From an uncultured Acetatifactor sp. (lineage in GTDB: Bacteria > Bacillota > Clostridia > Lachnospirales > Lachnospiraceae), in NCBI GenBank assembly GCA_947627535.1, contig CANQWM010000011.1:1-64000 (forward strand): DNA of 64,000 nt, given 5' to 3'. The position numbers were made by a program, and so were the translations under genes. The first letter of the stretch is position 1; every line of letters begins with the position of its first letter. Shown here in pieces: positions 1 to 64,000 of the stretch. The notes under the pieces were generated by a model. The model did no database searches and was not told the origin of the DNA. It saw only the letters and a program-made list of their open reading frames with translations.

Positions 1-176
1 CAGCATTGGCGGTATAAATATCCTATCTGATTGCCTGTATTATTGAGTTTTCAAGGTGCGAGGCCCATTTTTGCTATAGGAAGTTTTAGTAACTAAATAA
101 TATCTTCGCTCTACAGTCTTGGTAGTGACATGATTGACTAAAACAAACTACCGACATCTAAAATCAATTAGCAGCG
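1..176. other. Window edge, no gene recognised
   Basis: AT-rich sequence at the window edge with no open frame of convincing length and no recognisable RNA or repeat. It lies upstream of a decayed toxin-like remnant, so it may itself be degraded accessory DNA. Confidence 0.4.
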
Positions 177-212
177 TTGCAGATGTTGGTGAAAGAGAGA
201 CGGGGAGGAAGA

Positions 213-365
213 ATGACAGAGGTGCGATTTCTTCCACCTGCTGCAAAGTTTCTAAAGAAACGGAAAGATAAAAAGCTGAAACAGCTGTATAAAGAGGCTA
301 TTGGCAGGAGAGGCTGGTGGGAAATGCCTCTGTCTGCTCTTTCCGGTCCTCATCAATCCGGGTGA
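213..365 (+). pseudogene. Truncated RelE/ParE-type toxin remnant
   Basis: From the ATG at 213 the frame reads MTEVRFLPPAAKFLKKRKDK and continues through KLKQLYKEAI, which looks like the N-terminal half of RelE/ParE-type toxins. After about 32 residues the resemblance ends and the frame stops at about 50 residues, whereas the family usually has 80 to 95. Another frame from about 330 to 480 also reads like protein (for example PVLINPGDNEVDNLY and VYKDLVSHMEVFRGIPKP) but holds stops, consistent with several frameshifts or a fusion of remnants. No antitoxin gene is visible upstream. A toxin origin is an inference from the N-terminus only. Confidence 0.4.
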
Positions 366-492
366 TAACGAAGTTGACAATCTTTACGCTTAAGATGTGT
401 ACAAGGATCTGGTCTCCCACATGGAAGTGTTCCGGGGCATCCCCAAGCCAGTCCCAGGATAAGTCACGGGCAAGGTCTGGACAGATTTCCCG

Positions 493-2388
493 TCAGGCAC
501 CTATCTCTTCGTGGTGTCCTTTTTTTACCGTGTACATGGTTTTGTCCGCGCTGCACAGGGCGGACTCAAGATCAAACGCGCTTTCCGGTGAAAGTTTTGC
601 AAATCCGATGCTGATGCTCAGATGAAAGGAGATGTTTCTCCTCCGGATTTCCAGCGCCAGCGCCCGCATGACGGATTCCTGCAGGGACGAAAGATCCGTG
701 CCGTCCGTCAGTTTTCCGCCGGCAAAAAATTCGTCTCCGCCGAACCGGGATACGATCCAGTCCTGAGGAAGCTCCTGCTTCAATACCGCCGCCACCGTCC
801 GCAGCGCCAGATCCCCGCTTGCGTGGCCGAATTGGTCGTTGATCGTCTTCATCCTGTCGATGTCGGCTATCATGACGGCGCCCGTTCCGCCGGATTGATG
901 CCATTCTTTCAGTATGGGATAGGCTATCTTTTCGCAGCCGGCTCTGTTGTAGACGCCGGTGAGTACATCGGTGACAGAAAGCTTTGTCAGTTTCCGGGTC
1001 AGATCCGCAATGGTGATGTTGCGGCGGATCTGCTCCAGACACTGATTCATATGCCTGGTCCAGATATAAAGGTAATTGTCCGCAACGATATTCATGTCTC
1101 TGGCGAGCATTGCGAAGCCGTAGCTTTTTTCCTCATTGTATACCGGAGTGAAGATGTAAATGCCGGGTTCCGGCTCATCATCGGAGACGAGGAAGAGAGT
1201 GTCCGAATACTTCACGCTCCGCCGGGGGGTGGGAACGCCCCTTCGGATGGAGCACGCCACATCCATTTTTTCGTTGTATCCCTTGGTCCGCAGGTTTGCG
1301 TCGTTGTCTTCGATGACATAAAATTCCGGATCGAGACAGAGCATAAAGTTATTACCCTCCATCCAGCACTCGCCGGAGAAGAGATGATTCAGGCTGTCGT
1401 GAAGATCTTCCGCGTTCTCCGCCTTTTTCGTCGCAAGATAAAAATGCCGGAAATGCTGGTCGCATGCAAGACTGTCGATTTCCCGGGAAAGATAGCCGAT
1501 CCTTTTGCCGGCATCCGTTCTGGTGTATCGGCAGCCGCAGCTTTCGGCCGGGACAAAGCGCGTCTTCATGACCACAGAAGTCTCACATGCTCTGCCTTCT
1601 ATCTGATCTAACAGCATCCGGACCGCCTTCGCACCCATATCGCGCCACTCATGGCTTACCGACGCGATCTTGGGAGAATAAATCTGTCCTTGCTTGATAC
1701 AGTCATATCCAGTGACGATCACGTCCTCGGGGATCTGGTAACCAAGGTCCCCAAGCAGCTCGCAGGCGCCGATGGCTGTCACATCATTGGCGCACAGAAA
1801 GGCATCCGGCAGGGCGTCATGAGAATCAAGCCACTGCCTGACCAGATCCTTGCACAGCTCCTTGGCCCAGTCTCCGTACAAAATGTCCTCTTCTTTCAGC
1901 TCCAGACCGTTTTCACGCAGTACATCCTGAACAGCCTGCAGACGTACATTGCTCTCCCAGTGTTCCACGGGTCCGCCGATAAAGACGACATGCTTTGCGT
2001 TGTGCTCCCTTACCACATGCCGGGCAAGCTCGTACATGCCGCTGTAATTGTCGGTATTGATCGTGGTAATATCCTCATAATTATATTCCAGGCTGACGGC
2101 AGGAATCCCGGCTGTTTTTACCTTCCGGTAGACATAATCGGCCTCCTCCTGCGTGTTGAAGGAATTTGCCATCAGGATCACGCCGTCGAAATCCTTCAGG
2201 TCAGGAAGCCGGAAGATATTGGCTTCGCTGTCGTTAATATTAATCTCCTTATTGCTGAAAATGGAGAAATTTACAAAAACAAACAGGTCTGCGCCTGCGG
2301 GTCCGGCAGCCTGATGCGCGCCGGCAGTTACTTCCTGCAGATATTCGTTTCCCCATCCGTTTGCAAAAACAGCGATCCTTTTTTTCAT
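493..2388 (-). CDS. Diguanylate cyclase with LacI-like periplasmic-binding sensor domain
   Basis: The start is MKKRIAVFANG at 2388, preceded by GGAGAATAAA; an in-frame extension to 2493 has no ribosome binding site. The N-terminal 290 or so residues resemble the sugar-binding core of LacI-type regulators (IPEDVIVTGYDC, ASVSHEWRDMGAKAV) but there is no DNA-binding helix-turn-helix and no signal peptide, so this is a cytoplasmic small-molecule sensor. A middle region of unknown fold leads to a GGDEF domain with the intact motif RFGGDEFF near residue 550. The product should make cyclic di-GMP from two GTP. The RxxD inhibitory site expected just before GGDEF is absent (the matching stretch reads LPQD), so product inhibition may be lost. 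It is transcribed away from the SPFH gene. The ligand is unknown. Confidence 0.85.
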   Translation of the reverse strand: MKKRIAVFANGWGNEYLQEVTAGAHQAAGPAGADLFVFVNFSIFSNKEININDSEANIFRLPDLKDFDGVILMANSFNTQEEADYVYRKVKTAGIPAVSLEYNYEDITTINTDNYSGMYELARHVVREHNAKHVVFIGGPVEHWESNVRLQAVQDVLRENGLELKEEDILYGDWAKELCKDLVRQWLDSHDALPDAFLCANDVTAIGACELLGDLGYQIPEDVIVTGYDCIKQGQIYSPKIASVSHEWRDMGAKAVRMLLDQIEGRACETSVVMKTRFVPAESCGCRYTRTDAGKRIGYLSREIDSLACDQHFRHFYLATKKAENAEDLHDSLNHLFSGECWMEGNNFMLCLDPEFYVIEDNDANLRTKGYNEKMDVACSIRRGVPTPRRSVKYSDTLFLVSDDEPEPGIYIFTPVYNEEKSYGFAMLARDMNIVADNYLYIWTRHMNQCLEQIRRNITIADLTRKLTKLSVTDVLTGVYNRAGCEKIAYPILKEWHQSGGTGAVMIADIDRMKTINDQFGHASGDLALRTVAAVLKQELPQDWIVSRFGGDEFFAGGKLTDGTDLSSLQESVMRALALEIRRRNISFHLSISIGFAKLSPESAFDLESALCSADKTMYTVKKGHHEEIGA

Positions 2389-2625
2389 TTTATTCTCCGT
2401 TTCAAAGCGTTTCGGGTCAGCTCTCTGTGGCGCCGCAGGGCTATATCGAGATATACTCTTCCATCTTACATTATGATTACAAAGACTACACAATTATTGT
2501 ACCACAATATTTTCAGAACACAAGGATTAAATGCTTTCTCCCATATCTTCCTTTTGCCGCTTTGCCTGTTTTCCGTACAAAAATCTGTCAATTTCCGATC
2601 TACAGGACAATTTTATCAGAAAGGA

Positions 2626-2664
2626 TTGACAAACAGAAATCTGAATGATATCATTATGATATCA
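2626..2664 (+). promoter_or_regulatory. Promoter with twin TGATATCA operator upstream of SPFH-RHH operon
   Basis: TTGACA at 2626-2631 and TATCAT at 2649-2654 are 17 bp apart. The -10 box lies inside two copies of the palindrome TGATATCA, at 2646-2653 and 2657-2664, set 11 bp apart, one helical turn. This is the arrangement expected for side-by-side ribbon-helix-helix dimers. Such a protein is encoded two genes downstream, so autoregulation is a reasonable inference. Confidence 0.65.
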
Positions 2665-2700
2665 AACGAACCGGTGGTGCAGACGGGAAGGAGGATTTTC

Positions 2701-3723
2701 ATGCAGGAAAAAATTTACAAAGGGAAAAAGAACGGTATGCGGGTAATGGTGGTGGTTCTGCTTTTATATCTGGCCGCCATAGGAGGGTTCATCGTTTCAG
2801 GGATCTCGCTGGATAAAAAGGTAACCCCGGGAGCGGTGGCGCTGATGGTGGTTTGTGCGGCGTGGGCGCTGACGGGCTGGATCTTTTTCTGCGGGCTTAA
2901 AGTGATAAGGCCCCAGGAAGCGCTGGTGCTCACCCTGTTCGGCAACTATAAGGGAAGCATCAAAGACGAAGGCTTTTACTGGGTCAATCCGTTCTGCGAA
3001 GGAATCAATCCCGCATCCAGGACCAGACTGAACCAGAGCGGCGACGTGCAGACGAGAGCGGGCTTCGGCGCCGCGCAGGGGCAGGGAGCGGCGAATCCGG
3101 AGGCCCTGTCGAAAAAGATCTCCCTGAAGCTGATGACTTTGAGCAACAGTCGGCAGAAGATCAATGACTGTCTGGGCAATCCCATCGAGATCGCCATCGC
3201 GGTCACATGGCGGATCGTGGATACCGCAAAGGCCGTCTTCGCGGTGGACAATTACAAGGAATATCTTTCCCTTCAATGCGACAGCGCCCTGCGGGATATC
3301 GTGCGGATCTATCCCTATGACGTTTCCCAGAACGTGGATACCACGGGGGACGGCGTCGCGGACGAGGGCAGCCTGCGCGGCTCCAGCGAGATCGTTGCCG
3401 GCAGGATAAGGGACGAGATCCAGAAAAGGGTGGCGGACGCCGGAATCAAAATAGAAGAGGCAAGAATCACCTATCTGGCTTACGCCACGGAAATTGCAGC
3501 AGTGATGCTGCAGCGGCAGCAGGCTTCCGCCATCATCGACGCGAGAAAGATGATCGTGGACGGCGCTGTGGGGATGGTGGAAATGGCGCTGGAAAGGCTG
3601 AACGAAAACAAAATAGTGGATCTGGACGATGAGAGAAAGGCTGCAATGGTGTCCAATCTGCTTGTGGTTCTCTGCGGCAATCACGACGCCCAGCCCGTGG
3701 TAAATTCGGGAAGTCTGTATTGA
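2701..3723 (+). CDS. SPFH/band-7 domain membrane protein
   Basis: 340 residues, start ATG preceded by AGGAGGATTTTC. Two hydrophobic segments near residues 13-35 and 47-68 anchor the N-terminus. A prohibitin-like SPFH domain follows, with [11 protein letters not shown] at its start and the helical tail [20 protein letters not shown] at the end. SPFH proteins form membrane-associated oligomeric scaffolds; the substrate or partner of this subfamily is not known. The gene is followed 1 bp later by a small ribbon-helix-helix protein and shares its promoter, so the pair is an operon. Confidence 0.85.
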
Positions 3724-3724
3724 T

Positions 3725-3919
3725 ATGGCGGAGAAGAAGCAGATTCCCCTGAGGCTTTCCGAAAGCCTTTATAATGCCATTGCAGCGTGGGCGGAAGACG
3801 ATTTTCGTTCGGTCAACGGCCAGATAGAGTATCTGCTGACCGAATGTGTAAGGCAGAGAAAGAAAAACGGGAAATATGTCTCCGATCAGATCGACGTGCC
3901 GCCGGAACTGGATCTGTAG
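3725..3919 (+). CDS. Arc-like ribbon-helix-helix DNA-binding protein
   Basis: 64 residues. The N-terminal [20 protein letters not shown] fits a ribbon-helix-helix fold (beta strand, then two helices with [20 protein letters not shown]). The start codon is one base after the SPFH stop, so translation is probably coupled. A 64-residue RHH protein would bind DNA as dimers on repeated half sites. The twin TGATATCA sites at the operon promoter are the obvious candidate target. No separate toxin gene is seen, so a toxin-antitoxin role is not supported. Confidence 0.8.
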
Positions 3920-3946
3920 GTCTGTAGGGCGCAAGAGATTCTCTCC

Positions 3947-4010
3947 TTGTCTCTGCGGGTATAGTATGGTATGATTTTTTCAGGAAAGCCGCGTAGGCTT
4001 TCCTGAAAAA
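3947..4010 (+). promoter_or_regulatory. Promoter plus perfect inverted repeat in the GH51 leader
   Basis: TTGTCT at 3947-3952 and TATGAT at 3970-3975 are 17 bp apart with an extended TGG before the -10. Immediately downstream is a perfect inverted repeat with 15-bp arms (TTTTTCAGGAAAGCC, then its complement) around GCGTA, ending at 4010. It has no 3-prime T run on either strand, so it is not a normal intrinsic terminator. It could be a repressor operator or a 5-prime mRNA hairpin. Confidence 0.5.
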
Positions 4011-4042
4011 CGTTTGAGCAAAAATGAATGGGGGCAGGCAGT

Positions 4043-5647
4043 ATGGCGCAGAAGGCTAAGATCACAGTGCATCCCCTGTTTACCGTGGGTGAGATCTCGC
4101 CGAGACTCTTCAGCACGTTTCTGGAGCCCATTGGCACCATGGTAAACGGGACTATGTATAATCCGAAGCATCCCACCGCGGATGAACAGGGATTCCGGCA
4201 GGATTTTATCAGAGGTCTGAAGGAATCGGGGATGCGGGCGGTCCGGCTGCCCGGAGGCAATTTCGTGTCCTGCTGGGACTGGAAGGACTCTATCGGACCG
4301 CTGGAAAAGAGAAAGGCGCATCTCGATATGGCGTGGCATCAGTACGTGACCAATGAGGTGGGGCATGACGAGTACCTTCAATGGGCAGAGAAGACAGGCG
4401 CCGAGCCTATGTACACCATTAACCTGGGAACGGGCGGTATCAGAGATGCCATCGACCTTGTGGAGTACACCAACCATGAAGGGGGAACCTACTGGTCGGA
4501 TCTCAGGCGCCGGTACGGCCATGAGAAGCCTTACGGGGTAAAGACATGGTATCTTGGAAACGAGATGGACGGCCCCTGGCAGCTTGGCTCCTGGGACAAG
4601 GATCCGAGAGGGTACGGCGTTACCTGCAACGAAGTGTCGAAAGCCATGAAGTGGGTGGACGAATCCATTGAGACCGTCGTCTGCGCTTCCTCCGCTCCCT
4701 TTATGGACCATTATCCCCAGTGGGAAGAGGAAGTTCTCACCCAGTGCTATGAGACGGTGGACTATATTTCCCTGCACCACTATCACATTGCGCCGCCCGG
4801 AGATTTCAGGGCGCTGCTGGGCGGCTCCGTCTTTTATGAGGATTTTATCAACACGGAGATCGCAATGTGCGATCTTGTGCAGGCGAAAATGCGCTCGCCG
4901 AAGAAGATCATGATTTCCTTCGACGAATACGGAACCATGGCCCGGCCCAACGAGAAGCTGCATCCCGGCCGGGGGCCCCATAACATGGCGGAGGCCCATT
5001 ATCGGTTCGATCCCGCGCGGAAATATGTCCGCCACGATCCCGACAAAATGGATCACAGGGAATTTCCCGGGGGAGACATGCTCCATGCGCTGACCCTGGG
5101 CTCCACCCAGCTTGCGTTCCTGCATCATGCGGACCGGGTAAAGATCGGCTGCATGACCGGCGGTCTCGGCGCGCTTTGCGCCTCGGACCACGACCACGTC
5201 TGGCGGTCGGCTTCCTATTATGTAATGACCCAGCTGATGCGGTATGGGAAGGGCGTTTCCCTGCAGACAGCCGTGGAGAGCGAAACCTTTGACATTCCCG
5301 GCTACGCCATAAACGATACCTCCCAGTATCCTGACAGAGAAGGCGTGAACTGGGTGGATTCCGCCTGTGCCTGGGACGGGGCAGCTGGAACCCTGAATCT
5401 CTTTGCCATCAACAAAAATCCGGAGGTGTCTTATGCCCTGGATATCGATGTGTCGGCGTTTCCGGGATATGCCTTTGAAAAGCACATGGAGCTGTACAGC
5501 GAGGATTTTGAGGCAAAGAACAGCTACGAGACGCCGGATGCGGTCACGCCCCGGGAAAATAAGGGGGCGTCCTGCAGGGAAGGGATTCTGAATACGGAGC
5601 TGAAGCCTCTTTCCTGGAATCTGTTCTGCTTTAGGAAGATTTCCTAA
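4043..5647 (+). CDS. GH51 alpha-L-arabinofuranosidase
   Basis: 534 residues from the ATG at 4043 (MAQKAKITVHPLF). An upstream ATG at 4028 has no ribosome binding site. The protein matches intracellular family 51 arabinofuranosidases throughout: HPTADEQGFRQDFI, RLPGGNFVSCWDWKD, and LGNEMDGPW with the expected acid/base Glu174. The nucleophile is Glu295 in SFDEYG, where the family usually has FDEWN. There is no signal peptide, so it acts in the cytoplasm, releasing arabinose from imported arabino-oligosaccharides. It stands alone with its own promoter; no arabinose transport or catabolic gene is adjacent. Confidence 0.93.
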   Translation: MAQKAKITVHPLFTVGEISPRLFSTFLEPIGTMVNGTMYNPKHPTADEQGFRQDFIRGLKESGMRAVRLPGGNFVSCWDWKDSIGPLEKRKAHLDMAWHQYVTNEVGHDEYLQWAEKTGAEPMYTINLGTGGIRDAIDLVEYTNHEGGTYWSDLRRRYGHEKPYGVKTWYLGNEMDGPWQLGSWDKDPRGYGVTCNEVSKAMKWVDESIETVVCASSAPFMDHYPQWEEEVLTQCYETVDYISLHHYHIAPPGDFRALLGGSVFYEDFINTEIAMCDLVQAKMRSPKKIMISFDEYGTMARPNEKLHPGRGPHNMAEAHYRFDPARKYVRHDPDKMDHREFPGGDMLHALTLGSTQLAFLHHADRVKIGCMTGGLGALCASDHDHVWRSASYYVMTQLMRYGKGVSLQTAVESETFDIPGYAINDTSQYPDREGVNWVDSACAWDGAAGTLNLFAINKNPEVSYALDIDVSAFPGYAFEKHMELYSEDFEAKNSYETPDAVTPRENKGASCREGILNTELKPLSWNLFCFRKIS

Positions 5648-5823
5648 GATTGAGAAGATGTAAAAAATTAAAAATAAAGCAATAAATGTATGGCTCTCCT
5701 TGTGGTTTTGTTGTATAATAAGCAAAAAGGACGCGGTTAGCGGAGGGGAGTCTGTACAGACCGGCGGCAGGCAGCTGTGCGGGTTCGGAAGCTTCAGACC
5801 GCGAAAAATTCAGGGAGGTGCGT

Positions 5824-7593
5824 ATGAAGAGTATAGGTACTAAAGTTTACATTGCTCTTGGCATTTTGGGAGTATTGTTTATTCTGATCGTATTTCTGAA
5901 TGTATCCGGTCTTGGAACGATTGGTGATTATAATGCCGATCTGGGAGAAGTCAGCAGCGATCTGGCGGATGTGTATGTAGACATTCAGGAAATGCAGGGA
6001 GAGACGGCTATTGTATATCAGCAGATCCTGTTGTACGCAAATCTGGCGTATAATCAGTTTTACGCGGAAACCGGAGCGGAGCAGATGAACCTTCTGAAAG
6101 AAGCCATTGCCGCCGCTTCTGACAGTATTGCGAAAGAGGAAGCGCTGTGCCAGCAGGCGGGTGAGGAAGACCTGAAGGCGGCGTTTGAAAACTATAAGGT
6201 CAGCATGAACGCTTTTCTGGAATACGCTACAGGTATGCAGACGACTCTGGAGGCCGGCGAGTATGTGCGGATGAGAGGGCAGCTGGAGATGATCAGCAAG
6301 GTAACGGGGCCTGTTGAGGAGGCAAGAGCCGCCTATAAGGAGGCGCTGACTGCAAGCAAGGAGGGCCTGACCGCCAAAGTTGACGAAGCTATAAGGCGCG
6401 GCTCCGTACAGATCAGCGGAACCAAGATTTTTAACTATGTGGCAGTGGGTCTTTACATCATTCTGGCAGGTGTCACCGTTATTATCGTGGCGTCTACCGT
6501 TGTAAAGCCGGCCAGAAATTCCGGCAAGGCGCTGCGGGAAATCATCAGCAAGGTTGATGCAAACCAGGGTGACCTGACCGAGCGCGTACCTGTGGCAACC
6601 AAGGATGAGGTCGGACAGATGGCGGAGGGGATTAACAACTTTATTTCCCGGCTGCAGACCATCATGCAGGATCTGAAGGCAAAATCTTCGGACATGGGAC
6701 AGTCCGCCGAAGTCATTACGAACCAGATTGTAGAGTCCAATGAGAGCGCCAGCAACGTATCCGCTGCAACGGAACAGATGGCGGCCAGCATGGAGGAAAT
6801 TTCCGCGACCCTGGGGCAGCTTTCCACCGGCAGCACCAACATACTCAGCGAAATCCAGTCTATGGATGAAAGTGTGCAGAACGGCGTAAAGCTGGTTGAG
6901 GATATTAAGGAACGGGCTACGGAGATGCACCAGAGTACCGTGCAGAGCAAGGAAAAGACCGGCAGGACGATCCTGCAGATCAGAGAGACGCTCCAGACCG
7001 CTCTGGAGGAAAGCCGCAGTGTCCAGAAGATCAATGAGATGACACAGGAAATCCTGAACATTACCAGTCAGACAAATCTGCTGTCCCTGAACGCTTCTAT
7101 CGAGGCCGCGAGGGCGGGAGAAGCCGGTAGAGGATTTGCGGTAGTGGCAGGCGAGATCAGAGGTCTTGCAGACAGCAGTGCGGAAGCCGCGAACAATATT
7201 CAGGTTATCAGCACTCTTGTGACGGACGCGGTGGAAAAGCTTGCGAAAAATGCGGAAGAAATGCTGCAGTTTGTGGATAAAGACATTATGAAGGATTATG
7301 ATAACTTCGTCGGCGTGGTGGAACAGTATAAGCAGGATGCGGACAGTGTGCATGTAATCCTCGGCGGCGTGGCGGAAAATACTTCCGATATCAGCCAGAC
7401 CATGGACGGAATGAATACCGGTATCAACGATATTTCCACCGCTGTAGAAGAGAATGCCAAGGGCATCACGAATGTGGCTGACAGCGCCGTGACGCTGGTG
7501 GAAGCGATGGCCGAGATCCAGAAGGAAACGGAAAATAACCAGCAGATATCAAAGAAGCTGAACGATGAAGTAAATCGCTTTAAGAAAGTGTGA
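5824..7593 (+). CDS. Methyl-accepting chemotaxis protein
   Basis: 589 residues from the ATG at 5824, preceded by GGGAGG; a consensus TATAAT lies at 5714-5719. Order of parts: TM1 at about 8-28, an extracellular four-helix-type ligand domain to about 200, TM2 at about 203-224, HAMP ([15 protein letters not shown] onward), then a long coiled-coil signalling domain. The conserved tip is [20 protein letters not shown], followed by [12 protein letters not shown]. It would relay an unknown stimulus to CheA/CheW. No other chemotaxis gene lies nearby and no C-terminal CheR-binding pentapeptide is seen. Confidence 0.93.
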
Positions 7594-7620
7594 CATTTGC
7601 CTGTGGCATTTACTGAAAAA

Positions 7621-7648
7621 AGGCTGGCGCGGAAGCGTCAGCCTTTCA
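7621..7648 (+). terminator. Intrinsic terminator of the chemoreceptor gene
   Basis: AGGCTGGCGC and GCGTCAGCCT form a stem around GGAA, followed by TTTCATCTTCTTT. It lies 27 bp after the chemoreceptor stop, between convergent genes. Confidence 0.7.
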
Positions 7649-7686
7649 TCTTCTTTAGCATTTTTCCCATTTTTGATATGTGAAAT

Positions 7687-7923
7687 TTATTCTTCCTCTT
7701 CCAGAAAATCTGCCAGTTTCTGGTAATCATCCTCCTGAACGCATACAACCTGCGCGTTTTTCAATACATGGTTGCTGCCCATAATAGACATCAGCGCATA
7801 CTGGGTGAGCAGCGATTTTATATTCAGGATATTACCGTCAGAAGTTTGGAGAAAAACATCGCCGGAACATTTTCCGGCCGCTTTTCCGAAATTGCCAATG
7901 TCAATATTTGCTTTCAGTCTCAC
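7687..7923 (-). CDS. HPr-like small protein lacking the phospho-histidine
   Basis: 78 residues from a GTG at 7923 with AGGAGGT upstream. The segment ILNIKSLLTQYALMSIMGSN resembles the region around Ser46 of the PTS protein HPr, and the length fits. The catalytic His of HPr (usual GLHARPA motif) is absent: the equivalent N-terminus reads NFGKAAGKCSGD. It therefore cannot be a normal phosphocarrier and may be regulatory. A second protein of this kind is encoded at 40513-40743. It converges on the chemoreceptor gene and is divergent from the DUF3048 lipoprotein gene. Confidence 0.6.
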   Translation of the reverse strand: MRLKANIDIGNFGKAAGKCSGDVFLQTSDGNILNIKSLLTQYALMSIMGSNHVLKNAQVVCVQEDDYQKLADFLEEEE

Positions 7924-8090
7924 TGTTTCTACCTCCTGTCTGCGGCAACGAACGATACCGACTTTCTCTGAATTTATTTTATCATATTATTTGGCAAAAA
8001 GAAAGATGCTTTGTTCTGTACAATTTGGTCTGATCTGTGGTAAAATAGTTTCAGGCAACATGTTATAGGAAAAATGAGAAAGGAATGCTT

Positions 8091-9347
8091 ATGAAAAAGA
8101 AATTTTTAGCGGCAATGTTGATCACAGCAGGACTTCTTGCCGGGTGCGGAAGCGAGGCTCCCGTTTACAGCCCCGTAGAGCCCTTGCCTGATACCACGGA
8201 GGCTCCTTCGGAAAATATCGAATCATCGTCATCGGGAGAGGATGCCACACCTGAACCTGTTACGGAGGATGGCATGAAGGCAGACGGCGAGCATCATCCA
8301 ATTACCGATAGACAGGAAGTAAACGGCCAGATGCAGAGCTACCTGACCGGAGAATGGAAGGACGCCAGCGTAGTACAGAGGAGAAGTTTTGCGGTTATGG
8401 TTCCAAACAATCTTCTGAAGGTTCCAGGGACAGACAGCTCCGCTACCGTGCCCCAGCACGGAATATCAAAAGCCAGCGTTATTTATGAGGCGCCTGTGGA
8501 AGGCCGCATTACCCGTCTGATGGCAATTTTTGAGGACTATGATGATCTGGACAAGATCGGACCGGTCCGCAGCAGCCGTGACTACTATATATATGAAGCG
8601 ATGGCTTTCGATTCCATTTACTGTAACTGGGGACTGGCTGTTCCCTATGTGGCCCCTCTTATCAACACGGACAGGGTCGACAATATCAGCGTCAAGCTGG
8701 AAGGCATTGACGTGGGATTCGGAAGCGGAGCCGGCGATCCCTTCGGGCGGGGACTGAACCCGGGATATTCCACGGAGTTTACCAGCAGCATGAACATTGC
8801 AGGATATGAGAAGGGTGTAGAAAAGCTGGGCTATGCAAAGACCTATGAGGAGCACGGCCGTTTTAAGCAGGCGTTTACTTTTGCAGATGAGGGATACATT
8901 TCTTCCTATGATAATTATCCGGATGCAACAGTGGTATATCCTGGCGGAACCACGTCCAACAGCAGCGGCTACGGCCATAGGTCCGGCGACAGTGCGATCC
9001 GGTTTGAGTATAACGAGGACGACCGCCTGTATTACCGTTACCAGTATGGCGCTCCCCAGGTAGACGCGGACAATGACGAACAGCTTGCGGTCACGAACGT
9101 TATCTTTAAGGTCTGTCACGGTGAAGTTAGAGACGATCATGATTATCTGGCGTTTCGCGTCCATGGAACGGGAAAGGCTTATGTCTTTACCAACGGAAAG
9201 GTGATAGAGGGAACCTGGAGACGTGACGGCGATTATGAACCGAATATCTTTTATGACGCCGACGGGAATGAGATCGTGTTCAACCAGGGAAAGACCTGGA
9301 TCTGCTGTATCTGGGAAGAATACGAGGATTGTATCGAGTGGAAATAA
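8091..9347 (+). CDS. DUF3048 (YerB-like) lipoprotein
   Basis: 418 residues from the ATG at 8091 (AAAGGA upstream; the ATG at 8085 is too close to it). A lipoprotein signal peptide ends in LLAGC, so the mature protein is anchored outside the membrane. A Ser/Glu/Pro-rich linker runs to about residue 60, followed by the DUF3048 domain with LMAIFEDYDDLDKIGPVRSS and later a YerB C-terminal part. The family's function is not established. The stop overlaps the start of the next gene, so the two are probably cotranscribed. Confidence 0.85.
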   Translation: MKKKFLAAMLITAGLLAGCGSEAPVYSPVEPLPDTTEAPSENIESSSSGEDATPEPVTEDGMKADGEHHPITDRQEVNGQMQSYLTGEWKDASVVQRRSFAVMVPNNLLKVPGTDSSATVPQHGISKASVIYEAPVEGRITRLMAIFEDYDDLDKIGPVRSSRDYYIYEAMAFDSIYCNWGLAVPYVAPLINTDRVDNISVKLEGIDVGFGSGAGDPFGRGLNPGYSTEFTSSMNIAGYEKGVEKLGYAKTYEEHGRFKQAFTFADEGYISSYDNYPDATVVYPGGTTSNSSGYGHRSGDSAIRFEYNEDDRLYYRYQYGAPQVDADNDEQLAVTNVIFKVCHGEVRDDHDYLAFRVHGTGKAYVFTNGKVIEGTWRRDGDYEPNIFYDADGNEIVFNQGKTWICCIWEEYEDCIEWK

Positions 9348-10612
9348 AAGCAAATGTGGGTAAGAGTAAATCAGTAAAAGGGACTACGGTCATATTCTGG
9401 GTCACTGCGGCAGTTGTCGTACTGCTCAATGTCGCTGCATGGTATAGTACGGCATTTTGCGACTGGTATATAGCGCATATCTTTCCGATATGGGTAAATA
9501 CATACGGGCGACTGACCGGTTTGTTTCCTTTTTCTGTTGGTGAACTGTTGATTTTGGCGGGGCTGGCGCTTGTAGCGACAGCCCTGTTTCTGTTTCTGCC
9601 CTGGGGTGTTGCGGAAATGGTGGCCGCAGTGCGGCATACGGCCAGTAAGAGGAAAGAAAAAGGAAAAAGCGTAAGCCAGACTGGCGGGTTTCGGAAGTTT
9701 GCGCGGCGTTTTTACAGATTTTTTGCGTGGACGCTTCTGGCTGTGAGCTTGATTATGACGCTGAATTGTTTCATCTTATATCATGCGAGCACTTTTGCGG
9801 AGCGTTATCTTAACGGGGGGAATGTCACCGGTGCCATGGAGACGGAAGATTCTCTGAGGGAGCTCATCAAAGTATATAATATGGTAGCCGAAAACAGCCT
9901 TATTCTCTCGAAGGAGATAAAGCGGGATGAAAATGGCCGGGCAGTCTATGAGTGCAGCATCGACGCGGATGGAGAAAAGCTGGACATGGCTGACAACGCC
10001 CGGCAGCTGATGGTCCGGCTGGGAGAGACCTATGCGCAGCTTGACGGTTATTATCCACGCCCCAAGCCTTTGTTTTTCTCGGATTTTATGTGTCAGCAGT
10101 ATATGTGCGGGTACTATTTCCCCTTTTCCATGGAGGCAAACTATAACGACGTTATGTTTGCGCTGAACATTCCTGCCACCATGTGTCATGAACTGGCTCA
10201 TCTGAGGGGCTTTATCTATGAGGACGAGGCAAATTTCATTGCGTATCTGGCCTGTATGCAGTCAGATGACGCCTTCTTTCGGTACGCGGGCTGTCTCAGC
10301 GTACTGCCGTATCTTTACAATGATCTTTATGAGGCAGGACAAAATGCGCCGGAGGCCTACGCCCGGGCCGTGGAGGCGGTGCAGCCTGTGTCTGTAACGC
10401 AGCAGATATGGGAGGACGCAGTTTTCGTGACACAGGAGGAGTGGGAGCGGATTAACGGAGGGGCTTTGATTGATACGGAGATTGTAGATAAGGCGGCGGA
10501 TGCATTTATAGATGCGAATCTGAAAGTGAATGGGATTTCGGACGGGAGCATCAGCTACAGCAGAGTGGTAGATCTGATGCTGATGTATTATAAAAGTTCC
10601 CCTGTTATATAA
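9338..10612 (+). CDS. DUF3810 membrane metalloprotein
   Basis: About 424 residues. GTG at 9338 is preferred (GAGG 10 bp upstream); a TTG at 9329 is possible. Three hydrophobic segments (near residues 12-35, 60-85 and 130-150) precede an extracytoplasmic domain with the zinc-protease-like motif HELAH near residue 284, followed by GFIYEDEANF, where a Glu may be the third ligand. This matches DUF3810 proteins. Substrate unknown. It overlaps the end of the DUF3048 gene, suggesting joint work at the cell surface. Confidence 0.8.
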   Translation: MEIKANVGKSKSVKGTTVIFWVTAAVVVLLNVAAWYSTAFCDWYIAHIFPIWVNTYGRLTGLFPFSVGELLILAGLALVATALFLFLPWGVAEMVAAVRHTASKRKEKGKSVSQTGGFRKFARRFYRFFAWTLLAVSLIMTLNCFILYHASTFAERYLNGGNVTGAMETEDSLRELIKVYNMVAENSLILSKEIKRDENGRAVYECSIDADGEKLDMADNARQLMVRLGETYAQLDGYYPRPKPLFFSDFMCQQYMCGYYFPFSMEANYNDVMFALNIPATMCHELAHLRGFIYEDEANFIAYLACMQSDDAFFRYAGCLSVLPYLYNDLYEAGQNAPEAYARAVEAVQPVSVTQQIWEDAVFVTQEEWERINGGALIDTEIVDKAADAFIDANLKVNGISDGSISYSRVVDLMLMYYKSSPVI

Positions 10613-10628
10613 AAATTTGCAGAAGGTC

Positions 10629-10657
10629 TTGACAACAGAGCATTTTCCATGTAAAAT
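10629..10657 (+). promoter_or_regulatory. tRNA operon promoter
   Basis: TTGACA at 10629 and TAAAAT at 10652 are separated by 17 bp, about 34 bp before tRNA-Phe. Confidence 0.7.
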
Positions 10658-10690
10658 ATTCCATGTTGTGACGCAGGAGATACGTTGCAG

Positions 10691-10763
<73 letters not shown>

Positions 10764-10795
10764 CTTTTCAGACCGAATTTCATATTTTATTGCAT

Positions 10796-10866
10796 GCGGG
10801 TGTAGTTCAATGGTAGAACACCAGCCTTCCAAGCTGGACACGTGGGTTCGATTCCCATCACCCGCT
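10796..10866 (+). tRNA. tRNA-Gly (TCC)
   Basis: 71-nt cloverleaf. Acceptor GCGGGTG pairs with CACCCGC, discriminator T. The anticodon stem CCAGC/GCTGG encloses CTTCCAA with anticodon TCC. Its last 21 bases before the discriminator (10845-10865) recur exactly at 12863-12883, so this gene marks the left edge of a duplicated or inserted segment. Confidence 0.97.
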
Positions 10867-10938
10867 TTTTGTGTGCGCAGCACACAGGTCTGCGCAGCAG
10901 ACACCGGCGAAGCCGGAAAGCGGGGGATTGCACCCTGC
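10866..10938 (+). repeat. tRNA-Gly trailer repeat, single copy (73-bp unit)
   Basis: One copy of the 73-bp unit found three times at 12884-13102. Within it are three short hairpins, GTGTG/CACAC, GTCTG/CAGAC and CCGG/CCGG (GAAG-containing loop), then a GC stem (GCGGGG with CCCTGC, one G-T pair) followed by a T run. It may act as the tRNA transcript's trailer and terminator. Confidence 0.7.
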
Positions 10939-10948
10939 TTTTTATATG

Positions 10949-10990
10949 CTCAGAAAGCCTTATTTTATGGGACTTCTGAGTATTTTTATT
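10949..10990 (+). terminator. Hairpin with T-rich tail after tRNA-Gly trailer
   Basis: CTCAGAAAGCC and GGACTTCTGAG form an 11-bp stem with two internal mismatches, followed by TATTTTTATTTT. The same element is repeated after the 73-bp array near 13110-13150. Confidence 0.45.
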
Positions 10991-11103
10991 TTCGGCGGTT
11001 TCTGGTTACATCTGGTTACACTTTTTAGCCGCTTAAGGCAGTTTTCATCTTTCGGTAAATCATGGGAAACGAAAACAATAAATCCCAGCAAAACGTAAAA
11101 CAG

Positions 11104-11131
11104 TTGACAGCAATCCGGGGGGGCGTATACT
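11104..11131 (+). promoter_or_regulatory. Lipoprotein promoter 1 with G7 spacer tract
   Basis: TTGACA at 11104-11109, TATACT at 11126-11131, spacer 16 bp containing seven consecutive G at 11117-11123. It is near-identical to promoters 2 and 3 but differs from promoter 3 in G number. Homopolymer slippage here would change the -35/-10 spacing. Confidence 0.75.
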
Positions 11132-11240
11132 GAAGGCACGACGAGGCAGAAAGAGCTGTGTCTAATCATCAGGATTGCATCTGCAAACTGCCTGCCGCAG
11201 ACTTGTTTTGTGCAGAGAACAGCACGGAAAGGGAGGAAAT

Positions 11241-12581
11241 ATGAAAAAGAGGATATTGACGGTACTATTATCAGCGGCGTTTGTTGTATCGGCGCTTTGC
11301 GGCTGTGAAGAAAGCCGGGAGACAGGGGGCCGCGCAAGGACAAAGGAAGAACAGAGAGAGGAAAGTACGCGGGAGGACTCAAGGGAAAATTTGGAAGATA
11401 GCGGGGAGACTTCCTCTGGGGAGAGCGGTCAGGATAGCGAAAAAGGCAAAGGCGGCTCCTTTCTGGAGGGACTGTTTGGAGAATCGAAGTCGGAGAAAGT
11501 ATGGGTTTGTACGAAAATAACGAAAATGAGTTATAAATCGGACGGCAGCGAATACGTAGAGGGATGGATCGAGCGCGAATATGACGATTCCGGGAGCCTG
11601 ATAAAGGAGACGACGGGGTATAACGATGACGGTATATATGACGTATATCAATGGTACGAATATGAATATGACGACGCCGGGAACATGACCAAAATAACAG
11701 GGGGATATGGCTCGGACGGCAGCATAGATGGGTGGAACGAATATGTATATGACGCCGCCGGAAACCAGACAAAGGAGATTCATTATGACTCGGACGGCGA
11801 TGTACTTGCACGGGAAGAACGTGAATATGACAGTTCCGGAAACCTGACGAAGAAAGCTCAGTATTATAATTCAGACGGCAGTGTATGGAGCTGGATGGAA
11901 TATGAAAATGACGGTTTCGGTAACCTGACGAAAGGTACAGCATATTACTCTGACGGCAGCGTAAGGGGGTGGCTGGAATTTGAATATGACGACTCCGGGA
12001 ATCTTACAAAGTGGGCAAAGTATAACTCTGACGGCAGCGAAGCATATTGTCACGAATATGACTCCGGAAACCAGAGGAAGGTGACATGGTATGCTCCGGG
12101 AGGCACCGTAAAAGACTGCTACGAATATGACAACTCCGGAAACCAGACAAAAGAGATACATTATGACTCGGACGGCAGCATAAGCGATCGGATCGAATAT
12201 GAATATGACGGTTTCGGTAACCTGACGAAAGGTACAGAATATGACTCGGACGGCAGCGTATGGAGGGAATTTGAATATGACGCTGCCAGTAACCTGACAA
12301 AACAGATAGTTTATAGCTCTGACGGCAGCGTATGGGGGTGGCTGGAATTTGAATATGACGCTGCCAGTAACCTGACAAAACAGATAGTTTATAGCTCGGA
12401 CGGCAGTATAGTTTGGTGGCTTAGTCATTCATGGGAATATGATGACTCCGGAAATATGACGAAGGAGACGACGTATAACTCTGACGGCAGCGTAGATAGT
12501 TGGACCGAATATGAATATAAGCTCATCCCTGTAAACGAAAAGTCCGCACAGCCCGCTATAGTAGAGGTGGCGGGGCGTTAG
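11241..12581 (+). CDS. YD-repeat lipoprotein 1
   Basis: 446 residues from the ATG at 11241 (GGGAGGAAAT upstream). A lipoprotein signal (MKKRILTVLLSAAFVVSALC, then GC) and an acidic Glu/Arg/Ser-rich stalk lead into about 12 repeats of roughly 20-26 residues with consensus EYDxSGNxTKExxYxSDGSV, similar to YD repeats of RHS and wall-associated proteins. There is no RHS core or toxin domain. Two adjacent repeats (starting near 12267 and 12345) are nearly identical over a 78-bp period, suggesting recent tandem duplication. The product is probably displayed on the cell surface. It is first of three modules sharing promoter, leader and signal peptide. Confidence 0.85.
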   Translation: MKKRILTVLLSAAFVVSALCGCEESRETGGRARTKEEQREESTREDSRENLEDSGETSSGESGQDSEKGKGGSFLEGLFGESKSEKVWVCTKITKMSYKSDGSEYVEGWIEREYDDSGSLIKETTGYNDDGIYDVYQWYEYEYDDAGNMTKITGGYGSDGSIDGWNEYVYDAAGNQTKEIHYDSDGDVLAREEREYDSSGNLTKKAQYYNSDGSVWSWMEYENDGFGNLTKGTAYYSDGSVRGWLEFEYDDSGNLTKWAKYNSDGSEAYCHEYDSGNQRKVTWYAPGGTVKDCYEYDNSGNQTKEIHYDSDGSISDRIEYEYDGFGNLTKGTEYDSDGSVWREFEYDAASNLTKQIVYSSDGSVWGWLEFEYDAASNLTKQIVYSSDGSIVWWLSHSWEYDDSGNMTKETTYNSDGSVDSWTEYEYKLIPVNEKSAQPAIVEVAGR

Positions 12582-12622
12582 GAGCCAGTCAGAATAAAGT
12601 AACTGTTTATATTCTATTTCCA

Positions 12623-12720
12623 TGCAGTGACGCTGCATCAGGGAAAGACTGTGAGTGAAAGCGCGACGATAAGTCGGAGGATTTTGTAGAATATCTGGTG
12701 GATGATAAAGACAATTAATA
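12623..12720 (+). pseudogene. Degraded copy of the small ORF found at 16737
   Basis: The stretch from CCATGCAGTGACGCTGCATC onward is closely similar to 16837-16930, but small deletions break the frame (AGCGCGACG against AGCGACGACG, and a lost base in AGTCGGAGG). It shows that lipoprotein module 1 once ended in the same small gene as module 3. Confidence 0.65.
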
Positions 12721-12862
12721 ATTACTAAAAAAATAAAATCTATATAGAATTGCATGAAATGAAATTTGTTGACTTCCATACGTCTTTGGTTACAGTTTTG
12801 GTTACATAAAATATGGAAGATGTGAAAAGTGCCTTTCTACCTGACATTTTGAAAAATTTCTA

Positions 12863-12883
12863 GGTTCGATTCCCATCACCCGC
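12863..12883 (+). repeat. Duplicated 3-prime end of tRNA-Gly
   Basis: These 21 bases equal positions 10845-10865 (T-arm and 3-prime acceptor strand of tRNA-Gly), while the preceding sequence is unrelated. Together they bound a segment of 2018 bp as direct repeats, the pattern left by tRNA-targeted integration or by unequal recombination. No integrase is encoded inside. Confidence 0.8.
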
Positions 12884-13102
12884 TTTTTGTGTGCGCAGCA
12901 CACAGGTCTGCGCAGCAGACACCGGCGAAGCCGGAAAGCGGGGGATTGCACCCTGCTTTTTGTGTGCGCAGCACACAGGTCTGCGCAGCAGACACCGGCG
13001 AAGCCGGAAAGCGGGGGATTGCACCCTGCTTTTTGTGTGCGCAGCACACAGGTCTGCGCAGCAGACACCGGCAAAGCCGGAAAGCGGGGGATTGCACCCT
13101 GC
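12884..13102 (+). repeat. Three tandem 73-bp multi-hairpin repeats
   Basis: Exact or near-exact copies begin at 12884, 12957 and 13030; the third differs by one base (GGCAAAGCC for GGCGAAGCC) and near its end. Each holds three short stem-loops followed by a terminator-like stem and T run. The same unit follows the real tRNA-Gly once. As 73 is not a multiple of three, open frames across it are artefacts. Confidence 0.85.
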
Positions 13103-13268
13103 TCTTTATATGCTCAGAAAGCCTGATTTTATGGGACTTCTGAGTATTTTTATTTTCGGCGGTTTCTGGTTACATCTGGTTGCACTTTTTATCCGCTTAA
13201 GACAGTTTTCATCTTTCGGTAAATCATGGGAAACGAAAACAATAAATCCCAGCAAAAACGTAAAACAG

Positions 13269-13296
13269 TTGACAGCAATCCGGGGGGGCGTATACT
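13269..13296 (+). promoter_or_regulatory. Lipoprotein promoter 2 with G7 spacer tract
   Basis: TTGACA at 13269-13274 and TATACT at 13291-13296 are 16 bp apart; the spacer contains seven G at 13282-13288. The flanking 200 or so bases match promoter 1 closely. Confidence 0.75.
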
Positions 13297-13402
13297 TAAG
13301 GCACGGCGAGGCAGAAAGGGCTGTGTCTAATCATCAGGATTGCATCTGCAAACTGCCTGCCGCAGACTTGTTGTGCGCAGAGCACGCGAAAGGGGAAGAA
13401 AT

Positions 13403-14623
13403 ATGAAAAAGAGAATATTGACGTTATTATTGTCAGCGGCGCTTGTCGTATCGACACTTTGCGGCTGTGGAGAAAGCAGGGAGACAGGGGGTAGCGCGAG
13501 GACCAAAAAAGAACAGGAAAAGGAAAGCACGCAGGAGAACTCGAAGAAAGATTTGGAAGAAAGCAGGGAGACTTCCTCGGAAGAAGGTGGGGAAACTTCT
13601 CTGGAAGAAAACAGAGAAACACCCTCGGAAGAAAATGGAGAAATTTCTTCTGAGGAAAGCGATGATCTGCTTACTGGTGCATTGGGTGGTGGTGAAGATT
13701 CGATAGAACTGTCTGTTAATGTTACCGATCCCAATTTTGAGGAGGGGTGGCTGGAGTACAAGAAACTACAAGATATCGACTGGGGAGAGGTGTGGTTAAA
13801 CGATGATAACTATGTTAAGTCCTATATTGCAGAAGATGGTACAGAATATATGTATGACTTAGATGGGTCGTTTATTAGTAACGCAATAGTTCAGGGTAAA
13901 CCTAGTGGAGGGGTAGAAGGGGTATACTATTCTGTATATGATTTTACAAATGAGTCAGGAGAAGTAGATTATGAGCGTATAAATGCAAGGAATTTCGTGG
14001 CAGCTGTAAATGTAGGTTCTGTTCCTGTTGATTGTTTGGACGAGGAATCTTATGAGAATTATAAAAACCTTAAGAGTGAATTTCGTAACGAGAAGGCTTT
14101 AGGTAAGTCAGACACAACTACAGTTGTCTATAATACTGGCGAGTATTGTGAATTCCTATATCAAAATATACGTAATTCTAATATAAGTAATCTGTTGACA
14201 GAGTGGGCTATTCAAAATAAGGTGTATAATTTTAAGGAAATTTTTGTCAGCACATTCAGTCAAGTATTAAGTGAAGGTCAGCTTGAAGATTATAACCCTA
14301 GTGTAGTATATGCGCTTGTATGGAGCTATATTTCAGATGGTAGACAGAATTGTGAAGTACGGTCAGTTGATTCGGTAAACATTCAAGATTTTTACTCCAC
14401 AGAGTTTCTTTCTATTTGCCTACCTGTATACTCTGAAGAAGAACTGATCTATAATATTTGTCATTACACAATTGACTTTGAGAATGGCATTGGGTACTAC
14501 GAGTTTATAAATGCTGAACAGAGGGATACCGTGGAACAAAGGTATAGGCAAGATAGGGAATTGACGAACTTAGGTCTAACAGATGATATACCTATCTTTA
14601 AGGAAGGCGTATTGACAGAATGA
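13403..14623 (+). CDS. Lipoprotein 2, shared leader with a different C-terminal domain
   Basis: 406 residues from the ATG at 13403 (AGGGGAAGAAAT upstream). The first 45 or so residues, with signal peptide and Cys in TLCGC, match lipoproteins 1 and 3. An acidic stalk of short repeats (SSEEGGET, PSEENGEI) runs to about residue 95. From there the protein has no YD repeats: it becomes a unique domain with EGWLEYKKLQDIDWGEVW and many Asn, Tyr and Ile. This part is clearly more AT-rich than the neighbouring genes, which suggests acquisition from elsewhere. I do not recognise the domain. Its stop overlaps a 43-codon frame. Confidence 0.8.
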   Translation: MKKRILTLLLSAALVVSTLCGCGESRETGGSARTKKEQEKESTQENSKKDLEESRETSSEEGGETSLEENRETPSEENGEISSEESDDLLTGALGGGEDSIELSVNVTDPNFEEGWLEYKKLQDIDWGEVWLNDDNYVKSYIAEDGTEYMYDLDGSFISNAIVQGKPSGGVEGVYYSVYDFTNESGEVDYERINARNFVAAVNVGSVPVDCLDEESYENYKNLKSEFRNEKALGKSDTTTVVYNTGEYCEFLYQNIRNSNISNLLTEWAIQNKVYNFKEIFVSTFSQVLSEGQLEDYNPSVVYALVWSYISDGRQNCEVRSVDSVNIQDFYSTEFLSICLPVYSEEELIYNICHYTIDFENGIGYYEFINAEQRDTVEQRYRQDRELTNLGLTDDIPIFKEGVLTE

Positions 14624-14751
14624 AACGCAAACTCACAATAACAATGCTTTCAATTACGCTAATCTTAATAATACTTGCCCTAAAATCTCTCGGCTCTTTC
14701 CTCGTCGAACGTTCCTATTCCTCAAAGGATATCGTGTACGATATCCTTTGA
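14620..14751 (+). CDS. Possible 43-residue membrane peptide
   Basis: An ATG overlaps the lipoprotein 2 stop (ATGA), so it could be translated by coupling. The product begins MKRKLTITMLSITLILIILA, one membrane helix, and ends SYSSKDIVYDIL. The last part matches a frame after lipoprotein 3 (SYSAKDIVYNDAIS), so this is either a short gene or the start of a longer one cut by a deletion. No independent ribosome binding site is seen. Confidence 0.35.
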   Translation: MKRKLTITMLSITLILIILALKSLGSFLVERSYSSKDIVYDIL

Positions 14752-14753
14752 GG
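14720..14753. repeat. Perfect 34-bp palindrome after lipoprotein 2
   Basis: CCTCAAAGGATATCGT and its exact complement flank a 2-bp centre (GT). It is followed by GAGAGGGAGACTTCAGCG. A related imperfect palindrome with the same flank follows lipoprotein 3 at 16649-16692. No T run follows, so it does not look like a standard terminator. Confidence 0.8.
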
Positions 14754-14965
14754 AGAGGGAGACTTCAGCGTTGCTTTAACCTTTACCATAAGCGAAATTT
14801 TGATGTCTTTTATTTTTTCTGGCCTGCCGGATATTGATTATCGTGACGATAATGCTGATGACAGTCGCTACAATACCGACAAATTTTAGCTGTTAAGGGA
14901 AGTTTTCATCTTTCGATAAATCATGGGAAACGAAAACAATAAATCCCAGCAAAAACGTAAAACAG
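14752..14965. other. Inter-module spacer
   Basis: AT-rich DNA with no convincing gene. Its right part (from about 14886) is the start of the shared upstream region of the lipoprotein modules, with TTTTCATCTTTCGATAAATC, similar to 11035-11060 and 13205-13230. Confidence 0.5.
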
Positions 14966-14992
14966 TTGACAGCAATCCGGGGGGCGTATACT
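14966..14992 (+). promoter_or_regulatory. Lipoprotein promoter 3 with G6 spacer tract
   Basis: TTGACA at 14966-14971 and TATACT at 14987-14992 are only 15 bp apart because the spacer has six G (14979-14984) instead of seven. Otherwise it matches promoters 1 and 2. Confidence 0.75.
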
Positions 14993-15100
14993 GAAGGCAC
15001 GACGAGACAGAAAAAGCTGAGTTTATAATAAAGATTATGTCTGCGCACTGCCTGCCGCAGACTTGTTTTGTGCAGAGAACAGCACGGAAAGGGAGGAAAT

Positions 15101-16594
15101 ATGAAAAAGAGGATATTGACGGTACTATTATCAGCGGCGATTGCTGTATCGGCGCTTTGCGGCTGTGAAGAAAGCCGGGAGACCGGGGGCCGCGCAAGGA
15201 CAAAGGAAGAACAGAGAGAGGAAAGTACGCGGGAGGACTCAAGGAAAAATTCGGAAGAAAGCGGGGAGAATTCCTCGGAAGAGAGCGGTCAGGATAGCGG
15301 AGAAGACAAAGGCGGCTCCTTTCTGGAAGGACTGTTTGGAGAATCGAAGTCGGAGAAAGTATGGGTTTGCACGAAGGAGACATATTGTGACAGTGACGGC
15401 AGCGTAGAAACTCAGTATGAACAAGAATATGACGATTCAGGGAGACTGACAAAGGTGACGTATTATGGTGGCGGTATAGAAGATGAATGGAAGGAATATG
15501 AATATGACGACTCAGGAAACATGACGAAGGAGACGCATGGTTACGGCGGCAGCAACAACAGGGAATGGGCGGAATATGAATATGACGGCTCAGAGAAACT
15601 GACGAAGGCAACGAAGTATATAGGGGATGAAGGCGACGGCAGAGTAGATTTCTGGTGCGAATATGGATATGACGGCTCAGGGAACAAGACGAAGGAGACG
15701 GTGTATGACGGAGACGGCAGCGTAAATTATTGCACGGAATATGACACCTCAGGGAATACGACGAAGGAGACATATTATGACAGAGACGGCAGTGTAGCTT
15801 ACTGGAACGAATATGAATATGACATCTCAGGGAACAAGACGAAGGATGCGCAATATGACGGAGACGGCAGCGTAAATTACTTGTATGAATATGAATATGA
15901 CGACTTTGGAAACAAGACGCAGGAGCATCATATTGATAACGGAACGCGAATGGATTATAGAGGGTACGGAATGTATTCTGAAGGGGTCTCCAAAGATGGT
16001 AGCATCGGTGACGAATATTACATATATTGGGAATATGAATATGACGACGCTGGAAATTTGACGAAAGAGATAGAGTATAACTCGGACGGCAGTGTGAGTT
16101 ACCAGCGCGAATATGAGTGTGAATATGACGGCTTCGGGAACATGACGAAAGAGACGGTATATGACGACAGCATAGATAGATGGATAGAATATGTATATGA
16201 ATATGACAGCTCTGGAAATATAATAATGAGGGAGAATTGTAATGACAACATATTAACCGAATATGATGCCTCAGGGAATATAATAAAGGAGATGGATTAT
16301 GACCACGGCATAGTAACCGAATATGATGCCTCAGGGAATATAATAAAGGAGATGGATTATGACCACGGCATAGTAACCGAATATGACACATCAGGGAAAA
16401 AGACAAAGGAGACGTATTATGATGACGACGGTATAGTAGATGATTGGACTGAATATGAATATGACGGTTCCGGAAACATGACGAAGGAGACATATTATCA
16501 CTCTGACGGCAGTGTATATAGTTGGCGCGAATATGAATACAAATTAGTACCTGTAAATGAAATATCCGCCCATTCCATCTTAAATCGATACTGA
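15101..16594 (+). CDS. YD-repeat lipoprotein 3
   Basis: 497 residues from the ATG at 15101 (GGGAGGAAAT upstream). Signal peptide and stalk are almost identical to lipoprotein 1 (ESRETGGRARTKEEQREEST). About 14 YD-type repeats follow, of the form EYDxSGNxTKExYYDxDGSV. Two consecutive repeats are exact 60-bp copies, a sign of recent slippage or unequal crossover. The C-terminus (EYEYKL then PVNE) matches that of lipoprotein 1. It is probably a lipid-anchored surface protein; the ligand is unknown. Confidence 0.85.
   Translation: MKKRILTVLLSAAIAVSALCGCEESRETGGRARTKEEQREESTREDSRKNSEESGENSSEESGQDSGEDKGGSFLEGLFGESKSEKVWVCTKETYCDSDGSVETQYEQEYDDSGRLTKVTYYGGGIEDEWKEYEYDDSGNMTKETHGYGGSNNREWAEYEYDGSEKLTKATKYIGDEGDGRVDFWCEYGYDGSGNKTKETVYDGDGSVNYCTEYDTSGNTTKETYYDRDGSVAYWNEYEYDISGNKTKDAQYDGDGSVNYLYEYEYDDFGNKTQEHHIDNGTRMDYRGYGMYSEGVSKDGSIGDEYYIYWEYEYDDAGNLTKEIEYNSDGSVSYQREYECEYDGFGNMTKETVYDDSIDRWIEYVYEYDSSGNIIMRENCNDNILTEYDASGNIIKEMDYDHGIVTEYDASGNIIKEMDYDHGIVTEYDTSGKKTKETYYDDDGIVDDWTEYEYDGSGNMTKETYYHSDGSVYSWREYEYKLVPVNEISAHSILNRY
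16261..16380 (+). repeat. Exact 60-bp tandem duplication inside lipoprotein 3
   Basis: Positions 16261-16320 and 16321-16380 are identical, coding twice for a 20-residue repeat (YDASGNIIKEMDYDHGIVTE). The frame is kept, so repeat number can change without breaking the gene. Confidence 0.95.
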
Positions 16595-16606
16595 TACTAG
16601 AGATAG

Positions 16607-16750
16607 ATGCATATTATAATAACAACTTTCCCTGTCCAGCGTTCTTATTCAGCAAAGGATATCGTGTACAACGACGCGATATCCTCTGCTGAGAGGGAGA
16701 CTTCAGCGTTGCTGTACCCTTATCATAAGGGAGAACGTGCCAGTAAATGA
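16607..16750 (+). CDS. Possible 47-residue peptide
   Basis: The frame starts MHIIITTFPVQRSYSAKDIV and ends HKGERASK. Residues RSYSxKDIVY match the end of the 43-residue frame after lipoprotein 2, so both modules carry the same trailing element. There is no clear ribosome binding site. It may be the remnant of a longer gene. It overlaps the start of the next small gene. Confidence 0.3.
   Translation: MHIIITTFPVQRSYSAKDIVYNDAISSAERETSALLYPYHKGERASK
16649..16692. repeat. Imperfect palindrome after lipoprotein 3
   Basis: TCAGCAAAGGATATCG and CGATATCCTCTGCTGA are inverted with one mismatch around a 12-bp centre. It shares its core and its right flank (GAGAGGGAGACTTCAGCG) with the palindrome at 14720-14753. 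Confidence 0.7.
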
Positions 16751-16964
16751 CACCAATCGCAATGGCGGCGCTACTGTAAAACACTGGAACCAGACACAGG
16801 AACTGCTGGAGAAAAAACTGGAAGGCGGCGGAATTTTCTATGCAGTGACGCTGCATCAGGGAAAGACTGTGAGTGAAAGCGACGACGATAAGTTTGAGGA
16901 TTTTGTAGAATATCTGGCGGATAATAAAGGGGCTTTCGGGGTATTTTCAAAAACATCATTGTAA
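16737..16964 (+). CDS. Small hypothetical protein
   Basis: 75 residues from a GTG with AAGGGAG upstream. Acidic, soluble, with LLEKKLEGGGIFYAVTLHQG and DDDKFEDFVEYLADNKG. No family recognised. A decayed copy lies after lipoprotein 1 (12623-12720), which supports it having been a real gene of the repeated module. Confidence 0.5.
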   Translation: MPVNDTNRNGGATVKHWNQTQELLEKKLEGGGIFYAVTLHQGKTVSESDDDKFEDFVEYLADNKGAFGVFSKTSL

Positions 16965-17018
16965 GGCAGCGCTTTTTGCGGTATGATGTTAGTGGAGAAG
17001 GTACGAAAGGAAGTGTGC

Positions 17019-18008
17019 ATGGTATTACAGAGCGTGGTCGCACAGACCATTGATACCACAGGGCAGGAGGCGCAGTATGACGCCTGTGTGAAGCGGCTTC
17101 TGTCCGAGAAGATCATCCTTGCATGGATCTTAAAAGAGTGTGTGGATGAATTTAAACCGTATTCCGTGAAACAGATCATGAAGGACTGCATCGTTGGCGA
17201 GCCGAAAATTTCCGTTGCCGCCGTGGATCAGGACGAGCCGGACGGCGCAGAAGATGTCGGATATGCCGATGAAACGGTTGATGGAAAGATAGCAGGCATA
17301 AACACGGAGGACAATTCCGTCAGGGAAGGCAGGGTGTATTATGACATCCGCTTCTTGGCCGTTGTGCCGGATACGAAAGAGCCGGTACAGCTCATTATCA
17401 ATGTGGAGGCGCAGAAAAGCGACAAGACGTCCTATCCTCTCATCAAACGGGCGATCTACTACGGAAGCCGCATGATTTCGGCGCAGAAGAACACGGTTTT
17501 TGTGAACAGCCACTATGAGAAGATCCGCAAGGTTTATTCCATCTGGATCCAGATGAATGTAGGCAAAGAAAAGGCGAATACTATTACAAGATATAGGATT
17601 GCCGAGGAACAGGTCGTGGGGCATGTGAAAGAGCGGGAAGCCAACTACGATTTGATGACGGTGCTTATGATCGGGCTTGGCAGTGCGGAAAGTGCGGACC
17701 GACCGATTCTGCGCCTGTTGGATATTTTATTATCGGCGGAAACAAAGCCCGATGCGAAGAAGGCGATATTGGAGAGGGATTTCGATATTCCGATGACATC
17801 GGCGATGAGCGAGGAGGCGAACATTATGTGTAACCTGGGCGAAGGGATCAGAGAAGAAGCAACGGCAAAGACACGATTGAGGGATGTGCTGAATCTGATG
17901 AAATCGTTAAAATTAAGTGCGGAAGAAGCGATCAGCGCATTGGCGATCCCTGATGAGGAAAGGCAGTCTTTATTGGAAAGGATTGACGAAGAACTTGCCG
18001 TGAAATAG
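17019..18008 (+). CDS. PD-(D/E)XK nuclease family protein (PF12784/Rpn-like)
   Basis: 329 residues from the ATG at 17019 (AAAGGA upstream). Nuclease core residues are visible: Asp109 in YYDIRF, then Glu130 and Gln132 in INVEAQK, the E-x-Q variant seen in transposase-like Rpn nucleases. These families promote recombination or are linked with mobile DNA. C-terminal helices (LRDVLNLMKSLKLSAEEAI) resemble the tail of this family in gut Clostridia. It sits at the right edge of the repeated lipoprotein block, so it could take part in its rearrangement; that is inference only. Confidence 0.8.
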   Translation: MVLQSVVAQTIDTTGQEAQYDACVKRLLSEKIILAWILKECVDEFKPYSVKQIMKDCIVGEPKISVAAVDQDEPDGAEDVGYADETVDGKIAGINTEDNSVREGRVYYDIRFLAVVPDTKEPVQLIINVEAQKSDKTSYPLIKRAIYYGSRMISAQKNTVFVNSHYEKIRKVYSIWIQMNVGKEKANTITRYRIAEEQVVGHVKEREANYDLMTVLMIGLGSAESADRPILRLLDILLSAETKPDAKKAILERDFDIPMTSAMSEEANIMCNLGEGIREEATAKTRLRDVLNLMKSLKLSAEEAISALAIPDEERQSLLERIDEELAVK

Positions 18009-18045
18009 GTATTTAGACATTTCTTCGAGGCATGAAATAGGGTAA

Positions 18046-18077
18046 GGCGGCAGAATCATTAAAGAGACTCTGCCGCC
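18046..18077 (+). terminator. Hairpin after nuclease gene
   Basis: GGCGGCAGA and TCTGCCGCC form a 9-bp stem over a 14-base loop, followed by AATTTCG. The T run is weak. The same element recurs at 18401-18432 after the duplicated tail. Confidence 0.5.
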
Positions 18078-18096
18078 AATTTCGTCGAAAACTGAT

Positions 18097-18363
18097 GTGA
18101 AAAAAGCGATACTGGAGAAGGATTTCGATATCCCGATGACATCGGCGATGAGCGAGGAGGCGAACATTATGTGTAACTTGGGCGAAGGGATCAGAGAACA
18201 GGCAGTGCAGGAAACTCAGCAGAAAACGTGGTTGCGGGCTGTGCTGAACCTGATGAAATCGTTAAAATTAAGTGCGGAGGAAGCGATCAACGCGCTGGCG
18301 ATCCCTGATGAGGAAAGGCAGTCTTTATTGGAAAGGATTGACGAAGAACTTGCCGTGAAATAG
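18097..18363 (+). pseudogene. Duplicated C-terminal fragment of the nuclease gene
   Basis: An 88-codon frame repeats the last part of the nuclease (DFDIPMTSAMSEEANIMCNL, then SAEEAINALAIPDEERQSLL) and is followed by the same trailing hairpin. The copy runs from the region matching about 17755 to about 18085. It has no ribosome binding site and no catalytic core. Small differences, including an insertion reading EQAVQETQQKTW for EEATAKTR, show that the duplication is not brand new or arose from a diverged paralogue. Confidence 0.8.
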
Positions 18364-18400
18364 ACAATTCGACATTTCTTTGAGGCATGAAATAGGGTAA

Positions 18401-18432
18401 GGCGGCAGAATCATTAAAGAGACTCTGCCGCC
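18401..18432 (+). terminator. Second copy of the nuclease trailing hairpin
   Basis: GGCGGCAGA/TCTGCCGCC stem as at 18046-18077, followed by AGTTTCG. Confidence 0.45.
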
Positions 18433-18516
18433 AGTTTCGTCGAAAAGACGCCTGAAAAGTTGTAACGTACTCAGTGGTAATTTTCAGTTTTTGTAACGAA
18501 ATGTGTGTTTTTGCAG

Positions 18517-18560
18517 AAAAAAGAAGCCGCATTCAACTGGATATCAGTCGAAGCGGCTTC
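18517..18560 (-). terminator. Intrinsic terminator of fba
   Basis: On the minus strand, GAAGCCGC and GCGGCTTC form a stem followed by TTTTTT (A run at 18517-18522). It lies just past the aldolase stop. Confidence 0.85.
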
Positions 18561-18575
18561 TTCAGTTTCTTGGTT

Positions 18576-19544
18576 TTATGCCTTTCCGTTGGAACCAAGG
18601 ACATTTACGATCTTATGAGCGACCATATCCTTGACGGCCTGACGGGCGGGTTTCAGATACTGGCGGGGATCAAAGTGATCCGGATGCTCTGCAAAGTACT
18701 TGCGGATATTGCCGGTCATGGCAAGACGAATATCGGAGTCGATATTGATCTTACATACGGCAAGTTCTGCGGCCCTGCGGAGCTGCTCCTCGGGGATGCC
18801 TACTGCGTCGGGCATATTTCCACCGTACTGGTTCACCATCTTGACAAACTCCTGAGGTACGGAAGAGGAGCCATGCAGAACGATGGGGAATCCGGGAAGG
18901 CGCTTGATGCACTCCTCCAGCACGTCAAAGCGAAGTGGAGGGGGAACAAGGATGCCGTCGGCATTTCTTGTGCACTGTGCAGCCGTGAACTTGTAAGCGC
19001 CATGGGAAGTGCCAATTGCGATGGCAAGAGAGTCGCACCCGGTTCTGGAAACAAATTCCTCCACCTCTTCAGGACGGGTGTAAGATTCATGACCGGATTC
19101 AACGGAAACTTCGTCTTCCACGCCGGCCAGCGTTCCCAGCTCAGCTTCAACTACCACGCCGTGAGCATGAGCGTATTCTACGACCTGTTTGGTCAGGGCG
19201 ATATTCTCCTCAAAGGATTTGGAGGAAGCGTCGATCATAACGGAAGTAAAGCCGCCGTCAATACAGGATTTGCAAAGTTCAAAAGTATCGCCGTGATCCA
19301 GATGCAGGGCAATGGGAATCTGAGGGTTCTCTTCCACTGCAGCTTCCACCAGCTTTACCAGGTAGGTATGGTTCGCATAGGCTCTCGCACCCTTGGATAC
19401 CTGAAGGATCACAGGGCTGTTCAGCTCGCCGGCTGCCTCTGTGATACCCTGAACGATCTCCATGTTGTTGACATTGAACGCACCAACTGCATAACCGCCG
19501 TTGTATGCCTTCTCAAACATTTCTTTTGTTGTAACTAATGGCAT
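18576..19544 (-). CDS. fba: Class II fructose-1,6-bisphosphate aldolase
   Basis: 322 residues from the ATG at 19544 (MPLVTTKEMFEKAYNGGYAV), with AAAGGTGG 8 bp upstream; in-frame starts further up sit on the ribosome binding site. Class II features: zinc-binding HLDHG, VMIDASSKSFEENI, EAELGTLAG, the GTSHGAYKF loop and KINIDSDIR. It cleaves fructose-1,6-bisphosphate to dihydroxyacetone phosphate and glyceraldehyde-3-phosphate in glycolysis. It is a single-gene unit with its own promoter and terminator. Confidence 0.97.
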   Translation of the reverse strand: MPLVTTKEMFEKAYNGGYAVGAFNVNNMEIVQGITEAAGELNSPVILQVSKGARAYANHTYLVKLVEAAVEENPQIPIALHLDHGDTFELCKSCIDGGFTSVMIDASSKSFEENIALTKQVVEYAHAHGVVVEAELGTLAGVEDEVSVESGHESYTRPEEVEEFVSRTGCDSLAIAIGTSHGAYKFTAAQCTRNADGILVPPPLRFDVLEECIKRLPGFPIVLHGSSSVPQEFVKMVNQYGGNMPDAVGIPEEQLRRAAELAVCKINIDSDIRLAMTGNIRKYFAEHPDHFDPRQYLKPARQAVKDMVAHKIVNVLGSNGKA

Positions 19545-19610
19545 TGTCATTACCACCTTTCCTATTATGATTCTGACCGGAATTCAGGCCGATAATTTAT
19601 TACGGTTTTT

Positions 19611-19639
19611 ATTATACCCTAAAGCATGGCCTTTCGCAA
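19611..19639 (-). promoter_or_regulatory. fba promoter
   Basis: On the minus strand TTGCGA (19639-19634) and TATAAT (19616-19611) are separated by 17 bp. The leader is about 60 bases. Confidence 0.75.
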
Positions 19640-19995
19640 GCATATTCTGGAAGGAAATTGTCCTGGGATTCTGGAAGAAAACAGCCCCTGAAAAGGGAGG
19701 ATGCCAGAGAACCCGGTTCCCTGGCATTTATTATGAAAAAAAGGTTTTAGTAAATAGCAAACTGTGGCTGCCGTAACTCTTTTGTATCTTGTTGAGTTGC
19801 TTTTAGTATAGACGTTAGAAATGTCTAAATCATGATGAAAAATGAAAATAAAATTGAATGAATTGTAAACAAAATATGAACAACAGCAATCTATAGATCA
19901 CAGGCACATTGTATGGTATAATTTCCTTGATACAGACAGGCAGAACATATACAGGAGAAACTTGTGGTCGCGGATTCTGCGTCAGGGAGGGAATT
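19640..19995. other. Intergenic region between divergent fba and PAS genes
   Basis: About 350 bp without a gene. The right part is AT-rich and carries an extended -10 (TGGTATAAT at 19914-19922) that probably drives the PAS gene. No riboswitch or clear terminator was recognised. Confidence 0.5.
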
Positions 19996-20397
19996 ATGTC
20001 GGAAAAAGAGAAAACAAAGATACAGAACGGAACAGACAGCGCTTTTTTCAAAAGCATTATAGATCAGGACCGCTGTCCGGTGGTTATCTGTAACCTGGAG
20101 CATGAGATCATTTATATGAACCCGGCGGCGATAGAAAACTATGCAAAGCGGGGAGGCGAAAGGCTGATCGGGACAAGTCTGCTGGCGTGTCACAATTCGG
20201 AATCGGTGGAAAAGATAAAGCGGGTGACGGACTGGTTTGCTTCGGACAAGAGCCATAACATCGTATATACATCTCATAATGAAAAACAGAATAAGGACAT
20301 TTATATGGTAGCGCTTCGGGAAAACGGCAGGCTGATCGGGTATTACGAGAAACATGAATACCGCGGCGCGGAGACCATGAAGAAATATGACATATAA
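19996..20397 (+). CDS. Small PAS-domain protein
   Basis: 133 residues from the ATG at 19996 (GGGAGGGAATT upstream). Nearly the whole protein is one PAS fold: CPVVICNLEHEIIYMNPAAI, GTSLLACHN, then IVYTSHNEKQNKDIYMVALR. There is no output domain, so it is a stand-alone sensor or adaptor. The ligand is unknown. It converges on the cyclophilin gene. Confidence 0.8.
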   Translation: MSEKEKTKIQNGTDSAFFKSIIDQDRCPVVICNLEHEIIYMNPAAIENYAKRGGERLIGTSLLACHNSESVEKIKRVTDWFASDKSHNIVYTSHNEKQNKDIYMVALRENGRLIGYYEKHEYRGAETMKKYDI

Positions 20398-20526
20398 GAC
20401 GGGAAATACCCGGCGGAAGGGGCTTATCCCGATCTGAGACCGGTGCCGGGGACTGCCGGACACCGATGACGGATCAGGACAGCCTGCTCCGCAGAGGATG
20501 CGATGAGAAGCGGTCCCGGAATGTTT

Positions 20527-21048
20527 TCAGACTTTCTCCGGTTCCGGATATTCCACCCCGAAGGTTTCTACGGTTACGCTCTCCATGATCTGGGGCTCCA
20601 GCGGTCTGTCGCTGTAGTCCGTGGGGGTCTCGGCGATGCGGTTCACTACATCCATTCCCTCGATCACTTTTCCGAACGCGGCGTAAGCGCCGTCCAGATG
20701 AGGCGCGTTTTTATGCATGATGAAAAACTGGGAACCGGCGGAATCCGGGTGCATGGATCTTGCCATGGAGAGCACGCCCTCTGTATGCTTTAATATATTT
20801 TCAAAGCCGTTCTGGGCAAATTCGCCTCTGATCTGATAGCCGGGTCCGCCCATGCCGGTGCCGTCGGGGCAGCCGCCCTGAATCATAAAGCCTTTGATTA
20901 CCCGGTGGAAGATCAGGCCGTCATAGAATTTTTTGTTGATCAGGCTGATAAAGTTGTTTACGGAGACGGGAGCCACATCCGGATACAGCTCCAGGCGGAT
21001 GGTATCGCCGCCTTTCATTTTAATGGTTGCGATGGGATTTTGTGCCAT
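20527..21048 (-). CDS. Cyclophilin-type peptidyl-prolyl isomerase
   Basis: 173 residues. Active-site segments typical of cyclophilins: FHRVIKGFMIQGGCPDGTG, SMARSMHPDSAGSQFFIM, and HLDGAYAAFGKVIEGMDVV. No signal peptide, so cytosolic; it speeds proline isomerisation during folding. The start ATG has AAAGGAACG upstream. Its leader contains inverted TCCGCAG/CTGCGGA sequences (21072-21127) of unknown use. Confidence 0.95.
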   Translation of the reverse strand: MAQNPIATIKMKGGDTIRLELYPDVAPVSVNNFISLINKKFYDGLIFHRVIKGFMIQGGCPDGTGMGGPGYQIRGEFAQNGFENILKHTEGVLSMARSMHPDSAGSQFFIMHKNAPHLDGAYAAFGKVIEGMDVVNRIAETPTDYSDRPLEPQIMESVTVETFGVEYPEPEKV

Positions 21049-21219
21049 GATTGCTTCGTTCCTTTCTTAGATCCGCAGGACAAGGACCGGGGCGTGTAAA
21101 GCCCGTGCACCGACAGTGATCTGCGGAATTTATTCCCCGTCAGCTTGCTGTGGGGTATTTGTCTGTGATACAATGATTGTATCTTAAAAGGGAAATGATG
21201 TAAAGAGGGAACAGGGAAA

Positions 21220-21960
21220 GTGAGTTACATCAAGAAAGTATTTCTGACAGACGGTGTACTGTACATCACAGATGATCCGGAAGCTGCCCGGATACTCAGG
21301 GATGCCGGAGACGCTGTGATGATCTATCTGCATGAGGGAAACCGGGAACAGGACTTTTCCGGCTTTCTGTACGCGGTGGAGGATCCGGAATGTCTGGATC
21401 CGGAATATGCGGAAAGAGTTTACCGCCGCCAGAAGGGACTTCCCTGGCGGATTGCGGAGACGGAGCGCTGTCTGATCCGGGAGACAACGCCGGAGGATGT
21501 GGAGGCATTTTACCGTATTTACAGTGATCCCGCCATCACGAAGTACATGGAAGGGCTTTATCCTGAGATTGAGCAGGAAAAGGAATATATCCGAGAGTAC
21601 ATCGAAAAGGTTTACGCCTTTTATGAGTTCGGTGTCTGGACGGTGGTGAAGCGGGAAGGCGGAGAGGTCATAGGCCGGGCCGGATTTGCTTTCCGGGAGG
21701 GGTATGAGGAGCCGGAGCTTGGGTTTATCATCGGTGTGCCCTGGCAGCACAGAGGTTACGGGGAGGAGGTCTGCCGCCGGGTCATGGGATACGGATGGGA
21801 GACGCTGGGCTTTGAAAGGGTACAGGCCATGGTGGAGCCGGGAAACGAGGCGTCTCTGAATCTCTGCGGAAAGCTTGGCTTCCGGTGCAGGGAAAGAGTC
21901 TGGCTGCAGGGAAAAGAATATGTGAGACTGATTGCAGAAAGAAAGCAGGGATTTCTGTAA
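21220..21960 (+). CDS. GNAT-family N-acetyltransferase
   Basis: 246 residues from a GTG at 21220 with AGAGGGAACAGGG upstream. Residues 1 to about 80 form a separate N-terminal part (YITDDPEAARILRDAGDAVM) and the rest is a RimJ/RimL-like GNAT domain: CLIRETTPEDVEAFYRIYSD, the acetyl-CoA loop QHRGYGEEV, and NEASLNLCGKLGF. The substrate cannot be told from sequence. A TTGCTG/TACAAT promoter with 18-bp spacing may lie at 21145-21174. Confidence 0.85.
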   Translation: MSYIKKVFLTDGVLYITDDPEAARILRDAGDAVMIYLHEGNREQDFSGFLYAVEDPECLDPEYAERVYRRQKGLPWRIAETERCLIRETTPEDVEAFYRIYSDPAITKYMEGLYPEIEQEKEYIREYIEKVYAFYEFGVWTVVKREGGEVIGRAGFAFREGYEEPELGFIIGVPWQHRGYGEEVCRRVMGYGWETLGFERVQAMVEPGNEASLNLCGKLGFRCRERVWLQGKEYVRLIAERKQGFL

Positions 21961-22012
21961 ATAGTGACGAAAAATCAGCTTTTTTTCTTTGAAATATGTT
22001 ATATTTTCCTAA

Positions 22013-22041
22013 TTGACACCTTTTTCCCAGAATGCTATACT
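22013..22041 (+). promoter_or_regulatory. Promoter of the amt-P-II gene
   Basis: Consensus TTGACA at 22013-22018 and TATACT at 22036-22041, 17-bp spacing, with TG before the -10. The predicted start is only about 8 bases before a terminator hairpin. Confidence 0.8.
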
Positions 22042-22055
22042 CACAAGTAAGCAAA

Positions 22056-22087
22056 GGCGCTGTGGTAACTCCCACAGTGCCTTTTTT
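22056..22087 (+). terminator. Leader terminator between promoter and amt-P-II gene
   Basis: GGCGCTGTGG and CCACAGTGCC form a 10-bp stem (one G-T pair) around TAACTC, followed by six T. It lies in the 5-prime leader, some 140 bp before the start codon at 22230, so most transcripts would stop here unless termination is relieved. The remaining leader is GC-rich and can form further hairpins. Confidence 0.75.
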
Positions 22088-22229
22088 CCGGCAGTATCAC
22101 GCGCGTGGCCGGATCATATTGCGCAGTTATGTGCCGCCTGTGCGGCGCGGCTGCAGGGGAATGCGATGCGATGGAGCTTCAGAAGGGGCTCTCCGTATCG
22201 CAATTTTTATTTCTGAGGAGGATACTATT

Positions 22230-23996
22230 ATGACAAATGAGATTTTTGAGGCCGTGAGCGGCCAGGTCTTTGGCGTCTGGTTTTTGATCGGCGCCGCGCT
22301 GGTATTCTGGATGCAGGCCGGGTTCGCCATGGTGGAAACCGGTTTTACCAGAGCAAAGAATGCGGGAAACATTCTGATGAAAAACCTAATGGATTTCTGC
22401 ATCGGCACAGTTATGTTTATCCTGATTGGATTTGGCCTGTTCCTGGGAGAGGATCTGGTGGGCTTTATCGGAAAGCCCGGGTTTGACATTTTTACAAGTT
22501 ATGAGAGCTTTGACTGGTCCAACTTTGTGTTTAACCTGGTGTTCTGCGCGACAACGGCGACGATCGTTTCCGGCGCCATGGCGGAGAGAACAAAGTTCCT
22601 TTCCTACTGTATTTATTCCGGTGTGATCTCCGCTCTGATCTATCCCATCGAAGCGCACTGGATCTGGGGCGGCGGCTGGCTGGCACAGCTTGGCTTCCAT
22701 GATTTTGCGGGTTCCTGTGCGATCCACATGGTGGGCGGCATTTCCGCGCTGGTTGGCGCAAAGCTTCTGGGGCCCCGTATCGGTAAGTTTGTAAAGGATA
22801 AAAACGGTAAGGTCACAAAGGTCAACGCTTTTCCCGGTCATAACCTTCCCATCGGTTGTCTGGGTGTGTTCATCCTGTGGCTGGGCTGGTACGGATTTAA
22901 CGGAGCGGCCTGCACCAGTGTGGAGCAGCTGGGTTCCGTGTTTGTGACCACAACCATCGCACCCTCCGTGGCGACTGTGGTTTGCATGATCTTTACCTGG
23001 ATCAAGTATAAAAAGCCGGATGTGTCCATGTGCCTGAACGCTTCCCTGGCCGGACTTGTTGCAATTACGGCACCCTGTGATGTGACGGACGCTTTCGGTG
23101 CCATCGTCATCGGCGCCGTAGCGGGTCTGCTGGTAGTATTCGGCGTCTGGTTCCTGGATTACAAGCTGCGTATCGACGATCCCGTGGGCGCCGTGGCAGT
23201 GCACTGCCTCAACGGTATCTGGGGTACTATTGCAGTCGGTCTCTTTGCAACCGATACCGCGCCGGGATATTCCATTGCAAACAGCGCGGGAAAGAAGCTT
23301 GTGGGTCTGTTTTACGGCGGCGGTTTTGAATTGCTGGGACTTCAGCTTCTGGGCTTTGTCAGTGTAGCGGCCTGGGCTGCGATTACAATCACGATTACGT
23401 TCCTGGTGATCAAGGCGCTGGTAGGTCTTCGTGTTTCCGAGGAGGAAGAGATCGTCGGACTGGATGCTACCGAGCATGGTCTTGCTTCCGCATATTCCGG
23501 GTTCTCCATCATGGATGTTTCCAACACCATGACGATGGATGTAAACGAAAACACCGATCTTGGCACAGGCGAGTACGACATGGCTTCTCAGGCCAAGAGG
23601 GATGCGGCGGTTCCTGTCGCAAAGGCGCCGCTGCCGGCAACCGGTATCTACAAGGTTGTGGTGATCGCAAAGCTGTCAAGGTACGATCAGTTGAAGAAGG
23701 CCATGAACGACCTCGGCGTGACCGGTATGACGGTGACGCAGGTTATGGGCTGCGGCGTCCAGAAGGGCGCCGGGGAGATGTACCGCGGCGTGGAGATGGA
23801 TGCAACGCTGCTGCCTAAGGTAAAGGTGGAAGTAGTCGTCAGCAAGATCCCTGTGGAAACTGTGATCGAAGCCGCAAAGAGGGCGCTGTATACCGGACAT
23901 ATCGGAGACGGCAAGATCTTTGTATACGGCGTGGAAAAGGTTGTGAAGGTCCGCACCGGAGAGGAAGACTTCGCGGCTCTGCAGGATGTGGAGTGA
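22230..23996 (+). CDS. Ammonium transporter fused to a P-II domain
   Basis: 588 residues from the ATG at 22230 (GAGGAGGATACTATT upstream). Residues 1 to about 430 are an Amt channel (FWMQAGFAMVETGFTRAKNA, WIWGGGWL, AVHCLNGIWGTIAVGL). After a linker, residues about 471-588 are a complete P-II signal protein: IYKVVVIAKLSRYDQLKKAM, MTVTQVMGCGVQKGAGEMYR, LLPKVKVEVVVSK, GDGKIFVYGVEKVVKVRTGE. In usual GlnB/GlnK the T-loop ends YRGAEY, whose last Tyr is uridylylated; here it reads YRGVEM, so that site is missing. The fusion would place the regulator permanently at its channel, gating ammonium entry by 2-oxoglutarate/ATP/ADP state. Confidence 0.95.
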   Translation: MTNEIFEAVSGQVFGVWFLIGAALVFWMQAGFAMVETGFTRAKNAGNILMKNLMDFCIGTVMFILIGFGLFLGEDLVGFIGKPGFDIFTSYESFDWSNFVFNLVFCATTATIVSGAMAERTKFLSYCIYSGVISALIYPIEAHWIWGGGWLAQLGFHDFAGSCAIHMVGGISALVGAKLLGPRIGKFVKDKNGKVTKVNAFPGHNLPIGCLGVFILWLGWYGFNGAACTSVEQLGSVFVTTTIAPSVATVVCMIFTWIKYKKPDVSMCLNASLAGLVAITAPCDVTDAFGAIVIGAVAGLLVVFGVWFLDYKLRIDDPVGAVAVHCLNGIWGTIAVGLFATDTAPGYSIANSAGKKLVGLFYGGGFELLGLQLLGFVSVAAWAAITITITFLVIKALVGLRVSEEEEIVGLDATEHGLASAYSGFSIMDVSNTMTMDVNENTDLGTGEYDMASQAKRDAAVPVAKAPLPATGIYKVVVIAKLSRYDQLKKAMNDLGVTGMTVTQVMGCGVQKGAGEMYRGVEMDATLLPKVKVEVVVSKIPVETVIEAAKRALYTGHIGDGKIFVYGVEKVVKVRTGEEDFAALQDVE

Positions 23997-24034
23997 TATT
24001 CCCCAAACCTTATATAACTGATATAAAGAGTGAT

Positions 24035-24078
24035 AACTGCCCCCCGCGCCTTCCAGGCGTCCGGGGCAGTTTGTTTTC
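24035..24078 (+). terminator. Terminator of the amt-P-II gene
   Basis: AACTGCCCC ... GGGGCAGTT form a long stem, with an inner GGCG/CGCC-type stem, then TGTTTT. Confidence 0.85.
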
Positions 24079-24210
24079 CGTGTTGCAGAAGACAGACGCG
24101 GCATGGTAAAATGTAAAAAAATAAGAAAGTAGCCGTCAACAGGAGCCAGACACGGGCAGGAGAGCCGGGCCCGGCGCCAAAGACCGGCGGAGAGGCGGAA
24201 AGGAGAGAGG

Positions 24211-25707
24211 ATGCAGAAATATATCATGGCTTTGGATCAGGGAACTACCAGTTCCCGGTGCATTCTGTTTGACAGATCGGGAACAGCCTGCTTCATGTCG
24301 CAGAAGGAATTTACCCAGATTTATCCGAAACCCGGCTGGGTGGAGCATAACCCCATGGAGATCTGGTCCTCTCAGCTGGCGGTGGCCGCCGAGTGCATGG
24401 CCAGGGTGGGGGCGTCCCTGGAGCAGATTTGTGCCATCGGAATCACGAACCAGCGGGAGACTACGATAATCTGGGACAGAAAAACGGGACAGCCCGTGTA
24501 CAATGCCATTGTCTGGCAGTGCCGAAGGACCTCGGATATGATCGAAGAGCTGAAAAAGGACGGGTTTGATCAGGTAATCCGGAAAAAGACAGGGCTGATA
24601 CCGGACGCTTATTTCAGCGCGTCTAAAATTGCCTGGATCCTGCAGAATGTCCCCGGAGTAAAAGCACGGGCCGAGGCCGGAGAGCTGCTGTTCGGCACGG
24701 TGGACACCTGGCTGATCTGGAATCTGACCAAGGGAGCGGTTCATGCCACAGATTACACAAACGCTTCCCGGACCATGCTCTTTGACATCCACAGGCTCTG
24801 CTGGGACAGTGAGATCCTGGAGCGGTTCGGGATTCCTGCCTGCCTTCTGCCCCAGGTAAAGCCCTCCGGCGGTATTTTCGGATATACGGACGTTTCCGTC
24901 CTCGGCAGAAAGATCCCTATTGCAGGCGCGGCGGGCGATCAGCAGGCGGCCCTGTTCGGACAGTGCTGCTTTGAACAGGGAGAAGTGAAAAACACATACG
25001 GAACGGGCTGTTTTCTTCTGATGAACACGGGAGACAGGGCCATCGAATCGAAATCCGGTCTTCTGACCACCGTTGCGGCGGGCACGGAGGAAAAACCCCA
25101 GTACGCGCTGGAGGGCAGTGTGTTTGTGGCGGGCGCCGGAGTCCAGTGGCTCCGCGACAGCATGCGCATGATCGAGAGCGCCGCCCAGACTCAAGACTAC
25201 AGCCAGTCGGTGGAGGATACGGCGGGGGTTTATGTTGTTCCGGCCTTTGCCGGTATGGGCGCACCTTACTGGAATCAGTACGCGAGAGGAACCGCGGTGG
25301 GTATTACAAGGGGCTGCACGAAGGAGCATTTTATCCGGGCCGTTCTGGAATCCGTCGCCTATCAGACGGCGGATGTCCTCGGGGCTATGGAGCGGGACAG
25401 CGGGATCCGTTTAAAAAGTCTTAAGGTGGACGGAGGAGCCAGTGCAAACGATTTTCTCATGCAGTTTCAGGCGGATATCGTCGACACGTCGGTTCACAGA
25501 CCCAGCTGTATCGAAACCACGGCGCTGGGCGCCGCGTATCTTGCAGGTCTGGCGACGGGGTACTGGAAAGACAAAGGACAGATCCGGGAGAACTGGCAGA
25601 TCGGGAAGGTGTTTCAGCCCTCGATGGAGGAGGAAAGACGCCGACGGCTTCTGAAGGGATGGAAAAAGGCGGTGAAATGTGCGCTCGTCTGGGCGGAAGA
25701 GGATTGA
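24211..25707 (+). CDS. glpK: Glycerol kinase
   Basis: 498 residues, start preceded by AAAGGAGAG. FGGY kinase landmarks: [64 protein letters not shown] and [19 protein letters not shown]. It phosphorylates glycerol to glycerol-3-phosphate with ATP. Its usual partners (facilitator glpF, dehydrogenase glpD) are not adjacent. A TTGCAG/TAAAAT promoter with 18-bp spacing lies at 24083-24112. Confidence 0.97.
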
Positions 25708-25778
25708 GACCATAAATTTCTTGTTTTGCGGCCGAAAAGTAGTATAATAAATTTCACAGGATAAGGAGGCGCGGTGCA

Positions 25779-26981
25779 GTGTTGGTTCAGAAATATAAAG
25801 ATATGTTGTCCGGAAAATCGGTGATCAGACAGCTCTCCGAGTTTGCCACCGCCAGAGGAAAAGAGATCGGGTATGAGAATGTGTTCGATTACAGTCTCGG
25901 CAATCCTTCCGTTGCGGTTCCGAAAGTCTGTACGGATGCCATGATCGAGCTGCTTCAGAAGGAGGATACGCTGGCGCTCCACGGTTACAGTCCAAGCCTT
26001 GGCATCACGAGCGTCAGGGAGGCGGTGGCGGCGTCTCTGGAAAAGAGATTTGGGCTGCCTTATCGGAAGGAGCATATCTTTATGGCCTCCGGCGCAGCGG
26101 GAGCGCTGGCTCACGCGTTCCGCCTCGTCGCGGAACCCGGGGACGTGATTCTGACGTTCGCCCCGTTTTTTCCGGAGTACCACCCTTATGTGGATCTGAC
26201 AGGAGCGGTTTTGAAGGTTGTGCCGCCCGATACGGAGCGTTTTCAGATCAACACGGAGAAATTCCGGGAAATGATCACGGAAAAAGTCGCGGCGGTGCTG
26301 ATCAATACCCCCAACAATCCGTCCGGGGTGGTCTATTCCGCGGATACGTTAAGGGAGCTTTCGGATATCCTGCGGGAGAAATCCGCGCAGTACGGGCATG
26401 ATATTTACCTGATCTCCGATGAGCCTTACCGGGAGATCGTGTTTGACGGAGAAACCGTTCCCTGTGTTTCCTGTTTTTATGACAACACGATTATGTGCTA
26501 TTCCTTTTCCAAAGCCCTGTCTCTGCCGGGGGAGCGCATCGGATATGTGGCGGTAAGCCCGCGCTGTAAGGATGCGGAGACAATGGTCAATATGTGCGGC
26601 CAGATCTCAAGAGGAATCGGACACAACTGTCCCGCTTCCCTGTTCCAGCTTGTGATCGCGAGGACGCTGGATCAGACGGCGGATCTAAGCGTCTATGAGA
26701 CGAACCGGAACATCCTGTACCGGGAGCTTAAGGAGCTTGGGTTTACCTGTGTAAAACCGGGCGGAACCTTTTACATCTTCCCCAAAGCGCTGGAGGAGGA
26801 CGCGAAGGCGTTCTGTCAGAAGGCTTTAAAGTACGATCTGATTCTGGTGCCCGGAGATACCTTCGGCGCGCCCGGCTATTTCCGCATGGCTTACTGTATC
26901 GATACGGAAAAGGTGGAGCGTTCTCTGAAAGCCCTGCGGCGGTTTGTAAAAGAAGAATACGGAAAAGGAAAGGTGGAATGA
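25779..26981 (+). CDS. PLP-dependent class I/II aminotransferase
   Basis: 400 residues from a GTG at 25779, AAGGAGG 10 bp upstream; TATAAT at 25743-25748 may belong to its promoter. The fold type I signature is complete: NVFDYSLGNPSVAVP, GYSPSLGITSVREAV, INTPNNPSGVVYS, LISDEPYREIVFDG, and the PLP lysine in SFSKALSLPGERIGY. Substrate uncertain; aspartate or aromatic amino acids are likely. It is followed 3 bp later by the patatin gene. Confidence 0.9.
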   Translation: MLVQKYKDMLSGKSVIRQLSEFATARGKEIGYENVFDYSLGNPSVAVPKVCTDAMIELLQKEDTLALHGYSPSLGITSVREAVAASLEKRFGLPYRKEHIFMASGAAGALAHAFRLVAEPGDVILTFAPFFPEYHPYVDLTGAVLKVVPPDTERFQINTEKFREMITEKVAAVLINTPNNPSGVVYSADTLRELSDILREKSAQYGHDIYLISDEPYREIVFDGETVPCVSCFYDNTIMCYSFSKALSLPGERIGYVAVSPRCKDAETMVNMCGQISRGIGHNCPASLFQLVIARTLDQTADLSVYETNRNILYRELKELGFTCVKPGGTFYIFPKALEEDAKAFCQKALKYDLILVPGDTFGAPGYFRMAYCIDTEKVERSLKALRRFVKEEYGKGKVE

Positions 26982-26984
26982 CTT

Positions 26985-27854
26985 TTGTATCAGGCCGGAC
27001 TTGTCTTGGAGGGCGGCGGGATGAAGGGAATCTATACGGCCGGCGTCCTCGATTATTTCCTTGACAGGGGAATTGAATTTTCCAGTGTGTACGGCGTCTC
27101 CGCAGGCGCGTGCCACATGTGCAGCTATCTGTCGAAGCAAAGGGGACGCGCCTTTGACGTCTGCGCGGACTATCTGAACACGAGACGCTACTGCAGTCTG
27201 GAAAGCCTTCTGACCACGGGGGATCTGTTCAATGTGGATATCTGTTATTCTCTGATTCCGGAATACCTGTATCCTTATGACTATGAGGCTTTTCAGGAAT
27301 ATCAGGGAAAGGCGTACAGCGTGGCCACCGATATTGTCACGGGCAGACCCGCATATTTCCGCATCCGGGATATGAGGGCCGACATTGTGAAGATACGGGC
27401 GTCGGCTTCGCTTCCCATGGTCTCCAGGAATGTGATGATCGACGGGAAACCTTATCTGGACGGCGGGATCAGCGATCCCATTCCGCTGCAGCAGTCTGTG
27501 ATGGACGGGAACAGGAAAAACGTGGTGATCATGACAAAGGAAACAGGCTACGTGCGGCAGCCTGCCCGTCATCTGGGTCCGATCCGGGCCCGCTATCTGA
27601 AATATCCAAAGGTATACGAGCTGATGGCAGGACGGCATATAAGCTACAACCGCCAGCTTGCCTTTATCGAGAGTCAGAGGCAGGAGGGAAAGGCTTTTGT
27701 GATCCGTCCGAAGACAGCGGGAAACGTGGGCAGGATCGAGAAGGATAAGGAGAAGCTGAAGGTCCTGTACCAGCAGGGATATGAGGATGCGGCGGAATGC
27801 GGCGGGGAACTGATCCGGTTTCTGGAAGGGCAGGACGCAGGAAAGGGGGAGTAA
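26985..27854 (+). CDS. Patatin-like phospholipase
   Basis: 289 residues, apparently from a TTG at 26985 since no ATG or GTG precedes the conserved GLVLEGGGMKGIYTAGVLD. The oxyanion-hole motif GGGMKG, nucleophile motif GVSAG and catalytic DGG (YLDGGISDPIP) are all present, so it should be an active Ser-Asp lipid acyl hydrolase. It resembles YjjU-type patatins. It lies between an aminotransferase and uppP in a tight operon. Confidence 0.88.
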   Translation: MYQAGLVLEGGGMKGIYTAGVLDYFLDRGIEFSSVYGVSAGACHMCSYLSKQRGRAFDVCADYLNTRRYCSLESLLTTGDLFNVDICYSLIPEYLYPYDYEAFQEYQGKAYSVATDIVTGRPAYFRIRDMRADIVKIRASASLPMVSRNVMIDGKPYLDGGISDPIPLQQSVMDGNRKNVVIMTKETGYVRQPARHLGPIRARYLKYPKVYELMAGRHISYNRQLAFIESQRQEGKAFVIRPKTAGNVGRIEKDKEKLKVLYQQGYEDAAECGGELIRFLEGQDAGKGE

Positions 27855-27855
27855 C

Positions 27856-28716
27856 GTGTCTGAGATCATAAAGGCTGTTATATATGGCATTGTAGAGGGG
27901 ATTACGGAGTGGCTTCCCATCAGCAGCACGGGACATCTGATCCTGGTGAGCGAGCTGATCCCCTTTGCCGCTTCCGAAGGGGGCATTACGGATGCGGACG
28001 CTTTTTTTGAAATGTTTGAAGTAGTGATCCAGCTGGGGGCCATTCTGGCGGTAGTGCTGCTGTTCTGGAAACAGATCTGGCCCTTTGCGCTGACGAAAAA
28101 AGAGAGACAGGACAGAACGGGAGCGGCTGCTTACCTGAAAAAGGATATCTGGGTTCTCTGGCTTAAGATTCTGGTGTCCTGTGTGCCGGCGGCGGTGATC
28201 GGCATTCTGTTTGACGATGAACTGGACGCGCTGTTTTACAATCCGGTCAGTGTGTCCGGGGCCCTGATTGTCTTTGGTATCGCGTTTATCGTGATTGAAA
28301 ACAGAAATAAGAACAGAACGCCGAAGGTGACGGGCCTTTCCCAGATTACCTATCAGACGGCGCTGCTGATCGGCGTGTTCCAGGTGATCGCGGCGGTGTT
28401 TCCCGGCACGTCCCGCTCCGGCGCGACCATCGTGGGCGCCCTGCTGATCGGGGTATCCAGGACGGTGGCCGCGGAATATACGTTCTTTCTGGCAATTCCG
28501 GTCATGTTCGGGGCAAGCCTGTTAAAGCTGTTAAAGTTCGGATTTGCCTTTACCGGCACGGAGCTTCTGCTCTTAACGGTGGGGATGGCGGTTTCCTTTG
28601 CGGTGTCTGTCTTCGCGCTCAGGTTTCTTATGGGATATATCAAAAAACATGATTTCCGGGTGTTTGGGTGGTACAGGATCGCGCTGGGTATCGTGGTGCT
28701 GCTGTGTCTGGGATGA
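27856..28716 (+). CDS. uppP: Undecaprenyl-diphosphatase
   Basis: 286 residues from a GTG (GGGGGAG upstream), one base after the patatin stop. A polytopic membrane protein with the two BacA/UppP signatures EGITEWLPISSTGHLIL and PGTSRSGATIVGALL. It recycles the lipid carrier undecaprenyl pyrophosphate for cell-wall synthesis and gives basal bacitracin resistance. Confidence 0.95.
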   Translation: MSEIIKAVIYGIVEGITEWLPISSTGHLILVSELIPFAASEGGITDADAFFEMFEVVIQLGAILAVVLLFWKQIWPFALTKKERQDRTGAAAYLKKDIWVLWLKILVSCVPAAVIGILFDDELDALFYNPVSVSGALIVFGIAFIVIENRNKNRTPKVTGLSQITYQTALLIGVFQVIAAVFPGTSRSGATIVGALLIGVSRTVAAEYTFFLAIPVMFGASLLKLLKFGFAFTGTELLLLTVGMAVSFAVSVFALRFLMGYIKKHDFRVFGWYRIALGIVVLLCLG

Positions 28717-28762
28717 CACTGTCCCGGGCGGCGGAAAAGACGAAAAAAATATATCGTTATTG

Positions 28763-28791
28763 TTGACATTATTTTGGAAATAGAATAAACT
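28763..28791 (+). promoter_or_regulatory. Promoter of the DUF6465 gene
   Basis: TTGACA at 28763 and TAAACT at 28786 with a 17-bp spacer. Confidence 0.6.
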
Positions 28792-28896
28792 GTCTTTTAG
28801 CAGGCATATTATGAAGTGGATGATAAAGCTTGTTGAGGAATGAAAAATAAAGTAAGCGAATTGTGGACTGCACATGACAAGAAGGGAGAGATTAAT

Positions 28897-29352
28897 ATGG
28901 CAGCACCGAAGAAGAACGTGAAGCCTGCGGCTAAGGGCGAAGAAAACATTGTAAAGGCTGAAAATGCTGTGTCTGGGACCGAAGCGCCCAAGACGGAGGC
29001 AAAGGCACCTAAGGCCGAAGAGCCCAAGGCGGAGGTAAAGGCGGTTAAGACCGAGGCACCCAAGGCGGCCGCAAAGAAGGAGGCAGCGCCTAAGGCGCCC
29101 AAAGCGGCAAAGAAGCCTGCCGCCGCAAGGAAGACTGTGAAGAAGGCGGATCAGAAGATCGCCGTTCATGTTCAGTATGCCGGAAAGTCCTATTCTCAGG
29201 AGGATCTGGTTAAAATGGCGCAGGACGTATGGAAGTATGATCTGAAGCAGAAGGTAAGAGGGCTGGCTTCCATCGATCTTTATGTAAAGCCGGAGGAAAA
29301 CAAGGTATATTACGTAATGAATCAGGAGTTTACCGGTGACTTTAATATTTAA
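28897..29352 (+). CDS. DUF6465 protein with Ala/Lys/Pro-rich histone-like tail
   Basis: 151 residues from the ATG at 28897 (GGGAG upstream); an in-frame ATG at 28840 lacks a binding site. The first 85 or so residues are low-complexity repeats of the KAPKAE/KAPKAAKKPAA kind, like histone H1 tails, and would be disordered and DNA- or RNA-binding. The last 65 or so form a small domain (KIAVHVQYAGKSYSQEDLVK, then VRGLASIDLYVKPEENKVYY) matching DUF6465. Function unknown; a nucleoid or ribosome association is only a guess. Confidence 0.8.
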   Translation: MAAPKKNVKPAAKGEENIVKAENAVSGTEAPKTEAKAPKAEEPKAEVKAVKTEAPKAAAKKEAAPKAPKAAKKPAAARKTVKKADQKIAVHVQYAGKSYSQEDLVKMAQDVWKYDLKQKVRGLASIDLYVKPEENKVYYVMNQEFTGDFNI

Positions 29353-29378
29353 AGGCCGGTACATAGCAAAAGATGCGG

Positions 29379-29413
29379 AAAGCGGCGTGGTATTATACCA
29401 TGCCGCTTTTTAT
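29379..29413 (+). terminator. Terminator of the DUF6465 gene
   Basis: AAGCGGCGTGGTAT and ATACCATGCCGCTT form a long stem followed by TTTTAT. Confidence 0.85.
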
Positions 29414-29445
29414 AATTATTTTAGAAATAAATTGCTATAAATCAG

Positions 29446-29474
29446 TTGACAATAGATAGGGTAAGTGCTATTTT
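29446..29474 (+). promoter_or_regulatory. Promoter of the heat-shock operon
   Basis: TTGACA at 29446 and TATTTT at 29469, 17-bp spacing, directly upstream of the CIRCE element. Confidence 0.75.
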
Positions 29475-29488
29475 ATGGATAGCAAATA

Positions 29489-29515
29489 TTAGCACTCTCT
29501 TCAAATGAGTGCTAA
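29489..29515 (+). promoter_or_regulatory. CIRCE operator
   Basis: TTAGCACTC, nine bases, GAGTGCTAA: a perfect match to the HrcA-binding CIRCE inverted repeat, placed between the promoter and hrcA. Confidence 0.97.
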
Positions 29516-29542
29516 CAGGGCCGGGGAAGGGAGGAGCCTGAA

Positions 29543-30577
29543 ATGGAACTGGATGAGCGGAAAAAGAAAATTCTTCAGGCAGTCATCCGCAACTACCTTG
29601 AGACCGGAGAGCCGGTGGGCAGCAGGACCATTTCAAAATATACCGATCTGAACCTGAGTTCGGCAACGATCCGAAATGAGATGGCGGATCTGGAGGAGAT
29701 GGGATATATTCTTCAGCCCCATACTTCCGCGGGAAGGATCCCTTCCGACAAGGGATACCGCCTCTATGTGGACACCATGATGGAGGAAAAACAGCGGGAA
29801 GTCGTCGAGATGAAAGAGATGCTGGTGGAGCGTCAGGATAAAATGGAGACGCTTTTAAAACAGATCGTAAAGGTCCTGGCGCAGAATACCCAGTACGCCA
29901 CCATGATCTCGGCGCCCCAGACCAAGCGGAACAAGCTGAAATTCATACAGCTGACCAGGGTGGAGGCGGATCAAATCCTTGCGGTGATCGTCATCGAGGG
30001 AAACGTAATTAAGAACAGTATCCTTTCCGTAAATGAGGAATTGGACGATGAGACGCTGTTAAAGCTGAATATTCTGCTGAACACGCATCTGAACGGCCTT
30101 CCCGTCGACGAGATCAACCTTGGGATGATCTCCATGATGAAACAGCAGGCCGGGATCCACAGCGACATTGTCAGTGAAGTCATCGATGCCGTCGCGGAAG
30201 GTATCAGAAACGATGAGGATCTGAAGATCTATACCAGCGGCACGAACAACATCTTCCGTTATCCGGAGCTGGCGGATCAGCAGAAGGCCAGCGAGTTGAT
30301 CAATACGTTTGAGGAAAAACAGCTTTTGGGAGAACTTCTTCAGGACGCCGGTACAGAGAGTGGAAACACGGGCATTCAGGTTTACATCGGCGCGGAGTCG
30401 CCGGTACAGAGTATGCGCGACTGCAGCGTCGTCACAGCCGCTTATGAGCTGGGCGGCGGAATGAAGGGAACCATCGGGATCGTAGGCCCGAAGAGAATGG
30501 ATTACGACAAGGTCGTTGGGACGCTGAGAACCATACAGACACAGCTTGACGAGCTGTATCGGAAGGACGACAGGTAG
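29543..30577 (+). CDS. hrcA: Heat-inducible transcription repressor HrcA
   Basis: 344 residues. The N-terminal winged helix (ILQAVIRNYLETGEPVGSRT, SSATIRNEMADLEEMGYI, HTSAGRIPSDKGYRLYVD) is typical of HrcA. The C-terminal GAF-like part includes VYIGAESPVQSMRDCSVVTA and GTIGIVGPKRMDY. It binds the CIRCE site just upstream and represses its own operon. First gene of hrcA-grpE-dnaK-dnaJ. Confidence 0.97.
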   Translation: MELDERKKKILQAVIRNYLETGEPVGSRTISKYTDLNLSSATIRNEMADLEEMGYILQPHTSAGRIPSDKGYRLYVDTMMEEKQREVVEMKEMLVERQDKMETLLKQIVKVLAQNTQYATMISAPQTKRNKLKFIQLTRVEADQILAVIVIEGNVIKNSILSVNEELDDETLLKLNILLNTHLNGLPVDEINLGMISMMKQQAGIHSDIVSEVIDAVAEGIRNDEDLKIYTSGTNNIFRYPELADQQKASELINTFEEKQLLGELLQDAGTESGNTGIQVYIGAESPVQSMRDCSVVTAAYELGGGMKGTIGIVGPKRMDYDKVVGTLRTIQTQLDELYRKDDR

Positions 30578-30593
30578 AGAAAGGACAGGGCAT

Positions 30594-31304
30594 ATGGCAG
30601 AACAGGAAGAAAAGAAAGAAAAGGATATTTCCGAAGCTGCAAAGACCGCAGAGGAAGCTGCGGCGGAGGCCGGAGAAGCTGCCGCAAAGCAGGATCCGGA
30701 AAAGCAGGAAGAAAAACCGGAGGAGGCTGTGGAAAAAGGATCCGCCGAGGAAGAGCCCCTTGGAGAGGAAGAGGAAGATCTGGAGGAGGCGCCGGAGAGC
30801 GGGGAAGCCGGGAACCGTGCCGAGAGAAAAGCGGCAAAGAAGCAGGCCAGACAGGATAAAAAGACGGACGCCCTGAAGGAGCAGATCGCACAGCTGGAAG
30901 ACAGGGTAAAACGCCAGATGGCCGAATTTGAAAATTTCCGCAGGCGCACGGATCGGGAAAAACAGGCAATGTTTGAGACGGGCGCAAGAAGCGTCATCGA
31001 AAAGATCCTTCCCGTTGTGGACAATTTCGAGAGAGGGCTTGCAACGGTGCCGGAGGAACAGAAGGAAGATCCCTTTGTTGACGGGATGAACCGGGTCTAC
31101 AGACAGCTGTTGACGGAGCTGGACAATATCGGCGTAAAACCCATAGAGGCTGTGGGCCAGGAGTTCGATCCCAGCCTTCACAATGCAGTGATGCAGGTCG
31201 CAAGCGAAGAGTACGGGTCCGGCGTGGTGGCTCAGGAGCTGCAGAAGGGGTATACCTACAGAGACAGCGTGGTGCGCCACAGCATGGTGGCGGTAGTGGA
31301 GTAG
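30594..31304 (+). CDS. grpE: Nucleotide exchange factor GrpE
   Basis: 236 residues from the ATG at 30594 (AAAGGACAGG upstream). An unusually long acidic Glu/Ala-rich tail takes up about the first 85 residues. The coiled coil (LKEQIAQLEDRVKRQMAEFE) and the beta domain (GVKPIEAVGQEFDPSLHNAV, VVAQELQKGYTYRDSVVRHS) follow. It releases ADP from DnaK. The second gene of the heat-shock operon. Confidence 0.96.
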   Translation: MAEQEEKKEKDISEAAKTAEEAAAEAGEAAAKQDPEKQEEKPEEAVEKGSAEEEPLGEEEEDLEEAPESGEAGNRAERKAAKKQARQDKKTDALKEQIAQLEDRVKRQMAEFENFRRRTDREKQAMFETGARSVIEKILPVVDNFERGLATVPEEQKEDPFVDGMNRVYRQLLTELDNIGVKPIEAVGQEFDPSLHNAVMQVASEEYGSGVVAQELQKGYTYRDSVVRHSMVAVVE

Positions 31305-31359
31305 CAATGGAGTAACAAGCAAATTTAAGATAGAGAAAAAGATTAGGAGGATATAAAAC

Positions 31360-33231
31360 ATGAGCAAGATTATCGGTATCGACTTGGGAACAACAAACAG
31401 CTGCGTGGCTGTGATGGAGGGCGGAAAGCCCACTGTTATCGCAAACGCCGAGGGCGCAAGGACCACACCTTCCGTTGTGGCGTTTACAAAGACCGGCGAG
31501 AGACTGATCGGTGAGCCTGCAAAGCGTCAGGCCGTCACCAATGCAGAGAAGACGATCTCCTCTATCAAGAGGGACATGGGTACGGACAGAGGCCGTACCA
31601 TCGACGGCAAGAAATACTCTCCGCAGCAGATTTCCGCTATGATCCTGCAGAAGCTGAAGGCGGATGCGGAAAGCTATCTGGGTGAGAAGGTGACGGATGC
31701 GGTGATCACCGTTCCCGCATACTTTAACGACGCACAGCGTCAGGCGACCAAGGACGCGGGAAAGATCGCGGGACTGGATGTAAAGCGTATCATCAACGAG
31801 CCTACCGCTGCCGCGCTGGCTTACGGCCTGGACAATGAAAAAGAGCAGAACATTATGGTATACGACCTCGGCGGCGGCACCTTCGACGTCTCCATCATTG
31901 AGATCGGTGACGGCGTTATCTCCGTGCTGGCGACCAATGGCGATACGCACCTGGGCGGCGATGATTTTGATGAGAAGGTCATCCAGTGGATGCTGTCCGA
32001 GTTTAAAAAGACGGAGGGTGTAGACCTCTCCGGCGACAAGATGGCGATGCAGAGACTGAAGGAAGCGGCGGAGAAGGCAAAGAAAGAGCTCTCCAGCGCC
32101 ATGACCACCAACATTAATCTGCCCTTCATCACCGCTACCGCAGACGGCCCCAAGCATTTTGACATGAACTTAAGCCGCGCCCAGTTCGACGAGCTGACCA
32201 GAGACCTGGTCGACAAGACCGCGATCCCGGTTCAGAACGCCATGAAGGACGCCGGCCTGACTAACGCAGACCTGGGACAGGTGCTGCTGGTAGGCGGATC
32301 CACACGTATTCCTGCGGTTCAGGAAAAAGTAAGACAGCTCACCGGCAAGGAGCCCAGCAAATCTCTGAATCCTGACGAATGCGTTGCCATCGGCGCTTCC
32401 GTACAGGGAGGCAAACTGGCAGGCGACGCCGGCGCGGGTGAGATCCTGCTTCTGGATGTGACGCCTCTGTCCCTCTCCATCGAGACCATGGGCGGCGTTG
32501 CCACCAGACTGATCGAGAGAAACACCACCATCCCCACCAAGAAGAGTCAGGTCTTCTCCACCGCAGCAGACAACCAGACGGCTGTGGACATCAACGTGGT
32601 GCAGGGTGAAAGACAGTTTGCGAAGGACAACAAATCTCTGGGACAGTTCCGTCTGGATGGTATCCCTCCTGCAAGAAGAGGTGTGCCTCAGATCGAAGTT
32701 ACCTTTGATATTGACGCAAACGGTATCGTAAACGTGTCCGCGAAGGATCTTGGAACCGGTAAGGAGCAGCATATCACCATTACCGCAGGCTCCAATATGT
32801 CCGATGACGAGATCGAGAGGGCTGTGAAGGAAGCCGCCGAGTTTGAGGCGCAGGACAGAAAGCGCAAGGAGGCCATCGAGACAAGAAATGACGCCGACGC
32901 ATTTGTATTCCAGACCGAAAAGGCTCTGGAGGAAGTGGGCGACAAGATCAGCGACAGCGACAAGTCTGCGGTTCAGGCGGATCTGGACGCGATAAAAGCG
33001 ATCTTGGAGAGAACCAAGGATCAGGAGATGAGCGACAGCGATATCGACGAGCTGAAAGCGGCAAAGGAAAAGCTGACGAACAGCGCTCAGAGCCTGTTTA
33101 CCAAGATGTACGAGAATATGCAGCAGGCACAGCAGGGTGCAGCGGGTCCCGCTCCTGATATGGGAGGCGCGGCAGAGAGCGGCTCCGCTCCTCAGGACGA
33201 CGTGATCGACGGAGATTTCCGTGAAGTATAA
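31360..33231 (+). CDS. dnaK: Chaperone DnaK (Hsp70)
   Basis: 623 residues with AGGAGG upstream. ATPase domain signatures [33 protein letters not shown] and [20 protein letters not shown]. As in other Gram-positive DnaK proteins, the N-terminal lobe lacks the about 24-residue insert of Proteobacteria. A substrate domain, helical lid and Gly/Ala-rich end finishing in [11 protein letters not shown] follow. Works with GrpE and DnaJ encoded on both sides. Confidence 0.98.
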
Positions 33232-33245
33232 TTTGAGGTGCAGCT

Positions 33246-34427
33246 ATGGCAGAGCAAAAGCGGGACTATTATGAGGTCCTTGGTGTTGAAAAGAACGCGG
33301 ATGACGCGGCGATCAAAAAAGCATACAGAGCTCTTGCAAAGAAGTATCACCCGGATGTAAATCCGGGTGATGCCGAGGCTGAAAAAAAGTTTAAGGAAGC
33401 TTCCGAAGCTTATGCGGTGCTCAGCGATCCGGAGAAGAGACGCCAGTACGATCAGTTTGGCCATTCCGCTTTTGACGGCGGTTTCGGCGGCTCAGGCGGC
33501 TTTGATTTCAGCGGCGCGGATTTTGGTGATATTTTCGGCGACATTTTCGGCGATCTTTTCGGGGCCGGCCGCAGCAGCTCCAGAGGACGGAGCAACGGAC
33601 CCATGAAAGGCGCCAATCTGCGCACCAGCGTAAGGATTACCTTCGAGGAAGCGGTTTTCGGCTGCAAAAAAGAAATCGAACTGAATGTGAAAGAGACCTG
33701 TAAGACCTGTAACGGTTCCGGTGCAAAGCCTGGAACGACGCCGGAGACCTGCAGCAGATGCGGCGGCAAGGGCCAGATCGTGATCACACAGCAGATCTTT
33801 TTCGGAACCACACGCAGTGTTCAGGTCTGTCCCGACTGTCAGGGAACCGGAAAAGTCATCCGGGAAAAATGTGTGGATTGTCACGGAACGGGCTATATCC
33901 CCATGAAAAAGCGTTACTCCGTGGATATTCCGGCCGGTATTGACAATGGCCAGTCCACCCGAATGCCGGGTCTGGGCGAGCCGGGCGTCAACGGAGGTCC
34001 CAGGGGGGATGTACTGATCGAAGTGATTGTTGGACGGCATCCCATTTTCCAGAGACAGGACTTTGACATTTATTCCACGGTGCCCGTATCCTTTGCGGTT
34101 GCGGCGCTGGGAGGAGAAATCCTTATCGATACCGTGGACGGAAAGGTGATTTATGATGTGCGGCCCGGAACCCAGACGGATACCAGAGTCCGGCTGCGGG
34201 GAAAAGGCGTTCCTTCCTGGAGAAACAAGGACGTCAGGGGCGATCATTATGTGACCCTGGTGGTGCAGGTGCCCGACAGGATCAAGCCGGAGGCGAAGGA
34301 GCTGCTGCGACAGTTCGACGAACTTACAGGTGACACGCTCAACGCGGCAAAAAACGCTTCCGCCCCTGAGAGCGACGGGGACAACAGAGACAGTAAGGAT
34401 AGCAGAAAAAAGAAATTCTGGAAATAA
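33246..34427 (+). CDS. dnaJ: Chaperone DnaJ (Hsp40)
   Basis: 393 residues. J domain with the HPD triad ([11 protein letters not shown]), Gly/Phe-rich linker, four CxxCxGxG zinc repeats ([32 protein letters not shown]) and the C-terminal substrate domains. It stimulates DnaK ATPase and delivers substrates. Last gene of the operon, followed by a terminator. Confidence 0.98.
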
Positions 34428-34452
34428 CATATTCAACCGCATTTTCAGTGAA

Positions 34453-34483
34453 AGGGATTGCTGTTTGCCCAGCAATCCTTTTG
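34453..34483 (+). terminator. Terminator of the hrcA operon
   Basis: GGATTGCTG and CAGCAATCC around TTTGCC, followed by TTTT. Confidence 0.85.
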
Positions 34484-34504
34484 CCGTGCTGACGGACAAG
34501 GTTC

Positions 34505-36025
34505 ATGATAAAAGACTTTAAGGGAATGCTTTGCAATTTTTATATTGTGGCGGTGGCTGCAGCGCTTCCGTTGTACACACGGGGGAGTTATGCGCTGCTG
34601 GGCGACTCCAAGTATGCTCTGTTCTGGAATGTGTCCCTGTTTTGTCTTGGACTGGGCGGAGCGGCCTGCGCTGTGGAATGGGGGCTGAAAAAAAGGACCG
34701 GAGTCCTGGAGACGTCAGGGATGTTTTGCCCTATGGACGTATGTATGCTCTGTTACGGGGGATGCGCGGCAGTTTCCGCCGTGTGCAGCGATTATGGCGT
34801 TCTGGCGTGGACGGGCAGCCCGGAGTGGTATATGGGAGCCGTATCTCAGCTGCTATTTGTAGGAACTTACTTTTTTGTCTCCAGAACCTGCCCTGGAAGC
34901 GGATGGGTCATTTCCATGTGGGAGGCAGGTTTTTTCCTGGTGACGCTGCTGGGATTCTGCAGCCGTCTGGGCCTGGATCCCCTTGGGCTTCTGGAAGGGT
35001 TCGGGCTGGACGGCTGGGAGTACAGCCATCTGATCTCCACTGTGGGAAACATCAACTGGTTCTGCGGATATTGTGCGGTGGCGCTTTCCATGCCTGTGGC
35101 CGGGTATCTGAAGGCAAAAAAACCCGGTAAGCGCAGGCTTTTGTTTGTCGTAAGCGGATCGGGATTGACACTTCTCTGTATTCAGGGAAGCGATACGGGA
35201 TTTGTGCTGGCGGCGGCCTGTCTGGGTATATGCCTGCTGAAAAGCCGCACAGACCCGGAAAGGTTCAGAAGGACGATCCTGCTGGCAGCGGGAACCATGT
35301 TTGGAATTTCGGGCTATGGCCGTGCCGCGGCGGCTTTTGGGGAGAAGGCGCTGAAATCCCTGCCTGCGGACGGCCCGGAAATAGGCGTATTTCTCTGGAA
35401 CGGCTGGTGGATTCTGGGTTTGGTCTGTCTGGGACTGTACTTTACGGTACAAAGGCTTCCAAAGGAAATCAGAAAGGGTCTGTGGCTGGGGTTTGTAATT
35501 CTGGGGGTTGTGGCGGCCGGGACCGGGACCGCTCTTTATCTGGGCCGTGTCACCCGGACGCAGGGCTGGCTTACCGGACGGGGTGCCCTCTGGAAACTGG
35601 CGTGGCAGAGTTTTGCGCGGGGAGACCTGAAACAGAAGCTGCTGGGAGCGGGGCCGGATTGTTTCGGGGCGTATGTCTATTCTCATTTTACCCCGGCGCA
35701 GCTTCCTGTGGTGGAAGGGCATTTTGCGGACGCGGTCTTTGTCAATGCGCATAACCAGGGTCTGAATCATCTGGTCAATATGGGAATCCCGGGATTTTGC
35801 AGCGCGGCTGCGCTTTATGCTTCGGCGGCTGTGAGGTATCGTGGTTCTCTGGCAGGTATGCTGGCCATTGCAATGTACGGGGTAAATTCTCTTGTAAGCT
35901 TTCAGCAGGTCATGAGTACACCGCTGTTTTTTCTGCTGCTTGGGATCTGTGAGTCTGTTGTGAGAAGACAGGAAAACGAACAGTCTGCAGCGGAACGCGG
36001 AGAAAATCGGAGTATTGCGCTGTGA
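34505..36025 (+). CDS. O-antigen-ligase-like polytopic membrane protein
   Basis: 506 residues with about ten or more hydrophobic segments. The large loop after residue 340 has VNAHNQGLNHLVNMGIPGF, matching the H-N-x-x-L-x-x-x-x-x-x-G-x-x-G pattern of WaaL/Wzy-type ligases and polymerases. The acceptor and polymer are unknown; no glycosyltransferase gene is next to it. It may attach or polymerise a surface glycan. It runs into the prmA operon with 34 bp between. Confidence 0.75.
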   Translation: MIKDFKGMLCNFYIVAVAAALPLYTRGSYALLGDSKYALFWNVSLFCLGLGGAACAVEWGLKKRTGVLETSGMFCPMDVCMLCYGGCAAVSAVCSDYGVLAWTGSPEWYMGAVSQLLFVGTYFFVSRTCPGSGWVISMWEAGFFLVTLLGFCSRLGLDPLGLLEGFGLDGWEYSHLISTVGNINWFCGYCAVALSMPVAGYLKAKKPGKRRLLFVVSGSGLTLLCIQGSDTGFVLAAACLGICLLKSRTDPERFRRTILLAAGTMFGISGYGRAAAAFGEKALKSLPADGPEIGVFLWNGWWILGLVCLGLYFTVQRLPKEIRKGLWLGFVILGVVAAGTGTALYLGRVTRTQGWLTGRGALWKLAWQSFARGDLKQKLLGAGPDCFGAYVYSHFTPAQLPVVEGHFADAVFVNAHNQGLNHLVNMGIPGFCSAAALYASAAVRYRGSLAGMLAIAMYGVNSLVSFQQVMSTPLFFLLLGICESVVRRQENEQSAAERGENRSIAL

Positions 36026-36059
36026 AACGGAACAAACGTCAGATAGCGGGAGGAATCGT

Positions 36060-37052
36060 ATGAAGTGGGTAAAATTCAAGATCAGAACAATCACGGATGC
36101 AGAGGACATTATTATCAGCACCCTTTACGATATGGGGCTGGAAGGCGCCCAGATCGAGGATAATGTGCCCCTGACGGCGCTGGAGAAGGAGCAGATGTTT
36201 GTGGATATTCTGCCAGAGGGGACAGAGGATGACGGGATCGCCTATCTGAGCTTCTTTGTGGAAGAGGGAGAGGACGGAAGGCTTGAAGTTTTGGGGAGGA
36301 AGACAGATGTGGATTCCCTGCTTGCCGATATCCGGAGAGAGCTGGATGGACTCCGCCAGTTCTGTGACATTGGCGACGGCTCCATTGCGGTGGAGGAGAC
36401 GCAGGATATCGACTGGATCAACAACTGGAAGCAGTATTTTCATCAGTTTTATGTCGACGATATCCTGGTGATTCCGTCCTGGGAGGATGTGAAGCCGGAG
36501 GACGAGGGAAAAACAGTGCTGCACATTGATCCCGGAACCGCTTTCGGAACAGGAAAGCATGAGACGACCCAGCTGTGTATCCGGCAGCTGAAAAAGTATG
36601 TTGCGCCGGATATGGAGGTGCTGGATGTGGGCACGGGAAGCGGGATTCTGTCGATCCTGTCCCTGATGTTCGGGGCGAATCATGCGGTGGGAACGGATAT
36701 CGACGTGTGCGCGGCGGAAGCTGTGGCGCAGAATTGTGAGGCCAATGGCATTGCGCCGGAACAATTTGAATGTATGATCGGTAATATTATCACGGAGAAA
36801 GAGGTTCAGGACAGGGTGGGGTACGACCGTTATGATATTGTCGCCGCCAATATTCTGGCGGAGGTATTGGTGCCTCTGGCTCCGGTGGCTGCGGCGGCCC
36901 TGAAAAAGGGCGGCATCTATATTATGTCCGGGATCATAGATGATAGGGAAGAGGTTGTGATCGAAGCCGTGAAGGCGGCCGGACTGACGGTGGCAGAGGT
37001 GACGCATCAGGGAGAATGGGTCAGCGTAACGGCCCGCAGGGAAGAAAACTAG
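36060..37052 (+). CDS. prmA: Ribosomal protein L11 methyltransferase
   Basis: 330 residues from the ATG at 36060 (GGGAGGAATC upstream). The N-terminal L11-recognition domain precedes a class I methyltransferase with LHIDPGTAFGTGKHETTQLC and VLDVGTGSGILSILSLMFGA, then VAANILAEVLVPLAP. It trimethylates L11 using SAM. Followed 11 bp later by rsmE, a common pair. Confidence 0.96.
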   Translation: MKWVKFKIRTITDAEDIIISTLYDMGLEGAQIEDNVPLTALEKEQMFVDILPEGTEDDGIAYLSFFVEEGEDGRLEVLGRKTDVDSLLADIRRELDGLRQFCDIGDGSIAVEETQDIDWINNWKQYFHQFYVDDILVIPSWEDVKPEDEGKTVLHIDPGTAFGTGKHETTQLCIRQLKKYVAPDMEVLDVGTGSGILSILSLMFGANHAVGTDIDVCAAEAVAQNCEANGIAPEQFECMIGNIITEKEVQDRVGYDRYDIVAANILAEVLVPLAPVAAAALKKGGIYIMSGIIDDREEVVIEAVKAAGLTVAEVTHQGEWVSVTARREEN

Positions 37053-37063
37053 GGGAAACGACT

Positions 37064-37816
37064 ATGTACCGGTTTTTTGTGGAAGCGTCCCAGATCAACT
37101 TAAATGACAAGCGTGTCATTGTGACGGGACCCGATGTCAATCATATCAGGAACGTTCTTCGTATGAGGCAGGGGGAGGAAATTTCCGTCAGCAACGGCGT
37201 GGACGGAAGGGAGTACCGGTGCGGGATCCTGACGCTGGAGCCGGACCGTGTCGTGTGCGAACTGCGTTTTATTAAGGAGGACGGCGTGGAGCTGCCGTCC
37301 AGGGTGTACCTGTTTCAGGCCCTCCCCAAGGCGGACAAGATGGAGATGATTATACAGAAGGCGGTGGAGCTGGGCGTATACCGGATCATCCCCTTTACCG
37401 CGAAACGCTGCGTGGCGAAGCCGGACGAGAAGAAAGCGGCCGTAAAGACCGCGAGATGGCAGGGAATAGCGGAGGCGGCCGCAAAACAGAGCAGGCGGGC
37501 CGTGATCCCGCAGGTCACGGAGATCAAGAGCCTCCGGCAGGCGGTGGAACTGGCATCTGACATGGATGTCAGATTAATTCCCTATGAGCTGGCGGAAGGA
37601 ATGGAAAAGACAAGGAAAATGATCGACAGCCTTATACCGGGGCAGAGCGTGGCGGTATTGATCGGGCCGGAGGGCGGCTTTGAGGAGACGGAGATAAAAG
37701 AAGCGATCCGGTACGGGATTGAGCCGGTAACGCTGGGAAAACGGATCTTACGCACGGAGACGGCGGGCATGACGGTGCTTTCCTGGATCATGTACCGGCT
37801 GGAAGGAAGCCTCTGA
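37064..37816 (+). CDS. rsmE: 16S rRNA (uracil-1498-N3)-methyltransferase
   Basis: 250 residues. PUA-like N-terminus (GPDVNHIRNVLRMRQGEEIS) and SPOUT methyltransferase core with the trefoil-knot motifs IGPEGGFEETEI and TLGKRILRTETAGM. It methylates U1498 of 16S rRNA. Operon with prmA. Confidence 0.96.
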   Translation: MYRFFVEASQINLNDKRVIVTGPDVNHIRNVLRMRQGEEISVSNGVDGREYRCGILTLEPDRVVCELRFIKEDGVELPSRVYLFQALPKADKMEMIIQKAVELGVYRIIPFTAKRCVAKPDEKKAAVKTARWQGIAEAAAKQSRRAVIPQVTEIKSLRQAVELASDMDVRLIPYELAEGMEKTRKMIDSLIPGQSVAVLIGPEGGFEETEIKEAIRYGIEPVTLGKRILRTETAGMTVLSWIMYRLEGSL

Positions 37817-37888
37817 CAACGGCCGGTCCCTCCTGTACGCGGAGAATACCGGGCTGCCGCGGCGTCCTGCGCCATTAGACGACAAACA

Positions 37889-37918
37889 TTGACAAGGACA
37901 GCGGTTCCCACATATGCT
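37889..37918 (+). promoter_or_regulatory. Promoter of the cysteine desulfurase gene
   Basis: TTGACA at 37889 and TATGCT at 37913 with 18-bp spacing. Confidence 0.55.
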
Positions 37919-37971
37919 ATTAATAAAAGAAATATGCTGCTGAATTTTCAGCTTTGGAAATGGAGGAGATC

Positions 37972-39144
37972 ATGGAAGTATATTTGGACAATTCCGCCAC
38001 TACCCGGGTGCTTCCTGAAGCGGCGGAATTGGTGACAAAAATAATGTGTGAAGACTACGGAAACCCTTCCAGTCTTCATACCAAGGGTGTGCAGGCCGAA
38101 CAGTATCTGCGCTATGCCAGGCAGACCATTGCGGGACTGCTGAAGGCGGGGGAAAAGGAGATTTTTTTTACCTCCGGCGGAACGGAGTCTGACAACATGG
38201 CGCTGATGGGCTGCGCTTTTGCGAACCGGAGACGGGGAAACCATCTAATCACAACCCGGATCGAGCACCCCGCCGTGCTGCAGACCATGCGCTATCTGGA
38301 GTCCGTGGGATTCCGGGTGACGTATCTGCCTGTGGACGGCACAGGCAGGATCCTGCTGGAGGATTTACAGCGCGCAATGTCGGGGGATACCATTCTGGTA
38401 TCCATTATGCACACCAATAACGAGGTGGGTTCTCTGCAGCCTGTGGCGGAGGCAGGCGCTCTGATCAAGCGCATGAATCCGGATACGCTGTTTTTCGTGG
38501 ATGCGGTTCAGGGATTCGGCAAAGCCCGGATCTGCCCGAAAAAAATGGGGATCGATCTGCTCTCCGCCAGCGGGCATAAGATTCACGGGCCCAAGGGAAC
38601 CGGCATTCTTTATATCAGAGATAAAGTGAAGCTTCAGCCTATCCTTCACGGCGGAGGACAGCAGATGAACTTAAGATCCGGCACGGACAATGTGCCGGGG
38701 GCGGCCGGAATGGCAAAGGCGGCGGAGCTGGTGTACGCCCATTTTGACGAGGATATAGAGAGACTGCGCCAGTGCAAGCGCCGTCTGATCCAGGGCCTGG
38801 AAGAACTGGACGGTGTCAGGATCAACGGCCTGCTGCCGGGCCATCCCGACGGGGAGGGAACGGCGCCCCATATTGTCAGCGCTTCCTTCCGGGATGTGCG
38901 CAGCGAGGTGCTGCTCCATGCATTGGAGGAAAAAGGGATCTATGTATCCGCCGGGAGCGCCTGCTCCGCCCGCAAGCCCCAGCCTTCCGCGACGCTGCGG
39001 GCGATGGGCGTGGAAAGCTGGATGCTGGAGTCCACTGTGCGCTTCAGCTTTTCCGTATATACCACAATGGAAGAAATAGACTATACATTACAGACGATTT
39101 ATGATAAGATTCCTATGCTGCGCAAATATACAAGGCGCGGATAG
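37972..39144 (+). CDS. Cysteine desulfurase (NifS/IscS family)
   Basis: 390 residues from the ATG at 37972 (TGGAGGAGATC upstream). VYLDNSATTRVLPEAAEL, FTSGGTESDNMALMG, the PLP lysine in SASGHKIHGPKGTG, and the catalytic cysteine in AGSACSARKP are present. It removes sulfur from cysteine as a persulfide. Its position directly before thiI matches the NifZ/ThiI pair of Bacillus, so it probably feeds 4-thiouridine synthesis and perhaps thiazole, rather than general Fe-S assembly. Confidence 0.93.
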   Translation: MEVYLDNSATTRVLPEAAELVTKIMCEDYGNPSSLHTKGVQAEQYLRYARQTIAGLLKAGEKEIFFTSGGTESDNMALMGCAFANRRRGNHLITTRIEHPAVLQTMRYLESVGFRVTYLPVDGTGRILLEDLQRAMSGDTILVSIMHTNNEVGSLQPVAEAGALIKRMNPDTLFFVDAVQGFGKARICPKKMGIDLLSASGHKIHGPKGTGILYIRDKVKLQPILHGGGQQMNLRSGTDNVPGAAGMAKAAELVYAHFDEDIERLRQCKRRLIQGLEELDGVRINGLLPGHPDGEGTAPHIVSASFRDVRSEVLLHALEEKGIYVSAGSACSARKPQPSATLRAMGVESWMLESTVRFSFSVYTTMEEIDYTLQTIYDKIPMLRKYTRRG

Positions 39145-39167
39145 CAGACAGGGGAAGGAAGAGCTTC

Positions 39168-39190
39168 GGGCCGGCATGTCCTGCCGGCCC
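39168..39190 (+). other. Strong hairpin between desulfurase gene and thiI
   Basis: GGGCCGGCA and TGCCGGCCC form a perfect 9-bp stem over TGTCC. There is no T run, so it may be an mRNA-stability or processing element. Confidence 0.5.
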
Positions 39191-39231
39191 GGGAACAGGA
39201 TATATAGGCCCGGGGCCGGGACGAGGTGGAT

Positions 39232-40410
39232 ATGTTTACAGCTTTTTTGATCAAATATGCCGAGATCGGGGTAAAGGGAAACAACAGGTATCTTTTTGAG
39301 GATGCCCTGGTGCGTCAGATCCGGTTTGCCTTGACAAAATGCGAGGGAGAGTTTGAGGTCCGGAAGAATCAGGGCCGCATTTACGTGGAAGCTTTGGGAG
39401 AGTTCGACTATGACGAAACCGTGGACAGGCTTCGGCACGTCTTTGGCATCTCCGGCATCTGCCCTATGGTGTATGTGGAAGACGAGGGCTTTGAAAAATT
39501 ATGTGACACGATTGTCAGATATATAGGGGAGGTGTATCCCGACCGCAGCAGGACGTTTAAGGTGAACGCAAGGCGGGCGAGAAAAAATTATCCGAAGGAA
39601 TCCATGGAGATCAACGCGGATTTGGGAGAAGCGATTCTAAGCGCCTATCCGGAGATGAAGGTGGATGTACACAGGCCTGAAATCATGCTGAATGTGGAAA
39701 TCCGGGAAAAGATCTACATTTATTCCATTGAAATACCGGGTCCCGGGGGAATGCCCGTAGGCACCGGCGGGAAGGCGATGCTGCTTCTTTCCGGCGGGAT
39801 CGATTCCCCGGTGGCGGGATATATGATCGCAAAGCGGGGTGTGAAGATCGACGCCGTCTATTTTCACGCGCCGCCCTATACCAGCGAACGGGCAAAACAG
39901 AAAGTGGTGGATCTGGCCAGAATCGTCTCAGGGTATACCGGGCCTGTTTACCTTCACGTGATCAACTTTACGGATATCCAGCTTTATATTCATGAAAAGT
40001 GCCCCCATGAGGAGCTCACTGTCATCATGCGCCGTTATATGATGCGGATCGCGGAGCATATCGCGAAGGAAACGGGGTGTCTCGGACTGATCACAGGGGA
40101 GAGTATCGGGCAGGTGGCATCTCAGACCATGCATTCCCTGGCAGCCACGAACGAAGTCTGCAGCCTGCCGGTGTACAGGCCCTTGATCGGCTTTGACAAG
40201 CAGGAGATCGTAGCCGTTGCGGACCGGATCGGCTCTTACGAGACCTCCATTCTGCCTTATGAGGACTGCTGCACGATCTTTGTGGCAAAGCATCCCGTGA
40301 CGAAGCCCAATCTGAATGTGATCCGCAGACATGAGCATCATCTTGACGAAAAAATCGGGGAACTGGTGAAGACAGCTCTGGAGACGGACGAGCTGATCGT
40401 TGTGGAATAA
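39232..40410 (+). CDS. thiI: tRNA 4-thiouridine synthase
   Basis: 392 residues from the ATG at 39232 (GAGGTGGAT upstream). Ferredoxin-like and THUMP domains (KYAEIGVKGNNRYLFEDALV) are followed by a PP-loop ATPase with SGGIDSPVAGYMIAKRG, and ITGESIGQVASQT. The C-terminal rhodanese domain of the E. coli enzyme is missing, as is usual in Firmicutes. It adenylates U8 of tRNA and inserts sulfur delivered by the desulfurase upstream. Confidence 0.96.
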   Translation: MFTAFLIKYAEIGVKGNNRYLFEDALVRQIRFALTKCEGEFEVRKNQGRIYVEALGEFDYDETVDRLRHVFGISGICPMVYVEDEGFEKLCDTIVRYIGEVYPDRSRTFKVNARRARKNYPKESMEINADLGEAILSAYPEMKVDVHRPEIMLNVEIREKIYIYSIEIPGPGGMPVGTGGKAMLLLSGGIDSPVAGYMIAKRGVKIDAVYFHAPPYTSERAKQKVVDLARIVSGYTGPVYLHVINFTDIQLYIHEKCPHEELTVIMRRYMMRIAEHIAKETGCLGLITGESIGQVASQTMHSLAATNEVCSLPVYRPLIGFDKQEIVAVADRIGSYETSILPYEDCCTIFVAKHPVTKPNLNVIRRHEHHLDEKIGELVKTALETDELIVVE

Positions 40411-40447
40411 AAAAGGATCCCAAAGGGGCGATGCCCCCTGGAATCCT
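40411..40447 (-). terminator. Terminator of the HPr-like gene (possibly bidirectional)
   Basis: On the minus strand GGATTCCAGGGGGC and GCCCCTTTGGGATCC form a stem followed by TTTTTT. It starts right after the thiI stop and may serve both converging genes. Confidence 0.75.
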
Positions 40448-40512
40448 CTCTCAGCTCTGCTTGTTGTGTCATCGGCTTTGCAGTAAGTACACGGTATACG
40501 CCGCAGCCGGCT

Positions 40513-40743
40513 TTAGATCAGGTAAGGCTTCAGGATCTCCAGAACTTCATCCGCGCCGTCTTCGGCATGAATGTTCAGGTCGATGGGCTTGGAGAGATCC
40601 AGACTGAAAATGCCCATAATGGATTTCGCGTCAATCACATATCTGCCGGATACCAGATCAAAGTCGTAATCAAATTTGGTGACGTCGTTGACAAAGGATT
40701 TTACCTTGTCAATGGAATTTAATGAAATCTGTACTGTTTTCAT
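40513..40743 (-). CDS. HPr-like protein without phospho-histidine
   Basis: 76 residues from the ATG at 40743 (AAGGAGG upstream). YVIDAKSIMGIFSLDLS matches the HPr region around Ser46, and the length and helix order fit HPr. The N-terminal GLHARPA motif with His15 is missing (residues there read LNSIDKVKSFVND). It is therefore probably a regulator or orphan homologue, not a phosphocarrier. Divergent from mtaB. Confidence 0.75.
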   Translation of the reverse strand: MKTVQISLNSIDKVKSFVNDVTKFDYDFDLVSGRYVIDAKSIMGIFSLDLSKPIDLNIHAEDGADEVLEILKPYLI

Positions 40744-40843
40744 CGCGTTTACCTCCTTGTCAGTTTCATACCTTCCCATACATATTAACGGCACAAGACA
40801 TAAAAGTCAAGGAAAAAACAGTACAAAAAACAGGAGCATTTCC

Positions 40844-42250
40844 ATGAAAAAAGCAGCATTTCGCACGCTTGGTTGCAAGGTCAATTCTTATGAGACGGAA
40901 GTGATGATGCAAAAACTACAGGAAAAGGGATATCAGATTGTGCCCTTTGATGAAATCGCGGATGTATATATTGTCAATACCTGCACGGTCACAAACATTG
41001 CGGACAGAAAGAGCCGGCAGATGCTTCATCGGGCAAAACAGAAAAATCCGGACGCGGTGGTAGTGGCGGCAGGATGTTATGTGCAGACCGGCGCCGACAG
41101 CATGGAAAAAGACCACAGCGTGGATCTTGTCATAGGAAACAACCGGAAGAAGGATATCGCAGGGATTCTGGAAAAATATTTTGCGGAGCGGGAAGAACGG
41201 GGGGCGCTTTCCGCGGCCGTTGACGGCTGCGAACCGGCGGACAAGACGCTGGGCGGCTTAACGGTGGTGGATATCGCCCATGCATCCGAGTACGAAGAGA
41301 TGCAGCTGAAGCAGACTCTGGAGCACACCAGAGCCTATATCAAGATACAGGACGGCTGTAACCAGTTCTGTTCTTACTGTGCGATTCCTCTTGCCAGAGG
41401 GCGGGTCCGCAGCCGCAGGGCGGAGGATATCCTGCGGGAGATTCGGGGGATGACCGAAAGAGGATACAGGGAGGTAGTGCTTACCGGCATCCATATCAGC
41501 TCTTACGGCATGGACCTCCAGGGGGAGAAAACCGCCCAGGCACCGCTGCTGGATCTGCTGGAGCAGATTCATGAGACACAGGGGCTGGAGCGGATCCGGC
41601 TGGGATCTCTGGAGCCAAGGATCATCACGGAAGAAACTGCCCGGAGACTGAAGGCGCTGCCGAAAGTCTGCCCTCATTTCCATCTTTCCCTTCAGAGCGG
41701 ATGTGACGCCACCCTGAAACGGATGAATAGACATTACACTTCCCGGGAATACTATGAAAGTGTGGAACAGCTGCGCAGAGCTTTTGACTGCCCCGCCATC
41801 ACAACGGATGTCATTGTGGGCTTTCCCGGGGAGACGGAAGAGGAATTTCTTACCACGGAAAATTTTCTGAAGGCGGTGGGATTTTACGAGATGCATATTT
41901 TTAAGTATTCCAGGAGAAACGGCACTGCGGCGGCAAAAATGCCCGGACAGGTATCGGAGGAGATAAAGACCAGACGAAGCGGCATCCTCCTGGAACTGGA
42001 AAAAGAGCAGTCCAGGCAGTTCCGCAGCCATTACATAGGGAAATGCGCGGAGATACTGATAGAAGAAAAAAAGACGGTCCGGGACCGGGAGTATCTTCTG
42101 GGCCATACCGGAGATTATGTAAAGATCGCTCTGGACGCCGGAGAGGGAGCACAAAAGAGCGGCCGGCTGCAGACGGTATCTGTAAAGGATTTCCTGACGG
42201 ACGAAATCCTGCTTGGGGAGGAGACCTGCCGGACACCCGGTATGAAATAA
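40844..42250 (+). CDS. mtaB: tRNA t6A37 methylthiotransferase
   Basis: 468 residues from the ATG at 40844 (CAGGAGC upstream). The N-terminal methylthiotransferase domain has its cluster cysteines in LGCKVNSYE, VNTCTVT and AAGCYVQ. The radical SAM core has CNQFCSYCAIP and GFPGETEEEF. A C-terminal TRAM-like part is present. It converts t6A37 to ms2t6A in tRNAs reading ANN codons. Confidence 0.95.
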   Translation: MKKAAFRTLGCKVNSYETEVMMQKLQEKGYQIVPFDEIADVYIVNTCTVTNIADRKSRQMLHRAKQKNPDAVVVAAGCYVQTGADSMEKDHSVDLVIGNNRKKDIAGILEKYFAEREERGALSAAVDGCEPADKTLGGLTVVDIAHASEYEEMQLKQTLEHTRAYIKIQDGCNQFCSYCAIPLARGRVRSRRAEDILREIRGMTERGYREVVLTGIHISSYGMDLQGEKTAQAPLLDLLEQIHETQGLERIRLGSLEPRIITEETARRLKALPKVCPHFHLSLQSGCDATLKRMNRHYTSREYYESVEQLRRAFDCPAITTDVIVGFPGETEEEFLTTENFLKAVGFYEMHIFKYSRRNGTAAAKMPGQVSEEIKTRRSGILLELEKEQSRQFRSHYIGKCAEILIEEKKTVRDREYLLGHTGDYVKIALDAGEGAQKSGRLQTVSVKDFLTDEILLGEETCRTPGMK

Positions 42251-42386
42251 GCAGCCCGCGGCAGGGGAAGAAACCGATTGATTTTCCCGGATTGAATTTT
42301 CCGGTCAAATGAGTTATGATAGAAAGGTAAAAAACGGGCAATGTTGTCAGGCCGCCTGGTGGGCTGGTCAGAAAATGGGGATCACT

Positions 42387-42650
42387 ATGCAGGACTTGGA
42401 AAATACACAGTATTTCAAAGTGGAGACCGAACCTGAAACCGGCGCGAAGCTGGTCCTTTCGGCAGTATATGAAGCGCTTACCGAGAAGGGATACAATCCG
42501 GTGAATCAGATTGTGGGATACATCATGAGCGGAGACCCCACCTATATCACCAGCCATAAAAATGCCAGAAGCCTGATTATGAAGGTAGAACGGGACGAGC
42601 TGGTGGAAGAGCTTCTGACAGAGTACATCGCGTCCAAGGGCTGGCGTTGA
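42387..42650 (+). CDS. ireB: IreB family regulatory phosphoprotein
   Basis: 87 residues. ATG at 42387 gives the usual IreB N-terminus ([10 protein letters not shown], with the Thr that is phosphorylated in this family); an ATG at 42375 would add four residues. [20 protein letters not shown] and [12 protein letters not shown] are conserved. In Enterococcus IreB is a target of the IreK Ser/Thr kinase that controls cephalosporin resistance. The order ireB-ruvX-DUF1292 is widespread in Firmicutes. Confidence 0.93.
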
Positions 42651-42664
42651 ACAGGAGGAATTCC

Positions 42665-43105
42665 ATGCGGATCATGGGTCTTGATTTCGGCTCCAAAACG
42701 GTGGGAGTGGCGGTCAGCGACAGCCTGCTTTTGACGGCGCAGGGCGTTGAGATCATCCGCCGCAGCAGGGAAAGCAAGCTGAGGCAGACACTGGCCAGGA
42801 TTGAAGAGCTGATCCTGGAGTATGAGGTACAGGAGATCGTGCTTGGCTGTCCAAAGCATATGAACGGCACAGAAGGTGTGCGCGTGGAACTGACGGAAGA
42901 ATTCAAAGAAAAGCTGGAGCGCAGAACGGGACTGCCGGTTTTTTTGTGGGATGAGCGGCTGACTACCGTTGCGGCGGACAGGACCATGATGGAGGCCGGT
43001 GTCCGCAGGGAGAACAGAAAAGAATATGTGGACAAGATAGCCGCCACCCTGATTCTGCAGGGATATCTTGACAGAAGGCGCAATGCGCAGGAAGCGGCGG
43101 AATGA
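42665..43105 (+). CDS. ruvX: RuvX/YqgF-family nuclease
   Basis: 146 residues from the ATG at 42665 (ACAGGAGG upstream). RNase H-like fold with [40 protein letters not shown]. The family has been described as a Holliday junction resolvase and as the nuclease maturing the 16S rRNA 5-prime end; the latter is the better supported cellular role. Confidence 0.94.
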
Positions 43106-43377
43106 GAGGAAATATGAGCAGACTGGAAAAGATCACGTTTAACCCTCACGGGGAGGAGCCGGTGGATTTCTTTGTCCTGGAGCAGACAAGGATCGGCGGT
43201 TTTAATTATATACTGGTGACGGATTTTGAAGAGGGGGACGGAGAGGCTCTCATCCTAAAGGACATTTCCAAAGACGGCGAAGAGGAAAGTGTGTTTACAG
43301 TGGTGTCTGACGATGAGGAGCTTGCGGCCGTAGCGGGCGTTTTTGAGAATATGCTTGACGACGTGAAGTTTGTCTGA
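43102..43377 (+). CDS. DUF1292 protein
   Basis: 91 residues; start ATG overlaps the ruvX stop (ATGA) with AGGAAG 7 bp upstream. An internal ATG at 43114 is a possible start. [18 protein letters not shown] and [18 protein letters not shown] match the YrzB/DUF1292 family, small acidic proteins of unknown function. Confidence 0.9.
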
Positions 43378-43432
43378 GTCTGCGCGCAGGGGGGACTGTG
43401 CACCGCGCGGGACAGAAACGGGAAATACAAAA

Positions 43433-43903
43433 ATGGCAGTGGACAGAGAACAGTTTAACCGCTTATTGAAAGAAAAAGGGCTGAAGGTCACCCGCCAAAG
43501 GGTTCTTGTGCTGGAGGCGATTGCTTCCCGCCCGGAAGCGCATCTGACTGCCGAGGAAATTTATGATCTGGTAAAGGTAAGCTATCCCGAGATTGGGCTG
43601 GCTACTGTTTATAGAACCATACAGCTGCTGAATGAGCTGCATCTGATCGACCGGATCAGCTTTGATGACGGTTTCGTCCGCTATGAAATGGGGAATGTAC
43701 ATGGCGGCGGGAAAATGCATCGTCATCATCATCTGATCTGTTTGAAATGCGGCAGGGTGATCTCCTTCAGAGACGATCTGCTGGAGGAGCTGGAGAAGAA
43801 GATCACCGCCACTGCCGGATTTCGGGTTGTGGATCACGAAGTCAAGCTCTACGGCTACTGTGTAGAATGTGGAGGAGATTTCATTGAAGAAAAAAGAGAA
43901 TAA
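43433..43903 (+). CDS. Fur-family metal-dependent regulator
   Basis: 156 residues. The winged helix (LKVTRQRVLVLEAIASRPEA, TVYRTIQLLNELHLID) and the metal sites HRHHHLICLKCGRVI and YGYCVECG are present. The two CxxC pairs form a structural zinc site. Whether it senses iron, zinc or peroxide cannot be decided. The ribosome binding site (GGGAAA) is weak. The end of the gene overlaps the RNase J start by 20 bases. Confidence 0.9.
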   Translation: MAVDREQFNRLLKEKGLKVTRQRVLVLEAIASRPEAHLTAEEIYDLVKVSYPEIGLATVYRTIQLLNELHLIDRISFDDGFVRYEMGNVHGGGKMHRHHHLICLKCGRVISFRDDLLEELEKKITATAGFRVVDHEVKLYGYCVECGGDFIEEKRE

Positions 43904-45557
43904 CAGTGCGTCCAGGCTGAAGATCATCCCACTGGGGGGCCTGGAGCAAATCGGCATGAACATTACTGCCTTCGAGTATGAAGACAGTATCCTTGTGGTG
44001 GACTGCGGTCTCTCCTTTCCTGCCGACGACATGCTGGGAATCGATCTTGTGATTCCCGATGTAACGTACCTGAAGGAACACATCGACAAGGTGAAGGGGT
44101 TTGTCATCACCCACGGGCATGAGGACCACATCGGGGCTCTGCCCTATGTGCTCCGCGAGATCAATGTGCCTGTCTATGCCACCAGGCTGACTATGGGGAT
44201 CATTGAAAATAAACTGCGGGAGCATAACCTGATGCAGAACACCAGGCGCAAGGTGGTAAAGTTCGGCCAGTCCATCAACCTTGGCCAGTTCCGGGTGGAG
44301 TTCATCAAGACCAACCACAGCATTGTGGACGCCGCGGCGCTTGCCATCTATTCCCCGGCGGGGGTGGTGGTGCATACCGGCGACTTTAAGGTGGATTATA
44401 CGCCCGTGTTTGGGGACGCCATCGACCTCCAGCGCTTTGCGGAGATCGGAAAGAAGGGTGTGCTGGCCCTGATGTGCGATTCCACCAACGCGGAACGGCC
44501 CGGGTTCACGCCGTCGGAGAGAACGGTGGGCCGGACCTTCGACACGCTCTTTGAGGAGCATAAGAACACGAGGATTTTTGTGGCGACCTTCGCCTCCAAT
44601 GTGGACAGGGTCCAGCAGATCATCAATTCCGCTTACAAATTTGGGCGGAAGGTGTGTGTGGAAGGCCGCAGCATGGTCAGTATCATCGAGACGGCCCGGA
44701 ACCTGGAGTGCATCAGCATTCCGGACAACACGCTGATCGAGATTGACCAGATGAAAAATTATCCGGACGAGCAGCAGGTCATCATCACCACCGGCAGCCA
44801 GGGGGAGAGTATGGCGGCCTTAAGCCGCATGGCCAGCGGCATGCACCGCAAGATCACGATCGGGGCGGGAGACACCGTGATTTTTTCCTCCAACCCCATC
44901 CCAGGCAACGAAAAATCGGTGACGAAGGTCATAAACGATCTGCTGATCAAGGGGGCCGATGTGGTATTTCAGGATGCCCATGTATCCGGACATGCCTGTC
45001 AGGAGGAAATTAAACTGCTCTATACCCTGATCCGACCCAAATACGCGATTCCTGTCCACGGTGAGTTCAAGCACTTGAAAGCGCAGGCGAAGATCGCACA
45101 GAGCCTTGGCATAGAGAAGGAAAATATTTTTATCCTTTCCTCCGGGGAAGTGCTGGAGCTGGACAATAACGGCGCCGGCGTAACGGGGAAAGTACCGGTG
45201 GGCGCCATCTTGGTAGACGGTCTCGGCGTGGGGGATGTGGGAAACGTGGTGCTCAGAGACCGCCAGCATCTGGCGGAGGACGGGATCATGATCGTCGTGA
45301 TGAGTCTGGAGAAGGCCAGCGGCCAGCTGGTTGCGGGGCCGGATATCGTGTCAAGGGGATTTGTGTATGTGAAAGAGTCGGATGAGCTGATCGAAGAGGC
45401 CCGCCATACGGTGGACGACGCGCTGCAAAGATGCCTTGACAGAGGGATCACCGACTGGGGAAAGCTGAAGAATACCACAAAAGACGCGCTCAGTGATTAT
45501 GTCTGGAAGAAGACAAAACGCCGCCCCATGATCCTTCCCATTATCATGGAGGTATAA
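43884..45557 (+). CDS. rnjA: Ribonuclease J
   Basis: 557 residues. The start is a TTG at 43884 with GGAGGAG 6 bp before it, both inside the 3-prime end of the fur-family gene; the ATG at 43869 lies before that binding site. Metallo-beta-lactamase motif THGHEDHIGALPY, beta-CASP region with CDSTNAERPGFTPSE, and PVHGEFKHLKAQAKIA. It is a 5-prime exo- and endonuclease for mRNA decay and rRNA maturation. Whether it is the J1 or J2 type is not certain. Confidence 0.95.
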   Translation: MKKKENNSASRLKIIPLGGLEQIGMNITAFEYEDSILVVDCGLSFPADDMLGIDLVIPDVTYLKEHIDKVKGFVITHGHEDHIGALPYVLREINVPVYATRLTMGIIENKLREHNLMQNTRRKVVKFGQSINLGQFRVEFIKTNHSIVDAAALAIYSPAGVVVHTGDFKVDYTPVFGDAIDLQRFAEIGKKGVLALMCDSTNAERPGFTPSERTVGRTFDTLFEEHKNTRIFVATFASNVDRVQQIINSAYKFGRKVCVEGRSMVSIIETARNLECISIPDNTLIEIDQMKNYPDEQQVIITTGSQGESMAALSRMASGMHRKITIGAGDTVIFSSNPIPGNEKSVTKVINDLLIKGADVVFQDAHVSGHACQEEIKLLYTLIRPKYAIPVHGEFKHLKAQAKIAQSLGIEKENIFILSSGEVLELDNNGAGVTGKVPVGAILVDGLGVGDVGNVVLRDRQHLAEDGIMIVVMSLEKASGQLVAGPDIVSRGFVYVKESDELIEEARHTVDDALQRCLDRGITDWGKLKNTTKDALSDYVWKKTKRRPMILPIIMEV

Positions 45558-45600
45558 GTCTGAAAACAGAAAATTTTCAGCCAAGGAAACGGAGTAAAGC

Positions 45601-45921
45601 ATGAAACACATTGACGCCGCAACAGACGAGTTTATCGCTGTCATTCTTTCTACCGACGCATATAGGAATTATCGCAGGGAGCTGGAAAGGGTAAAGCAAG
45701 AACCGGGTCTGAAGGAACAGATAGATGAATACCGGAAACGAAATTATGAGTTCCAGGCCAGTCCCGACATTGACTTTAACAGGCTGGATCACTTTGAAAA
45801 AGAGTATGAAAATTTCAGGGCCAATCCGATAGTGGCTGATTTCCTGGCGGCGGAGCTGGATCTGTGCAGGATGATGCAGCGGATCAATGCCCGCATTACC
45901 GCTGAGCTGAATTTTGAGTGA
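45601..45921 (+). CDS. YlbF-family protein
   Basis: 106 residues, all helical: TDEFIAVILSTDAYRNYRRE and FRANPIVADFLAAELDLCRM. It resembles YlbF/YmcA, which form a complex that guides RNase Y in Bacillus. Placement just after RNase J fits a role in RNA turnover. Confidence 0.85.
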   Translation: MKHIDAATDEFIAVILSTDAYRNYRRELERVKQEPGLKEQIDEYRKRNYEFQASPDIDFNRLDHFEKEYENFRANPIVADFLAAELDLCRMMQRINARITAELNFE

Positions 45922-45953
45922 GACGTGTTTTTACGCGCAGATGGGAAGTGCCT

Positions 45954-46358
45954 ATGGAGACGAAAAATATCATTCTTGCCGTGCTGGGCGCGATCTTAAA
46001 GGTGGTCGTCATTGTTGCGGTGGTTGTCATCATCTTCCGGGGAGCGGAAACCTGCTTTGACTACGGGTATCGTATTTTTACCGAACCGGCTGTATCCGCG
46101 GGAGAGGGAAGGGCGGTAACCGTGGCGGTGACGGCGGAAATGTCCCCCATGGACATCGGCAGGCTGTTTGAAAGCAAGGGGCTGGTGCGGGACGCAAGGC
46201 TCTTTGCCCTTCAGTATTATCTGTCGGAATACCGAAAAGATGTAGGGCCGGGAATCTTTGAACTGAACACCGCGATGACTGCCGAGGAGATGATGGCGGC
46301 CATGGTCGTTCCCGAGGAGGAGACGGAAGAGACGCCGGATGAGGCGTCGAAGGAATAA
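45954..46358 (+). CDS. Short MltG/YceG-like membrane protein
   Basis: 134 residues. One membrane helix (KNIILAVLGAILKVVVIVAV and following residues) and an extracellular part with MSPMDIGRLFESKGLVRDAR matching the LysM-like N-terminal domain of MltG/YceG. The catalytic transglycosylase domain is absent; the protein ends in an acidic tail. Its place upstream of trmR matches mltG (yrrL) in Bacillus, so it is a shortened relative, perhaps without lytic activity. Confidence 0.75.
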   Translation: METKNIILAVLGAILKVVVIVAVVVIIFRGAETCFDYGYRIFTEPAVSAGEGRAVTVAVTAEMSPMDIGRLFESKGLVRDARLFALQYYLSEYRKDVGPGIFELNTAMTAEEMMAAMVVPEEETEETPDEASKE

Positions 46359-46397
46359 AGCCGGAATCCCCTGCGGCGCGGGATACGGGAGAAAGGT

Positions 46398-47051
46398 ATG
46401 GGGAGCGTTATGATCATAGAGGAAAGGATGAGTACCTTTATCGATTCTCTCGACAGGGGAAATGCGTCGTATCTGAATGAAATAGAAACGCATGCCATTG
46501 AAACACAGGTGCCTGTCATACGAAGATCCATGCAGAGCCTTCTGAAGTTTCTGCTTGCGCTGTCAAAGCCGAAGAATATCCTGGAGGTCGGGACTGCCGT
46601 CGGCTTTTCTGCGTTATTTATGTGTGAGTACGGGACGGAGGACTGTCATGTCACGACCATAGAAAAATACGAGAAAAGGATTTTGCAGGCAAGGGAAAAT
46701 TTCAAAAAATACGGCGGGGAAGACAGGATCACCCTTCTGGAGGGGGATGCGGCGGAGGTGCTGAAAAAGCTGGCGGGACCCTTCGATATGATCTTTATGG
46801 ACGCCGCCAAGGGCCAGTATATTTTCTTTCTGCCGGAGGTGCTGCGGCTCCTGGCGCCAGGCGGAATCCTTGTCTCCGACAATGTTCTGCAGGACGGGGA
46901 TGTCATAGAGTCGCGGTTTGCGGTGACGCGGAGAAACAGGACCATACATGCCCGCATGAGGGAATACCTGTATGAACTGAAACACACATCCGGCCTGGAG
47001 ACGGTGGTCCTGCCGGTGGGGGACGGGGCAGCCCTGACCGTAAAGCGGTAA
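46398..47051 (+). CDS. trmR: tRNA 5-hydroxyuridine methyltransferase
   Basis: 217 residues, ATG with GGGAG 6 bp upstream; ATG at 46410 is an alternative. O-methyltransferase family 3: ILEVGTAVGFSALFMCEY, DMIFMDAAKGQYIFFLPE, ILVSDNVLQDGDVIES. Together with the following U32 gene it matches Bacillus yrrM/trmR, which turns ho5U34 into mo5U34 in tRNA. A generic catechol-type O-methyltransferase is possible but context favours TrmR. Confidence 0.88.
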   Translation: MGSVMIIEERMSTFIDSLDRGNASYLNEIETHAIETQVPVIRRSMQSLLKFLLALSKPKNILEVGTAVGFSALFMCEYGTEDCHVTTIEKYEKRILQARENFKKYGGEDRITLLEGDAAEVLKKLAGPFDMIFMDAAKGQYIFFLPEVLRLLAPGGILVSDNVLQDGDVIESRFAVTRRNRTIHARMREYLYELKHTSGLETVVLPVGDGAALTVKR

Positions 47052-47074
47052 CGGCGGGGCGGGAGAGGATACGC

Positions 47075-48397
47075 ATGAGGGATGAACGGACAGAAAGGAA
47101 AAAACCGGAGCTTTTAATGCCCGCAGGCAGTCTGGAAGTCTTAAAGACCGCCGTGGTATTCGGGGCGGACGCGGTTTATATCGGCGGGGATGCTTTCGGG
47201 CTGCGGGCGAAAGCAAAAAACTTTTCCCTGGAGGAAATGGCGGAAGGGATCGCTTTTGCCCATGCAAGAGGCGTGAAGGTTTACGTCACCGCCAATGTCC
47301 TGGCCCATAACGACGATCTGGAGAGGGCGGCGGAATACTTTGCGCAGCTTAGGGAGATGAAGCCCGGGCGCTGCGACGCGCTGATCGTTTCCGATCCCGG
47401 AATGTTTGCCGTTGCCAGGCGGGTGTGGCCGGAAGCAGAGATCCATATCTCTACCCAGGCCAACAATACAAATTATGAAACCTGTCTTTTCTGGCGGCAG
47501 ATGGGGGCAAAGCGGGTGGTCTGCGCCAGGGAGCTGACACTTCGGGAGCTGCGGTCCATACGGGCGCATATTCCGGAGGATATGGAGCTGGAATGCTTTG
47601 TCCACGGCGCCATGTGTATTTCTTATTCGGGACGGTGCCTGCTCAGCAATTACTTTACGGGAAGGGACGCCAACAGAGGAGCCTGTACGCATCCCTGCCG
47701 CTGGAAGTATGCGGTGGTGGAAGAGACCAGGCCGGGAGAATATCTGCCGGTATATGAGAACGAAAGAGGCACCTTTCTTTTTAATTCCAAGGATCTGTGC
47801 ATGATAGACCACATACCGGAGCTGCTGGATGCGGGGATCGACAGCCTGAAGGTGGAGGGACGTATGAAGACGGCATTGTATGTGGCGGTCATTGCACGGG
47901 CCTACCGGAAGGCCGTGGATGACTGTCTTGCTTCGGAGGAGACCTACCGGAAAAATCTGGGCTGGTATCTGGCCGAGGTCTCCAAGTGTACCAACCGTCG
48001 GTACACCACGGGGTTTTATTTCGGACGTCCGGGCGAAGAAGCCCAGGTCTATGACAGCAGCACCTATGTGAAGGATGCGGTATATCTGGGAACCGTGGAA
48101 GAGATCTGGGAGACAGACGGGTTCCCCTGGGGGGAGACTGCTGCGCCGGGACCTTCCTGCAGGGATCCGCGGCAGACCGCTTATCCGCTGGTCCGCATAG
48201 AGCAGCGCAATAAATTTTGCGTGGGGGATACGGTTGAGATCATGAAGCCGGACGGGAACGATGTGACGGCACGAGTGATGGCCATGTATGACGGGGAGGG
48301 TATTCCTGTGGAAAGCTGTCCCCATCCGAAGCAGAAAATCTGGCTGGAACTGTCTGAAAGAGCAGGGAAATATGATCTGCTGCGGACAGAAAGCTGA
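47075..48397 (+). CDS. trhP: U32-family tRNA hydroxylation protein
   Basis: 440 residues. U32 signature ECFVHGAMCISYSGRCLLSN, and ELLMPAGSLEVLKTAVVFGA at the N-terminus. U32 proteins of this type (TrhP/YegQ) make 5-hydroxyuridine at tRNA position 34, using prephenate-derived chemistry; the methyltransferase just upstream would then methylate it. Older annotations call it a peptidase or collagenase. Confidence 0.88.
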   Translation: MRDERTERKKPELLMPAGSLEVLKTAVVFGADAVYIGGDAFGLRAKAKNFSLEEMAEGIAFAHARGVKVYVTANVLAHNDDLERAAEYFAQLREMKPGRCDALIVSDPGMFAVARRVWPEAEIHISTQANNTNYETCLFWRQMGAKRVVCARELTLRELRSIRAHIPEDMELECFVHGAMCISYSGRCLLSNYFTGRDANRGACTHPCRWKYAVVEETRPGEYLPVYENERGTFLFNSKDLCMIDHIPELLDAGIDSLKVEGRMKTALYVAVIARAYRKAVDDCLASEETYRKNLGWYLAEVSKCTNRRYTTGFYFGRPGEEAQVYDSSTYVKDAVYLGTVEEIWETDGFPWGETAAPGPSCRDPRQTAYPLVRIEQRNKFCVGDTVEIMKPDGNDVTARVMAMYDGEGIPVESCPHPKQKIWLELSERAGKYDLLRTES

Positions 48398-48486
48398 AAA
48401 AGCGGCTGTATTCCGTCAATGTGCCCAGAGGACAGGAAAAAAGCAGGGGATTTTTTTGCTGAAATGGAGAAAATTGAAATTAGGTA

Positions 48487-48515
48487 TTGCAATTTACAAA
48501 AAATTAGAGTATCTT
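48487..48515 (+). promoter_or_regulatory. Promoter of glutamine synthetase III
   Basis: TTGCAA at 48487 and TATCTT at 48510 with 17-bp spacing, giving a leader of about 135 bases. Confidence 0.6.
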
Positions 48516-48577
48516 ATAGAAAACAAAGCGTTGGTGTCCTTTTGCCGGCGCGATCCATATCGGCATCGATGAACGAG

Positions 48578-48619
48578 GAGGTTCCATAAGTAACAGGTTT
48601 ACTTTGGAACTCTTTTTTT
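48578..48619 (+). terminator. Leader terminator before glutamine synthetase III
   Basis: TTCCA-t-AAGTAA and TTACTTTGGAA form a strong stem (one bulge) over CAGGT, extended by GAG/CTC, and followed by seven T. It lies between promoter and start codon, so expression requires read-through. Upstream GCGTTGG/CCGGCGC can form an earlier hairpin. Confidence 0.7.
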
Positions 48620-48657
48620 GCAGATGGCGGTGAAAAAACAGGAAAGGGAGAATGAAA

Positions 48658-50769
48658 ATGAGCGAAGTATTGAATGTGGAAGAAATCTTTGCCAGCAACC
48701 TGTTTACCCTGGGAAAGATGAAGGAAAGACTTCCCAAGAATGTGTACAGAGAGGTAAAGAAGGTCATGGATCAGGGCGGCGAATTGTCGCTGGCTGCCGC
48801 GGATGTGGTGGCGAAGGCCATGAAGGACTGGGCTGTGGAGCATGGCGCAACCCATTATACGCACTGGTTCCAGCCTCTGACCGGAATTACCGCCGAGAAG
48901 CATGACGCATTTGTGACGCATCCGGACGAAGAGGGCAGGATGCTCATGGAGTTTTCCGGTAAGGAGCTGATCAAGGGCGAGCCGGATGCTTCCTCTTTTC
49001 CCTCCGGCGGTCTGCGGGCTACCTTCGAGGCGAGAGGCTATACGGCGTGGGATATCACTTCTCCCGCGTTCCTGAAGGAGGATGCGACGGGCGTGATCCT
49101 CTGCATCCCCACCGCGTTCTGCTCCTATACAGGAGAGGCGCTTGACAAAAAAACACCGCTTCTGCGTTCCATGGAGGCTGTCAGCGAGCAGGCGCTGAGA
49201 ATCGTCCGGCTGTTCGGCAATACCGAGGCTACCAAGGTAGTGGCAAGCGTCGGCCCGGAGCAGGAATATTTCCTGGTAGACAGAGAAAAATACTTAAAGC
49301 GCGAGGATCTGATCTTTGCGGGACGGACCTTGTTTGGAGCTCCCGCTCCCAAGGGACAGGAGCTGGAGGATCATTACTTCGGCACCATTCGGGAGAGAGT
49401 GGGCGCGTACATGAAGGATCTGAATATTGAGCTCTGGAAGCTGGGCGTGACTGCAAAGACCCAGCACAATGAGGTCGCTCCTGCCCAGCATGAGCTTGCG
49501 CCCATCTATGAGACCGCAAACATTGCCGTGGATCATAACCAGCTTGTAATGGAGACCATGAAAAAGGTAGCGGGCCGGCATGGCCTGACCTGCCTGCTGC
49601 ATGAGAAGCCCTTCGCCGGCGTGAACGGCTCCGGCAAGCATAACAACTGGTCTTTGGGAACCGATAACGGCGTCAACCTGCTGGATCCCGGCGATACGCC
49701 GAATGAAAACATTCAGTTCCTGCTGGTTCTGGCCTGCATCATGAAGGCGGTGGACACCCACGCGGATCTGCTGCGCCAGAGCGCATCCGATGTGGGCAAC
49801 GACCACAGACTGGGAGCAAACGAGGCGCCTCCCGCCATCATCTCCATGTTCCTGGGAGAGCAGCTGGAGGACGTTGTGAGACAGCTGGTGGAGACCGGAG
49901 AGGCGGCGCATTCCATTCAGGGAGGAAAACTGCTCACAGGCGTTTCCACGCTGCCGGATCTTGACAAGGACGCAACCGACAGAAACAGGACATCACCCTT
50001 CGCCTTCACGGGAAACAAGTTTGAGTTCCGAATGGTGGGAAGCGCCGATTCCATCGCAAGCCCCAATACCATTTTGAACGCCATTGTAGCCGAAGCGTTC
50101 TGCGAGGCGGCGGATATTCTGGAAAAGGCCGACAATTTTGACGCGGCGGTACACGATCTGATCAAGAAATACATGACGGAGCACCAGAGGATCATCTTCA
50201 ATGGGGACGGCTATTCCGAGGACTGGGTAAAGGAGGCCGAAAGGCGCGGACTGCCCAATATCAAGTCCATGGTGGAGGCTTCCGCGACGCTTACGACCGA
50301 CAAGGCCATCCGGCTGTTTGAAAAATTCGGTATCTTTACCAGGGTAGAGCTGGAATCCCGGGAAGAGATCCTGTATGAAACCTACGCAAAGACCATCAAT
50401 ATCGAAGCGTTGACCATGATCGACATGGCAAAGAAGCAGATCCTTCCCGCTGTGGTCCGGTACACCAAGAGCCTTGCGGATACGGTGATCGCAGTGAAGG
50501 AAGCAGGAGCGGACGCGAGTGTGCAGGCCGGGCTCTTGAACGAGGTATCCGGAAAGCTTGCGGAGGCAAAGAAAGCCCTGACGGCCCTGGAGGAACTGGA
50601 GAAGAAGGCAGCAGGCATCGAAGACCAGAAGGAGCTTGCTTTCTTCTATAAGGACCAGATCCGTGCGGCGATGGATGCCCTGAGAGCTCCGGTGGATGCA
50701 CTGGAAATGCTGGTGGACAAAAAAGTATGGCCGATCCCGACGTATGGAGACCTGATCTTTGAAGTATAA
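48658..50769 (+). CDS. glnN: Glutamine synthetase type III
   Basis: 703 residues from the ATG at 48658, GGGAG 7 bp upstream (the ATG at 48652 is too close). Type III enzymes are about 700 residues, against about 450 for type [64 protein letters not shown] and [20 protein letters not shown] are conserved. It makes glutamine from glutamate, ammonia and ATP. Single gene with its own promoter, leader terminator and final terminator. Confidence 0.97.
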
Positions 50770-50807
50770 CGGACGGCAGATTAAATAATCTGGATCAGAT
50801 ATCAGAA

Positions 50808-50866
50808 GACCCGGCAATCCCTGACGACAGCATATGCATGTTGTCAGAGGACTGTCGGGTCGAATT
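50808..50866 (+). terminator. Terminator of glnN
   Basis: GACCCGG and a distal TCGGGTC enclose an inner CTGACgACA/TTGTCAG stem; the hairpin is followed by GAATTTTAG. Confidence 0.7.
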
Positions 50867-50920
50867 TTAGAAAAATTTAACAAAAAGTTTTGTTTTTTAT
50901 CATAATCTGTTTCGATTTCC

Positions 50921-50949
50921 TTGACTTTCGCGGGGGGGCAGAGTAAAAT
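50921..50949 (+). promoter_or_regulatory. DUF4234 promoter with G7 spacer tract
   Basis: TTGACT at 50921-50926 and TAAAAT at 50944-50949 are 17 bp apart; the spacer contains seven consecutive G at 50932-50938. The flanks are not similar to the lipoprotein promoters. Confidence 0.7.
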
Positions 50950-51022
50950 AAAATCCGGGTGTTATATAAAGCGGCGGACTTTTGCAAAACCGTAAATATT
51001 TTATAATCAGGAGGATTTGAGT

Positions 51023-51439
51023 ATGATAAAGACGAACAGATCGTTAGTGACATACATTGTGTTCACGATTCTGACCTGCGGTATCTATGGATACTATTTC
51101 CTGTACTGCATGGCCCGGGATATGAATATCATGTGTGAAGGAGATGGGGAAAACACACCCGGACTGGCGGTATTCATCATTCTGTCGTTTGTTACCTGCG
51201 GGTTCTATGCGCTGTATTGGTACTATAAGCTGGGGAACCGTCTGGCGTCCAACGCACCCCGGTACGGCCTGAACTTCCAGGAAAACGGAACGACCATTCT
51301 GATGTGGTATGTGGTCGGCGCTCTGGTCTGCGGCATCGGACCCTATGTGGCAATGTATATTCTGATCAAGAACACAAATGCGCTTGCAGCCGCTTACAAT
51401 CAGAGCAAGGGTGCGTATAATAACAACAACGTACAGTAA
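51023..51439 (+). CDS. DUF4234 membrane protein
   Basis: 138 residues from the ATG at 51023 (AGGAGG upstream). Three hydrophobic segments: VTYIVFTILTCGIYGYYFLY, AVFIILSFVTCGFYALYWYY and TILMWYVVGALVCGIGPYVA. The repeated TCGxYxxYW/Y-type motif is characteristic of DUF4234. Function unknown. The C-terminal tail is Asn-rich (YNNNNVQ). It is followed by DUF2752. Confidence 0.88.
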   Translation: MIKTNRSLVTYIVFTILTCGIYGYYFLYCMARDMNIMCEGDGENTPGLAVFIILSFVTCGFYALYWYYKLGNRLASNAPRYGLNFQENGTTILMWYVVGALVCGIGPYVAMYILIKNTNALAAAYNQSKGAYNNNNVQ

Positions 51440-51484
51440 CCAACAGCTGCTTACAGGCATCTGTGAACGGGAGCAGGGGTACTT

Positions 51485-51946
51485 ATGTCGGATCGGACGG
51501 CTCATATCAGGGAAACACAGGGAAAGAAAAGGAAGGAAGCGCTGACGGCTGTTCTTGCTGTTATCGCGGTATACGCTGTCTTCCATATCCTTGGCATTGG
51601 CTGCCCGATCCGCTGGATCACCGGAATTTCCTGTGCCGGGTGCGGCATGACGCGGGCGTACCTGTCGCTGCTGCACCTGGAAATCAGGCAGGCTTTTATA
51701 TATCACCCTCTTTTTTGGTCGGTTCCGATGGTTCTGTTGGTGTTGATTCTGCGAAAGGCGGGAAAAATACCGGAGCGAGCAGCAGACTTTATCCTGTATT
51801 TTACCGCCTTTCTTTTTGTTATCCTGTATTTTGTCCGTCTGTTTAATCCGGCGGATACTATAGTGACGGCCCGGCCCGGGGAAGGGTTGATCGGGAAAGC
51901 CTTTTTTGCTCTTCGCAGAATGCTGGGAGCGAAAGCCTTAAGATGA
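51485..51946 (+). CDS. DUF2752 membrane protein
   Basis: 153 residues with three membrane segments. The hallmark of the family, CPIRWITGISCAGCGMTRAY, contains Cys residues spaced as in other DUF2752 proteins, followed by a short loop and IYHPLFW. Function unknown. Often found beside DUF4234 proteins, as here. Confidence 0.88.
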   Translation: MSDRTAHIRETQGKKRKEALTAVLAVIAVYAVFHILGIGCPIRWITGISCAGCGMTRAYLSLLHLEIRQAFIYHPLFWSVPMVLLVLILRKAGKIPERAADFILYFTAFLFVILYFVRLFNPADTIVTARPGEGLIGKAFFALRRMLGAKALR

Positions 51947-51982
51947 ATGGGAAAAAATATATCCAAAAATTGAATTGGGGTA

Positions 51983-52011
51983 TTGCAAAGTGGAAATACT
52001 TCATGTATAAT
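51983..52011 (+). promoter_or_regulatory. tRNA-Gln promoter
   Basis: TTGCAA at 51983 and TATAAT at 52006, 17-bp spacing, ending 18 bp before the tRNA. Confidence 0.8.
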
Positions 52012-52029
52012 ACATCAAGTAATGCAGAT

Positions 52030-52101
52030 AGGGCTATCGCCAAACGGTAAGGCAACGGACTCTGACTCCGTCATTTCAAGGTTCGAATCCTTGTAGCCCT
52101 G
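52030..52101 (+). tRNA. tRNA-Gln (CTG)
   Basis: 72-nt cloverleaf. Acceptor AGGGCTA pairs with TAGCCCT, discriminator G; the weak first pair is usual for tRNA-Gln. The anticodon stem ACGGA/TCCGT holds CTCTGAC with anticodon CTG. T-loop GTTCGAATC present; CCA not encoded. Confidence 0.95.
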
Positions 52102-52106
52102 CTTGT

Positions 52107-52143
52107 AGCCCCCGGATGGAATGTCCGGGGGCTGATTTTTTAA
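52107..52143 (+). terminator. Terminator of tRNA-Gln
   Basis: AGCCCCCGGA and TCCGGGGGCT form a perfect 10-bp stem over TGGAATG, followed by GATTTTTTAA. Confidence 0.92.
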
Positions 52144-52213
52144 CACATGTTAAGCAAAACAACGTCGGAGCGACGAGGGGAACAAGGGCGGGATCGGAAA
52201 AGGGGAAGATTAT

Positions 52214-53326
52214 ATGGAAGACAAAAGCGAACGGATGGAAATAGAAACAGCAGTCGGAGGCGCACAGGCAGCGGCGGGCAGCGGCGAAACCGGGGAAGGG
52301 ACGGCGGAGAGCGGCGCAGAGGGACAGAAGACGGAGCTGGGAAAGATCCGGAAGCATTTTTCCAGGCTGGGGCTGTGGTATTTTATAGGAACCATTGTCA
52401 TCAACGCCGCCCAGTTTGCGGTGATATATCTGTGCCGGGCGTTCAGGCCGGAATGGCTGAACGACGTGAACTTTAATATCATTTTGTCGGCGCTGCCGCT
52501 ATACCTGATCGGGGCGCCTGCGCTGGCCGCGATGGTGAGAACGGTTCCCGGCAGGAAGCCGGAAAAGCATCCCATGAAGGCGGGACATTTTATACTCGCG
52601 CTGATCATGTGTTTTGCCATCATGTACCTTTGTAACATAGCGGGTAACGTAATTACAAGTATTCTAGGTGCGTTAAAGGGCGGAGAGGTACAGAATGTGC
52701 TGGAGGATACGCTGATGGGGGCAAATCTTCCGCTTGTGTTTGTCTACACCGTGATCTGTGCGCCCATTGTGGAGGAGTACCTTTTCCGTAAGCTGATCGT
52801 GGACAGGACTGTCCGTTACGGACAGGGAGTGGCGGTGCTTTTGTCGGGGCTGATGTTCGGGCTGTTTCACGGGAATCTGAACCAGTTTGCCTACACATTT
52901 TTCCTTGGCATGTTCCTTGCATTCATCTATGTAAGGACAGGAAACCTGAAGATCACCATTGGTCTTCATATGGGAGTGAATTTTGTGGGCGGCGTGATGG
53001 GCCTGCTCCTGATGGATCTGCTGGATATGGACAGGCTGAATATCATTCTGCAGAACCCCGGGGATACGGGGGCGCTGATCGCGTTTCTTGTGGATAATAT
53101 CGCGGGGGTGATCCTGCTTCTGGTCTATGATCTGTTGGTTTACGGCTCCATGCTGGCAGGCGGTATTCTGCTTATTGTCTCTTTTGCGGGAAAGCGATTC
53201 CGCGCGGAGCCGGCCGAGACGGTCATCCCGAAAGGAAAGAGGTTCCGGACGGTGATCCTGAATCTTGGGATGTTGCTTTATTGTATTTTCTGGATTTCCA
53301 TTATCATTCTGCAGATTTTTATGTAA
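52214..53326 (+). CDS. CPBP-family intramembrane metalloprotease
   Basis: 370 residues. A 40-residue Glu/Gly/Ala-rich cytoplasmic tail is followed by about eight membrane segments. The three active-site motifs are intact: EExxxR (VEEYLFRK), FxxxH (FGLFHGN) and HxxxN (HMGVN). CPBP/Rce1-type enzymes cut within membranes or act in bacteriocin self-protection; no bacteriocin gene is adjacent. Confidence 0.9.
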   Translation: MEDKSERMEIETAVGGAQAAAGSGETGEGTAESGAEGQKTELGKIRKHFSRLGLWYFIGTIVINAAQFAVIYLCRAFRPEWLNDVNFNIILSALPLYLIGAPALAAMVRTVPGRKPEKHPMKAGHFILALIMCFAIMYLCNIAGNVITSILGALKGGEVQNVLEDTLMGANLPLVFVYTVICAPIVEEYLFRKLIVDRTVRYGQGVAVLLSGLMFGLFHGNLNQFAYTFFLGMFLAFIYVRTGNLKITIGLHMGVNFVGGVMGLLLMDLLDMDRLNIILQNPGDTGALIAFLVDNIAGVILLLVYDLLVYGSMLAGGILLIVSFAGKRFRAEPAETVIPKGKRFRTVILNLGMLLYCIFWISIIILQIFM

Positions 53327-53338
53327 AGGAAGGATACA

Positions 53339-54052
53339 ATGTACGCTTTTGAAAGCAGGATCCGTTACAGTGAAACGGACAGTGCGGGAAGACTGACCAT
53401 GGCTTCCCTTATCAATTATTTTCAAGACTGCTCCACATTCCATTCGGAAGATGTGGGCCTTGGGATCAGGTATCTGATGGAAAACAAGCTGGTGTGGGTG
53501 CTGTCCTCCTGGCAGATTGTGGTGGAGCGTTACCCCGTGCTGGGAGAAAATGTCACTGTGGGTACGCAGCCTTATGATATGAAAGGGTTTCTGGGTTATC
53601 GTAATTTCTGGATGCAGGACAAAGAAGGACGGTATCTGGCCAGGGCAAACACGCTTTGGAGCCTGCTGAATACGGAGACGGGAAAGCCAGCCAACATACC
53701 GGAGGGCATGGCGGAAGGCTATGGAATCGGCCCGAAGATGGAGATGGAGTACGCTCCCCGGAAGATCGCCGTCCCCGAAGGCGGGTTAAAGCAGGATGCG
53801 ATCACGGTGAGGAAGTACCATCTCGACACAAACCATCATGTGAACAATCAGCAGTTTGTAAATATGGCAGCGGCTTATCTGCCGGATCATTTCACGATCC
53901 GGCAGCTGCGCGCGGAATACAAGCGTCAGGCTTTTCTGGATGATGTGCTGGTGCCCTGTGTGGCAGAGAAGGACGGGAAGGTTGTGGTGTCACTGGCGGA
54001 CCCGTCGGGCGCTGTCTATGTTGTGGTGGAATTTCAGGAGATCGGCGTATGA
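53339..54052 (+). CDS. Acyl-ACP thioesterase
   Basis: 237 residues with two hotdog domains: RYSETDSAGRLTMASLINYF in the first, DTNHHVNNQQFVNMAAAYLP in the second, where the Asn/His residues form the usual active site. Such bacterial FatA/B-like enzymes release fatty acids from acyl carrier protein. Its stop overlaps the start of the next gene by four bases. Confidence 0.9.
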   Translation: MYAFESRIRYSETDSAGRLTMASLINYFQDCSTFHSEDVGLGIRYLMENKLVWVLSSWQIVVERYPVLGENVTVGTQPYDMKGFLGYRNFWMQDKEGRYLARANTLWSLLNTETGKPANIPEGMAEGYGIGPKMEMEYAPRKIAVPEGGLKQDAITVRKYHLDTNHHVNNQQFVNMAAAYLPDHFTIRQLRAEYKRQAFLDDVLVPCVAEKDGKVVVSLADPSGAVYVVVEFQEIGV

Positions 54053-54885
54053 TACAGATCGGGCAGAAACAGGAACTTGAGATCGTAAAGGAAGTGGCAT
54101 TTGGGGTGTATCTGGCGCCTCCGGAATCCCGGGGTGACGACAGGGTGCTGCTGCCCCGCAGGCAGGTGCCGGAAGGCAGCAGGACCGGGGACAGATTGAC
54201 GGTGTTTGTGTATCTGGATTCCGAGGACAGAAAGATTGCCACGGTCAGAGAGCCGAAGCTTGTGATGGGACAGGTGGCGGAACTGACGGTGGCCCAGACG
54301 AACCGGTTCGGGGCCTTCCTGGACTGGGGGCTGGAAAAGGATCTACTGCTTCCCTTTCGGCAGCAGCGGGGAAGGGTAGAGCAGGGCCGGAAGGTTTTGG
54401 TATCTTTGTATGTGGACAAGAGCGGACGGCTCTGCGCGACCATGAATGTATATAAGAACCTGAGAAATGACAGCCCTTACCGTGCAGGCGATCAGGTAAC
54501 AGGACGGGTGTATGAGCAAAGCGACCGTTTTGGAGCGTTTGTAGCGGTGGATAACCGGTATTCCGGACTGATCCCGGCGAAGGAACTGTACGGGGACGTG
54601 GAACTGGGAACAGACATAAGCGCCCGCGTGGTCAGGGTACTGGAGGACGGCAGGCTGGACCTGAGTATCCGCGAAAAAGCATATCTGCAGATTGATAAGG
54701 ATGTGGAAACCATTCTCAGACTCCTGGAGGGTTACGAAGGGGTTCTGCCATTTAACGACAGGGCGCTGCCGGAGGTGATCCGGCATGAGACAGGTATGAG
54801 CAAGAATGAGTTTAAACGCGCGGTGGGGAGACTGCTGAAGGAGGGAAAGATCCAGATCGGGGAGCACTGGATCCGCAGGGTATGA
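54049..54885 (+). CDS. CvfB-like S1 RNA-binding protein
   Basis: 278 residues with tandem S1-type domains (GVYLAPPESRGDDRVLLPRR, AQTNRFGAFLDWGLEKDLLL, EQSDRFGAFVAVDNRYSGLI) and a C-terminal winged helix (MSKNEFKRAVGRLLKEGKIQ). This matches CvfB of Staphylococcus, a post-transcriptional regulator of virulence factors. Overlaps the thioesterase gene. A short CCGGAC/GTCCGG stem follows the stop. Confidence 0.9.
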   Translation: MIQIGQKQELEIVKEVAFGVYLAPPESRGDDRVLLPRRQVPEGSRTGDRLTVFVYLDSEDRKIATVREPKLVMGQVAELTVAQTNRFGAFLDWGLEKDLLLPFRQQRGRVEQGRKVLVSLYVDKSGRLCATMNVYKNLRNDSPYRAGDQVTGRVYEQSDRFGAFVAVDNRYSGLIPAKELYGDVELGTDISARVVRVLEDGRLDLSIREKAYLQIDKDVETILRLLEGYEGVLPFNDRALPEVIRHETGMSKNEFKRAVGRLLKEGKIQIGEHWIRRV

Positions 54886-55076
54886 CAGGCCGGACCGCAG
54901 TCCGGGTTTGGATGGAACCGGGATGGAACGGTATTTTGATAAATGAAAAACGAAAATACATATAATTGTTAAAAAACAAAAAACAAAAAAAGGAATATGG
55001 AAAAAAGGATCCGCCTGTGATATACTGAGCATAGAGAAACCGTTGCGAAGCCGCATCGGGAAAGGGGGAATCATAT

Positions 55077-55268
55077 ATGGATATAGCAGGAGTTTCTACG
55101 GCGCTGTCAAATGTTTCCTTACAGTCCAAGGTGGGAACAGCTGTACTCGCAAAGGCTCTGGATACGGAAGAAGAGCTGGGCCATGGACTGGTTGACATGA
55201 TTGATTCTGCGGCTATGGAGCGCAGTGTGAACCCCAATGTAGGATCAAATTTTGACATGCTGGTTTAA
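55077..55268 (+). CDS. YjfB-family putative motility protein
   Basis: 63 residues. MDIAGVSTALSNVSLQSKVG at the start and ERSVNPNVGSNFDMLV at the end match the YjfB family, small proteins co-regulated with flagellar genes in Bacillus. Strong AAAGGGGG binding site. No flagellar gene lies in the window, but a chemoreceptor does. Confidence 0.88.
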   Translation: MDIAGVSTALSNVSLQSKVGTAVLAKALDTEEELGHGLVDMIDSAAMERSVNPNVGSNFDMLV

Positions 55269-55291
55269 TTGTGGGATTCTGATCTCGGAAG

Positions 55292-55324
55292 CTGCCTGAG
55301 ACGCTGTCATCAGGCAGTTTTTTT
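55292..55324 (+). terminator. Terminator of the YjfB gene
   Basis: CTGCCTGA and TCAGGCAG around a 10-base loop, followed by seven T. Confidence 0.92.
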
Positions 55325-55434
55325 GTGGATATTCGTAAAAACCTATTGCTTTTTTTCTGCATTTTTTGTACATTCTTATTATACTGTGTGTAGTATGGCT
55401 GTAGACGGTGCCGAAGAGAAAAGGAGCGGGGGCT

Positions 55435-56520
55435 ATGATATCGAATCAGATCTTACAGAATACCATAGAAGGTCTCAAGAGCATTTCCAGAGTGGATTTC
55501 TGCATAATGGATGTAGACGGAAAAGAGGTTGCATCTACCACAGACATGCGCAACAGCTCCGGGGCTGCCGTGGACTTTGCCGTATCTCCGGCGGATTCCC
55601 AGGAAATACAGGGATATCAGTTTTTCAAGATTTATGACGAGCAGCAGCTGGAATATGTTCTTGTGGCCGGAGGAAGCGACGAGAATGTCTATATGGCAGG
55701 CAGAATGGCGGCGTTTCAGATCCAGAACCTGCTGGTTGCTTACAAAGAGAGATTTGACAAGGATAATTTTATCAAAAATCTGCTGCTGGATAATCTGCTG
55801 CTGGTGGATATTTACGGCCGGGCCAAAAAGCTTCATATCCAGACCGATACCCCAAGGGCGGTGATCGTGATAGAGACCGGAGGGGGAAGGGACAATAATG
55901 TCTTGGAGCCGGTCAGGGCGCATTACAGCGGGAGCAGCAGGGAATTTGTCACTGCGGTGGACGAGGAAAATGTGATTGTGGTAAAAGAGCTGGCGGAGTC
56001 CGACGCGGCAAAGGAGATGGACAGAACCGCCAGGGCGCTGGAGCTTTTCCTGCAGAAGGAGGGGATCGGGGACGTCCGAATCTCCTACGGTACTGTTGTC
56101 GAGGATATCAAGGAGGTCAGCCGTTCCTATAAGGAAGCGAAGATGGCTCTCGACGTGGGGAAGATCTTCTTTGAAGAGAGAAATGTGGTGGCCTACAGTG
56201 AGCTGGGAATCGGACGGCTGATCTATCAGCTTCCCATTCCGCTGTGCAAAATGTTTATCCGGGAGATCTTCGGCGGAAAGAGTCCGGATGATTTCGACGA
56301 GGAGACGCTTGTCACCATCGACAAGTTTTTTGAAAACAGCCTGAATGTGTCCGAGACCTCCAGACAGCTGTTTATACACAGAAATACCCTTGTATACCGT
56401 CTGGATAAGCTGCAGAAGAGTACCGGCCTGGATCTGAGGGTTTTTGAAGACGCCATCACGTTCCGGATTGCGCTTATGGTGGTCAAATATATGAAGTACA
56501 TGGAGAACATGGATTATTAG
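55435..56520 (+). CDS. CdaR/PucR-type transcription regulator
   Basis: 361 residues from the ATG at 55435 (AAGGAG upstream). An N-terminal sugar-diacid-recognition-like sensor (NTIEGLKSISRVDFCIMDVD, MAGRMAAFQIQNLL), a middle GGDEF-like degenerate region, and the PucR C-terminal helix-turn-helix (LNVSETSRQLFIHRNTLVYR, then LDKLQKSTGLDLRVFEDA). The ligand and targets are unknown. It sits just upstream of ftsE, 23 bp apart, so it may be cotranscribed with the division genes. Confidence 0.85.
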   Translation: MISNQILQNTIEGLKSISRVDFCIMDVDGKEVASTTDMRNSSGAAVDFAVSPADSQEIQGYQFFKIYDEQQLEYVLVAGGSDENVYMAGRMAAFQIQNLLVAYKERFDKDNFIKNLLLDNLLLVDIYGRAKKLHIQTDTPRAVIVIETGGGRDNNVLEPVRAHYSGSSREFVTAVDEENVIVVKELAESDAAKEMDRTARALELFLQKEGIGDVRISYGTVVEDIKEVSRSYKEAKMALDVGKIFFEERNVVAYSELGIGRLIYQLPIPLCKMFIREIFGGKSPDDFDEETLVTIDKFFENSLNVSETSRQLFIHRNTLVYRLDKLQKSTGLDLRVFEDAITFRIALMVVKYMKYMENMDY

Positions 56521-56543
56521 TTTCTTGTTCTGGAGGAATACGA

Positions 56544-57287
56544 ATGTCAAAGAAGGAATTACAGAGAAAAAAACGAGAGCAGATGATAGACGAAAACGGC
56601 GTCATTTATCTTGACAATGTGAGCAAGGTCTATTCCACCGGTTCGCCGGCGCTGAACGGGATTACGCTTAATATCGGGAGAGGTGAGTTTGTTTTCATTG
56701 TCGGGGACAGCGGCTCCGGAAAATCAACTCTGATCAAACTTCTGCTGCGGGAGCTTACGGCTACCAGCGGCAGTGTTTATGTTATGGGACAGGACCTCGC
56801 CCGTCTGAAACACAGACAGATACCGAAATTCCGCCGCAACATCGGCGTTGTGTTTCAGGATTTCCGGCTTTTGAACGACAGAAACGTCTATGAAAATGTG
56901 GCCTTTGCCCAGAGGATCGTGGAGGTGCATCCCGCACAGATCCGCAGGAATGTGCCGATCATGCTCGCAACGGTGGGCCTGGCCGGAAAATACAAGGCGA
57001 AGACCAGACAGCTGTCCGGCGGCGAACAGCAGCGGGTGGCGCTGGCGAGGGCCCTGATCAATCATCCCTCCATTCTCCTTGCAGATGAGCCTACCGGAAA
57101 TCTGGATCCGAAAAACTCCTGGGAGATCATGCAGCTTCTGGAGGAAATCAACGAAAGCGGCACAACCGTGGTGGTCGTCACCCACAACCGGGAGATCGTA
57201 AACGCCATGAAAAAACGGGTGGTGACAATGAAGAAGGGCGTGATCGTCAGCGACGAGGAGGGAGGCGAGTACATCGATGAAGATTAG
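56544..57287 (+). CDS. ftsE: Cell-division ABC ATPase FtsE
   Basis: 247 residues. Walker A GDSGSGKST, signature LSGGEQQRVALARAL, Walker B ILLADEPTG, and the FtsE-like VFQDFRLLNDRNVYENVAFA. There is an N-terminal extension of about 20 residues. It powers FtsX to activate peptidoglycan hydrolysis. Overlaps ftsX by 11 bases. Confidence 0.96.
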   Translation: MSKKELQRKKREQMIDENGVIYLDNVSKVYSTGSPALNGITLNIGRGEFVFIVGDSGSGKSTLIKLLLRELTATSGSVYVMGQDLARLKHRQIPKFRRNIGVVFQDFRLLNDRNVYENVAFAQRIVEVHPAQIRRNVPIMLATVGLAGKYKAKTRQLSGGEQQRVALARALINHPSILLADEPTGNLDPKNSWEIMQLLEEINESGTTVVVVTHNREIVNAMKKRVVTMKKGVIVSDEEGGEYIDED

Positions 57288-58227
57288 TACACTGCTCTAC
57301 ACAATCAGGCAGGGCTTTGCCAATATCTTCCGAAATAAATGGTACTCTCTCGCGTCCGTTGCCACCATATCGGCCTGCCTTTTTCTGTTCGGCCTTCTTT
57401 ATGCCGTGGTATCCAATTTTCAGAGTATTGTGATGAAGGTGGAGGAGGGTGTTTCCGTGACGGTGTTTTTCCATCACGAGGAGGGCCCCACCCATGACGA
57501 TGGCTGCGGAAGCCACACCGACGGTCAGGTGGTCACCGAAGCCAGGCTGGAGGAGATCGGTCAAATGATCGCTCAGCGTCCGGAGGTGTCAAAGGTTGTG
57601 TTTGTCTCCGATGACGAGGCGTGGAAGAAGTGGGCCACCGAATCCTACGGCGAAGAGTACGCGGAGGGCTTTCCCGAAAATCCTCTGGCCGGCGAGGACA
57701 GTTACGAGATATACTTAAGCGATGTGTCCATGCAGAGCGCGCTGGTGACCTGGCTGGAATCCATCCCGGAGGTGCGCAAGGTCAGATACTCCCAGCTGAC
57801 GGCTGATACGCTCAGCGGGACGAATGTCTTGATCGCCTATATCTCTCTGGGGATCATAGCGATCCTGCTGGCAGTCAGTATCTTCCTCATCAGCAATACG
57901 GTGGCCATCGGCATTTCCGTGCGCGCGGAGGAGATCAACATCATGAAATACGTGGGAGCCACGGACTTTTTTGTGAGGGCGCCCTTCGTGCTGGAGGGTA
58001 TGCTGATCGGACTTCTGGGAGCATTGATCCCTTTAGGAATCATATACAGTATCTATAATTATGCCCTGACCTATATTCTTGAAAGGTTTACAGTGCTGAG
58101 CCGATTCCTGAATTTTGTGTCGGTGGATCAGCTCTTTAAAACCCTGACACCTGTGTCACTTCTGCTGGGAATCGGGATCGGTTTTCTCGGGAGTATCAAT
58201 ACGGTGAGGAAGCATCTGCACGTATAA
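57277..58227 (+). CDS. ftsX: Cell-division permease FtsX
   Basis: 316 residues. One N-terminal membrane helix, an extracellular domain (with a His/Asp-rich insert HHEEGPTHDDGCGSH near residue 68) and three C-terminal helices (FtsX family, RAEEINIMKYVGATDFFVRA). It passes the FtsE signal to a hydrolase outside; the M23 protein encoded next is the likely partner. The His-rich insert could bind a metal, which is only a suggestion. Confidence 0.95.
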   Translation: MKISTLLYTIRQGFANIFRNKWYSLASVATISACLFLFGLLYAVVSNFQSIVMKVEEGVSVTVFFHHEEGPTHDDGCGSHTDGQVVTEARLEEIGQMIAQRPEVSKVVFVSDDEAWKKWATESYGEEYAEGFPENPLAGEDSYEIYLSDVSMQSALVTWLESIPEVRKVRYSQLTADTLSGTNVLIAYISLGIIAILLAVSIFLISNTVAIGISVRAEEINIMKYVGATDFFVRAPFVLEGMLIGLLGALIPLGIIYSIYNYALTYILERFTVLSRFLNFVSVDQLFKTLTPVSLLLGIGIGFLGSINTVRKHLHV

Positions 58228-58236
58228 GGTGGCGGA

Positions 58237-59472
58237 ATGAAGAAAAAAACCATAATTTGCCGTGCGCTGTGTATCTTGTTTTGTGTTACGATCTTTACAG
58301 GGACATACCTGTCGGAGGTATCCGCGGCCGCTATGTCTTCCCTGACGTCCGATAGCATCCGCGAGAAGGAGGACCAGATCGCCCAGGCGAAGAAGGACAG
58401 GGAAAATCTCCAGAGCGGGCTTACTGATCTGAAGAACCTGAAGCACGAGCTGGAGTCGAAGCGGTCCGACCTGAAAAACTATGTGGCCGGGCTGGACGCC
58501 GCCCTTGCGGAAATCGAGGAGAATATAGCGGATCTGGAACGGCAGATCGCAAAAAAGGAAGAGGAAATCGGACTGACACAGAAGGAGCTGGACGAAGCCT
58601 TAGCGCGGGAGGAAGCGCAGGAAAGATCCGTGGCTGCTTACATCCGATTTACCTATGAGATGGGAACCCCCAGCCCGATGGATGTCCTGCTGTCCGCGGT
58701 AAGCTTCAGCGACCTTCTGAACCGGGCGGATTATGTGGAAAAGGTTATCGCCTACGAAAATACGCTGTGGGAAAACTATCGTCTGGCCAGAGAGTATGCG
58801 CAGCTGTGCATGGAGCAGCTGGAGCTGGAGAAGGATATTCTGGACCAGACAAAGGGAAATGTAGAGACGGAGAAACAGAATCTGGAGGACCTGATCGACC
58901 AGAAGACCCGGGATATCGTCAGTTATGAGACTGATATCAATACAAAGGCTCAGGCAATCCGGGAGCTGGAAGAGGAGATCAAGGCGGAGGAAGAAGAAAT
59001 CGCGTCCCTGGAGGCGGCGATCGCGGAGGAAAAGAAGCGGATTCTTGCGGAGAACGGCTCTGTTCTGACCTATGACAACGGCCCGTTCAAGTTTCCGCTG
59101 GCGACCTACACAAGAGTTTCGGACGATTACGGAATGCGGATCCATCCCACGCTGGGAGTGGAACAGTTTCATAACGGCGTGGATTTTGCGGCGCCGAAGG
59201 GAACCGCCATCTATGCGGCTTATGACGGAAAGGTGGCGGCGGCAGAGTACAGCGCCACCATGGGGAATTACGTGATGATCGATCATGGAAGCGGACTGTA
59301 TACGATCTACATGCACGCCTCCCAGCTGTATGTGAAAAAAGATGATATTGTTGTCCGCGGCGAGACCATTGCGGCTGTGGGCAGCACGGGACGTTCCACG
59401 GGAAACCATCTGCATTTCAGCGTGCGGCTGAACGGGGAATACACCTCGCCGTGGAATTATCTGAGTCAATAG
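58237..59472 (+). CDS. EnvC-like M23 peptidoglycan hydrolase or activator
   Basis: 411 residues. Signal peptide (TYLSEVSAAA end), then about 230 residues of coiled coil (EKEDQIAQAKKDRENLQSGL; ADLERQIAKKEEEIGL), then a LytM/M23 domain. Zinc ligands are intact: HNGVD for the first His and Asp, and HLHF for the last. So, unlike E. coli EnvC, it may itself cut peptide cross-links. The coiled coil is expected to bind the FtsX loop encoded just upstream. Confidence 0.92.
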   Translation: MKKKTIICRALCILFCVTIFTGTYLSEVSAAAMSSLTSDSIREKEDQIAQAKKDRENLQSGLTDLKNLKHELESKRSDLKNYVAGLDAALAEIEENIADLERQIAKKEEEIGLTQKELDEALAREEAQERSVAAYIRFTYEMGTPSPMDVLLSAVSFSDLLNRADYVEKVIAYENTLWENYRLAREYAQLCMEQLELEKDILDQTKGNVETEKQNLEDLIDQKTRDIVSYETDINTKAQAIRELEEEIKAEEEEIASLEAAIAEEKKRILAENGSVLTYDNGPFKFPLATYTRVSDDYGMRIHPTLGVEQFHNGVDFAAPKGTAIYAAYDGKVAAAEYSATMGNYVMIDHGSGLYTIYMHASQLYVKKDDIVVRGETIAAVGSTGRSTGNHLHFSVRLNGEYTSPWNYLSQ

Positions 59473-59523
59473 CTCTGAAATGGTGGATATCCGGCGCCCG
59501 GGGGCGCAGAAATGAGGAGATTT

Positions 59524-60825
59524 ATGGACAAGAATGAAACCTATTTTGACTATACCGCTTCCGGTATGCCGCCGGTTCCGCCGGCTCCCGAAAAGGAAAA
59601 GGGAAGCGGGAAGGGGCTGTTTCTGATCGGCCTGGTCGTGGGAGTCGCGATTGCGCTGCTTGTGGTGGGAATCGGCTATCTGGGCTTTGGGCTTCAGGCT
59701 GCCATGGAACGCCAGGACCAGCCGGTGCTGTCGGAAAACTCCGTGGTAGACGAAAAGCTGGTGTCAAAGCTTCAGCTTCTGGAGGAGTACATCGATGAGC
59801 TGTTCTATCTGGACGAGGTCAGCGATGAGGATCTAAAGACGGGAATTTACAAGGGGCTGATGGATGCCCTGAACGATCCCTATTCCGTGTACTATTCCGC
59901 AGAGGAACTGAGTTCCTTTATGCAGCAGACGGAAGGGATCTATTTCGGGATCGGCGCCTATATGCAGCTGGATCAGGAGACAGGTCTTCCGCTGATCACG
60001 GATCTGATTGCAGGAGGCCCCGCGGAGGACAGCGAACTGCGTCCCGGCGATCTTGTCTATCAGGTGGACGGGGAGTCCGTCCAGGGTCTGTCTCTCGATG
60101 AGGCGGTCGCCATGATCAAGGGACCCGAGGATACGGAGGTGACCCTTACCGTTATCAGGGAGAGTGCAGAGGACTTTTTGGATATTACTCTGACCCGCAA
60201 GAGGGTGGAGACTCCTACCGTGACGGTGGAGATGCTGGACGGCGATGTGGCATATATCCAGATCACGGAGTTTGACGATGTGTCCGTGGATCAGTTTACG
60301 GAAGCGCTGGCCGTGGCAAAGGGCTCCGATATGAAAGGGATGATCCTTGATCTGAGGGGGAATCCCGGCGGCAGTCTCGACGCGGTCACCCAGATGTGCC
60401 GGATGATCCTGCCGGAGGGCATGATCGTTTACACGGAGAATAAGAGCGGAGAGCGGGAAGAATTTACCTGCGACGGGAAACATGAGCTTCAGGTGCCCCT
60501 GGTGGTTCTGGTGGACGGCAACTCCGCCAGCGCCGCGGAGATCATGGCGGGCGCCATAAAGGATCATGGACTGGGAACGCTGGTGGGCACCACTACCTTT
60601 GGAAAGGGGATCGTGCAGCAGGTGATACCGCTGGGGGACGGGTCCGCCATTAAAATTACGATCAGCGCCTACTATACGCCAAACGGCAGCAACATCCACG
60701 GGATCGGCATTGCGCCGGATGTGGAGTGTCCCTTTGACGGAGAGGCATATTACGGCAGCCAGGACCACCCGGACAACCAGCTGGAGAAGGCGAAGGAGGT
60801 GCTGGCGGGGCTGATGGCGGAATAA
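59524..60825 (+). CDS. S41 C-terminal processing protease with PDZ domain
   Basis: 433 residues from the ATG at 59524 (GAGGAG upstream). A short Pro-rich cytoplasmic part, one membrane helix (LFLIGLVVGVAIALLVVGIG), a PDZ domain (GGPAEDSELRPGDLVYQVDG) and the S41 peptidase with the catalytic Ser in DGNSASAAEI and Lys in TTFGKGIVQQ. CtpA-like enzymes in Clostridia often follow ftsEX and the M23 gene and probably tune cell-wall hydrolases. A hairpin terminator follows. Confidence 0.94.
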   Translation: MDKNETYFDYTASGMPPVPPAPEKEKGSGKGLFLIGLVVGVAIALLVVGIGYLGFGLQAAMERQDQPVLSENSVVDEKLVSKLQLLEEYIDELFYLDEVSDEDLKTGIYKGLMDALNDPYSVYYSAEELSSFMQQTEGIYFGIGAYMQLDQETGLPLITDLIAGGPAEDSELRPGDLVYQVDGESVQGLSLDEAVAMIKGPEDTEVTLTVIRESAEDFLDITLTRKRVETPTVTVEMLDGDVAYIQITEFDDVSVDQFTEALAVAKGSDMKGMILDLRGNPGGSLDAVTQMCRMILPEGMIVYTENKSGEREEFTCDGKHELQVPLVVLVDGNSASAAEIMAGAIKDHGLGTLVGTTTFGKGIVQQVIPLGDGSAIKITISAYYTPNGSNIHGIGIAPDVECPFDGEAYYGSQDHPDNQLEKAKEVLAGLMAE

Positions 60826-60888
60826 ACCGCGCATCCGCCGCAGGCTTTGGCCCCGCAATTTGGCCCCGCAAGAGAGTCATAACGGATG

Positions 60889-60926
60889 AGTACAGAACAA
60901 AGGTTCGATTTTGTTCTGTACTTTTT
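60889..60926 (+). terminator. Terminator of the S41 gene, overlapping an SOS box
   Basis: AGTACAGAACAAA and TTTGTTCTGTACT form a perfect 13-bp stem over GGTTCGAT, followed by TTTT. The left arm and loop also contain the LexA box at 60895-60906. Confidence 0.85.
60895..60906. promoter_or_regulatory. LexA/SOS box upstream of uvrB
   Basis: GAACAAAGGTTC matches the Gram-positive SOS operator GAAC-N4-GTTC exactly. It lies about 90 bp before the uvrB start and just before a likely promoter (TTGTTG at 60925, TATGCT at 60949; TATACT at 60940 is an alternative -10). Confidence 0.8.
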
Positions 60927-60988
60927 GTTGATGTTCTGTTATACTTGTTATGCTGATGGAAAGAATCCCCGCAGAAAGGAGAACGGTC

Positions 60989-62989
60989 ATGGATCATTTT
61001 GTGCTGCACTCGGAATACCAGCCCACCGGCGACCAGCCCAGGGCCATCGCGGATCTGGTAAAGGGATTCCGGGAAGGAAACCAGTTTCAGACGCTGCTTG
61101 GCGTCACCGGTTCCGGGAAAACCTTTACCATGGCGAACGTCATTGCGGCGTTAAATAAGCCGACTCTCGTCATCGCCCACAACAAGACGCTGGCCGGCCA
61201 GCTCTATGGGGAGTTCAAGGAATTTTTCCCGGAGAACGCGGTGGAGTATTTTGTGTCGTATTACGATTATTACCAGCCCGAGGCCTATGTGCCGTCCTCG
61301 GATACCTATATTGCGAAGGACTCTTCCATCAACGACGAGATTGATAAACTGCGTCTGTCCGCTACGGCTTCCCTGACGGAGCGAAGGGATGTGGTGGTTG
61401 TGGCAAGCGTATCCTGTATTTACGGTCTGGGCAGTCCCGATGAATATCAGGATATGGTCGTCTCTCTGCGGCCCGGAATGGTAAAGGACAGGGATCAGGT
61501 TCTGCGGGAACTGGTGGATATCCAGTATACCCGGAACGAGACGGATCTGCAGCGGGGCTGTTTCCGGGTCCACGGGGATGTGATCGAGGTCTATCCCGCC
61601 CAGGGCGGCGATTATTTTATCCGCATTGAGTTTTTCGGGGATGAGATCGACAGGATCGCGGAGGTGGAGCCCTTCTCCGGGAGGATCCATGCTTCCCTGA
61701 ACCATGTGGCGATTTTCCCGGCCTCCCACTATGTTGTCTCACAGGACAAGATCAGGGCGGCCTGTGACAATATCGAGAAGGAGCTTGAGGAACGTGTGCG
61801 TTTCTTTCAGGGAGAAGACAGGCTCATCGAGGCCCAGCGCATTGCGGAGCGGACAAATTTCGATGTGGAGATGCTGCGGGAGACGGGGTTCTGTTCCGGA
61901 ATCGAAAACTATTCCAGACATTTAAACGGAATGCCTCCGGGGGCGCCGCCCATGACGCTGATGGACTTTTTCCCCGACGATTTCCTGATCATCATAGACG
62001 AGTCCCACATGACCATTCCCCAGATCCGGGGCATGTACGCCGGTGACCGCTCCCGGAAGACGACTCTGGTGGACTATGGGTTCCGGCTGCCCTCCGCGCT
62101 GGATAACCGGCCCCTGAACTTCGAGGAGTTTGAGTCCCATATCGATCAGATGCTGTTTGTGTCCGCCACGCCCTCGGACTATGAGGAAGCCCATGAGCTT
62201 CTGCGGACGGAGCAGATCATACGGCCCACGGGCCTGCTGGATCCGGAGGTGGTTGTGCGCCCGGTGGAGGGACAGATCGACGATCTGATCGCCGCGGTGA
62301 ACAGGGAGACGGAAAAGCATAATAAGGTCCTGGTTACCACGCTGACAAAGCGCATGGCGGAGGATCTGACAGATTATATGCGGGAGGCCGGGATCCGGGT
62401 GAAATATCTGCATTCCGATATTGACACCCTGGAACGGGCGGAGATCATACGGGATATGCGTCTCGACGTGTTCGATGTGCTGGTGGGAATCAATCTGCTG
62501 CGGGAGGGGCTTGACATTCCGGAAATCTCCCTTGTGGCTATCCTGGACGCGGACAAGGAGGGATTCTTAAGGAGCAGCACCTCTCTGATCCAGACCATCG
62601 GGCGGGCCGCGAGAAACGCGGAGGGCCATGTGATCATGTATGCGGATACCATTACGGAATCCATGCAGACCGCGCTGGATGAGACCAACCGCCGCCGGGC
62701 CATTCAGATGAAATACAACGAAGAGCACGGGATCACCCCCCAGACTATCAAAAAAGCCGTCAGAGATCTGATCAGTATTTCAAAGGTGATCGCGAAGGAA
62801 GAGATGCAGTTTGAGAAGGATCCTGAATCCATGAGCCGCAGGGAGCTGGAAAAGCTGATCTCGGAGATTCAGAAGAAAATGCAGCGGGCTGCCGCGGATC
62901 TGAATTTCGAGGCTGCCGCCGAGCTGAGGGACAAGATGATCGAGCTGAAGGAAAAGCTGCGGGATCTGGATGCGGATGAAAAGGCTTAG
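60989..62989 (+). CDS. uvrB: Excinuclease ABC subunit B
   Basis: 666 residues from the ATG at 60989 (GAAAGGAGAACGG upstream). Walker [16 protein letters not shown], the damage-probing beta hairpin [20 protein letters not shown], Walker [12 protein letters not shown], motif [11 protein letters not shown], and a C-terminal UVR helix pair. It verifies DNA damage and loads UvrC in nucleotide excision repair. SOS control is indicated by the box upstream; uvrA follows 32 bp later. Confidence 0.98.
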
Positions 62990-63021
62990 ATATTACTTTA
63001 TTTATGAAGGAGAAACGGTAC

Positions 63022-64000
63022 ATGGACCAGGCAAAGAAGATGCGCCCCCGGGAATATATCAGGATCCGCGGCGCGCAGGAACATAATCTGAAAAATATTG
63101 ACGTGGACATTCCGAGAAACGAGCTGGTAGTTCTGACGGGAGTGTCAGGTTCCGGCAAGTCCTCGCTTGCCTTTGACACGATTTACGCGGAGGGACAGCG
63201 CCGGTATATGGAGTCCCTGTCGTCGTATGCGAGGATGTTTCTGGGACAGATGGAAAAACCCAACGTGGAAAAGATCGACGGCCTTTCTCCGGCCATTTCC
63301 ATTGACCAGAAATCCACGAACCGCAACCCCCGTTCCACCGTGGGAACCGTCACGGAGATTTACGATTATTTCCGCCTTCTTTACGCCCGGATCGGAATCC
63401 CCCACTGTCCCAACTGCGGCCGCGAGATCTCGAGACAGACGGTGGACCAGATGGTGGACCAGATCATGGCCCTGCGGGAGGGGACAAGAATCCAGCTGCT
63501 GGCCCCCGTTGTCCGGGGACGGAAGGGCGAGCACGCCAAGGTGCTGGAGCGGGCGAAGAGGGGAGGTTATGTCCGTGTCAGAGTGGATGGCAGCCTTTAC
63601 GAGCTCACCGAGGAGATTCCTCTTGAAAAGAATGTCAAACATAATATCGATATCGTGGTGGACAGGCTTGTGGTGAAGCCGGGCATTGAGAGAAGACTGG
63701 CGGATTCCATCGAAAATGTGCTGGAGCTGGCGGAGGGACTGCTGGTGGTAGACGTGATCGACGGGGAGCCGATGACCTTCAGCCAGAGCTTTTCCTGCCC
63801 CGACTGCGGCGTGGGGATCAGCGAGATCGAACCCAGAAGCTTTTCCTTCAACAATCCCTTCGGCGCCTGCCCGGTCTGTTTCGGACTGGGGTACAAGATG
63901 GAGTTTGACGAAGACCTTATGATCCCGGACCGGCGTCTGAGCATCAATCAGGGCGCCATCGCCGTTACGGGCTGGCAGTCCTGCACGGACAGCTCCAGTT
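63022..64000 (+). CDS. uvrA: Excinuclease ABC subunit A (5-prime part, cut by window end)
   Basis: The frame opens at the ATG at 63022 (GAAGGAGAAACGG upstream) and stays open to the window end, giving the first 326 residues of a protein usually near 940. [20 protein letters not shown], Walker [16 protein letters not shown], zinc-module cysteines CPNCG and CPDCG, and [13 protein letters not shown] are visible. It scans DNA for lesions with UvrB, encoded just upstream in the same operon. Confidence 0.97.

What the first reader, a model, noticed from the sequence alone, without database searches (positions are those of the whole stretch)
11104..14992. Three paralogous promoters with G tracts of different length in the -35/-10 spacer
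Seen: lipoproteins 1, 2 and 3 share the promoter TTGACA ... TATACT, whose spacer holds 7, 7 and 6 G, giving spacings of 16, 16 and 15 bp. Known: homopolymeric G or C tracts in promoter spacers of surface-protein genes (for example Neisseria porA and opc) change length by slipped-strand mispairing and switch expression. Inference: each gene can independently change level; a gain of one G at copies 1 and 2 would give the optimal 17 bp. Reading by eye I found no other run of seven or more G on this strand apart from the one at 50932.
Basis: partly seen in the sequence, partly recalled or inferred. Interest (0 to 1): 0.75.

Follow-up and report, generated by a model that had tools for sequence, protein, structure and literature searches.

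The report
Poly-G promoter class in gut Lachnospiraceae
Three neighbouring surface-lipoprotein genes of a gut bacterium carry promoters with a short run of G next to the RNA-polymerase contact site; the same design recurs in related bacteria, often in front of cell-envelope genes, where small changes in the run could turn genes up or down.

Summary
They belong to something larger. Sixteen promoters with a G tract in the spacer are listed for this genome; 62 of 138 same-genus genomes match a strict pattern, against 0 matches for the reversed pattern and 10 for a C tract. With one stricter form, at least 18 of 394 genomes of other genera of the family match but only 2 of 393 outside the family. 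The tract usually ends 0 or 2 bases before the -10; the rest of the spacer stays near 9 bp while the tract runs from 6 to 12 G, so spacing follows tract length. Targets lean to exported and membrane proteins. Tract length differs by one G in 5 of 14 ortholog pairs. Best reading: a Lachnospiraceae class of slippage-tunable promoters for envelope genes, probably slow here because tracts are only 6-7 G. Switching itself is not shown.

The parts
11104..11131 (+). Promoter 1: TTGACA, spacer GCAATCC-G7-CG (16 bp), TATACT; G7 at 11117-11123
11241..12581 (+). Lipoprotein 1 (446 aa; signal peptide with lipobox-like LCGC read by eye; RHS_repeat and DUF2963 repeats)
13269..13296 (+). Promoter 2: same, G7 at 13282-13288, 16-bp spacer
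13403..14623 (+). Lipoprotein 2 (406 aa): same leader and signal peptide as 1 and 3, different mature part, no Pfam family above its cut-off
14966..14992 (+). Promoter 3: same, G6 at 14979-14984, 15-bp spacer
15101..16594 (+). Lipoprotein 3 (497 aa; RHS_repeat and DUF2963 repeats)
50921..50949 (+). Another G7-spacer promoter: TTGACT-TTCGC-G7-CAGAG-TAAAAT, 17 bp; the same G7 in relative G086 (C8:2540). The tract is 5 bases from the -10, so it falls outside the tract-at-the--10 form and may be unrelated to the class
51023..51439 (+). DUF4234 protein under that promoter

Best explanation
These are members of a class of housekeeping-sigma promoters concentrated in Lachnospiraceae: a consensus -35 (TTGACA/T), about 9 non-tract spacer bases in all, and a run of G ending 0 or 2 bases before the -10. 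Slipped-strand replication adds or removes single Gs; because the rest of the spacer has constant length, each step changes the -35/-10 distance by 1 bp and so the promoter's strength. The class stands often in front of lipoproteins, secreted, zinc-ribbon membrane and capsule genes, so it would give cell-to-cell variation of the envelope. In this genus the tract is mostly 7 G (16 bp); promoters of other genera more often carry 8-11 G, where slippage should be faster. SHOWN here: the class, its strand and place, its taxonomic concentration, its target bias, lack of spacer compensation, one-G differences between orthologs. INFERRED: slippage within populations, effect on transcription, benefit.
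For: Own genome 12 strict matches; 62 of 138 genus genomes match, reversed pattern 0. Same pattern with a C tract: 10 matches in 10 of 138 genomes, no more than its own reversed pattern, 11. Family 70 of 397 genomes, reversed pattern 8 matches. Stricter form (tract touching the -10, spacer 13-18): at least 18 of 394 genomes of other genera of the family and 2 of 393 phylum genomes outside the family. Distance from tract to -10 in 145 distinct genus sequences: 0 in 92, 1 in 2, 2 in 28, 3-7 in 23. Non-tract spacer is near 9 at each tract length (8.6 at G6, 8.8 at G7, 8.9 at G8, 9.2 at G9), so mean spacer rises 14.6, 15.8, 16.9, 18.2; Spearman between the two is +0.18 (p 0.047) in the genus and -0.04 in other genera, where compensation would give a strong negative value. 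Hits with the tract 3-7 bases from the -10 instead cluster at 17 bp (14 of 23 and 17 of 31), an internal control. Orthologs: tract differs by one in 5 of 14 pairs, non-tract spacer at 11 of 127 positions. Exported by a simple rule: 49 of 100 targets against 9 of 86 background genes. Besides an A-rich stretch before -35 and a C before the tract no strong shared motif.
Against: No reads, strains or expression data were available, so variation within a species is untested. Tracts in the window are only 6-7 G. Lengths in this genus peak sharply at 7 (73 of 122), which says selection for a set length more than free switching; 9 of 14 ortholog pairs keep the same length. The ortholog pairs were found by a pattern requiring both hexamers and GGGG, so the unchanged hexamers (0 of 168) are largely forced and orthologs that lost the tract would be missed. 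Interrupted tracts in G052 keep 16 bp. The promoter at 50921 does not fit the anchored form. The 100 targets contain orthologs and paralogs, and some starts are wrong, so its p-value is too small; 27 of 100 are neither exported nor membrane.
Confidence: 0.55

Rival explanations
1. A fixed promoter element: the C-G7 block next to the -10 is kept for its sequence or shape (bound by a regulator, or a stiff spacer that sets supercoiling response). The genes form a regulon of envelope functions, and length changes are noise.
For: Sharp peak at G7 and 16 bp in this genus; five paralogs of relative G032 keep C-tract-CG while the bases before it change, four at G7 and one at G9; a C precedes the tract in 52 of 62 promoters with flanks and 87 of 122 distinct genus sequences; interrupted tracts in G052 keep 16 bp.
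Against: Tract length runs from 6 to 12 in the genus and 6 to 11 in other genera with no compensation elsewhere in the spacer; no strong shared motif beyond those named; the distance to the -10 is 0 or 2.
Confidence: 0.3
2. Passenger: an ordinary strong promoter with a G run was copied with its lipoprotein leader; the run has no function.
For: The three copies are duplicates (85-93% over 384-560 bp), and a close copy of the promoter stands before an unrelated histidine-phosphatase gene on contig C50.
Against: Cannot explain the same design before unrelated genes in many species and genera, nor the G-over-C strand bias.
Confidence: 0.1
3. Sequencing or assembly error in homopolymers makes the 6/7 difference.
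For: Homopolymers are error-prone on some platforms (PMC5320596, passage); the assembly is in 53 contigs.
Against: Copies 1-3 also differ by substitutions nearby, so they are not confused reads of one copy; one-G differences recur in 5 of 14 ortholog pairs from four assemblies.
Confidence: 0.05

Closest known systems
Neisseria porA, fetA and opc promoter-spacer phase variation
   Same: Homopolymer between -35 and -10 of a surface-protein gene; length sets spacing (passages of PMC2791445 and PMC5320596 seen). Gonococcal porA is listed there with forms such as (T)9C(G)6T and (T)8C(G)8T, that is a C before a G tract.
   Different: There a few single genes with variation between strains reported. 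Here sixteen G-spacer promoters in one genome, mostly anchored at the -10 with G7 modal, in Clostridia; no strain data.
Bifidobacterium breve G-tract slippage
   Same: Gut Gram-positive commensal; one passage states that G tracts also lie within promoter spacers (PMC9187656, passages seen).
   Different: The tracts studied lie between two parts of pilin genes and act by reading frame; another phylum (recalled); no promoter class in the passages seen.
Treponema pallidum tpr poly-G promoters
   Same: Poly-G tract and promoter of a putative surface protein (search listing only, PMC7864442).
   Different: Other phylum and other position of the tract (recalled).

Membership tests
Homopolymeric promoter-spacer phase-variable genes (porA/opc/fetA type) | Homopolymer between -35 and -10 | tested here: met
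   (hexamers by consensus; no start sites mapped)
Homopolymeric promoter-spacer phase-variable genes (porA/opc/fetA type) | Tract length sets the -35/-10 distance (no compensation) | tested here: met
   non-tract spacer near 9 at each tract length
Homopolymeric promoter-spacer phase-variable genes (porA/opc/fetA type) | Tract length varies between strains or inside a population | tested here: inconclusive
   Only between species: 5 of 14 ortholog pairs differ by one G. One genome per species is held, no reads.
Homopolymeric promoter-spacer phase-variable genes (porA/opc/fetA type) | Tract long enough for rapid slippage (about 8 or more) | tested here: inconclusive
   7, 7, 6 in the window; among typed rows with the tract at most 2 bases from the -10, 26 of 134 genus rows and 34 of 51 rows of other genera have 8 or more
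Homopolymeric promoter-spacer phase-variable genes (porA/opc/fetA type) | Target is a surface protein | tested here: met
   Signal peptide with lipobox-like LCGC in all three, read by eye; the rule classes them as secreted/anchored, not lipoprotein. Class-wide bias. Surface location itself not tested.
Homopolymeric promoter-spacer phase-variable genes (porA/opc/fetA type) | Expression changes with tract length | not testable with these tools
   Needs reporters or RNA data
Regulator-bound operator in the spacer | Conserved motif beyond the homopolymer | tested here: inconclusive
   62 related promoters: only an A-rich stretch before -35 and a C before the tract stand out; no dyad search was run

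The most novel reading that the evidence does not exclude
A bacterial family uses one reusable promoter design, a -10-anchored poly-G spacer, as a bet-hedging system for its envelope: in this genus up to a dozen or more independent tuners per genome, with each lineage holding the tract at its own length (7 here, about 9 elsewhere) and so setting its own switching rate.
Probability: 0.4. Interest if true: 0.8.

Novelty: new variant of a known kind. Interest (0 to 1): 0.62.

Why it matters
Phase variation by promoter-spacer homopolymers is known to me mostly from single genes of Gram-negative pathogens (recalled). A class with many copies in gut commensals, spread over a family and leaning to lipoproteins, capsule and wall proteins, could explain some strain-level surface variation of Lachnospiraceae and could be read from metagenomes by counting Gs. 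Eight paper searches aimed at it listed no paper whose title or abstract start describes it; several listings were capped (for example 15 of 1,310), and the library holds open-licence papers only.

Tried and rejected
Ideas set aside: (1) 17 bp as the class optimum: not borne out for this genus. (2) G7 as a rare motif in itself: simulated order-2 to order-4 sequences expect 3.9-4.6 runs of G or C >=7 per 64 kb and 3 are seen (order 1 expects 14.2), so only their place is remarkable. (3) Palindromic sites such as TTGACAAATACCCTATGGGGGTATATT also match the loose pattern; they look like a metal-responsive operator (recalled) and were left out of the family rows, though one (G073) stayed in the genus rows. 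(4) Phage origin: no DNA match in phages to the leader; 0 viral contigs with the C-G7 form touching the -10; 5 hits of the leader pattern without a G tract and 4 hits of a G8 form. (5) The exact leader pattern in genome contigs gave 20 loci, of which only L033 has the G tract and the lipoprotein.

Limits of the counts: the listing is cut, so one search used 158 typed genus rows (146 and 12 own rows) and lacks G135, G099, G094, G012, G015, G037, G067, G081, G026, G034, G136 and part of G096. From I dropped rows that repeat one site with another end (G036, G086:C23) and two with an odd -10 end (G069:C4, G086:C25:33882); the palindromic rows (G352, G448 twice, G498), one repeat (G387), an alternate end (G442) and the genus rows (G000, G098). 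Ortholog pairs were chosen by me by protein and flank similarity; pair G000_0/G086_16 has an unrelated upstream flank and may be a paralog. The background is 86 genes from the window and 11 loci, not a random genome sample. The phylum pattern allows spacers of 13-18 bp only and differs from that; applies it to the typed rows for a like-for-like figure.
Full report
WHAT IS THERE. The window (64 kb, contig 11 of a 2.85-Mb genome in 53 contigs) belongs to a genus whose member G086 carries a contig of the same length and match position as L033, an 'uncultured Acetatifactor sp.' record; Acetatifactor is in Lachnospiraceae. Three genes for lipoproteins (11241-12581, 13403-14623, 15101-16594; lipobox-like LCGC read by eye) start 106-109 bp downstream of TTGACA-GCAATCC-G(7,7,6)-CG-TATACT. 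Genes 1 and 3 encode RHS/DUF2963 repeat proteins; gene 2 shares promoter, leader and signal peptide but has a different mature part.

BEYOND THE THREE COPIES. The only other G>=7 run of the window, at 50932, also lies in a promoter-like spacer (TTGACT...TAAAAT, 17 bp) before a DUF4234 gene, but 5 bases from the -10, so it is not in the anchored form described below. A loose scan of the own genome gives 25 matches against 6 for the reversed pattern; I took 16 of the 25 as promoters by their -35 and -10. Of 48 G>=7 tracts in the genome (49 places, two of them one G8), 12 lie in such spacers (11, leaving out one flagged inside an open frame, plus C29:25365, whose context duplicates C8:82608); another, at C15:33061, resembles its neighbours but lacks their -35.

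A LINEAGE CLASS. The pattern TTGACW-N3-10-G6-N0-7-TAWANT matches 62 of 138 genus genomes, with 0 matches for the reversed pattern. The same pattern with C6 gives 10 matches in 10 of 138 genomes and its reversed form 11. In the family 70 of 397 genomes match, with 8 reversed matches. With a stricter form, tract touching the -10 and spacer 13-18, 3 of 398 phylum genomes match: this one and 2 of 393 outside the family; the same form is met by typed rows of at least 29 genus genomes and 18 of 394 genomes of other genera of the family. The tract is anchored: 0 or 2 bases before the -10 in 120 of 145 distinct genus sequences and 46 of 82 from other genera.

LENGTH BEHAVIOUR. Among 122 genus sequences with the tract at most 2 bases from the -10, lengths are G6 23, G7 73, G8 11, G9 12, G10, G11 and G12 one each. 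In 51 from other genera: G6 10, G7 7, G8 8, G9 14, G10 8, G11 4. Non-tract spacer length does not fall as the tract grows, so spacings run from about 14 to 21 bp, with a few shorter hits. Hits with the tract elsewhere in the spacer cluster at the usual 17 bp. This is what slippage without compensation would leave, while the G7 peak shows a preferred length in this genus. Between close species, tract length differs by one in 5 of 14 ortholog pairs and the non-tract spacer at 11 of 127 positions; the hexamers do not differ (0 of 168), which the search pattern largely forces. Paralogs: 7, 7, 6 here; 7, 7, 7, 7, 9 in G032; 7 and 9 in G214. Against a pure slippage view: three interrupted tracts in G052 keep 16 bp, and the copies in the window also differ by one A in an A4/A5 run.

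TARGETS. Downstream genes include lipoproteins, a LysM protein and other secreted proteins, LRR and zinc-ribbon membrane proteins, a lipoprotein with a below-cut-off match to solute-binding proteins, a Band-7 protein, CpsB/CapC, a GH88 hydrolase and a histidine phosphatase. Another RHS/DUF2963 protein, in G049, has a G9 promoter. By a simple rule 49 of 100 targets are exported against 9 of 86 background genes, and 73 of 100 against 23 of 86 when membrane proteins are added. The 100 are not independent, so only the direction counts.

MECHANISM. Apart from -35, -10, an A-rich stretch before -35 and a C before the tract no strong shared motif is seen, which favours spacing over a bound regulator without excluding one. 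I take slippage-tuned promoter strength as the most likely function (0.55), a fixed element as the main rival (0.3). Neither switching nor an effect on expression has been shown.

KNOWN KIND. It would work like the porA/fetA/opc promoters of Neisseria, where the homopolymer lies between -10 and -35 (passages of PMC2791445 and PMC5320596); B. breve is said to have G tracts in promoter spacers too (passage of PMC9187656). It is not filed as a member, because variation within a species and effect on expression could not be tested. Eight paper searches aimed at the class in Lachnospiraceae or gut Clostridia listed nothing on it (open-licence library, capped listings); two more were for comparators.

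Noticed in passing
10845-10953 and 12863-12971: A 97% identical direct repeat starts inside the 3' end of tRNA-Gly (10796-10866) and brackets lipoprotein gene 1, like a duplication or insertion at a tRNA 3' end.
   Followed up: partly
10859-10953, 12877-13117: A roughly 72-bp G+C-rich unit downstream of tRNA-Gly occurs once there and three times in tandem before promoter 2.
   Followed up: no
13403-14623: Lipoprotein 2 joins the shared promoter, leader and signal peptide to a different mature domain: a leader cassette reused for different proteins.
   Followed up: partly
L162 (own contig C15:29000-34000): Three related genes in a row with G7, G6 and G7 tracts; the third lacks the -35 hexamer of the others.
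   Followed up: partly
L006:114, L007:4189 and 4666 (-), L008:6938: A repeated promoter TTGACAATTTCGCC...TATACT followed by GGAACAACCGCCCACAAGGTGGGTTGACC, on small contigs; at L006 it seems to face a short hydrophobic ORF, looking like a type I toxin-antitoxin unit (read by eye, recalled resemblance).
   Followed up: no
own contig C40:3387-3413 and relatives: TTGACAAATACCCTATGGGGGTATATT, a palindromic operator-like promoter seen also in G084 and G086, probably metal-responsive (recalled).
   Followed up: no
L263:2872, L264:13531 (-): Two viral contigs share TTGACAAACA-G12-TAAAAT, in L263 27 bp before a 172-aa frame: a long G tract in a promoter-like site of a viral contig.
   Followed up: no
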